A DNA stretch of 35,756 bases from Nitrospirota bacterium (GTDB taxonomy: Bacteria > Nitrospirota > Nitrospiria > JACQBW01): the NCBI GenBank assembly GCA_016194305.1, contig JACQBW010000012.1, forward strand, positions 1 to 35,756. The letters run 5' to 3'. Below the pieces are notes generated by a model. It was not told the DNA's origin and made no database searches. It saw only the letters and a list, made by a program, of their open reading frames with translations. The position numbers were made by a program, and so were the translations under genes. Shown here piece by piece: positions 1 through 35,756 of the stretch; positions within the stretch are counted from its first letter, which is position 1; each line of letters opens with the position of its first letter.

Positions 1-366
1 GAATATTCCTTTCAAGAATTTTTGTTCTTCCTTGTTTTCAAAACTTGCCGCCTGAAGATGCGAGCTGTTGAGATAGAGCACATCCTTCACTTTGTCGACG
101 ATCAGTCCCATCAAGGTACTCTTAAATTTAATAATCAGAATATGATCGGGGGACCCGGATTCGCTCTGGGTCAATTCAAGCAGATTTCTCAAATCAATAA
201 TCGGAATGACCACATCTCTCAAATCAATGACCCCCTTAAAGGGTTTTTTTAACTGAGGCACTTCCATCGGAGGCTTGAAATAGATAATTTCAACTATCCC
301 GGAAAGGGGAAGTGAAAAATTCTTGTCTTGAATCCTGAAATGCAGAACCTTGAAATCAGATTCCAT
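1..366 (-). CDS. cheW: CheW-type chemosensory adaptor, 3' part cut by window edge
   Basis: This frame opens with ATG at 366 and stays open to base 1, giving the first 122 residues. It shows a CheW fold: an N-terminal beta-rich segment, then the motif GVIDLRDVVIPIIDLR around residues 46-61 (CheW proteins usually have a GxxxxRGxxxPVxDLR core), then a second half running from ILIIKF to LIVDKVKDVL. CheW proteins are cytoplasmic scaffolds linking receptor tips to CheA. The gene starts 3 bases after the stop of the methyl-accepting protein, so it belongs to the same transcript. The C-terminal part, normally another 20-40 residues, lies outside the window. It is the second CheW-like gene of this cluster and lacks the long N-terminal tail of the first. 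Confidence 0.9.
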   Translation of the reverse strand, partial: MESDFKVLHFRIQDKNFSLPLSGIVEIIYFKPPMEVPQLKKPFKGVIDLRDVVIPIIDLRNLLELTQSESGSPDHILIIKFKSTLMGLIVDKVKDVLYLNSSHLQAASFENKEEQKFLKGIF

Positions 367-369
367 CGA

Positions 370-2118
370 TTACCTCGTTTGTGCGACTTTGACTTTGCTG
401 ATCTCTTCGTTGAAAAAATCAGCCTGTTTAATAAGCTGTTTCACCGTATCCGTCATTTCACTTGCCAACTGATTATCTCGAAGGATAAGTTTCTGAATTT
501 CTGATAGAGCCGCTCCAACGGACTCCTCGCTTGCTCTCTGCTGATCGATCCCCCGGACGATCTCCTGAACCTGCGTGTTCACATGATCTGCTTCCTCGGT
601 TATTAAACGCGTCCCCTGAAGCTGTTCATTCGTAGACGACTTCAATTTATTAGAAATGTCCCGCATCTTTACCGAAGCGCTCATAATCTGCTCGCCCCCT
701 TTGGACTGTTCCTGCGTGGCCCGGACAATTTCCTTCGACATCGAAGTAATTTTCTCAACGGAGTCTTTAATCCGGTGAATGCCACTCACTTGATCCGCGG
801 TTGCTTCCATAATGGTTCTGGCAAGATCTGCCGAATTTTTAGAACTCTCAAGGATTTTTCCGACAGCATCTCCCGCTGCCAGAGACAGCCGCATTCCTTC
901 TTCCACGCTTTCGTAACCCGCATTGATCGATAAAACGGCATCCTTGGTTTCCGATTGAACGTCATTGATCAATCGGGATATTTCATTTGTGGAGGAGGCG
1001 GTTCGATCTGCCAGCTTCTTAATTTCATCCGCTACGACTGCAAAGCCCTTTCCCTGTTCTCCCGCCTGAGCGGCCAAAATTGCGGCATTTAAAGCCAAAA
1101 GATTTGTCTGTTTTGTCACTTCGCTGATCACGGTCAGAATATTTCCGATATCTTCGGAACTTTTTCCAAGTCGATGAATGACATGTGAGGATTTTTCAAC
1201 CGTGGCTTTAATTTTCTTCATGCCGTCAATCGTCTTGACAATCGCCCGAACACCAAGATCATGAGCATCTAAACTGACCTGTTCGGATATTTGCGCAGCC
1301 TCTTTGGCTGTTTCTTCCACTTTCCTTACCGAGGCGTCAATTTGATTGACCGAGTCCACAGCCTGATGTGCGGTTCGAGAAAGATGATCGACATTTTCAC
1401 TGACTTCTTTGATGGCCGACGTCATTTCAATCAGCGACGAAGAAGTGGTATCCACCGCAGACGAAAGAATTCCGGCCTGGGTCGAGATTTCCCCTATCGA
1501 CGCTCCCATTTCCACAATCGAAGATGAAGTCGCCTCCGAAGCGGTGAGAAGAACCTTAACCCCCGCCGAGATAGAGTTCCAGGTCACAAGTGCCTGTCGA
1601 TTGGTATCGGCTGTCTTTTCGGCAAAACTGTTCTGATTTGATGCGCTTTCATTGACTTTTTCGGCAGAACTCTGAATCTGATAAGAAGCCGAAACCACCT
1701 CCTGAGACATCGATTGAAAGTTTCCGATCATCTTGTTAAAGTTTTCGCTGATCTGATTTAGTCCTCTTCCTAACATATTCCATTCTTCTCTGGTTTCCTC
1801 TTTTACTCTCTGGCTGTAATCATTTTCGGCAATCAGAAGAGTCAATCGGGTCATTTCTTTCAAAGGCTTAGACACTTTTCTTAAAAAGAACCAGAAAACT
1901 GAAACTGCAAAGAGAATAAAAATGAAGAGCATTCCCAAATGAACCGATAAGATTCCGGCTATTTTCTGTTCAGCGGATCCGGAAAATTCGTTTAGTTTCG
2001 TCTCAATCATCGACTTTGAAATCAGGTACGAGAGAATTCCGAAAATCAGGAAGAGCCCCGTCAATTGAAACAGCAGCCGACCTACCCACTTTGAATTTGA
2101 ATTGAGTTTTTCAGCCAA
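370..2118 (-). CDS. Methyl-accepting chemotaxis protein with a very small external loop
   Basis: The protein has 582 residues. Two hydrophobic helices (about 13-34 and 54-79) are separated by only about 20 residues, so there is essentially no periplasmic ligand domain. A HAMP domain follows (about 80-132), then a long coiled-coil signalling domain whose hairpin tip (331-380) contains [10 protein letters not shown] and [15 protein letters not shown]. At the tip the usual NAAxEAARAGE reads [11 protein letters not shown], so the usual Glu is Leu348 and the usual Arg is Gln351. The start codon is TTG, chosen because an AAGGA-like site lies just upstream and the next Met falls after the first membrane helix. 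Receptors of this kind pair with CheA and CheW to control motility or pili. The signal sensed is unknown; it could be membrane state or a partner protein. Confidence 0.93.
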
Positions 2119-2136
2119 GGTCCTTTTCCCTCTATT

Positions 2137-2919
2137 CTAAGTTGTCCGGATGACATTCATTTCATTTTGAATGACATCCACGATCCGTTCGATAAAAAGA
2201 AGAATAATCAATCTGTTTTTGAAAGTCGCAATCCCCCTGATCATTTCCTGTCCCATTTGATTTAGAAGCGGCGGAGGAGGTTTAATCTCTTCATCTGTTA
2301 TCTTGATCACATCAGTCACGCCGTCGACCATCAGGCCAAAGTAACCCTGTTCAATCTGAATAATAATAATTCTTCTTAACTTTTCATGTTCATCCTGCAC
2401 TTTCATCTCTAACTCGGACAGTTTCAGATTCGCCAGCTTGTTAGCCAGCTTAAATACTGGAATAATCACACCCCTTAAAGAGATAATACCAAGCAAAATA
2501 GGAGAACTGCCGGGAATCACCGTCATATCGGTTACCCGGATAATTTCTTTGATCTGGCTGACGGGAATGGCATATTCTTCCAGGTTCATTGAAAAACCCA
2601 AGAGCTCCATCTTCTCGTCAACGACAAGAGAAGTTTCCGCTCCTTCCTTTTCAGCAGGCTGTTTGGAGGCTGATTCACTTTGAGCCTGAACTCCGGGTTC
2701 GGAAGCCGCTAACGTTTCGGTATCAGGCGCCGACTTGCTTTCCAGACCCGGTGACAGGACGGGAGGATTCGTTTCAGCCGGGACTGCGATCGTCTCCGGA
2801 AGGACATCTAAAACAGCGGTTTGAGTATCCTCTTTTTGAAAGACGGATTTCGATCTGACCGGCGTGCGAACAACGGTTCTTTTCTTTCCGCGAACTAAAC
2901 GTTTCTCTTTTTTAACCAT
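2137..2919 (-). CDS. cheW: CheW-like protein with long disordered N-terminal tail
   Basis: The protein has 260 residues. About the first 100 are a basic then Pro/Ala/Glu/Ser-rich tail with no obvious fold. The remaining part is a CheW domain: ELLGFSMNLEEYAIPVSQI near residue 105, then GIISLRGVIIPVFKL near 145, and a second beta barrel with GLMVDGVTDVIKI. Canonical CheW proteins are about 150-170 residues, so the tail is an addition. It could tether the adaptor or space it within the array. The start overlaps the end of cheA by 8 bases, showing translational coupling. It probably works with the cheA, cheY and receptor genes around it. Confidence 0.9.
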   Translation of the reverse strand: MVKKEKRLVRGKKRTVVRTPVRSKSVFQKEDTQTAVLDVLPETIAVPAETNPPVLSPGLESKSAPDTETLAASEPGVQAQSESASKQPAEKEGAETSLVVDEKMELLGFSMNLEEYAIPVSQIKEIIRVTDMTVIPGSSPILLGIISLRGVIIPVFKLANKLANLKLSELEMKVQDEHEKLRRIIIIQIEQGYFGLMVDGVTDVIKITDEEIKPPPPLLNQMGQEMIRGIATFKNRLIILLFIERIVDVIQNEMNVIRTT

Positions 2920-4948
2920 GGACGGCCTTCTTTTTTAGAACTTCTTCAATCAGCATAGCCACATCCAGAACCAAAATCGTTTTCCGATTTCCCAATTCGC
3001 AGGCGCCTGCGATGCCGGGCAATGTCCCGAGAATGTTTCCGAGTGATTTGATCACAATTTCCTGTTGTCCTATCACGTCATCCACAATGAGTCCAATTCG
3101 TTTTTCGGCGGAACCCACCACGATGACGTAAATGGAATCCTCCCGACGAATGGATAAGCTTTTTTGATAAAGTTCCTCGAGACGAACCAGGGGGAGCGTC
3201 TGATCTCGCAATTGAATGACATCTCGCTGGTCTATCGATTTCACATCCGATTTGGCCACAATGAGACTTTCGGACACAGAATTGAGCGGTATGGCATAAG
3301 TTTCCTGTCCAATTTCAACAATGAGCGCACGAATAATAATCAGGGTTATGGGAAGAGTAATCGAAAATTTGGAACCGCGTCCCGGATCGGTCTCGACATT
3401 CACCATCCCGGACAGCTTTGCAATATTTTTTGCGACGACATCCAGCCCGACTCCTCTTCCCGATAGATCGGTTACCGCCTTGCTGGTGCTAAACCCTGGA
3501 AGAAATATAAAATTGATCAAATCTTTCGGAGAATATTCCTTTTTCGGATCGGCCAGGTTTTTTTCAATCGCTTTTTGATAAACCGCCTGAAGTTCGATTC
3601 CCTGGCCGTCGTCCTCCACTTCAATCAGAACGTTGTTCCCTTTTTGGGTTGCTCTCAAATTGAGATTCCCGCTCTCGGTCTTCCCGGCGGCCAACCTTTC
3701 CTCTTTCGATTCCAATCCGTGGTCAATCGCGTTCCGAATCAAATGCATCAACGGATCGGCAATCGCCTCAATCATCGATTTGTCGAGAGACGTCTCCTCA
3801 CCCGATATATGAACGTTGACGGGTTTATCCAGTTCTCTGGAAATCTTTCTAACCATTCGGACAAGCCGGTCGAAAATCTGACCCACGGGCGTCATCCTGA
3901 CCTGTACGAGATTATCCTGCAATTCGCTTATCTTCCGGCTGATGCTTTCTAGCGCTTTTTGAAAGTCGAGGTTTAAATCGGAATAACTGTTCTTTTCCAT
4001 CAAAGATCTGCCCAGCTGTTGAATCACGGATTTATTGAGAACCAATTCTCCGACAATATTCATCAAGGCGTCCAACTTGGTGATATCGACCCTTACGGTT
4101 TGAGTGACACTTTTAACCGTCTCCGAATTCTCATCCTGGGACGCACCTCCGAAAGAGGCGGCATTGGCAGGTCCCGAGTCTGAAGCCGTTCGGGTTGGAA
4201 GGCCTCCTATTCTGGAAAACTCGATCTTTTCGCCGACCCATTCGACCTCGAGTTGAGGAAGATTCTCCTTGGAAGCGACAATGATTTTAAACATGATTCC
4301 GGCGTCGGGCGAAAGTCCGGTCACGGGAAGGGAGGTGATGACCTCTCCGTACGGTTTTATTTGATCCAGTGTCTTGACCAATTCAAGATCAAATGTTTCA
4401 AGCTTGTAATGAACTCGCATTTCATAGATTCCAAGCCCTTTCTTCTGATTGTCCTGCAGGCGAAAAGTTTCATATTCCGTAAATGTCTTGAGGATATCCG
4501 GCGAAATCCCTCCTCTGAGGGGATCTTTTCCGCCTGAATCCGTTTTATTCAACAGACGATCATCAATCCTTTGAATCATCGGTTGCGGATCAATCGTCTT
4601 TTTCCCGGGAGAACTGTAATTTTGAAGCATATTTCTCAACATGTCCGAAGCCTCGGTCAACAGGTCGAAAAGGGAGTCATCAAACTCCAGTTTTCCGAGT
4701 CTCAATTTGTCCAAAAGATCTTCCATCCGGTGTGACAGATTAGAAACCGGGATAAGACCGACCATCCCGGCAGTTCCTTTGAGCGTATGAATGGCTCTGA
4801 AAAGGGAATGAATCGTGTTAGGCGAAATACCTGACTCGCTCCTTTTTTCTGCATCCATAGAAAAAAGACTCTGATCGACGGTTTCTATGATCTCTTCCGC
4901 CTCGATCATGAAATCCTTGAGAAGCATATCCTGTTTTTTTGTTGCCAT
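2912..4948 (-). CDS. cheA: Chemotaxis histidine kinase CheA
   Basis: The protein has 678 residues. The order is a P1 Hpt domain with the phosphorylated histidine at His54 in HTLKGTA, a linker with a CheA accessory domain (about 150-245), a P3 dimerisation helix pair starting at VRVDITKLDALMNIVGELV (about 285-375), a P4 ATPase domain, and a C-terminal P5 CheW-like domain (about 535-670). The N box is HLIRNAIDHG at 402-411, the G1 box DDGQG at 446-450, the F-box region FLPGFST at 482-488 and the G2 box GRGVGLDVV at 497-505. All the residues expected for an active kinase are present. No receiver domain is fused to it; the separate cheY just upstream overlaps the start by one base in a TAATG junction. 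CheA phosphorylates CheY in response to receptor state. Confidence 0.96.
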   Translation of the reverse strand: MATKKQDMLLKDFMIEAEEIIETVDQSLFSMDAEKRSESGISPNTIHSLFRAIHTLKGTAGMVGLIPVSNLSHRMEDLLDKLRLGKLEFDDSLFDLLTEASDMLRNMLQNYSSPGKKTIDPQPMIQRIDDRLLNKTDSGGKDPLRGGISPDILKTFTEYETFRLQDNQKKGLGIYEMRVHYKLETFDLELVKTLDQIKPYGEVITSLPVTGLSPDAGIMFKIIVASKENLPQLEVEWVGEKIEFSRIGGLPTRTASDSGPANAASFGGASQDENSETVKSVTQTVRVDITKLDALMNIVGELVLNKSVIQQLGRSLMEKNSYSDLNLDFQKALESISRKISELQDNLVQVRMTPVGQIFDRLVRMVRKISRELDKPVNVHISGEETSLDKSMIEAIADPLMHLIRNAIDHGLESKEERLAAGKTESGNLNLRATQKGNNVLIEVEDDGQGIELQAVYQKAIEKNLADPKKEYSPKDLINFIFLPGFSTSKAVTDLSGRGVGLDVVAKNIAKLSGMVNVETDPGRGSKFSITLPITLIIIRALIVEIGQETYAIPLNSVSESLIVAKSDVKSIDQRDVIQLRDQTLPLVRLEELYQKSLSIRREDSIYVIVVGSAEKRIGLIVDDVIGQQEIVIKSLGNILGTLPGIAGACELGNRKTILVLDVAMLIEEVLKKKAVHG

Positions 4949-5316
4949 TAATTCATGACCTTATGAATGACTTTTTTCAGATTGTCAGGATGAAAAGGCT
5001 TGGTGACATATTCAGACGCACCAAGAGCCAGTCCTTTTTGAATCTCCTTTTCGCCCTGTTCGGTGGAGACAATAATCATTGGAATCGCCTTGTATCGTGG
5101 GTTTTCTTTCACAAATTTAACCACTTCCAGGCCGTTGATATTGGGCATGTTGATGTCTGTAATGATGAGATCAAACGATTGCGTCGGAAGGGCTTTAAGC
5201 GCCTCGATTCCGTTTTTGACCTCCACTGCCTCAAATCCCAATATGTCTTCAACTGTGGTCACAATCAAAGACCTCATCGTTGATGAATCCTCTACCACCA
5301 ATACTTTTTTACCCAT
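4948..5316 (-). CDS. cheY: CheY-type single-domain response regulator
   Basis: This is a 122-residue stand-alone receiver. The acidic pocket is Glu9/Asp10, the phospho-acceptor is Asp54 in LIITDINMPNINGLE, Ser84/Thr85 lie at the switch position and Lys106 in TKPF is the conserved lysine. There is no output domain, so it acts by binding another protein, classically the flagellar switch or a pilus motor regulator. An AGAGGA site precedes the ATG. Its stop codon overlaps the cheA start, giving a coupled cheY-cheA pair. A 10-base palindrome (TGTCATGACA, 5333-5342) lies in the leader just before the ribosome binding site. Confidence 0.95.
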   Translation of the reverse strand: MGKKVLVVEDSSTMRSLIVTTVEDILGFEAVEVKNGIEALKALPTQSFDLIITDINMPNINGLEVVKFVKENPRYKAIPMIIVSTEQGEKEIQKGLALGASEYVTKPFHPDNLKKVIHKVMN

Positions 5317-5387
5317 ATTTTTGTTCCTCTTTTGTCATGACATATAAAAAATAACCGACATTAAACAAATTGTCCAATCTCCATTTT

Positions 5388-6521
5388 CTATTTTCCCTTT
5401 TTTTCGAGCATCATTTTTCCAAACGCGTATCCTGCAATTTTCAGAAAAGTCTCCAATCCCTCGACTTCTCCAATCTCTCGGGTCATCGGGAGATTGTCTC
5501 CGTACAGAAAAGCAATCACCCGCCCTTCATTCATGATCGGACCGACAAACACTTCACCCGGCCATTCTCCACCAAGATGATTGACAACTTCCGAATGCCA
5601 TTTTAGTTTTTCAAGGGGGCCTTTGAAATTCGTTTTCTGCTGAAATACCGTCTTAAAAACAGACTCTTCGGCCAACGGAATTCTAATTTTCCGGATCTCT
5701 TCATCCGGAGACTTTCCCGCCAAAACAATGCCGCACTGACCCCATCCCCAGACTTCCTCTTTCTTGACCAGAAAGACCAGTCCACGGTTTAACAATTCGC
5801 TCGCAAATCGAAGGATGAGAAGAATGACTTCGCCTCCTGATGACGGGGAAGAAAGCTCATCGATCATGGTATTGAGAAGCTGGAGGTCTTTTCGGAGTCC
5901 CTCTCCTTCTGGCCGGGCCGTTTTTTCAATTGAGGTCTCTCTTTGAATTTCATCCTGAAAAGTGGGTGTCCGGACGGGCGATGGTTCCAGGATATCCCTA
6001 ACTGAAGTTTCTTCTTCCTGTTCCTCTTCTACTTCCCCTTTTCCTTCTTCATCAGACATTCTCGCTCCTTCCAGAAGAAGGTATTCCGCGCTCATGCCAT
6101 TTGAAAGAATAATCGAATCGTCTCCCGGCGCTCCCAGTTCGAAATGAAAGAATCCCTTTCTCCAGCTGAGGAGTTCACGTACAACCGCAGTCATATGTGA
6201 GCGAAGTTCTTTCTCCAGAATCTCTTTATCCACGCCGATTTCATGCAATATGGTCCCAATCGGCTTTTCGACACTCTGTTGCTTCTGGAGGCCGACAGCC
6301 TGGGTCAACACTTCCTGTGAAATAATCCCTTTCTTTGCAAGCGAAAGGCCAAAGGGGCCTACCGAAGGTGCGCTACCAAAAATAATCTGTCCCCGGCTGA
6401 AAATGACATATCCACTATCCTGCTGGCGACGAATGGAAAGTTCGCCAGATCGTTTGCTTAAACTCAAAATTTGAATGATGTCGGCAAGGCCGAGATCTTC
6501 GAGTTGGCCTTCAAGACTCAT
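5388..6521 (-). CDS. DUF4388 (PATAN-like) protein with C-terminal GAF-like region
   Basis: The protein has 377 residues. Residues 1-130 match the DUF4388 pattern, with GQLEDLGLADIIQILSLSKRSGEL at the start followed by FSRGQIIFG. Proteins of this type are common next to chemosensory and gliding/pilus regulators in Gram-negative bacteria. An acidic linker rich in Glu (about 150-185) follows. The C-terminal 165 residues look like a GAF-type sensory fold (FVGPIMNEGRVIAFLYGDN), but no ligand residues can be assigned. It is the first gene of the che transcript, with an SD-like GGAGTGTT just before the ATG. The function is inferred only from context: it probably links this chemosensory system to its output, for example type IV pili or surface motility. 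Confidence 0.8.
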   Translation of the reverse strand: MSLEGQLEDLGLADIIQILSLSKRSGELSIRRQQDSGYVIFSRGQIIFGSAPSVGPFGLSLAKKGIISQEVLTQAVGLQKQQSVEKPIGTILHEIGVDKEILEKELRSHMTAVVRELLSWRKGFFHFELGAPGDDSIILSNGMSAEYLLLEGARMSDEEGKGEVEEEQEEETSVRDILEPSPVRTPTFQDEIQRETSIEKTARPEGEGLRKDLQLLNTMIDELSSPSSGGEVILLILRFASELLNRGLVFLVKKEEVWGWGQCGIVLAGKSPDEEIRKIRIPLAEESVFKTVFQQKTNFKGPLEKLKWHSEVVNHLGGEWPGEVFVGPIMNEGRVIAFLYGDNLPMTREIGEVEGLETFLKIAGYAFGKMMLEKKGK

Positions 6522-6655
6522 AACACTCCATTGAGCGCGTTGGAGGAAAAACGCCTAAGGCACCTTTTGACCAACCGGATACTGCATTTTGACCATGAGT
6601 TGATCGGATATCACCGTGAGAAGGCAGAAAAAACGTATAAATAAGCAGACTCCCT

Positions 6656-6708
6656 ACAAACCTGATAAGAATATAACGATTTAATTATATCAGATAAATA
6701 AGGTTTGT
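6656..6708. repeat. Two nested inverted repeats overlapping the che promoter
   Basis: ACAAACCT (6656-6663) is the exact inverse of AGGTTTGT (6701-6708), and inside it CTGATA (6662-6667) is the inverse of TATCAG (6688-6693). The -10 hexamer lies between the inner arms, and the outer right arm runs into the -35 region. This is the arrangement expected for a regulator binding site over a promoter, although AT-rich DNA makes short repeats easy to find. Confidence 0.45.
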
Positions 6709-6711
6709 CAT
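6684..6711 (-). promoter_or_regulatory. Sigma-70 type promoter of the DUF4388-cheY-cheA-cheW-mcp-cheW operon
   Basis: On the minus strand ATGACA (plus 6706-6711) is followed after 16 bases by TATAAT (plus 6684-6689), five of six and six of six matches to the consensus hexamers. Transcription would begin near 6677, giving a leader of about 155 bases before the DUF4388 gene. No other promoter of this quality was found in the che cluster. Confidence 0.7.
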
Positions 6712-6807
6712 TTCAGGCGGGAGTGAAGTTGTTTCACCAAACCGGGGCTCTTCCTGAAATCCGATTGGTAGAGATCTCAATAGGTAATACGGGTTGAAAC
6801 AGACTTC

Positions 6808-6846
6808 GGGGAATATACCGCCGTCGGCTTCGACCGACTATTCCCC
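6808..6846 (-). terminator. Hairpin after purS, possible terminator
   Basis: GGGGAATA (6808-6815) pairs with TATTCCCC (6839-6846), and an inner stem GTCGG/CCGAC (6823-6827 and 6834-6838) closes a 6-base loop. It begins 9 bases beyond the purS stop. There is no clear T run after it on the minus strand, so termination would be weak or factor-assisted. It separates the purine operon from the che promoter. The rest of 6522-6855 holds only that promoter region and no gene. Confidence 0.45.
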
Positions 6847-6855
6847 CATTGTGGA

Positions 6856-7095
6856 TTAGATTATTTTAAACGAGTACTCTTCAATGATGGGATTAGCCAG
6901 AAGTTTATCGCACATCTCCTGAATCTGGGCGGAGCTCAATTTCGGCTGGGTCGCGTTAACTTCGATCTGTATCAATTTACCTATCCTTACGCCGGTCAGA
7001 CCGGAAAAACCGAGATTTTCAAGTGCGTGATGGACCGCTTTTCCCTGCGGATCGAGAATTTCCTTTTTCGGCATCACCTTTATTTCTATTTTCAT
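6856..7095 (-). CDS. purS: PurS, small subunit of FGAM synthase
   Basis: The protein has 79 residues, the normal PurS size. It starts with MKIEIKVMPKKEILDPQGKA and contains ALENLGFSGLTGVRIGKLI, the typical PurS core. PurS forms a complex with PurQ and PurL that converts FGAR to FGAM in purine synthesis. It is the last gene of the ribBA-to-purS series. The usual partners purQ and purL do not follow; a hairpin and the che operon do, so they must lie elsewhere. Its ribosome binding site is weak. Confidence 0.93.
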   Translation of the reverse strand: MKIEIKVMPKKEILDPQGKAVHHALENLGFSGLTGVRIGKLIQIEVNATQPKLSSAQIQEMCDKLLANPIIEEYSFKII

Positions 7096-7272
7096 TTGTC
7101 CGGTCCCTATATTAATACAATCACTTCAAAAGGTTTCTAAGATTTGTTCACAGGCCCCTCAAACAGGACCCGATGCAAGGCCGCAGAATCGAGGCGACGG
7201 AGGCGTATGAGGTTTATAGGTTGACGAAGCCGAAATTCGAGAACACAGCAAATGGTCTTTTTCAGGAGCCTT
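7096..7272 (-). other. 177-base purC-purS spacer of unexplained sequence
   Basis: Every other junction in this purine run overlaps, but here 177 bases separate purC from purS. The stretch 7137-7260 is GC-rich and pyrimidine-biased on the minus strand, and another frame stays open through it for 115 codons that overlap purC. The translated sequence resembles no family I know and has no ribosome binding site, so I do not call a gene. It has the look of a dispersed intergenic repeat. A weak promoter-like pair (TTAGAA, 17 bases, TATTAA) lies close to purS. Confidence 0.35.
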
Positions 7273-7980
7273 TCAATCGGCGGTGACTCGGCGGAAGACT
7301 TCCTGATACGCCTCTTCGACCTTCCCCATATCTCTCCGGAACCGGTCTTTGTCAAGTTTTTCCAATGACACTTTGTCCCAGATGCGGCAAGTATCAGGGC
7401 AAATTTCATCACCCAGAACGATATTCCCTTTATAAACACCAAACTCCAGCTTAAAATCAACCAAAATAAGCCCGCGAGAATCAAAAAACCGGATCAATAC
7501 CTGGTTGATTTGCACGGCCAATTGATCGATCTTCTTCAGCTCTTCCGGCGTTGCCAGATGCAGCAGGGCGACATGCTGATTATTGATAAAAGGATCTCCC
7601 AACGCATCATTTTTCAAATAATATTCCACTACCGGAAATGCCAAATTCGTCCCTTCCTCGATCCCCAAACGTTTCGACATACTCCCTGCTGCAACGTTCC
7701 GGACAACCACCTCGATGGGAATGATTTTGATCCGGCGGGTCACCACTTCCCGATCGTTCAATCGTTTCACAAAATGGGTCGGAACTCCCTCTTTTTCAAG
7801 GAGCAGAAAGAGCTTCTCACTGATCTGGTTATTAAAGACCCCCTTGTTGAGAATGGTCCCTTTCTTCTGTGCATTAAATGCAGTCGCGTCGTCTTTAAAG
7901 TACTGAATGATGAGGTCCGGATCCTCTGTTAAGTAAAGCTTTTTAGCTTTCCCTTCATATATCATCTCTTTTTTGATCAT
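7273..7980 (-). CDS. purC: SAICAR synthetase PurC
   Basis: The protein has 235 residues, the standard bacterial length. It begins with MIKKEMIYEGKAKKLY and contains VVVRNVAAGSMSKR, LVDFKLEFG and GDEICPDTCRIWD, all signature stretches of phosphoribosylaminoimidazole-succinocarboxamide synthase. It ligates aspartate to CAIR using ATP in purine synthesis. Its product SAICAR is the substrate of PurB, encoded two genes upstream. The ATG overlaps the stop of the MscS-type gene by 4 bases (ATGA), so its translation is coupled to a membrane channel gene. Confidence 0.97.
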   Translation of the reverse strand: MIKKEMIYEGKAKKLYLTEDPDLIIQYFKDDATAFNAQKKGTILNKGVFNNQISEKLFLLLEKEGVPTHFVKRLNDREVVTRRIKIIPIEVVVRNVAAGSMSKRLGIEEGTNLAFPVVEYYLKNDALGDPFINNQHVALLHLATPEELKKIDQLAVQINQVLIRFFDSRGLILVDFKLEFGVYKGNIVLGDEICPDTCRIWDKVSLEKLDKDRFRRDMGKVEEAYQEVFRRVTAD

Positions 7981-9074
7981 GGCGGCGTTCCTATTTTTTT
8001 AAATGGCATGCTGGTTCTTTCCAGGACTGTATCGATCCCTCCCCCTGAAGCTGACGAAGAACGGGCCGGGGGCGATAATATCAATCGTTGAGAAAGTTCA
8101 ACTTTTTCATCGCTAAATCTCTTAGAAATTTCGGTATTCACGCCATCGACAGCACGTTCAAGCTGATCGGCTTCGACAAAGAATCTCAGAGTCAGCGATA
8201 AGCCCAACTTCCCCATTCCTGAAAAGAGGACATCAGGAGGCGGCTCCTTGATGACCCATTGAACCCTGTTAGCCGAAGCGGTCAGAATGCCTCTCGCCTT
8301 TTCGACATCCGTTCCCAAAGCCAGATCGATTCGGATCTGATGCCGCATTTTGGAGTCGGGCTGGGACATATTGACTAACTGCATATTCACCAGCTCTGTA
8401 TTCGGAATAATGATAACGTTATTTTCCTGATCCTTGAGCCGGACGCTTCTCAATCCAATGGAAATTACATTTCCGATTTTTCCGCTCGCCAGTTTTATTC
8501 GGTCATTCAGCTTGAATGGACGGTCTATCATAATTATGAAACCGGAAATCATATTGGCCAAGGTGTCTTTCGCTGCCAGCCCGATTGCCAGAGAACCAAG
8601 CCCCATCGCGGCTATCACGGAGCCAAAGCTGTAGTTAAAATGTCCCATGATCACCGCAATCCCGATCAAAGTTACAAAGATTTTGACCGTGACATCGATT
8701 AACGGTAGAAATTTCTCGTCTAGCGGAATGTGAGCGCGGAAGGCGATCTCTTCAGTATACCAGTTGATCGTCATATTCATCAGATCATACCCGATTTTAA
8801 CGGAGAACAAAGTACCGAGGATAAAAAAAATCGAGTCGACGATGTAAAGAATATGATCCCGGACTCCCAACCGATGAAACGCAACGTAGGCTCCGAACAG
8901 GATCACAAGGGCAATAAACGGGGTTCTTATTTTATCTATTGAACGGGGCTCAATATATCGGGAAAAAATTTTCCTCACTAAATAGAAAATGCCGTAGCCC
9001 GCAATCCCCATCAGCAGGATCACACCTATCGACATCAGGAAATCTTTGATCAAGTTTTCTATCGGGGGCATCAT
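7977..9074 (-). CDS. MscS-type mechanosensitive ion channel
   Basis: The protein has 365 residues with about five predicted membrane helices (about 14-34, 48-66, 73-95, 128-146, 149-172). The pore helix GLGSLAIGLAAKDTLANMISG is followed by the beta-domain segment DRIKLASGKIGNVISIGLRS and the IIIPNTELVN motif typical of MscS. Channels of this family release solutes when membrane tension rises. It overlaps purB upstream and purC downstream by 4 bases each (ATGA at both junctions), an unusual position for a channel. No ligand-binding domain is attached. Confidence 0.93.
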   Translation of the reverse strand: MMPPIENLIKDFLMSIGVILLMGIAGYGIFYLVRKIFSRYIEPRSIDKIRTPFIALVILFGAYVAFHRLGVRDHILYIVDSIFFILGTLFSVKIGYDLMNMTINWYTEEIAFRAHIPLDEKFLPLIDVTVKIFVTLIGIAVIMGHFNYSFGSVIAAMGLGSLAIGLAAKDTLANMISGFIIMIDRPFKLNDRIKLASGKIGNVISIGLRSVRLKDQENNVIIIPNTELVNMQLVNMSQPDSKMRHQIRIDLALGTDVEKARGILTASANRVQWVIKEPPPDVLFSGMGKLGLSLTLRFFVEADQLERAVDGVNTEISKRFSDEKVELSQRLILSPPARSSSASGGGIDTVLERTSMPFKKIGTPP

Positions 9075-10369
9075 TCTTTGTCAAACACTCTTTTGAAGAT
9101 TTCATCCATATGCCGTACATAGTATTTCGGATCAAAGCAGGATTTCAGATCTTTAAGCGAAATATAAGAAAGAATCGAACTGTCATTCAAGAGGAGCTCT
9201 TCAAATGAACGTCCGTTTTGCCATGATTCCATCGCCAGTTTCTGCACGATTTCATAGGCTTCCTTTCTCTGTTCCCCTTTTTTGGCCAGTTCCAGGAGGA
9301 TCCGCTGGGAATAAATAATCCCATGCGTTAAATTCAGATTTTCTTTCATTTTCTCGGGAAACACCGAAAGATTTTCAACTATTTTCGTGAACCGGTTCAA
9401 TATGTAATTCATCAGAATAGTCGTGTCGGGGAAAATCACTCTTTCCACTGACGAGTGGCTGATATCTCTTTCATGCCAGAGGGGAATATTTTCCAGAGAA
9501 GCCATCGCGTTGGAACGGATAAGTCGGGCCAGACCGGAAATATTTTCAGATCCGATCGGGTTCCGTTTGTGGGGCATGGATGAAGAACCTTTCTGACCTT
9601 CCGAAAAAAACTCTTCGGCCTCACGAACTTCCGTTCTCTGAAGATGTCGTATCTCCAGAGAAAATTTTTCAAGCGAGCTGGCCAATATGGCCAGCGTTGT
9701 AAGTAATTGAGCGTGCCTGTCCCGTTGTATAATTTGATTGGAAATCGGATCAGGAATGAGACCTAATTTTTCGCATACATATTTTTCAACAAAGGGGTCG
9801 ACATGGGCAAAAGTTCCCATTGAACCGGATATTTTGCCGACACGGATCACTTCCTTCGCCTCTTCCAACCGGTCTTTACTTCTTTTCAACTCTTCGTGCC
9901 AGAGCGCCAGCTTGAATCCAAAGGTAATCGGTTCCCCATGAACCCCGTGAGATCGGCCAATCATCTGCGTATGTTTAAACTGGAGGGCCTTTTTTTTAAC
10001 TGCGGCCATTAAACCTGTCAAATCTTCGAGAAGGATCCCACAAGCCCGGTTTAAGAGAATCGCCTGGCCGGTGTCCACGACGTCTGAAGAGGTCATCCCG
10101 AGATGGAGAAAGCGGGAGGAGGGACCGATCTTTTCAGAAATCGCGGTAATAAAAGCGATGACATCATGTTTGACCACCTCTTCAATTTCGGTAATCCTTT
10201 TCAGATCAACTTTTGCCCCGGATCGGATATTTTCAATATCACTTCTGGCAGCAATGCCCAACTCAGCCATCGCTTCGCAGGCGAGAAGTTCGATCTGGAA
10301 CCAGACTTCGTACTTTTTCTCTTCAGTCCATAGGCTGGTCATTTCTGGCAAAGAATAGCGCTTAATCAT
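9071..10369 (-). CDS. purB: Adenylosuccinate lyase PurB
   Basis: The protein has 432 residues, typical for the short bacterial PurB form. The fumarase/aspartase family signature GSSSMPHKRNP is at 261-271, with a conserved histidine in GRSHGVHGEP near 141 and TSSDVVDT near 93-100. It removes fumarate from SAICAR and from adenylosuccinate, acting twice in purine synthesis. purC, which makes its first substrate, lies two genes downstream with the MscS gene between them. The start follows the M17 N-domain gene by 37 bases. Confidence 0.97.
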   Translation of the reverse strand: MIKRYSLPEMTSLWTEEKKYEVWFQIELLACEAMAELGIAARSDIENIRSGAKVDLKRITEIEEVVKHDVIAFITAISEKIGPSSRFLHLGMTSSDVVDTGQAILLNRACGILLEDLTGLMAAVKKKALQFKHTQMIGRSHGVHGEPITFGFKLALWHEELKRSKDRLEEAKEVIRVGKISGSMGTFAHVDPFVEKYVCEKLGLIPDPISNQIIQRDRHAQLLTTLAILASSLEKFSLEIRHLQRTEVREAEEFFSEGQKGSSSMPHKRNPIGSENISGLARLIRSNAMASLENIPLWHERDISHSSVERVIFPDTTILMNYILNRFTKIVENLSVFPEKMKENLNLTHGIIYSQRILLELAKKGEQRKEAYEIVQKLAMESWQNGRSFEELLLNDSSILSYISLKDLKSCFDPKYYVRHMDEIFKRVFDKE

Positions 10370-10406
10370 AATCTTTCATACCCATTCACCCGCTGGCCGC
10401 TCGGTT

Positions 10407-11177
10407 TCATACCTTGACCTTTGCCGGTATTTTTGATTTAAAGTCAGCATCTTTAAGAAACCGATTGAAATCTTTAACCCGGTCGGCGTCCCTGATATGA
10501 ATCGTCAAGTCTATAGAATCGGGGGGCCTTCGCTCAGACCGCTCAATGCCCCCCGAGCCCCCGCGCTCCATACCGGCAGAACCGGATATTCCGCTTTTAT
10601 CCCGGTCAATCACAGTCGAAGAAAGGGGCCTTCGCTCAGACCGCTCAATGCCCCCCGAGCCCCCGCGCTCCATACCGGCAGAACCGGATATTCCGCTTTT
10701 ATCCCGGTCAATCACAGTCGAAGACGGGGGGACGGATATCCTGTCTAATGGGGCTTGCTTTCCCACGTTGCTTTCAAAGATACCGTTTAAGAAAGCATTG
10801 AGGGCTGAGGAAAAATCGAGCTGGCAACCGTCGATGTCCCAAAGATCGAGGTAGGCCTCTTTGACTTCCAGTTTTTGAAGACGACGATAAATGTCAGGGG
10901 CAAATTGAGAAATTCTGGCATGATTATATTCTTCTTTTTTGCCCAAACCGACCCAAAAAATTTTGGATGTTTTGACGCGGTCCGATGAGACCAATACCAC
11001 TTCTCCGAACCGGCCCGCAATCTTTCTTGTTTTGATCAGAAGGGAGAGCGAATTGTTCAGGAGCCAGTCCATTTCACCGGCAAGCCCTCTGGGCGGAACC
11101 ATTTCATCAAAAAACCCGAGAACAAGAATGTCCGACGAAATATGAATTGCTTTCCTGGACTGCACTTCAATATTCAT
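10407..11177 (-). CDS. Stand-alone M17 peptidase N-terminal (macro-like) domain protein with a tandem insertion
   Basis: The protein has 256 residues. The first 135 resemble the N-terminal domain of leucyl aminopeptidases (M17): SSDILVLGFFDEMVPPRGLAG near the start, then KIFWVGLGKKEEYNHARI near residue 72. The metal-binding catalytic domain that normally follows is absent, so it cannot be a peptidase. Residues about 149-217 are two copies of a 34-residue Gly/Ser/Arg-rich unit (SSTVIDRDKSGISGSAGMER and so on). The last 38 residues return to an ordinary beta/alpha pattern. The start overlaps nusB by 4 bases. Macro-like domains can bind nucleotides or ADP-ribose, but nothing here proves a ligand. 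Confidence 0.75.
   Translation of the reverse strand: MNIEVQSRKAIHISSDILVLGFFDEMVPPRGLAGEMDWLLNNSLSLLIKTRKIAGRFGEVVLVSSDRVKTSKIFWVGLGKKEEYNHARISQFAPDIYRRLQKLEVKEAYLDLWDIDGCQLDFSSALNAFLNGIFESNVGKQAPLDRISVPPSSTVIDRDKSGISGSAGMERGGSGGIERSERRPLSSTVIDRDKSGISGSAGMERGGSGGIERSERRPPDSIDLTIHIRDADRVKDFNRFLKDADFKSKIPAKVKV
10523..10724. repeat. Perfect 102-base tandem duplication inside the M17 N-domain gene
   Basis: Bases 10523-10622 and 10625-10724 are identical over 100 bases, with a 102-base period that keeps the reading frame (34 codons). The unit is GC-rich compared with its flanks and contains CCGG-N5-CCGG. Perfect identity points to recent duplication. The unit falls in the loop region of the host protein, where in-frame additions are easily tolerated. 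Confidence 0.97.
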
Positions 11178-11641
11178 ATCGATGAATCCCCAACATCATC
11201 CGGATGAACATGAACCGGAGAGGCGGCTTTTTTTGTCATTTTCGGATCTTCTTTCAAAATTTTGTCAAGAATCCCGTTGATAAACGCGCCTGATGATTCT
11301 TCGGCGAATTTTTTTGCGATGACAATGGCTTCGTCCAGCGTGACACGGGCGGGAATATCATCCCGGTAAAGAAGTTCAAAAACCGCAATGCGAAGCACAT
11401 TGCGATCGATTCGACCCATTCTGGTTAAAGTCCAGTTCTCGGCATACTTTGATATCAGGGAATCAATTTCGGATAAATGATTCAAGGTCCCGGTAACCAG
11501 CTCATTGGCATAATCCCTGATCGGTTCAGAAACGAGATTTTCGTCCCAATAACGCTCCTGGAGGTAACGGGGATCATGGGTGATGTCGAGCTGAAACATC
11601 ATTTGGAGGGCGCATTCACGGGCCTTTCGTCTATTCCCCAT
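11174..11641 (-). CDS. nusB: Transcription antitermination factor NusB
   Basis: The protein has 155 residues. It starts MGNRRKARECALQMMFQLD and contains the core NVLRIAVFELLYRDDIPARV, DEAIVIAKKFAEESSGAFINGILDKI, all characteristic of NusB. NusB pairs with NusE (S10) on boxA RNA and promotes antitermination of rRNA operons. The ribH-nusB order is very common in bacteria. The last 20 or so residues (Lys, His and Asp rich) are an extra tail. Its stop overlaps the next gene by 4 bases. Confidence 0.96.
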   Translation of the reverse strand: MGNRRKARECALQMMFQLDITHDPRYLQERYWDENLVSEPIRDYANELVTGTLNHLSEIDSLISKYAENWTLTRMGRIDRNVLRIAVFELLYRDDIPARVTLDEAIVIAKKFAEESSGAFINGILDKILKEDPKMTKKAASPVHVHPDDVGDSSI

Positions 11642-11772
11642 AACACCCTTTGTTGATCGTCGATAAGAGTTCCACTGCTGCGGTCTGGCGACCCTCCTTC
11701 CAAAATTCTAATATTGGAAGTCCCCGGTAAGGGACATACGAGTTTTTCTCAGTAGCCTTTTTAAAAGTAATA
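11642..11772 (-). other. ribH-nusB spacer with two small hairpins
   Basis: CTTCCAA (11697-11703) pairs with TTGGAAG (11714-11720), and GTCCC (11720-11724) pairs with GGGAC (11731-11735), so two stems abut. There is no T run. They may tune mRNA stability or partial read-through between ribH and nusB. No gene is supported here. Confidence 0.4.
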
Positions 11773-12249
11773 TCATTTTCCTTTGATTCGTTTAAAAAGG
11801 AGCGCCATTTCGACAGCGGCAAATGCGGACTCTCTCCCTTTGTTATTCTTCCCGGTCGATCTTTCAATTGCCTGCTTCAGATTGTTCACAGTCAGGAGGC
11901 CAAATACCACGGGGAGGTCGAAATGCAGTCCCACCTCCATGATCCCCCGGGATGTCTCCGCTGAAATATATTCAAAATGGGGAGTTTCTCCCCGAATTAC
12001 CGCGCCGAGACAGATAATGGCGTTGACCCGGTCCCATTTCGCAATCTGGGCAGCCGCCTGGGGAATTTCAAACGCACCGGGAACTTCCACAATGCGGATA
12101 TGATCTTCCTCAACATCACACTCCTTTAATCCCCGGAGTGCGCCTTTTAAAAGTTCCCCTGTAATTTCAAGATTAAACCGGCTGACAACAATGGCAAATT
12201 TTAGATTTTTTCCTTCAAGTGCTTTGGATTTCTGGACCGGACGACGCAA
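11773..12249 (-). CDS. ribH: 6,7-dimethyl-8-ribityllumazine synthase RibH
   Basis: The protein has 158 residues and contains FAIVVSRFNLEITGELLKGA, VEVPGAFEIPQAA, CLGAVIRGETPHFEYI and FGLLTVNNLKQAIERS, the standard lumazine synthase motifs with the catalytic histidine in PHFEYI. It condenses the RibA-derived pyrimidine with the RibB product dihydroxybutanone phosphate, the step before riboflavin. The start codon is TTG at 12249; no ATG is available upstream of the conserved core, and an AGAAGG site within the end of ribBA is at a suitable distance. Only 3 bases separate it from ribBA. Confidence 0.96.
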   Translation of the reverse strand: MRRPVQKSKALEGKNLKFAIVVSRFNLEITGELLKGALRGLKECDVEEDHIRIVEVPGAFEIPQAAAQIAKWDRVNAIICLGAVIRGETPHFEYISAETSRGIMEVGLHFDLPVVFGLLTVNNLKQAIERSTGKNNKGRESAFAAVEMALLFKRIKGK

Positions 12250-12252
12250 GAA

Positions 12253-13452
12253 TCAGACCTTCTTCAAGAGGTGGCCGAGCTTGTCCTTTTTTGTTTTCAA
12301 ATATTGGAGTATCTGGTGATGGGGCGTTATTTCGATGGGGACGCGCTCGACAATCTTCAGGCCAAATCCTTCCAAACCCACAATCTTTTTCGGGTTATTC
12401 GTCAATAACCGGATATTTTTCAATCCCAGGTCAAGCAGGATCTGCGCACCGATACCATAGTCTCTCAAGTCGGCTTTAAATCCCAGCTCCAGATTGGCCT
12501 CAACAGTATCTCTCCCCTCTTCCTGGAGTTTGTAAGCCTTGATCTTATTCACCAGGCCAATTCCTCTCCCTTCCTGGTGCATATAGAGGATGACTCCTTT
12601 ACCCTCTTTTTCAATGATTTCCATGGCCTTGTGAAGCTGATCCCCGCATTCGCACCGTCTCGAACCAAACACATCACCTGTCAGACATCCGGAATGTATT
12701 CTCGCAAGAACCGGTTCTTCACCTGACACATTTCCCTTGACCAGCGCCACATGGGATTCATGATCAATATCATTTTCATAGATAATCGCCTGAAAATCTC
12801 CGAAATCGGTCGGCAAGTGAGATTCGGCTACTTTTCTCACCAACGACTCCTCTTTGATCCGATATTCAATCAGATCCTTAATCGTAATCATCCTAAGCCG
12901 ATGAGTCTTTGAAAATTCAAGCAATTCCGGAACCCTGGCCATGGATCCATCTTCATTTAATATTTCACAGATGACTCCTGCGGGAGTGAGGCCCGCAAGG
13001 CGGGCGAGATCGACTGAACCTTCTGTATGGCCCGAACGTTTTAACACTCCCCCTGGCTGGGATCTTAATGGAAAAATATGGCCGGGCCTGACAAAATCAG
13101 AAGGTTTGGCTTTTGAGTCGATCGCGAGACGAATGGTATATGCCCGGTCAGAAGCCGAAATTCCCGTACTGTTTCCTTTCTTGGCATCAATCGAAATGGT
13201 AAAGGCCGTTCCGGTCGGCGCGGTATTATCTGAAACCATCGGGCTGAGTTGAAGTTCTTCGGCCCGGCTCGGCGTCAACGCAAGGCAGATTAAACCACGA
13301 CCATATTTCGCCATAAAATTAATAGCTTCCGGGGTTGTTTTATCTGCCGCCAGGACGAGATCTCCTTCATTTTCCCGATCTTCGTCGTCAACCAGGATCA
13401 CCATTTTTCCCTGTCGGATATCCGATATCGCTTCTTGTATCGAATTAAACAT
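12253..13452 (-). CDS. ribBA: Bifunctional DHBP synthase / GTP cyclohydrolase II
   Basis: With the start at 13452 the protein has 399 residues. The RibB half has [11 protein letters not shown] at 22-32, RPGHIFPL near 122 and [15 protein letters not shown] near 141. The RibA half has the zinc cysteines Cys256, Cys267 and Cys269 ([17 protein letters not shown]) and the catalytic HQEGRGIGL. The two activities make dihydroxybutanone phosphate from ribulose 5-phosphate and the first pyrimidine intermediate from GTP. A GGAGAG site precedes the 13452 start; an ATG at 13491 would add 13 residues but has no ribosome binding site. The leader is only about 60 bases, too short for an FMN riboswitch. Confidence 0.96.
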
Positions 13453-13517
13453 CGCGTTTCTTTCTCTCCAGAAATTAAGCCAGGACTGCATAATTTAAAG
13501 ACTTGCCACTTGGTTAG

Positions 13518-13546
13518 AATATATAAGAATAGCGAGGTCAAGTCAA
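13518..13546 (-). promoter_or_regulatory. Sigma-70 type promoter of the ribBA-ribH-nusB-pur operon
   Basis: On the minus strand TTGACT (plus 13541-13546) is followed after exactly 17 bases by TATATT (plus 13518-13523). Transcription would start near 13511. It lies between glnD and ribBA and separates the nitrogen operon from the riboflavin-purine operon. Confidence 0.72.
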
Positions 13547-13566
13547 TAAGAGGCTACGGAAAGGGC

Positions 13567-16239
13567 TTATTGGCAGTGCGCTTCGATGACTTCCAGAAGC
13601 CTGTTTTTGATTTCGCGGATACGGTCAGGCTGGGTGACCTTATCGCCATTGGTCTCTTTCACGTAAAAAACATCGACGATCTGATCCAGGCGGGTCGCGA
13701 TTCGCGCGGAATAGACCAGGAGTCCCAGATCAAAAATTGTCCGGGTAATTACATAAAGAAGACCTTGCTTGTCAGAAGCAAAAATGTCGATAATTGAACA
13801 TTCGTCCGAAGTATCGTTGTCGATTTCAATGATGACCGGAATCGCCTGAAGGTGCTCCCGGTACCCTGTCACGTCCGGCACTCCCGCTTGAAAAAGCGCG
13901 TCAACGGTCTTTTTGCCCGTTAAAACCGCCCGGATATCGTTTTTAACCCTGGACCACCTTTCGTCAAAATAAATATCTTCCGTCTCCCGGTCGTAAACCT
14001 GAAAAGAATCGGCAACAATTCCTTTTAATGTCGTATGGACTTGCGCACCTGCGATTTGAAGGCCGTTGGCTGCAAGGCAGCCCGAAATCTTGGAAAAAAT
14101 GCCCGGGACAATTGAATCGAACGTGTGAACCGTCAGATCGACCCATTTCTTTTCCTTGTTGCGGTAGACATCGACCAGGACCGGATCCGACTTTAGGGCT
14201 TTGATCCTGAGCAAGGATGCGGAAAGGCGGGAAGGTTCCATTGAAAAAAGGACTCTCCTTGGAATGGTGCGAAACATTTCGCTAATCTCGTCTCTTGAAT
14301 AGTCGTTCTGAAGCTCCTTTTCCAGATATTTAAAGAGACTCTCTTCCTTCGCTTTTTCAGAAGCTTCCGTTTTTCTTCCTGAAAGCGCTTCCATTGTTTT
14401 CTGGTAGAGATCAATGAGGAGCGTCTGTTTCCAGTCCGTCCAGGCATCGGGACCAACCCCTTTTATATCGGAATAGGTGAGAAGCGTCAGCATTTTCAGC
14501 GTTTCGGGAAGCGCAACCTGTCGCGCAAACTGAAGGAGTACTTTTTCGTCGGACAAATCACGCCGAAGCGCCAGATGAGACATGAGGAGGTGATGCTGGA
14601 TGAGAAAAATGATCTGCTCTCCTTCCTCCCTGGAAAGCCCGAGTGACGCACTCACCTTTTTTGAAATTTCGACTCCCCACTCGGTATGGTCTCCCACCCT
14701 TCCTTTTCCAATATCATGCAGGAGTAGAGCCAGATGCAGGAGATCCTTTCTTTTAATTTCCCGATAGATCTGCGGCAAAACCCCTTCCGCGGTGAAGAGG
14801 GCTTCAGCCTCTTCCACACATTTGATCAGATGCTCATCGACTGTATATTTGTGGTACTGGTTATACTGCATCAATCGGTTGACATGTCCAAATTCAGGGA
14901 TAAACGTGTCAAGAACCCGGGTGTGATGCATGGTTCTCAGGAGGGGGGCGATGTTCCCGGGGCAATTTAAAATCTCCATGAAGATTTTTCTGCATTCGCT
15001 CGAGTGAAAAAAAGAGGCATCTCTGTACTCAACACTCCGCCGCAAAAGTTCCAACCCCTCCTCCGATATCGGAAGCCGATGCGTCTGTGAAAATAAAAAA
15101 AGTTTCAAAACATATTCTCCCGAACTGAGAAACAGATTTCTTTTTCGATCGTCGACCGAAATTTCATAGAGCGTCACCCTGAAACAGGGCCCGACATTTC
15201 GGATAATGAGTCTGTCGAGAAATCGCCTGATCCAAGTCCGGGGAAGTGCTTTCTTGATAAAATGGGTAAATATCTGATGAATCGCGGTGGAATGGCGGTA
15301 ATATTGCTGCATGAACTGCTCGACTCCGAGCAGGTGGGGCTTGTCGTGATATTTAAAAAACTCCGATAATCTTTTCTGTTCGCGAAAAGTCAGAATGTCG
15401 GAGCTCTTTCCCGCGTGAAAATGCATTTCGTTCCGGACAATCCAGAGGAAATTCTGAGCTTCGGTAAGCGCGTTATATTCATAGGCTGTTAAAAGACCCT
15501 GTTTTTGGAGCTCCACCAGTGAATAGGTCCCATAGCTGGTAAAGGCAACCCATTGCAGATAATGAATATCGCGAAGTCCCCCTTCGCTTCTCTTGATGTT
15601 CGGTTCCAGGATATAAACGGTCGACCCGAATTTTTCGCGTTCTTTCCTGATTTGCGAGAGAAGGTCTTCCACATATCGTTTCTTGTCTCTTTCGACCACT
15701 TTCTGGAAATAAAGGCGCTGAAATTCCTGAAGAAGGTAGTCACTCCCGGTTAACAGCCTTGCTTCCATCATCGAAGTGCGGGCCGTCAAATCGTGATAAC
15801 CAACTTTTAGTGCATCCTCAATGGTCCTTAAGCTATGACCGACAGAAAACTCCAGATCCCATAACTGATAAAGCATTTCCCGATTGATCTCCTCGGCCGC
15901 TTCCTTAAACTCCGGCTGATAGAGAAACATGATGTCCATGTCCGAAAATGGATTCAGTTCCCGTCTGCCGTAACCTCCCACTGCAACCAGAGAAACCCCC
16001 TCCTGAATATATTTTGGAGAAGCCGATTCATACTGGATCACCGCTTTGCGATAAAGCTCGCTTAAAACTTCGTCGGTCAGCCGGGTTAATTCCCGGACGA
16101 TATGGCGTCCGGACGCGCCCTTTTGGTGGAGCTCGTAAAGCTCCCGCCGTCTGGAAGCAATGTATACCTTGATATTTTGAATTCGGGTCTGGCGATCAGA
16201 GGATTGATCGAGGATTTCTTTGAGGGTGAGAGAGGTCAT
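13567..16239 (-). CDS. glnD: PII uridylyltransferase / uridylyl-removing enzyme GlnD
   Basis: The protein has 890 residues, normal for GlnD. The nucleotidyltransferase site is VAVGGYGRRELNPFSDMD with Gly88-Gly89 and the metal aspartates Asp100 and Asp102. An HD phosphohydrolase domain follows with LLLHDIGKG (His508-Asp509). Two ACT domains lie at the C-terminus (from about 700 and 815), where glutamine is sensed. GlnD attaches UMP to PII when glutamine is low and removes it when glutamine is high. It follows glnB by about 70 bases that contain a strong hairpin, and it has no recognisable ribosome binding site, so its expression may be lower than that of glnB. Confidence 0.96.
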   Translation of the reverse strand: MTSLTLKEILDQSSDRQTRIQNIKVYIASRRRELYELHQKGASGRHIVRELTRLTDEVLSELYRKAVIQYESASPKYIQEGVSLVAVGGYGRRELNPFSDMDIMFLYQPEFKEAAEEINREMLYQLWDLEFSVGHSLRTIEDALKVGYHDLTARTSMMEARLLTGSDYLLQEFQRLYFQKVVERDKKRYVEDLLSQIRKEREKFGSTVYILEPNIKRSEGGLRDIHYLQWVAFTSYGTYSLVELQKQGLLTAYEYNALTEAQNFLWIVRNEMHFHAGKSSDILTFREQKRLSEFFKYHDKPHLLGVEQFMQQYYRHSTAIHQIFTHFIKKALPRTWIRRFLDRLIIRNVGPCFRVTLYEISVDDRKRNLFLSSGEYVLKLFLFSQTHRLPISEEGLELLRRSVEYRDASFFHSSECRKIFMEILNCPGNIAPLLRTMHHTRVLDTFIPEFGHVNRLMQYNQYHKYTVDEHLIKCVEEAEALFTAEGVLPQIYREIKRKDLLHLALLLHDIGKGRVGDHTEWGVEISKKVSASLGLSREEGEQIIFLIQHHLLMSHLALRRDLSDEKVLLQFARQVALPETLKMLTLLTYSDIKGVGPDAWTDWKQTLLIDLYQKTMEALSGRKTEASEKAKEESLFKYLEKELQNDYSRDEISEMFRTIPRRVLFSMEPSRLSASLLRIKALKSDPVLVDVYRNKEKKWVDLTVHTFDSIVPGIFSKISGCLAANGLQIAGAQVHTTLKGIVADSFQVYDRETEDIYFDERWSRVKNDIRAVLTGKKTVDALFQAGVPDVTGYREHLQAIPVIIEIDNDTSDECSIIDIFASDKQGLLYVITRTIFDLGLLVYSARIATRLDQIVDVFYVKETNGDKVTQPDRIREIKNRLLEVIEAHCQ

Positions 16240-16252
16240 AAATTTAGAAAGG

Positions 16253-16297
16253 AGTAAGGTGGCGTGAGTGAGGAGATGTCATCTCCTCACTCCTTAC
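16253..16297 (-). other. Long hairpin between glnB and glnD
   Basis: GAGTGAGGAGATG (16266-16278) is the exact inverse of CATCTCCTCACTC (16280-16292) around a single base, and the outer GTAAGG (16254-16259) pairs with CCTTAC-type bases at 16292-16297 across a left-side bulge. On the minus strand it starts about 12 bases after the glnB stop and ends about 15 before the glnD ATG. No T run of terminator quality follows. It may protect the amt-glnB message or reduce glnD expression. Confidence 0.7.
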
Positions 16298-16308
16298 CCC
16301 CTACTATT

Positions 16309-16647
<339 letters not shown>

Positions 16648-16659
16648 TTAAAATACCTC

Positions 16660-18081
16660 CTAATTATAACCACGTTCATTATGCTGGCTCAAGTCCAATC
16701 CATTCTGTTCGTCTTCCGTCGTCACACGAAGCCCAACGATCGCATCGACCACTTTCAGGATAATCATGGTTCCGATGAAGGAAAAGGCCCAGCTTGCGGC
16801 AACCGCGATAATTTGTATCATAAGCTGTTTGGGATTCCCATAGAAAAAGCCGTCATTTCCCGCAGGATTGACCATTTTAGTCGCAAGGAGTCCGGTGGCA
16901 ATCGCACCCCAGGTTCCCCCAATACCATGGACCCCGAAAGCGTCCAGAGAATCGTCGTACCCGAGTTTGTTTTTAATGATGCTGGTCGCAATGTAGCAGA
17001 AGACTCCCGCGCCGACGCCAACCAGAATCGAGGAGAGGACGGTCACAAATCCGGAGGCCGGCGTAATCGCAACTAATCCGGCAACAGCGCCTGATGCCGC
17101 TCCCAGGACGGTCGGTTTTCCGCGATGCATCCATTCCGCAGCCATCCAGGCTAATGCAGCGGCCGCTGTAGCCGTATTGGTCACCACAAAGGCCACAGTG
17201 GCGAGCGTTCCAGCAGAGAGGGCACTCCCGGCATTAAATCCGAACCAGCCAAACCAGAGAAGTGAAGCTCCGAGAACGGTAAACGGCAGGTTGTGAGGCG
17301 GCATTGCTTCGGCACCGTATCCCTTTCGTTTACCCAAATAAAGGGCGCAGGCAAGGCCGGCGATACCCGAGCTGATATGAACCACCGTCCCTCCGGCAAA
17401 ATCAAGCGCCCCCATATTCCGAAGCCAACCCCCTATCGCCCAGACCCAGTGGGCTAACGGATCATAAACAAAGGTTGCCCATAACAAGGTAAAGAGAAGA
17501 AAGCCAGAGAATTTCATTCTTTCCGCAAAAGCTCCGGCAATCAAAGCAGGGGTAATCACAGCAAACATCATCTGAAAAATCATAAAAACCTGATGTGGAA
17601 TCGTCGCCGCGTAATCTCCATTCGGGTCGTAGCCGACTCCGTTTAACCCAAACCATGCAAGGCTTCCGATCAAACCTCCTTTATCTGGACCAAAGGCCAT
17701 GGAGTAACCCCAGAGGACCCATTGAACTGAGATCAGACAGAGGATGATAAAACTCTGCATAATGGTTCCAAGGACATTCTTTTTTCTCACCATCCCGCCG
17801 TAGAAAAGCGCCAGTCCCGGTGCGGTCATGAGCAAGACCAACGCGGTTGAAGTCAACACCCATGCGGTATCGCCGGAGTTGATCTTCGATTGCGCATCGA
17901 TACTTCCGGGGGCTCCGGGAGAGCCGGTCGGGGGAGTGGGTGGAGGGGTGGCCGATGCCGCAGTGGTCACCGCCGGCGCCACTTCAGGCGCCGTGGCGGG
18001 CGGAGTCGCAGTCTGGGCCAGGGCAAAACTTGCAACCCCCACCAAGAGCATTAAACCGATTAATCCATATTTAAGTTTCAT
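16660..18081 (-). CDS. amt: Ammonium transporter Amt with proline-rich N-terminal tail
   Basis: The protein has 473 residues. Residues 1-22 are a cleavable signal peptide ending in FALAQ. Residues 23-70 are a Pro/Ala/Thr-rich periplasmic tail, and an Amt core of 11 membrane helices follows. The core has APGLALFYGGMVRKKNVL near 87-104, the twin pore histidines His235 (GTVVHISSG) and His385 (GVHGIGGTWG), and the ammonium transporter signature around 227-243. It conducts ammonium into the cell and is expected to be shut by the PII protein encoded just downstream. A GGAG site precedes the start. The long tail is longer than is usual for Amt proteins. Confidence 0.96.
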   Translation of the reverse strand: MKLKYGLIGLMLLVGVASFALAQTATPPATAPEVAPAVTTAASATPPPTPPTGSPGAPGSIDAQSKINSGDTAWVLTSTALVLLMTAPGLALFYGGMVRKKNVLGTIMQSFIILCLISVQWVLWGYSMAFGPDKGGLIGSLAWFGLNGVGYDPNGDYAATIPHQVFMIFQMMFAVITPALIAGAFAERMKFSGFLLFTLLWATFVYDPLAHWVWAIGGWLRNMGALDFAGGTVVHISSGIAGLACALYLGKRKGYGAEAMPPHNLPFTVLGASLLWFGWFGFNAGSALSAGTLATVAFVVTNTATAAAALAWMAAEWMHRGKPTVLGAASGAVAGLVAITPASGFVTVLSSILVGVGAGVFCYIATSIIKNKLGYDDSLDAFGVHGIGGTWGAIATGLLATKMVNPAGNDGFFYGNPKQLMIQIIAVAASWAFSFIGTMIILKVVDAIVGLRVTTEDEQNGLDLSQHNERGYN

Positions 18082-18110
18082 TTATTTTTTCTCCTTTATA
18101 TTCGATTTAA

Positions 18111-19280
18111 TTAAAAGGTATGAACCACGCCTACAGTTACGGTATCCTGGGACTGGGTACCCGTACCATCGTCTTTAATAAATGGCGAGACACTGGAATC
18201 TGCATCCGTACTATCATGACGAAGTTCCAGCCGAACCAAACAACCGATGGCAGAGGAATTGTGCTCAAGTGTCAAGGTCTCTTCGGTTAGTTTCTGACCC
18301 CCGGTTCCGGCATTAACACCTGTGCGGTAGCCATCGGAATCATTGAATTGTTCAGCTCTTATTGCAACTGCCGTCGTAGGGGTGAACGCATATTTACCGT
18401 AAATCGCGATTCCATCCCATTTGGCATCCTGGGTTGCGGAAACTCCCTGTTTTTGAGAGGCCATGTCATAATTGGCCATCAAAGAGAGGGAGTCCGTCAC
18501 ATTGTAAGTCGCGATGATATCCAGTAACGAAAGCGCATCATTCGTTCCACCACCCGCGGCATATTCAGAGCTCACTGCATAATTGATAATAATCGGAAGC
18601 GGCTTGATCGGCGTGACCCCGAATTGAATCCCATAATATTTTCCGTTATTATTTTCAGCCACATTGTTCCAGCCGTTGGCAACCTGACCCTGAACAAAGA
18701 GCATATCATTCACCGTGTAGGTCAAACGGGCACCCGAATGGTAATAGGGAATGGCTTCAACAAACAAAAGCGACCGGGTATAGTTCCAGTTACTTTTCGA
18801 TTCGATTACCTCCGCTCCCATCTGGGTGACATATTTACCAAAGTCCAACTGCAAACCAGGGATCAGAAGCATGCTCGCATAAGCCTGAAGAACATTTTTA
18901 TAAGGAGCTTCCGCAGAGGATCCACATGGTCCACCGCAGGCTATCACATCGGCGGCTTCTCCAATGCCTAACGTGACCGTAAAACCGGCCGGGTTCTTAT
19001 CGTCGATCGGCTTGACGATGCTGAGTTCCACCAGGCTGACGTTCAGATCGTTTGCCTTCATATCAAAATTATGGTAAACGTTTCCGTCCCCAGCTACCGA
19101 ACCTGTTCCCGACGTATTTCCATTATAACTGTAATAGGCGTCGACAAAACCGGACACGTTGATGGTATCGTACCATTTGGGGGCAGGAGGTGCCTTGGCT
19201 TCGTCCGCCCGGCTTACCTGGGATAACCCGATTAACATGACTAAACTAACTGCGATATTTTTACTCCATCCTTTAAACAT
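18111..19280 (-). CDS. Outer-membrane beta-barrel porin (BBP2-like)
   Basis: With the start at 19280 the protein has 389 residues. It opens with a signal peptide (MFKGWSKNIAVSLVMLIGLS, cleaved near SRA-DEA). The mature part has alternating beta strands such as GFVDAYYSYN, IPYYHSGARLTYTVND and ATYNVTDSLSLMANYD, and it ends with a C-terminal Phe (VGVVHTF), the usual barrel-insertion signal. The predicted transcription start at 19343 and an AAAGGAG site just before 19280 decide this start over a longer reading. It is the first gene of the amt-glnB-glnD operon, suggesting a channel induced under nitrogen limitation, although the solute passed cannot be told from sequence. Confidence 0.85.
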   Translation of the reverse strand: MFKGWSKNIAVSLVMLIGLSQVSRADEAKAPPAPKWYDTINVSGFVDAYYSYNGNTSGTGSVAGDGNVYHNFDMKANDLNVSLVELSIVKPIDDKNPAGFTVTLGIGEAADVIACGGPCGSSAEAPYKNVLQAYASMLLIPGLQLDFGKYVTQMGAEVIESKSNWNYTRSLLFVEAIPYYHSGARLTYTVNDMLFVQGQVANGWNNVAENNNGKYYGIQFGVTPIKPLPIIINYAVSSEYAAGGGTNDALSLLDIIATYNVTDSLSLMANYDMASQKQGVSATQDAKWDGIAIYGKYAFTPTTAVAIRAEQFNDSDGYRTGVNAGTGGQKLTEETLTLEHNSSAIGCLVRLELRHDSTDADSSVSPFIKDDGTGTQSQDTVTVGVVHTF

Positions 19281-19354
19281 AAAGGTCTCCTTTATTTGAA
19301 ATTGAGTGATATAGTATTGAGAACGTTTTTTGTTCCTTGGCAATCCTTAATTTT

Positions 19355-19369
19355 GCAATCTTGGTGCCA
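19355..19369 (-). promoter_or_regulatory. Sigma-54 promoter of porin-amt-glnB-glnD
   Basis: On the minus strand TGGCAC, five bases, then TTGC followed by A gives an exact match to the -24/-12 consensus. The -12 C is at 19355, so transcription would start near 19343, about 63 bases before the porin ATG. Sigma-54 control of amt-glnB operons under nitrogen limitation is well established in many bacteria. An NtrC-type activator would be needed; none is encoded in this window. Confidence 0.88.
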
Positions 19370-19444
19370 AAAAAGTAGCAGTTTATAAATTATTGATTTT
19401 ACTAAGTTATTCAATATTATGGCACAAACTGACTTGAAAGATTA

Positions 19445-19460
19445 ACAACATATTTGTTGT
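19445..19460. promoter_or_regulatory. Palindrome about 110 bases upstream of the amt-operon start, possible activator site
   Basis: ACAACA-TATT-TGTTGT is a perfect inverted repeat centred near -109 relative to the predicted start. This is the usual distance for enhancer sites of sigma-54 activators. The extended form TAACAACA reappears upstream of the nitrate operon (plus 29964-29979, reversed). It differs from the classical enterobacterial NtrC site. Confidence 0.5.
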
Positions 19461-19525
19461 ATTGTTTGAGAGATGAGATTTATTTGGTCACAACCCTATG
19501 AATTAGCTATAGAAACAGATCTACC

Positions 19526-19555
19526 TACATAAATGTAGAGTCCTACATTTATGTT
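19526..19555. promoter_or_regulatory. Twin TACAT-N2-ATGT palindromes, possible regulator sites
   Basis: ACATAAATGTAG (19527-19538) is the exact inverse of CTACATTTATGT (19543-19554). Each arm is itself nearly palindromic (TACAT-AA-ATGTA and TACAT-TT-ATGT), so the block can be read as two adjoining operators 18 bases apart, centred near -197 from the sigma-54 start. A short T run follows on the plus strand, but no plus-strand gene precedes it, so a terminator reading is unlikely. The remaining DNA between 19281 and 19650 shows no gene. Confidence 0.5.
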
Positions 19556-19649
19556 TTTCCTTCTGAATAGATTAAACGATTGCTAAACTGATCTCATTAA
19601 TTCTTATTGCAGGAGTCAAATTCTCCGACTCTCCCTGGGATATAAAAGC

Positions 19650-19673
19650 AAAAAAAATGAGGCTTGCGCCTCA
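19650..19673 (-). terminator. Intrinsic terminator after the 81-residue gene
   Basis: On the minus strand TGAGGC, a GCAA loop and GCCTCA form a 6-base-pair stem followed directly by eight T residues. It lies about 80 bases after the stop at 19752 and ends transcription before the amt-operon promoter region. Confidence 0.85.
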
Positions 19674-19751
19674 GAGTGATCGTTACGAAAAAATCGGTAC
19701 ACCACAATCAAATCCAAAACAACCTGCCTGAATAGTCAGACCGGATTGGAG

Positions 19752-19997
19752 TCAATTCAAATAGATGGATTCCCACTCCCTTCTTTTTTGAATCGAATTA
19801 AAGAAGAGCGTCACCTGGCTCTCTTTGATCTCCAATCGGGCGGATCCACTTCCGATCAGATTAAAAAGACTCCCGGAAATACTTGGAAATTTGCTCTTAT
19901 CAATCAAGTCAGTCACATCGATTGCACTCTCGTCACATAATGTCGTGGAACCTCCGATTTTAAAGCTGCTCTCTGAAATTCCGTTCTTATGTCTCAT
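19752..19997 (-). CDS. Hypothetical 81-residue protein
   Basis: I do not recognise this protein. It has 81 residues with no signal peptide or membrane helix. The N-terminal third is rich in Ser and Gly (GISESSFKIGGSTTL), then comes an acidic DESAIDVTDLIDKSKFP stretch, and the C-terminal part looks like beta strands (ARLEIKESQVTLFFNSIQ). It is supported as a real gene by a GAGGAGG ribosome binding site 6-7 bases before the ATG and an intrinsic terminator downstream. It sits between the molybdenum-cofactor gene moaB/mog and the amt-operon promoter, with a structured leader upstream. It may be part of nitrogen control, but only by position. Confidence 0.7.
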   Translation of the reverse strand: MRHKNGISESSFKIGGSTTLCDESAIDVTDLIDKSKFPSISGSLFNLIGSGSARLEIKESQVTLFFNSIQKRREWESIYLN

Positions 19998-20026
19998 TTT
20001 GACCTCCTCAAAAAGGGTGGGCGAAC

Positions 20027-20091
20027 CTTCTGACTAATCTAAATAGCAAAGGTCGTACCAAATAAAAAAATGACCTCTTCTCAGTCAGAAG
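20027..20091 (-). other. Structured leader upstream of the 81-residue gene
   Basis: CTTCTGACT (20027-20035) is the exact inverse of AGTCAGAAG (20083-20091), and inside it AGGTC (20050-20054) is the inverse of GACCT (20072-20076). On the minus strand this RNA would fold about 15 bases before the ribosome binding site. It could be a cis-regulatory leader or the processed end of the upstream moaB message. It matches no riboswitch class I can recognise. Confidence 0.45.
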
Positions 20092-20170
20092 AATCTGATT
20101 TGATTGATTTTTTAAATATTATTTTAGAATTTCGTCTATACCGGATGAAAAGAAGAGACAAAACAGCAAT

Positions 20171-20211
20171 ACAAATTTGTTTTGAAATGTAAGAAACTAC
20201 TAAGAAACTAC
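20171..20211. repeat. Short palindrome and 11-base direct repeat after moaB
   Basis: ACAAATTTGT (20171-20180) is a perfect palindrome. AAGAAACTAC occurs twice (20191-20200 and 20202-20211) with an 11-base period, one helical turn. The stretch 20092-20253 is otherwise AT-rich with no gene. This could be the promoter-proximal region of the 81-residue gene. Confidence 0.4.
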
Positions 20212-20253
20212 AATGATGTCATCGAATGAAATAACTGGCGTGACAGGAATTGC

Positions 20254-20757
20254 CTAGGGATCGAGAAGAGCAACGATGTGGCCGATTTCAGGGATTATCA
20301 GCTTTTCCATAGCCAACCGGACCGCGTTCACCGAGCCGGGTATGGAGAAAATAACTTTCCCCTGAATCGTCCCCGCGATGGCCCGGGTTAACATAGCGGG
20401 GGATCCGATCTCCTGGTAACTGATCGATCTGAAAAGCTCTCCAAAACCGTCCAGTCTCTTCTCGAGGAGCCTTTCGACCGCTTCAAAAGTTTGATCCCGA
20501 TTTGAAATGCCGGTTCCCCCATTGATGATGATCGCCTGGATCAAACGGTTCAGGGCCTGATCCATTAGTTTTTTCTCTATCTCAGCCGGATCGTCTTTCA
20601 CCAATTCATAGGAAAGGATCGTGTGAGCGGATGCCTTCAGAATTTCCATAATCAGCTGCCCGCTCTCATCGTCGCCTTTTGTACGGGTATCGCTCACCGT
20701 CAATAAGGCGCACTGGACAGAGGGGATCGTGCGAGACCGGTGCTTTTCGAAACTCAT
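20254..20757 (-). CDS. moaB: Molybdopterin adenylyltransferase, MoaB/Mog family
   Basis: The protein has 167 residues and contains CALLTVSDTRTKGDDESGQ, AIIINGGTGISNRDQTFEAV and FSIPGSVNAVRLAM, the standard MoaB/Mog motifs. It adenylylates molybdopterin so that MoeA can insert molybdate. It follows moeA by 28 bases and forms a cofactor module behind the molybdenum-dependent nitrate reductase. Whether it should be called moaB or mog cannot be decided from sequence alone, as the two families perform the same step in different bacteria. Confidence 0.92.
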   Translation of the reverse strand: MSFEKHRSRTIPSVQCALLTVSDTRTKGDDESGQLIMEILKASAHTILSYELVKDDPAEIEKKLMDQALNRLIQAIIINGGTGISNRDQTFEAVERLLEKRLDGFGELFRSISYQEIGSPAMLTRAIAGTIQGKVIFSIPGSVNAVRLAMEKLIIPEIGHIVALLDP

Positions 20758-20785
20758 GTCGTTTTATTCCATTCGTTCATCATGA

Positions 20786-21985
20786 TTAAAAAGGGATGAC
20801 ATTTATTTCTTCACCCTTCTTGACTATTTCTGCCTCTTCCGGAAGGTCCATTAAACAGTTGGCTTCAACCATTGAATGGATCAAATGAGAACCTTGTTCA
20901 CCCGTCGATCGAACAACCCATTCGTGATGGGGATACGAGAGAACCCCTCGCGAGAAAGAACGCATCCCTCTCTTCTTTTCAATATCGTGGCTTAGTTTGG
21001 CCCGAACGAGTTTCGTCTCGAACTGAAGCGCGCCGCCCCATTTTTTGATCAACGGCTCGACAAATATCTTGAAGGTAACCATGCACGAGACCGGATTGCC
21101 TGGAAGTCCGAAAAACGGCTTCCCATCCATTTCGCCGAATGCCATAGGCGATCCGGGCCTCATTGCCACTTTCCAAAAATGCATCTTGCCATGTGTAGAC
21201 AAAATCTCTTTCACATAGTCAAAATCTCCCATGGAGACTCCGCCGGATACGATCAAAATATCGGCACGCTTCCCTTCCTGGAACTTTTTGAGCAACGCGC
21301 TTTTGTGATCGGCCGCGATTCCCAGAAGAAGAGGCTCTCCCCCTGCTTCCAGGACCTGCGCTGAAAGAGCATACCCGTTTGAGTTAAATATCTTGTTTTC
21401 TGTTCTGGTTTCATGAAGGTCAGCCAGTTCATCCCCCGAAGAGAGAACCGCAACAACTGGTTTCTTATATACGGGAACTTTCCCTTTTCCTAAGGAGGCT
21501 AACATCGCAATTTCGGAGGGCCGGATCACTTTTCCTTTTTTCAGAATGACGGATCCACGACGGACATCTTCTCCCTGTAAACGGATATGAGATCCTTTCA
21601 TCCCCGCATCTTGAATTACGACATTCTTTCCCTTTTTTTCAGTGACTTCAACAGGCACAATCGTATCGGCGCCGGGAGGTATCCGGGCGCCCGTCATGAT
21701 TTTTGCACACACCTTTTTTGAGATGGTCTGCTCGGGGGTTTTGCCTGCAGAGATCACTTCAATTACCTTCAGCTGAATCGTTTTAGCCGATCCCTTGGGT
21801 TGAATATCTTCCCATCTGACCGCATAGCCATCCATCGCGGAATTGTCCCAGGGTGGCTGATCATGAGGCGCCAAAATGTCCTGGGAAAGAATTCTGGCAC
21901 CGGCAGACTGGATTGGAATTTCCTCTTTGTCCGGAGTGACTTTGCCGCCCAGAATAATATTGAGCGCTCCTTCCACAGAAATCAT
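20786..21985 (-). CDS. moeA: Molybdopterin molybdenumtransferase MoeA
   Basis: The protein has 399 residues, the normal MoeA length. It contains PPWDNSAMDGYAVRWEDI near residue 40, GARIPPGADTIVPVE, AVLSSGDEL, IVSGGVSMGDFDYVKEIL and GLPGNPVSCMVTF, all MoeA signatures. It uses adenylylated molybdopterin, made by the adjoining MoaB/Mog protein, and molybdate to complete the cofactor. It lies downstream of mobA after a 136-base spacer with repeats. In this context it mainly serves the fused nitrate reductase. Confidence 0.96.
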   Translation of the reverse strand: MISVEGALNIILGGKVTPDKEEIPIQSAGARILSQDILAPHDQPPWDNSAMDGYAVRWEDIQPKGSAKTIQLKVIEVISAGKTPEQTISKKVCAKIMTGARIPPGADTIVPVEVTEKKGKNVVIQDAGMKGSHIRLQGEDVRRGSVILKKGKVIRPSEIAMLASLGKGKVPVYKKPVVAVLSSGDELADLHETRTENKIFNSNGYALSAQVLEAGGEPLLLGIAADHKSALLKKFQEGKRADILIVSGGVSMGDFDYVKEILSTHGKMHFWKVAMRPGSPMAFGEMDGKPFFGLPGNPVSCMVTFKIFVEPLIKKWGGALQFETKLVRAKLSHDIEKKRGMRSFSRGVLSYPHHEWVVRSTGEQGSHLIHSMVEANCLMDLPEEAEIVKKGEEINVIPF

Positions 21986-22013
21986 TTCAATGGCCTCAAA
22001 TTTCGTTAAAAAG

Positions 22014-22104
22014 TGTGGAATTGCTTAATTGTTAAATTGTTGCGTTGGAAAAAATCGAATCGATATCAACTTATTACAGTTTTTCTCAATGAAACAGTTC
22101 CACA
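22014..22104. repeat. mobA-moeA spacer with inverted arms and an 8-base iteration
   Basis: TGTGGAA (22014-22020) is the inverse of TTCCACA (22098-22104). AATTG occurs at 22019, 22027 and 22035, three times with an 8-base step. The spacer between mobA and moeA is AT-rich and could hold an internal promoter, but no convincing hexamer pair was found. Confidence 0.4.
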
Positions 22105-22121
22105 AATCAGCATTCCAATGT

Positions 22122-22700
22122 TTATTTATCATTCAACAGATTTTTAAAATCTTCAGGCGTATTGATATTGGTCAACCCCCGCATCAGGGGATCTAAAGAT
22201 CTCACTTCTTCTGTTTTGATTTCAAGCGTTTTAATTTTTTTAAATAGATTCACCATTTTATACTCTCTCTTCATGATCGCATTTTCCATCTCCGGAAGCA
22301 CGGTTTGATGATAAACGGCATGAAGCGGATGAAGACCATCCGGAGATCGAAAAAGTGCGGCATCAAACCCCCTGGATTTCTCACAAAGAAAACGGATCAA
22401 ATCGGGATTGAGATAGGGCATATCGACAGCCACCGCAAAAACCGGACCTCTGGATTTCATGAGACCGGTATAAATCCCTGCCATCGGGCCGCCATCAGGG
22501 AAAAGATCAACAAACAGAGGCACCGAAAAACCCTGAAACTTCTCCGGCCTTCTGGCAATGATCCTTATTTCATGAAAAAGGGGTTTGAGCAAATCGAGGG
22601 TGCGTTCAAGGAGACACTTTCCTTCAAATTGAAGGAAAGCTTTCTCTTCTTTCATCCGGAGACTTTCTCCTCCGGCTAGAACCAGAGCCGTCCATTCCAT
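22122..22700 (-). CDS. mobA: Molybdenum cofactor guanylyltransferase MobA
   Basis: The protein has 192 residues. The nucleotide-binding loop reads LAGGESLRMKEEKAFLQ at 8-24 in place of the more usual LAGGxSxRMGxDKA, so two positions (Gly to Lys, Asp to Glu) are changed. FVDLFPDGGPMAGIYTGL and FAVAVDMPYLN are typical for the family. It attaches GMP to the molybdenum cofactor to make the bis-MGD form that enzymes of the NasC family need. A GGGGAG site precedes the start. The function fits its position just behind the nitrate and nitrite reductase genes. Confidence 0.9.
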   Translation of the reverse strand: MEWTALVLAGGESLRMKEEKAFLQFEGKCLLERTLDLLKPLFHEIRIIARRPEKFQGFSVPLFVDLFPDGGPMAGIYTGLMKSRGPVFAVAVDMPYLNPDLIRFLCEKSRGFDAALFRSPDGLHPLHAVYHQTVLPEMENAIMKREYKMVNLFKKIKTLEIKTEEVRSLDPLMRGLTNINTPEDFKNLLNDK

Positions 22701-22773
22701 TTTCTTTCTCCCCGAAAAGACTCCCTATCATAGCCTGACGGAGCGGAGGAGAAAAGAAAAATTTAGAGAAAAT

Positions 22774-22959
22774 TCAATGAACGGGACGGATGCGCTGGAT
22801 TTGAAATTTTCTGATTTTATAAGATAAAATCCTTTCGGTCAGGTCGAGCTGTCGAGCCGCTTTCGCCATGATCCAGTTATTCTCCTCCATTGCCTTGATA
22901 ATCAGTTCTTTTTCAAGCGTTTCTACCGCCTTTTTAAATGAGATGGTTGAAGTCAGCAT
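22774..22959 (-). CDS. Stand-alone Fis-type HTH protein (NtrC-like DNA-binding domain only)
   Basis: The protein has only 61 residues. Residues about 15-55 read EKELIIKAMEENNWIMAKAA and RQLDLTERILSYKIRKF, which is the Fis-type helix-turn-helix found at the C-terminus of NtrC/NifA-family sigma-54 activators. No receiver or AAA+ domain is present. The start overlaps the nirD stop by 7 bases, so it is translated with the nitrate operon. Because it contains just the DNA-binding part, it could act as a homodimeric binder at activator sites, either competing with or helping the full-length activator. This is inference; the fold assignment is more secure. Confidence 0.82.
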   Translation of the reverse strand: MLTSTISFKKAVETLEKELIIKAMEENNWIMAKAARQLDLTERILSYKIRKFQIQRIRPVH

Positions 22960-23255
22960 TTTAAAAAGATCTCTCCCTCTTTAAGAACGACCTCGTATTG
23001 TTTGATTTTTTCTTTTTCGTTTGCCACACACCCTGTTTTCAAATTCACCTTCCTGCCATGCATTGGACAAATCACCTCGAGACCGGCCACGATTCCGTCG
23101 GATAAGGGCCCGCCTTGATGCGGACAACGGTTCGACACAGCCAAGAATTCATTTCCAAGATTAAAAATTCCAATCTCTTCTTCCTGACACCTGAATTTTC
23201 TTCCTTCGCCAAGAGGAATCTCATCGGGTCTCCCCACCTTGAATAGTCTATCCAT
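22953..23255 (-). CDS. nirD: Nitrite reductase small subunit NirD (Rieske)
   Basis: The protein has 100 residues. The [2Fe-2S] Rieske motifs are CPHQGG and CPMHGR, giving Cys-His pairs in the normal order and spacing. It is the small partner of NirB in the assimilatory NAD(P)H nitrite reductase. The start at 23255 overlaps the end of the fused nasC-nirB gene by 8 bases. A longer reading in the same frame runs back into nirB and is not supported. In some organisms the Rieske domain is fused to NirB; here it stays separate even though the large subunit has gained a nitrate reductase. Confidence 0.93.
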   Translation of the reverse strand: MDRLFKVGRPDEIPLGEGRKFRCQEEEIGIFNLGNEFLAVSNRCPHQGGPLSDGIVAGLEVICPMHGRKVNLKTGCVANEKEKIKQYEVVLKEGEIFLKC

Positions 23256-26200
23256 CAACGACCAAAAGTTCTTTGAACTGGGAGGGGTGTACCGGATTTT
23301 CTCTTTCGCTTTTCCAGGGGTCAACCACAGCTGCCCTGGAAAGGGCAAAATGTTCCAGCAGTTCTGCAGGACGTTTCGATTCGGGATCAAAGAGCTCTTT
23401 TTTGATCGTTTCAACGCCGATCCGGACCACAAAGTCATATGTCCGTTCGAGATAATTTCCTTCTTCCCTGTAGAATTGGAGAAAAAGCGTAGCAACCCTA
23501 AGCGCTTCATCTCCCGTACCGACCGTCGCCAGCAAATCCCCTTTCCGAACTGTCATTCCGGCTGCACCTCCGACGTAAATCTCCCAGCCTGTCTGAATCG
23601 CCACAACACCAATATCCTTGACATAAGACTCCGCGCAGTTTCTCGGACAACCCGAGACCGCCATTTTCACTTTATGAGGCGTATAGAGACCTTCAAATTC
23701 CTTTTCCATTCTAATGCCGAAGGTGGTGGAGTCCTGAACACCAAAACGGCAAAATTCCGTCCCGACACAGGTTTTGACCGTCCGAATCGCCTTCGCATAA
23801 GCATGGCCGGAAGGCATCCCGAGATCTGCCCAGATCAGGGGAAGCGACTCTTTTTTTACCCCTAACAGGTCAATTCTCTGTCCTCCCGTTAGTTTGACCA
23901 TCGGCACATGGTACTTCTCCGCGACATCCGCAATCTTTCTCAGATCTTCCGGCGAAGTGACCCCCCCATACATTCTTGGAACAACCGAATAAGTTCCGTC
24001 TTTCTGTATATTCGCATGGACCCGGTCATTGATAAACCGGGCACTTCTCTCTTCCCGATGGCGTTCTTTCCAGATTTCCGAAAGAAGATAACTTAAGCCG
24101 GGTTTGCAATAAGCGCATCCGATACCGTTCCCTAACTGCTCCAGGACTTGTGAAACAGACTTGAGCTCCCGCGTCCGGATTTGACTCGCCAGCTCTCTTC
24201 GGGAAAGGGTAAAACAGGGGCAAAAAGTTTCCGCCTTGCCGACCACCGGAACATATTCTCCGCCCAGAACCTCCTGGAGGATCTGATCAATTAACGGACC
24301 ACAGCTTTTGCACGAGGTACAGGCCCTCGTCTTTTCACCGATTCCTTCCCGGGAGGTCAGCTCATCCTCCTGAATCGCGCTGACAATGCTTTTCTTGCTC
24401 ACGCCCATGCAACCGCAGACGATATCGTCGTCTTCCAGAAGGAGACGGGTTCTCCCTTTTTCGGCGACTTCACCCATCATCAGAGTTTTTCGAAAAAGGG
24501 TTACATCCGTCTGACTCTTGACGAGTTGCAGTAGTCGAGCAGAATCACCGGTTTCTCCCAAAAGAATGGCCCCGACCACCCGGTTTCCCTGAAGAACAAT
24601 CTTTTTATAAAGGGAATGGCTTTTGTCTGAATAAATCATCGCTTCGCATCCAGGACTATTCCCAATGAAATTCCCGATCGAAACCAGATCGATTCCCGCC
24701 ACTTTTAGGGTCGTCGCCTCGATCGTTCCTTCATACGGCTTATCCTTCAGTCCGACGAGGGCCCGAGCGGCCCCCTTTGCCTGCTCGAACAGCGGCGCAA
24801 TAATGCCATAACTCTTTCCCCGATGCTCAACACACTCCCCCACTGCGTAAATACCAGAATGGCTCGTTTCCATAAAATCATTTACGACAATCCCGCGGCG
24901 CGTTTGGAGTCCCCCCTTTTGAGCGAGTTCGATATTCGGACGGATGCCGGTTGAAAAAACCACCATATCGGCTTCAAATGCCTTTTCATTCGAAAAGGCA
25001 ACTCCTTCCACCTTCTCTTCTCCAATAATCTCCCAAATTGAATGATTGAGATGAACAGTTATGCCGAGGCGTTCGACCTCCTTTTTCAGAATCAGCCCGC
25101 TTTCTTCATCAAGCTGGAGTTCCATCAATCGGTCAGTCAGGTGAAAGAGTGTGACATGAAGGCCCCGCTGAACCAAGGCCCGGCCGGCCTCAAGACCTAG
25201 CAATCCGCCTCCGATCACAACGGCTTTATGGGCATTTTTCGAGTATTCGATCATTCCGGCAGTATCTTCCAGATTCCGGTAGGAAAAGACACCCTTTTTA
25301 TCAATTCCCTTGATCGGGGGTATAAAAGGATTGCTCCCTGTAGCGATAAGGAGTTTATCAAAAAAGAACTTATTCCCATGACTATCCACGACTGCTTTTT
25401 CGACAGGATCGATGTCCGTAATCGTACTACTGACATGGAGAATAATCTTGTTGTCTTCGTACCATTCGCGACTGTTCAGGTAGGTTTCTTCAGGGTTTTT
25501 CTTTCCGGAGAGCACGTCGGACAACAAGATCCGGTTATAGTTCACATGGGGCTCCGCTCCAAAAACTGTGATTTCAAAGTTGCCTCGAAGCGCAAGAATC
25601 TGCTCCACCGCGGCAATACCCGCCATCCCGTTTCCAACCACCACCAACTTTTGTCTATCCTTCATTTCTCTCTTTTCCAGGCTATCATTCTTCTTCTTTT
25701 CAAGTTCGGCCAAGGGAGTAACCAGCTCGATTTTTCCAGTTATGGACTCAATCCCGGATTTCGGTACCTGTGTTTTCACTTTTGAAAGTCTGACAGCGCA
25801 GAATTTTAGCTCGGGCTGACGCGAAATCGAATCGGTTGCGTCGTGCGTGACATCATTAATTGCCAGATCTTTTCCAAACAAGTCATTCCAATGAAAAGGG
25901 GAAAAACAGTTTCCCGGCAGGACGGTTTCCGTCACCCTGGCGGGAAGAATGGCGTACCCTCTTCGGGAACGGATTTCCACTTTGTCGCTGTCCGATAGCC
26001 TTAACTGTACGGCGTCGTCGGGATGAATCGCAATAAATGGGCCGCTGTCCAGCCTGGCAAGCATTGCGATTTTTCCGGTTTTAGTCAGGGTGTGCCACTG
26101 ATGAGGAAGCCGGCCAGTATTCAGGACGAAGGGATAATTCTCGTCGGGAAGTTCTGCGGGAGCCAGATAGGGGCGGGCAAAAATTCTCGCCTTGCCATTT

Positions 26201-27894
26201 TCAGTCGGAAAACGGACCCATTTCTCATTCTGCAGATAACGAATCGGGTTTCGTTCCGGTCCGCCAGGCGGGCAAGGCCATTGCACGGGCGAAGTGCGCA
26301 GTCGATCATAGCTGACGCCGCGGAGGTCGTAACCGGTCGCAGCGTTCGATGCCAATTTGATTTCTTCGAACACTGATGCGGCATCCGGATATGAAAATGC
26401 TTCCGAATATCCCATCGCCGAAGCAACCCGGGAAATGATTTTCCAGTCCGGCAACGCAGTTCCCGGTGGATCCACCCCCTTTTGCATCAGGGTCAGGTTC
26501 CGTTCCGAATTAACCATGACCCCTTCCCCTTCAATCCACATTGCTCCGGGAAGGAGGATGTCGGCAAAGCGATTGGTTTCTGTATCATAAAATATATCCT
26601 GGCTAATGACCAATTCGGCGTTTTTAAGCCCCTCAATGACCTGTTTACGATTCGGCATGGAGGCGACGGGATTGGTGCAGATAATCCATATCGCTTTGAT
26701 TTCTCCATGGGCAAGATGTTCAAAGAGTGAAACGGCGTCGAGTCCTGGCCGGGGATGAATTTTCCCATCAGGAATTTTCCAGAGTTTTTCGATAAATCGG
26801 CGGTCCAGGGCGTTCGAAACGCTGCGATGTCCGGGCAACCCATGGCTCAAATAACCCATTTCCCTCCCTCCCATCGCATTGGGCTGTCCGGTGAGCGAAA
26901 AAGGACCACTTCCGGGTCGGCATATTTTCCCGGTCACGAGATGAAGATTGCACATCGCATTGGTTAACCAGGTCCCCTGAATTCTTTGATTCAAGCCCAT
27001 TGTCCAAAAACTGAGACATTCCGGGGCGCTTCCTATCCATTCGGCTGCCAAACGGAGATCCGCTTCAGGGATTCCCGTCAAACCTGAAACTATATGGGGT
27101 GGATATGCTTCGAGAAAAGGAACGAGCTCCTCAAATCCTTCCGTATGCCTCCGTATAAACTCCAGATCCTGGTTGCCATTTTTGAGTATGAGATGAAGGA
27201 GCCCGTTCAAAAGCGCAAGGTCGGCTCCCGCTCTGATCTGTAAAAAGAGGTCAGCATTTTCAGCGGTCGTGGTTCTCCTCGGATCGACGACGATGAGTTT
27301 CGCGCCGGATGATTTCAAGCGATCCAGAACTCTCAAGAATAGAACAGGATGACAATCGGCCATATTTGTACCGATCAGAAAGAAGCAATCGCTTTTCTCG
27401 ATATCCTGATACGAACCAGGAGGACCATCCGAACCGAACGACATGTGATATCCGCTGGCAGCACTGGACATGCAGAGCCTGGAATTGGAGTCGATATGAT
27501 TCGTGCCGATAAAACCTTTTGCGAGTTTATTGCTTAAATATTGCGCTTCCAGAGACATCTGGCCCGATACGTAAAAGGCTACGGCTTCCGGACCATTTTT
27601 ATCTATGATGGCTCTTAAACGCAGAGCGGTTTCTTCGACGGCTTTATTGAACCCTACGGAAACCGGATCCTGATCCCTTCTTTCACGAAAATAAGGAGAG
27701 GTCATTCGTCCATCAGCCCGTATCGGTTCGGCAGCCGTGGCTCCTTTCGTACAAAGGCGTCCAAAATTTGCAGGATGATCTTTATCTCCGGCGACCTGGA
27801 TCACCCGGTTATTCTCAACACTCAGTAGCATGCCACACCCTACCCCACAGTAGGGACATACCGTTTTAATTGTCTTCATTGCAGATTCCGGCAT
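23248..27894 (-). CDS. Nitrate reductase-nitrite reductase fusion (NasC-NirB)
   Basis: This is one 1548-residue protein with no stop or frameshift at the joint. Residues 1-710 are an assimilatory nitrate reductase: [4Fe-4S] cysteines Cys13, Cys16, Cys20 and Cys48, and the presumed molybdenum ligand Cys141 in NSRLCMSS followed by GPPGSYQDIE. A charged linker (about 711-745) leads into a complete NirB: an FAD/NAD domain starting KLVVVGNGMAGIAAVEQI (about 748-1040), two BFD [2Fe-2S] domains (Cys1160, 1162, 1195, 1198; Cys1225, 1227, 1260, 1263) and a siroheme/[4Fe-4S] core (Cys1376, 1382, 1416, 1420). It would take nitrate to ammonium in one polypeptide. The 27894 start overlaps the narK stop (TAATG) and has a GGAGGG site; a further upstream start would lie inside narK. 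Met744, with a weak AGAGAG site, could permit separate NirB. Confidence 0.93.
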   Translation of the reverse strand: MPESAMKTIKTVCPYCGVGCGMLLSVENNRVIQVAGDKDHPANFGRLCTKGATAAEPIRADGRMTSPYFRERRDQDPVSVGFNKAVEETALRLRAIIDKNGPEAVAFYVSGQMSLEAQYLSNKLAKGFIGTNHIDSNSRLCMSSAASGYHMSFGSDGPPGSYQDIEKSDCFFLIGTNMADCHPVLFLRVLDRLKSSGAKLIVVDPRRTTTAENADLFLQIRAGADLALLNGLLHLILKNGNQDLEFIRRHTEGFEELVPFLEAYPPHIVSGLTGIPEADLRLAAEWIGSAPECLSFWTMGLNQRIQGTWLTNAMCNLHLVTGKICRPGSGPFSLTGQPNAMGGREMGYLSHGLPGHRSVSNALDRRFIEKLWKIPDGKIHPRPGLDAVSLFEHLAHGEIKAIWIICTNPVASMPNRKQVIEGLKNAELVISQDIFYDTETNRFADILLPGAMWIEGEGVMVNSERNLTLMQKGVDPPGTALPDWKIISRVASAMGYSEAFSYPDAASVFEEIKLASNAATGYDLRGVSYDRLRTSPVQWPCPPGGPERNPIRYLQNEKWVRFPTENGKARIFARPYLAPAELPDENYPFVLNTGRLPHQWHTLTKTGKIAMLARLDSGPFIAIHPDDAVQLRLSDSDKVEIRSRRGYAILPARVTETVLPGNCFSPFHWNDLFGKDLAINDVTHDATDSISRQPELKFCAVRLSKVKTQVPKSGIESITGKIELVTPLAELEKKKNDSLEKREMKDRQKLVVVGNGMAGIAAVEQILALRGNFEITVFGAEPHVNYNRILLSDVLSGKKNPEETYLNSREWYEDNKIILHVSSTITDIDPVEKAVVDSHGNKFFFDKLLIATGSNPFIPPIKGIDKKGVFSYRNLEDTAGMIEYSKNAHKAVVIGGGLLGLEAGRALVQRGLHVTLFHLTDRLMELQLDEESGLILKKEVERLGITVHLNHSIWEIIGEEKVEGVAFSNEKAFEADMVVFSTGIRPNIELAQKGGLQTRRGIVVNDFMETSHSGIYAVGECVEHRGKSYGIIAPLFEQAKGAARALVGLKDKPYEGTIEATTLKVAGIDLVSIGNFIGNSPGCEAMIYSDKSHSLYKKIVLQGNRVVGAILLGETGDSARLLQLVKSQTDVTLFRKTLMMGEVAEKGRTRLLLEDDDIVCGCMGVSKKSIVSAIQEDELTSREGIGEKTRACTSCKSCGPLIDQILQEVLGGEYVPVVGKAETFCPCFTLSRRELASQIRTRELKSVSQVLEQLGNGIGCAYCKPGLSYLLSEIWKERHREERSARFINDRVHANIQKDGTYSVVPRMYGGVTSPEDLRKIADVAEKYHVPMVKLTGGQRIDLLGVKKESLPLIWADLGMPSGHAYAKAIRTVKTCVGTEFCRFGVQDSTTFGIRMEKEFEGLYTPHKVKMAVSGCPRNCAESYVKDIGVVAIQTGWEIYVGGAAGMTVRKGDLLATVGTGDEALRVATLFLQFYREEGNYLERTYDFVVRIGVETIKKELFDPESKRPAELLEHFALSRAAVVDPWKSERENPVHPSQFKELLVVDG

Positions 27895-29150
27895 TACCCT
27901 CCCCAGACAACTTCCATGGATACCCTTCCGCTCTCTGTCAGCCCCTGGGAAGGAAGAGACCCGACCAGCCATTTCCTTCTTTTCCAGGATCTCTGAAACA
28001 CAAATACCAGTCCAAAAAAACCAGACAGGAGAAGAATGCTGAAGGCATAAAATCCGCTTTCAAAAGTACCGGTTCTATCTCTCAATAGGCCGAAAAGTGT
28101 CGGAAGGAAAAACCCGCCGATCCCTCCCGCCGCACCGACGATTCCGGTCATCATCCCGATTTCTGCTTTGAACCGCTGGGGAATAATTTGGAAAACGGAT
28201 CCATTTCCCATCCCTAATAAGAGGAGCGTAAAGAAAAGGAGGGGGACGGCCCACTTTAAGGGCGGAAGGGTCCCGACCCCTGCCAAAAGAAGAGCTACGC
28301 CGAAGAAAAGGATCGAAAGGACTTTGACGCCTCCAAAACGGTCGGAAACAAAGCCCCCAACCGGACGGAAAAAGGAGCCGGCAAAAACGCAGAGTGCCAT
28401 CAGATTCCCCGACATGACCTTGGTCAGCCCGTATTGGTCATGAAAGAAGATCGGAAGATAGCTTGCCAGACCGACAAATCCGCCAAAAGTCATGGCATAA
28501 AAGAAATTAAACCACCAGCAGTCGGAAATTTTTAGAACCTGAAGGTAAGAATTAAACTGCTTGGGCTCCGGCTGATTGGGAGAGTCTTTCGCAAAAAGGA
28601 TAAATATCCCCAGGACAACCGATACCGGTATTAAAGCCAATCCGAATACCGCATGCCAGCCCAACAAAGAGGCAAGCCGCGGTGCGAGCAGAGCGGTCAA
28701 TACGGTCCCGCTATTTCCAGCTCCGGCAATGCCGAGCGCCATCCCTTGAGATTCGGGTGGATACCATCGGCTCGCCAATGGAAGAGCGACTGCAAAACTG
28801 GCGCCCGCCACGCCCAGCAGGAGTCCCATGGCCAATACCTGAGAGAAAGATTGAGCAAAGAGCCACCCCCAAACGAGCGGAATCATCGTCATGACAAGTC
28901 CAATGACCCCGGTTTTCTTTGGACCCAGATAGTCAGTCAAAAACCCGGCGGGAAGTCTGAGAATGGCTCCACCCAGAAGGGGAAAAGCAACCATCAATCC
29001 TTTTTGCGCTGCCGTCAGGGAAAGATCCTGTGTTATAAAGAGGGCCAGGGGACCTAACAAAACCCAAACCATAAAGCTCACATCAAAATAAAGAAAAGAT
29101 GAAAATAAAGATCCAGGATGCCCCTGTTTAATGGATTTGATAAAAGTCAT
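27894..29150 (-). CDS. narK: Nitrate/nitrite transporter, NarK-type MFS
   Basis: The protein has 418 residues with 12 predicted membrane helices. The nitrate-porter signatures GIAGAGNSGTVL (about 140) and GAAGGIGGFFLP (about 340) are present, as are the substrate arginine in LRLPAGFLTDYLG (about 65) and a second one in FRPVGGFVSDRFGG. It brings nitrate into the cytoplasm. It is coupled on both sides: ATGA with nifI1 upstream and TAATG with the fused reductase downstream. It could equally be called NasA by function; the sequence alone does not separate import from nitrate/nitrite exchange. Confidence 0.93.
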   Translation of the reverse strand: MTFIKSIKQGHPGSLFSSFLYFDVSFMVWVLLGPLALFITQDLSLTAAQKGLMVAFPLLGGAILRLPAGFLTDYLGPKKTGVIGLVMTMIPLVWGWLFAQSFSQVLAMGLLLGVAGASFAVALPLASRWYPPESQGMALGIAGAGNSGTVLTALLAPRLASLLGWHAVFGLALIPVSVVLGIFILFAKDSPNQPEPKQFNSYLQVLKISDCWWFNFFYAMTFGGFVGLASYLPIFFHDQYGLTKVMSGNLMALCVFAGSFFRPVGGFVSDRFGGVKVLSILFFGVALLLAGVGTLPPLKWAVPLLFFTLLLLGMGNGSVFQIIPQRFKAEIGMMTGIVGAAGGIGGFFLPTLFGLLRDRTGTFESGFYAFSILLLSGFFGLVFVFQRSWKRRKWLVGSLPSQGLTESGRVSMEVVWGG

Positions 29151-29464
29151 TTCTGGCTTTCCCCTGTTCGTATCGTATAAACCTCCTCCATAGGAGAGAT
29201 GAAAATCTTCCCATCACCGTAATTGCCCGTAAACGCAGCCTTGGAGATTGCATCAATCGCTTTTTGGCACTCGTCGTTCGACACCACGATCACCAGCATC
29301 AGTTTGGAAAGTTCTTCATAGAGGGTGTTCCCAACCTGGATCCCACGCTGTTTACCTCTTCCCAGCACATCCATTTTCGTCATTCCGTAAATCCCTTCCA
29401 GTTCCAGCTGGCGCAAAACATCCCCCTCTTTTTCGGGCCTTATGATCGCTTTAATCATTTTCAT
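29147..29464 (-). CDS. nifI1: PII-family protein, NifI1 type
   Basis: The protein has 105 residues from the ATG at 29464, which overlaps the nifI2 stop as ATGA; a GTG 9 bases earlier is a poorer start. It begins MKMIKAIIRPEKEGDVLRQL and contains GRGKQRGIQVGNTLYEEL and GNYGDGKIFISPMEEVYTIR. This is the NifI1 pattern (GRGKQ-G, short altered T-loop) and not the GlnB pattern, and it has no Tyr51 for uridylylation. NifI proteins usually sit in nitrogenase operons and inhibit the enzyme directly when ammonium rises, sensing 2-oxoglutarate and ATP. Here the neighbours are nitrate genes, so the target is probably the transporter or reductase. The paralogue assignment is by eye. Confidence 0.85.
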   Translation of the reverse strand: MKMIKAIIRPEKEGDVLRQLELEGIYGMTKMDVLGRGKQRGIQVGNTLYEELSKLMLVIVVSNDECQKAIDAISKAAFTGNYGDGKIFISPMEEVYTIRTGESQK

Positions 29465-29826
29465 TGGAGACACCTGTCACCTGTAAATTGGTTTCTAATT
29501 TGAAGTGCTTCTTCAACAGGAAGCACAAATATTTTTCCATCCCCTATTTTTCCGCTCTGATTCGAACGGATCAGGCTCTGAACGACCAAAGAAACGTCGC
29601 GGTCTGCAACAATCAGCGAGATATATAACTTGGGAACAAACTGAACTTCGACCTTGTCTCCATGGCGCCTCCAGAAAAAAAAACTTCGCGGAGCATAGCG
29701 AAGTCCCCTCTGCCGGCTTCTTCCCAAAACCCGCATGCTGGTATAGGCTGGAAAACCATCTGACTGAAGATTTTTTTTTGTTATAAACGCCTGGGAAGGT
29801 CTAATGACGGCAATGATCTCTTTCAT
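29461..29826 (-). CDS. nifI2: PII-family protein, NifI2 type
   Basis: The protein has 121 residues. It begins MKEIIAVIRPSQAFITKKNL and contains VLGRSRQRGLRYAP, a long basic T-loop (RSFFFWRRHGDKVEV), and GKIGDGKIFVLPVEEALQIR. The RGLRY element and the enlarged T-loop are typical of NifI2, the partner of NifI1 in a hetero-oligomer. It lacks the tyrosine modified by GlnD. No nif genes are present. The ATG has no ribosome binding site and lies only a few bases after the predicted sigma-54 transcription start, so the message may be close to leaderless. It heads the nitrate-assimilation run. Confidence 0.85.
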   Translation of the reverse strand: MKEIIAVIRPSQAFITKKNLQSDGFPAYTSMRVLGRSRQRGLRYAPRSFFFWRRHGDKVEVQFVPKLYISLIVADRDVSLVVQSLIRSNQSGKIGDGKIFVLPVEEALQIRNQFTGDRCLQ

Positions 29827-29842
29827 CGTAACTAGAATAAGA

Positions 29843-29857
29843 GCAAAGAATATGCCA
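29843..29857 (-). promoter_or_regulatory. Sigma-54-like promoter of the nifI2-nifI1-narK-nasC/nirB operon
   Basis: On the minus strand TGGCAT, five bases, then TTGC and T match the -24/-12 consensus except at one position (C to T). The -12 C is at 29843, so transcription would start near 29831, only about 5 bases before the nifI2 ATG. The spacing is unusual, so the site could also be a chance match with the operon read from further upstream. Confidence 0.6.
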
Positions 29858-29893
29858 GAGGAAATCAGGAGGAAATGACATTGATTTTAAAAG

Positions 29894-29972
29894 ACAATTT
29901 TGTGGCCTGCGAATGGGCCCCAATATCTTTGCTTCAAAATTGTTGTTCTGTGTCGCATAATCTACAATTTTG
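29894..29972. repeat. Three copies of ACAATTTTG upstream of the nitrate operon
   Basis: ACAATTTTG at 29894-29902 and 29964-29972 and its inverse CAAAATTGT at 29935-29943 are exact 9-base copies. Two of them carry adjacent TGTTGT-type bases, giving reversed forms such as TAACAACAAAATTGT, close to the TAACAACATATTTG form upstream of the amt operon. They are centred near -67, -108 and -137 relative to the predicted start. They are candidate activator sites. The spacer 29827-29975 holds no gene. Confidence 0.5.
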
Positions 29973-29975
29973 TTG

Positions 29976-31790
29976 TTAAGAAATTGGCTCTGCAGGAAGG
30001 TAGATTTGGAAAAGAGTTCCTTTGCCCGGTTCGCTCTCCACCCGGATTCGTCCCCCATGGGAAAGGATTATTTTGTGCACAATCGCCAATCCCAAGCCGG
30101 TTCCCTTTTCTTTCAACGTAAAAAATGGGACAAAAATCTTCTCAAGGTGCTCCTTGGCAATTCCCGATCCGTTGTCCTGAACCTGGATCAGGACCATCGA
30201 ATTTTTTTCAACCGGATTCACCTTGGCTTTCAAAATCAGGATCCCGCCGTCGGGCATCGCTTCAAACGCATTTTGTATCAAATTTAAGAATGCCTGGCGG
30301 ATAAGGATTTCATCAGAATGAATTGAAAGAGCCGGATCATCGAACTCATATCGGATTTCGGGTAATCGGCCTGTGTGGCGTGAACGGATTTGAGAGATCA
30401 GCTTGGTAAAGAAAGGTTCAAGCATGACTTTTCCCTTGTTGACCGGAGTCTTCTTGCCAAAACTGAGCAATTCATGAATCAAATGATCCATGGATTTCAA
30501 TTCCGCAATGATTGCCTCGATCATCTGATTTTCAGCGGGATTTTTTTCTACCTTTTTTCCGAGCAGACGGACATAACCGAATATCGTTCCCATAAAATTT
30601 CTGAATTCATGTGCGATCCCGGCTGACATCTCACCCAGTACGGTTAACCTTTTTTGAAGTTCGACCTGCTCCTGGAGAACCTTTATCTCTGTAATATCGG
30701 TTAAAATAAAAGTTGTTCCAATAAACTCTCCCTGAGAACCCGTTAAGAGAGAAGAGCTGACTCCGATCCAGATCCTTTCCTGATTGCCTCCTTTGAGTAC
30801 TTCCATTTCGGCTCGGGCAATGGGTCCGGGTTCCTCAATCGTTTTGCTGAGCATCGTCACCATTTTACTCTCTTGTCCAAAAACCTCTGCGCCAGACTTT
30901 CCCAGCGCGCTTTTGTTCGAAATTCCAAAGATTTTTTCTGCCGACTCATTAAAACTGGTGATGATTTTGTCTTTATTAAAGGTAATGACGCCACTACTGA
31001 TGCTGCGCAGAATCGCTTCCTGAAAAGTCTCTATTCGGACCGCCCGCGTTTCCGCCTGTTGTTTTAATTTTTCAAGTTCCTGCTCTTTTTCTTTCAACTC
31101 TGAAATCAGTCCCTGAAAAGCATACATCACGGGATTGGAGTCTTTTACCTTCTTTTCCTCGAAAAATGTCTCCTTGTTGAATAGTTCTTTCAGCAAACGG
31201 TAAACATTGAGTCCGAGAGTCAGGAGGACGACCCCGCCAAATAGTTTCAAGAAAAAGAGAGTCGTTTCCCCTCCACTCCTTCCTTCCAGAGGACTCTCTC
31301 TCGTCAACCGGACTCCCACTGCGGGAAAGGCTCCTGAAGGCGGCATCAGATCAAAATAGAAAGAGACAATTTTCTCGCCCTCCTGGAATGAATCATAAAC
31401 GGGCTCTCCCTTCCAGAGAGACTCCCATTTTTGGGATACCGATTCCAGAAGATCCAATGATGCCCCGTTTTTTAAAATTCGTGTCGAATCTGCCAGAACG
31501 GTCTTTTCCCTGCTGAACAGGGTAATTCGAATATTTTCTTTTGTTCCAAGGGTATACAGGTAATAAGGGTCGTCCAGGATCTCTTTCATATGTTCATTCA
31601 AGTTGGGTTTCAATCTTGCCAAATCACTCGCCAAATGTTCACTTTTTTCGAGTAGGAGGCTCTTGCGATAAGATGAGAGTAATCCGCGATCGTAAAAATC
31701 GAGTAGTAAAATAAAAAGCGATAATAAAAGAAAGAATATTTTAATGGAAGAAAACAGCTTAAGCTTGCGCGTGGATGGAAGAGATTCCAC
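29976..31790 (-). CDS. PAS-containing sensor histidine kinase (NtrB/NtrY/AtoS-like)
   Basis: The protein has 604 residues and starts with GTG directly after the pilD stop. Membrane helices lie at about 13-33 and 178-197, with an extracytoplasmic domain of about 145 residues between them. A coiled coil and a PAS domain follow (about 255-370). The HisKA helix has the phospho-acceptor His394 in GIAHEFRNF, and the ATPase domain has the N box NLIQNAFEAM at 503-512, DNGSG at 539-543 and GTGLGLAI at 563-570. Kinases of this build usually pair with sigma-54 activators of the NtrC family. No response regulator is encoded in the window. It lies just upstream of the nitrate operon, but co-regulation is only inferred. 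Confidence 0.92.
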   Translation of the reverse strand: MESLPSTRKLKLFSSIKIFFLLLSLFILLLDFYDRGLLSSYRKSLLLEKSEHLASDLARLKPNLNEHMKEILDDPYYLYTLGTKENIRITLFSREKTVLADSTRILKNGASLDLLESVSQKWESLWKGEPVYDSFQEGEKIVSFYFDLMPPSGAFPAVGVRLTRESPLEGRSGGETTLFFLKLFGGVVLLTLGLNVYRLLKELFNKETFFEEKKVKDSNPVMYAFQGLISELKEKEQELEKLKQQAETRAVRIETFQEAILRSISSGVITFNKDKIITSFNESAEKIFGISNKSALGKSGAEVFGQESKMVTMLSKTIEEPGPIARAEMEVLKGGNQERIWIGVSSSLLTGSQGEFIGTTFILTDITEIKVLQEQVELQKRLTVLGEMSAGIAHEFRNFMGTIFGYVRLLGKKVEKNPAENQMIEAIIAELKSMDHLIHELLSFGKKTPVNKGKVMLEPFFTKLISQIRSRHTGRLPEIRYEFDDPALSIHSDEILIRQAFLNLIQNAFEAMPDGGILILKAKVNPVEKNSMVLIQVQDNGSGIAKEHLEKIFVPFFTLKEKGTGLGLAIVHKIILSHGGRIRVESEPGKGTLFQIYLPAEPIS

Positions 31791-32543
31791 TTAAGTACCT
31801 AAATGGGTGTACCAATAGATGATCGGGTTTCCCCATAGAATGGATATCATCGCTCCCAGGGCGAGAAAGGGACCAAATGGAACCGGATACTTTCGAGATT
31901 TCCCCTTAAAAATCATCAGGATAATACCCAATACCGAACCGGTAAACGCGCTGATAAAAATCGTCAAGAGAACCGCTTTCCATCCTGCAAACGCGCCAAT
32001 CATGGCAATTAATTTGATGTCACCGCCACCCATTCCGCCGCGGCTGACCAACGCCACGAGATAAAATAACCCCCCTCCCAAAAAAAGTCCGATCAAGGAA
32101 TTGATCAGACCGGTAGGAAGGATGGTGGATGAGATGATGACCCCGATGACCAGCCCTGGCAGGGTGATCACATCCGGGACAATCTGATGATCAAGATCAA
32201 TAAAGGTCACCGCGAGAAGCGAAGAATAGAGGAGGGAATAGGCAAGCCATATCCAGGACAATCCAAACTGGTGCACCAAAAAGAGATATCCCAATCCGTT
32301 CATCGCCTCAACAAACGGATAACGGATTGAGATCGCCCCATGACAAAAACGGCATCGTCCTTTTAGAAAGAGAAAACCGAACAGGGGAATGTTATCATAC
32401 CAGAAAATCGGGTGCCGACAGAGGGGACAGTGCGATGAAGGAAAAACGATTGACTCCTCCCTTGGAATACGATAAATGACCACATTTAAAAAACTCCCGA
32501 TGAGGGTGCCCAGAATAAATACGCTGATATCAATTAATGTCAT
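31791..32543 (-). CDS. pilD: Type IV prepilin peptidase / N-methyltransferase PilD
   Basis: With the start at 32543 the protein has 250 residues; starts further upstream would add a tail without a membrane signal. The N-terminal zinc site has Cys39, Cys42, Cys64 and Cys67 in a C-x2-C-x21-C-x2-C array. The catalytic aspartates lie in FIDLDHQIVPD and in GGMGGGDIKL. Several membrane helices are present. It removes the leader from type IV prepilins or pseudopilins and methylates the new N-terminus. This indicates type IV pili or a type II secretion system, which fits the chemosensory cluster at the left end. A GGAGG lies 11-14 bases before the start, so a TTG 3 bases upstream is also possible. 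Confidence 0.93.
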   Translation of the reverse strand: MTLIDISVFILGTLIGSFLNVVIYRIPREESIVFPSSHCPLCRHPIFWYDNIPLFGFLFLKGRCRFCHGAISIRYPFVEAMNGLGYLFLVHQFGLSWIWLAYSLLYSSLLAVTFIDLDHQIVPDVITLPGLVIGVIISSTILPTGLINSLIGLFLGGGLFYLVALVSRGGMGGGDIKLIAMIGAFAGWKAVLLTIFISAFTGSVLGIILMIFKGKSRKYPVPFGPFLALGAMISILWGNPIIYWYTHLGT

Positions 32544-32769
32544 CAAGTCGAAAGTTTCCTCCTTAAAAAATATAACAGATCTCGTGGATTCGGGCAATCG
32601 GCCGTTCCACCCTAAAAAGGGAGATCCGTGCCGTATTTGAGTCAGAAACCGAAGTAGAAATAGGAACACTCTGATTCAAGGCATTGATTTTGTGGCAATA
32701 GTGGGTCTGGCATCAAGTTTGCTGATATCGATTCAAGTTCAACAAACTGCATTCAAAACAGGAGGATTC

Positions 32770-33012
32770 ATGGGACTGAAAAAGATCACCAGGAATTTGG
32801 GGATATCCATTATCATTGTAATGATCTCATTCTCAATTTCAACGGCTCAAACATTAAGCGGAGAAGTCAAAATCAGCGGCAAACAAAATCTTTCTCAAAA
32901 TCAGGTTCAAAAAAAGAATGCCAAATCAAGAAAACAAAAAAAAATTAAACGTGCCAAGAAGAAAAATCAGAACCATGCTAAAAAAAGGATACTAACTAAG
33001 AAAATGGGGTGA
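32770..33012 (+). CDS. Small secreted lysine-rich protein
   Basis: The protein has 80 residues. The start at 32770 is decided by GGAGG five bases upstream of the ATG; an earlier start at 32692 has no such site. A signal peptide covers about residues 1-26 (ITRNLGISIIIVMISFSIST, cleaved before AQT). The mature part is about 54 residues, very rich in Lys, Gln and Asn (SRKQKKIKRAKKKNQNHAKK) and strongly basic, with no cysteines. I recognise no family. It stands alone on the plus strand, divergent from pilD. It might bind nucleic acid, polysaccharide or a mineral surface outside the cell, but nothing shows which. Confidence 0.65.
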   Translation: MGLKKITRNLGISIIIVMISFSISTAQTLSGEVKISGKQNLSQNQVQKKNAKSRKQKKIKRAKKKNQNHAKKRILTKKMG

Positions 33013-33014
33013 GT

Positions 33015-33175
33015 GTCGTCACGAATGAGTGACGACTGGTTACGAACGCCTTCGAGACAGTGAGAAGGCAGGATGGCACCGTCGCTCTACTATCCGACGC
33101 AAGCTCCTATAAATCGAACAATCAACGAGGAAGGTGAGCGAGAAGGGAGGGCTCCAGCCGGCTCTGCCGGTGGAG
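33015..33175. other. Hairpin-rich spacer between the small secreted protein gene and the CBS gene
   Basis: GTCGTCAC (33015-33022) pairs with GTGACGAC (33029-33036) around a 6-base loop just after the plus-strand gene. GCCTTC pairs with GAAGGC shortly after. CTCCAGCCGGC (33152-33162) pairs with GCCGGTGGAG (33166-33175) with one mismatch and a 3-base loop. No T run follows any of them. They lie between two converging genes and could act as weak bidirectional terminators or belong to a dispersed repeat. No gene is supported in 33013-33197. Confidence 0.55.
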
Positions 33176-33197
33176 GGGGTGACACAAGCCCCTAAAA

Positions 33198-33593
33198 TTA
33201 GGTCCAGAATGATTTACCCGCATAGACTGGCCGGATAAGATCCTGCATTGAAACAATTCCTACAATTCTGGAATGGGATGATACGGCAAGATGTTTGACT
33301 TTTTTCTGACTCATCAGATCGCTTGCTTCGTCGTCATTTTTTTCTTCATCAATCACAAATGGGATCGACATCACATCTTCAACTTTAACGATGTAAGGGT
33401 TCAAATCTTTTGCCAAGACATTTCTGACCACATCGGATTCTCCAAGAATACCGACGATTTCACCGCTTTTCTCGTGAAAAACCATCACACTTCCAAGTTT
33501 CTTTTCAACCATCAGGGTCACTGCTTCCCGAATCGTTTTACCGGAATCGATTTTAACCGGATTCTTAGTCATAATCTGTTTAAGCTTAACCAT
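33198..33593 (-). CDS. Two-CBS-domain protein
   Basis: The protein has 131 residues, made almost entirely of a CBS pair: residues about 8-60 (MTKNPVKIDSGKTIREAVTL, ending in GILGESDVVRNV) and about 70-125 (VEDVMSIPFVIDEEKNDDEA, ending in GIVSMQDLI). Such Bateman modules bind adenosine nucleotides and usually act as energy sensors for partner proteins. No output domain is attached. A GGGGGG stretch just upstream of the ATG could serve as ribosome binding site. It is flanked by unrelated genes on the other strand, so the partner is unknown. Confidence 0.9.
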   Translation of the reverse strand: MVKLKQIMTKNPVKIDSGKTIREAVTLMVEKKLGSVMVFHEKSGEIVGILGESDVVRNVLAKDLNPYIVKVEDVMSIPFVIDEEKNDDEASDLMSQKKVKHLAVSSHSRIVGIVSMQDLIRPVYAGKSFWT

Positions 33594-33826
33594 GAGAGCC
33601 CCCCAAAATCAGAATTTGTTTTATAGACATGCAATACATATGCCGAGATATAAAATATCGTAACTTATTAAAATATCAAGAGATTTAAATCGCTTCATTG
33701 CGAAATAACTACAAAATTTTGTCATGACGTCAAATAAATGTCTTACCCAAAGTAATGATTTCGAATTCTCTTCCCATCTGAGACTTCCTGCCAAGACAAA
33801 TTGAAGAGACTTCAACATGAAGAAGG

Positions 33827-33855
33827 TTGAATGGTTTCTAAAATTGATTTATATT
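33827..33855 (+). promoter_or_regulatory. Sigma-70 type promoter of gpsA
   Basis: TTGAAT (33827-33832) is followed after 17 bases by TATATT (33850-33855). Transcription would begin near 33862, one base before the gpsA ATG, so the message is predicted to be leaderless, in agreement with the lack of a ribosome binding site. The upstream spacer (33594-33826) contains the palindrome TGACGTCA (33725-33732) and an AT-rich inverted repeat GATAT-N3-ATATC (33647-33659), but no gene. Confidence 0.6.
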
Positions 33856-33862
33856 CATGTGA

Positions 33863-34897
33863 ATGCAATTTCCTAAACAACTCAAGACCATTTCTATTAT
33901 CGGAGCGGGAAGCTGGGGGACGGGTCTTGCCGCCCTTCTAAGCGAAAAGAGTTTCAATATCAGGCTCTGGGCTTTTGAAGAAGAGACCGTTCAATCCATT
34001 CATGATTTAAGGGAAAACAAGATTTATCTGCCGGGGGTCCCGTTATCTTCTTCAATACAGGTCACCTCATCTATGGAAGAAGCTCTGGAAAACAGTGATC
34101 TGGTTCTCTTTGTCGTTCCTTCCCATGCCGCAAGATCGGTCTTGGTAAAGATAGCCCGCTTTATAAAACCGGGCACTCCGGTATTAAGTGCCACAAAAGG
34201 GATTGAAAATAAGACCCTCCTTCTACCGACTCAGATTATGCGAGAGATATTGCCTAAAAAGTGTCAGTCCTACATCGGGGCCTTGTCCGGGCCCACTTTT
34301 GCCAAAGAAATTATATTAAAACAACCGACTGCCGCAGTATTGGCAATTCATGATTCCAGACTAGCCATTTTTCTCCAAACACATTTGACGACCTCTTCCT
34401 TTATCATTTATGTTTCAAAGGATATTTTGGGAGTCCAGATTGGAGGCGCATTAAAGAATGTGATTGCAATTGCCACCGGTTGCTCTGACGGACTTGGTTT
34501 CGGTGATAACTCAAGGGCGGCTTTGATTACACGCGGACTGTCGGAAATCATTCGCCTCGGAGTTGCCATGGGAGCAAAAAAAGAGACCTTCGCCGGGCTA
34601 TCGGGAATTGGCGATCTGATTCTGACGGCTACCAGCCATCAAAGCCGAAATTATTCTGTCGGTTACCAAGTCGGAAAGGGGAGCGCTGTCAGGGAAATCA
34701 TTGGCGGTTCGAAATCTGTGGCAGAGGGAGTTAGAACCACCCTTGCCGCCTACCATTTGGCTAAAAGGTTCAAAATAAAGACTCCGATTATCGAACAGCT
34801 CTATCTAATTCTCTACAAGAACAAAGAACCCAGAAAAGCAGTCGATGAACTGATTTACCGCGCGGCCCACTCAAAAAAGGAAAAGCTTGAATTTTGA
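33863..34897 (+). CDS. gpsA: Glycerol-3-phosphate dehydrogenase [NAD(P)+] GpsA
   Basis: The protein has 344 residues, the usual GpsA length. The nucleotide-binding loop is SIIGAGSWGTGLAALLSEKS at 11-30. Further signatures are VVPSHAARSVL, SATKGIEN, IGALSGPTFAKEI, and GALKNVIAIATG with the catalytic lysine, followed by NSRAALITRGLSEI and AGLSGIGDLILTATS. It reduces dihydroxyacetone phosphate to sn-glycerol 3-phosphate, the backbone for membrane phospholipids. The ATG has no ribosome binding site and lies at the predicted transcription start. The next gene begins one base after its stop. Confidence 0.96.
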   Translation: MQFPKQLKTISIIGAGSWGTGLAALLSEKSFNIRLWAFEEETVQSIHDLRENKIYLPGVPLSSSIQVTSSMEEALENSDLVLFVVPSHAARSVLVKIARFIKPGTPVLSATKGIENKTLLLPTQIMREILPKKCQSYIGALSGPTFAKEIILKQPTAAVLAIHDSRLAIFLQTHLTTSSFIIYVSKDILGVQIGGALKNVIAIATGCSDGLGFGDNSRAALITRGLSEIIRLGVAMGAKKETFAGLSGIGDLILTATSHQSRNYSVGYQVGKGSAVREIIGGSKSVAEGVRTTLAAYHLAKRFKIKTPIIEQLYLILYKNKEPRKAVDELIYRAAHSKKEKLEF

Positions 34898-34898
34898 A

Positions 34899-35756
34899 AT
34901 GTTGACGAGCCTCTTCGGAGGAGCGGGGCTACTCCTTTTCGGACTACGGACCATATCGGATAGTCTTGATAACCTTGCAGGAGCCCGGTTCCGGTCCTAT
35001 CTGGCCTGGGTATCCCAGAACAGGCTATTTGGTTTAGGAACGGGCGCACTGATTTCGTCGTTACTGCAAAGCAGCAGCGCTGCAACGCTTCTCCTGATAG
35101 GACTCGCCAGGGCTGGAATTGTCACGCTCAATCAATCCATCTATATTATTCTCGGATCCGATGTCGGCACTACGCTCACGGTTCAATTGATCGCGTTTCG
35201 AATTTTTGATTATGCGCTCCTGTTCGTTGGCATCGGATTTTTCATTTATTTTCTGTCTCAGAAAGACAAGATCAAGTTTTTTGGTCTATCTATTCTGGGT
35301 CTCGGACTTATCTTTCTCGGAATTAAAGTCATGATTATTGGAATGGGGACCTTAAATGAGCAGATCTGGGTCAGACAAATGCTCGTTCTGGTCAATCATT
35401 ACCCTCTGCTTGGAATCGTTCTCGGCGCTCTCTTTTCATCTCTTTTAAACAGCAGTACAGCCGCCATCGGCATTTTTCTCGCCGCCGCAACTCAAAATAT
35501 GCTTGATATCAATTCTGCCATTCCGCTTATTCTCGGGGCGAATATCGGCACCTGTTCCACCGTCCTGATTTCCAGCATCGGAAGCTCGGTTGAAGGTCGT
35601 CGAATTGCCATGTCTCATTTTCTGATCAAGCTGATTGGAGTCGTTCTTTTCCTTCCGTTTCTCTATCCGTTCGAATCGCTCATGATTCTCTCTTCCCCGT
35701 ACACTGGAAGGCGGATCGCCAATGCCCATACTTTTTTTAATGTCGCCGTGGCGATC
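34899..35756 (+). CDS. Na/Pi cotransporter family protein, 3' part cut by window edge
   Basis: The frame opens with ATG at 34899 and is still open at the last base, giving 286 residues. It begins MLTSLFGGAGLLLFGLRTIS and carries the paired repeats of the family: SSLLQSSSAATLLLIGLA with GSDVGTTLT, and SSLLNSSTAAIGIFLAAA with GANIGTCSTV. In family members these two QSSSA-type motifs form the substrate site; the second copy has Asn-Ser-Ser-Thr in place of Gln-Ser-Ser-Ser. About eight membrane helices are visible. It starts one base after gpsA and probably shares its transcript; a phosphate supply would suit glycerol phosphate synthesis. A PhoU-like tail, if present, lies outside the window. Confidence 0.9.
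   Translation, partial: MLTSLFGGAGLLLFGLRTISDSLDNLAGARFRSYLAWVSQNRLFGLGTGALISSLLQSSSAATLLLIGLARAGIVTLNQSIYIILGSDVGTTLTVQLIAFRIFDYALLFVGIGFFIYFLSQKDKIKFFGLSILGLGLIFLGIKVMIIGMGTLNEQIWVRQMLVLVNHYPLLGIVLGALFSSLLNSSTAAIGIFLAAATQNMLDINSAIPLILGANIGTCSTVLISSIGSSVEGRRIAMSHFLIKLIGVVLFLPFLYPFESLMILSSPYTGRRIANAHTFFNVAVAI

Follow-up and report, generated by a model that had tools for sequence, protein, structure and literature searches.

A single uninterrupted gene in the analysed stretch of Nitrospirota DNA (the window, 35,756 nucleotides) joins a complete cytoplasmic NasC-type nitrate reductase through a 35-residue linker to a complete NirB nitrite reductase, and the resulting protein of 1548 residues probably carries the whole nitrate-to-ammonium pathway, as judged from its domains and conserved ligands. 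The frame lies on the minus strand (window positions 23248–27894) and runs through 1548 codons with zero internal stops from an ATG at 27894 to a TAG at 23250–23248; the plus strand of the same interval holds many stops, and the coding frame is that of the minus strand. The mechanical open reading frame starts 26 codons further 5', at ATG 27972, while the start chosen here, ATG 27894, shares a TAATG overlap with the stop codon of the transporter gene. The Pfam domains follow each other in the order Molybdop_Fe4S4, Molybdopterin, Molydop_binding, Pyr_redox_2, Rubredoxin_C, Fer2_BFD (two stretches), NIR_SIR_ferr and NIR_SIR. The presence of both reductases in one frame, put forward in a preliminary description of this DNA, was thereby confirmed by the frame itself, by the Pfam and TIGR02374 matches and by the kept ligands. 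A chance open frame is excluded because each half represents a conserved enzyme of 700–800 residues, and neither of them looks degenerate at the sequence level.

The NasC-type half (residues 1–708; 25771–27894, minus strand) matched PF04879, PF00384 and PF01568 and had 61–65% identity to its nearest relatives. It retained 212 of the 218 columns that are near-invariant in its clade, including the [4Fe-4S] motif C13, C16, C20 and C48 (27751–27858), near-invariant in the 27 clade members, and the molybdenum ligand Cys141 (27472–27474); these five cysteines had also been listed in the preliminary description and all were found. Cys141 is followed by Met, as in NapA, according to the alignment with the RLCM motif of the Desulfovibrio enzyme (2jio), and the periplasmic nitrate reductase NapA was the best solved-structure match of this half, having the Cys141-Met142 molybdenum site in common with it. 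The fusion thus combines the N-terminal [4Fe-4S] cysteines with the Cys-Met molybdenum site, the two features looked for in an assimilatory NasC/NasA. A C-terminal [2Fe-2S] domain of its own, of the kind known from NasA, is indeed absent from the NasC half, as had been noted earlier.

The NirB half (residues 744–1548; 23251–25665, minus strand) passed the TIGR02374 model with 887 bits against a cut-off of 578, matching positions 1–792 of 794, and was 75% identical to the separate NirB of genomes from the same family. It kept 110 of the 111 near-invariant columns, among them all eight ligand cysteines: C1160, C1162, C1195 and C1198 of the first BFD [2Fe-2S] cluster (24301–24417) and C1376, C1382, C1416 and C1420 of the siroheme/[4Fe-4S] site (23635–23769), assigned by Pfam and column conservation. 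The Pyr_redox_2 domain for FAD and NAD(P)H binding occupies residues 749–1027 (24814–25650). The completeness of NirB, with its FAD/NAD, BFD and siroheme parts, was therefore borne out. The two halves are connected by a Lys/Glu-rich linker (residues 709–743; 25666–25770), and an AlphaFold2 model of residues 1–1200 gave two confident halves (mean pLDDT 86) separated by a predicted disordered segment (pLDDT below 50 over residues 709–745), with a pTM of 0.62, at which the mutual placement of the halves is not fixed by the model.

The fusion gene is embedded in a nitrate-assimilation locus on the minus strand. On its 5' side are genes for an MFS transporter, probably for nitrate/nitrite (27894–29150; PF07690, 80–81% in the same-family genomes G001 and G002), for a PII protein (29147–29473; PF00543, 83–87% in the same two genomes) and for a divergent PII-like protein (29461–29826; PF00543, 63 bits). 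The arrangement of two overlapping PII genes (29147–29826), one of them divergent, directly 5' of the nitrate transporter is kept in G001, G002 and G022. On the 3' side a NirD/NasG-like Rieske [2Fe-2S] protein is encoded (22953–23255; PF00355), whose likely ATG at 23255 overlaps the 3' end of the fusion gene and which is syntenic in G001 and G002. It is followed by a group of molybdenum cofactor genes (20254–22700), named by sequence recognition: MobA (22122–22700) and MoeA (20786–21985), both syntenic in G002, and a MoaB/Mog-like gene (20254–20757). The NirD gene overlaps at its end with that of a stand-alone Fis-family HTH_8 protein of 61 residues (22774–22959), which may be a regulator of the locus. 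Elsewhere in the window, a short gene (10407–11177), matching only the N-terminal domain of an M17 aminopeptidase, contains a perfect tandem duplication of 102 bp (10523–10724), with the repeat occurring nowhere else in the genome.

The locus was compared with those of G001 and G002; that of G001 is divided between two short contigs and was seen in part. In both, one side is formed by two PII genes and the transporter and the other by the genes for the Rieske protein, MobA and MoeA; in the window, the fusion takes up exactly the interval between these two sets. The relatives have at this place a different NasA (36–37%), then a membrane protein (about 560 residues) in which 4Fe-4S and DmsC-type parts are fused, and then the separate NirB. 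The membrane protein next to a cytoplasm-type NasA (L054:8595-10268 in G002, L052:830-2527 in G001) suggests a quinol-linked assimilatory nitrate reductase in these organisms. In the fusion-bearing genome the DmsBC-like donor of the relatives had no match, and no diflavin reductase was found apart from one weak NAD-binding match. Separate genes in close relatives, which the preliminary description had regarded as an argument against the fusion, do therefore exist, but they encode another nitrate reductase, and the flanks indicate a replacement at the same locus.

The NasC half was probably acquired horizontally, since its relatives at 61–65% belong to Verrucomicrobiota, Pseudomonadota and Actinomycetota, while none above 42% was present in 270 genomes of its own class. 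In a tree of NasC domains with 106 rows it grouped (SH-aLRT 99) with domains bearing a C-terminal diflavin reductase, including 13 long-tailed rows of the diflavin type. This is the architecture of NasN of Mycobacterium smegmatis, a monomeric NADPH-dependent diflavin nitrate reductase (PMC7816997, PMC11162112); NasN, its own sequence being absent from the tree, is linked with the clade through its domain architecture and through the actinobacterial and proteobacterial members of the clade. Because of its position inside this clade, the NasC half appears to have lost a diflavin module and is now joined to NirB. The simplest reading of the sequences would be an exchange of reductase modules, diflavin out and NirB in, in which a nitrate reductase domain of the NasN clade took the place of the native NasA and of its DmsBC-like donor subunit in the nitrate-assimilation locus and was joined in frame to the native NirB. 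By eye, the linker had no homology to the NasN interdomain linker, to the Verrucomicrobia tails or to the lost donor gene. In the same clade, the NasC of Marinicella sp. W31 (L105:5914-8158) is split over two frames and has no diflavin tail, due to either a frameshift or decay.

The joined architecture, whose conservation in related genomes had been set as a check, was looked for in about 1,500 genomes and in plasmid records, and no second full NasC-NirB fusion was present among them. The genomes covered included 396 of the phylum, 270 of the class (with the NasC half as query) and 398 and 395 from the phyla of two NasC relatives. In a junction search of plasmids, four matches spanning the junction in one piece were present among the best 15 of 556 records. 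All four came from Bacteroidota, and three of them, when examined, were NasC-NasB half fusions of 1174–1189 residues. Since large phyla were sampled in part and the plasmid matches examined were the best-ranking ones, rarity rather than uniqueness is established. One full-length match, in G1206 (L175:1453-6102), was rejected as a fusion, representing two genes split by a single TGA with a ribosome site. This adjacent, same-frame pair of NasC and NirB is one stop codon short of the fusion architecture.

Could the fusion be an artefact of assembly or base calling, such as a lost stop or an indel between two neighbouring genes, or a chimeric contig? The sequence comes from one draft genome of 37 contigs, the nearest relatives have separate genes, and the pair in G1206 is parted by only one stop codon, all of which would fit such an origin; a single-base indel error in the linker, where the other two frames hold stops, is possible. 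On the other hand, no stop of any kind is present in frame after NasC. The GC content of the halves is close (0.507 and 0.498), and the codon usage of each is within the range of the 17 other genes of the window. A chimeric contig is unlikely and was rejected on these two properties and on the two-sided synteny with the same-family genomes, since it would need two joins, one of them at the start/stop TAATG overlap. Overall, an artefact was considered quite improbable. Somewhat less so, albeit still improbable, is that the gene is real while NirB is also or mainly made from an internal start, or the fusion is cut in the linker, giving two proteins as usual. Met744 (25663–25665) stands where the NirB proteins of the same family begin, and the predicted disorder of the linker would be compatible with cleavage. 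The Shine-Dalgarno sequence of Met744, however, is weak (-5.1 kcal/mol) and too close to its ATG, with a gap of 1 nt, as compared with -6.1 to -6.9 for the separate nirB genes of the relatives and with the strong -11.2 kcal/mol at the fusion start, and for this reason translation into one product is favoured over a separate NirB.

The least probable of the alternatives, and a very improbable one, is that the fused protein is real but its molybdenum half is inactive or is not a nitrate reductase (for example, a formate dehydrogenase), leaving only the NirB half functional. The top NCBIfam score of the NasC half was to the formate dehydrogenase alpha model TIGR01591, at 565 bits and below the cut-off of 666, and with the curated NasC equivalog NF047855 it reached only 520 bits against a cut-off of 1100, which is why it is named here NasC-type and not a NasC equivalog. 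One nitrate reductase of the diflavin type (495) and one of the Bacteroidota fusion type (521) also fell below the NF047855 cut-off, however, and the relation between the two models was the same for a reductase of the diflavin type and for one of the NasC-NasB type. The molybdenum site of formate dehydrogenases has a Cys/Sec-His pair, where the fusion has the Cys-Met of its best solved match, NapA. The conserved clade columns and the context of transporter, NirB, NirD and PII genes also argue for a nitrate reductase.

The preliminary description had regarded NasC/NasA and NirB as separate in known systems, which was not upheld in this general form: Bacteroidota NasC joined to a NirB-like FAD/BFD half without siroheme and the diflavin fusion NasN are partial precedents. 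NasN (MSMEG_4206) belongs to the architecture with which the NasC half forms a clade, and its reductase is attached at the same C-terminal place, but it has flavodoxin, FAD and NAD domains and yields nitrite, while the partner here, NirB, brings a second active site. Despite the clade membership, the fusion was not classed as NasN because flavodoxin, FAD_binding_1 and NAD_binding_1 are absent from its C-terminal part, where the NirB domains stand. Elsewhere, proteins of the NasN-type architecture bear the annotation bifunctional nitrate reductase/sulfite reductase flavoprotein subunit alpha. The Bacteroidota NasC-NasB fusions (Dyadobacter, Chitinophaga, Spirosoma, Hymenobacter; about 1160–1240 residues) similarly have NasC followed by Pyr_redox_2, Rubredoxin_C and BFD, indicating that a NirB-like flavin/BFD module is combined with NasC in other bacteria as well. 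In contrast to the present protein, which has NIR_SIR domains, they end after one BFD, have no siroheme domains and a junction of 0–3 residues, and belong to a separate NasC clade. In comparison with NirBD nitrite reductase, the NirB half is typical in its TIGR02374 match and in having NirD next to it, and differs in carrying a whole nitrate reductase at the N terminus. The exact fusion of NasC with whole NirB has so far been found in one draft genome, while NasC reductase fusions as such are already known.

The nearest functional parallel is Paracoccus denitrificans, in which electrons from NADH reach NasC through the NirB-type NasB and the Rieske protein NasG, with NasB also serving its own siroheme site (PMC4724949, PMC5424462). 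The same set of NasC, a NirB-type NasB and a Rieske NasG is encoded together in the present locus (fusion plus Rieske gene), with one NADH-oxidising protein that would serve the nitrate and nitrite sites here too, although in Paracoccus the polypeptides are separate and here NasC and NirB are covalently joined. The likely route, by analogy, would lead from NAD(P)H to the FAD of the NirB half, then to the BFD [2Fe-2S] clusters and from there to either metal site: the NasC [4Fe-4S]/molybdenum site, reducing nitrate to nitrite (2 e-), or the siroheme-[4Fe-4S] site, reducing nitrite to ammonium (6 e-). The Rieske protein NirD, encoded next to the fusion, would probably mediate the transfer. The supposition that the NirB half feeds both active sites is thus well supported by the lost donor, the lack of a diflavin reductase and the Paracoccus precedent, the electron transfer being a prediction; the AlphaFold2 model gives no structural support for the BFD reaching the NasC cluster, nor does it speak against electron transfer. 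To call the enzyme self-contained went too far, since the next gene downstream encodes the Rieske protein NirD, and channelling of nitrite did not gain structural support, given the disordered linker and the unfixed placement of the halves. The advantage of the joining might consist in a fixed stoichiometry and less free nitrite.

The intact fusion, the kept ligands, the replacement at the locus and the loss of the old donor are observed. The best overall explanation, which we hold with good confidence, is that an acquired NasC replaced NasA and its donor and joined NirB, so that nitrate would be reduced to ammonium in one protein. A stricter version is possible but somewhat doubtful: that one polypeptide, originating from a swap of the NasN diflavin for NirB, uses NAD(P)H as the sole electron input and one flavin/BFD module for two metal sites and keeps nitrite near the enzyme. 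The earlier interpretation is therefore right on the fusion and plausible on the shared electrons, but it claimed too much for channelling and for the novelty of each part. If the assignment is true, a single chain with one NAD(P)H site would house an eight-electron pathway from nitrate to ammonium, making a compact part for the engineering of nitrogen assimilation, and the fusion would be a natural test of a NirB flavin/BFD module driving a molybdenum nitrate reductase directly. In evolutionary terms, it would exemplify how reductase modules (diflavin, NasB-type, whole NirB) are exchanged on a nitrate reductase and how a membrane-type donor is replaced in the process.
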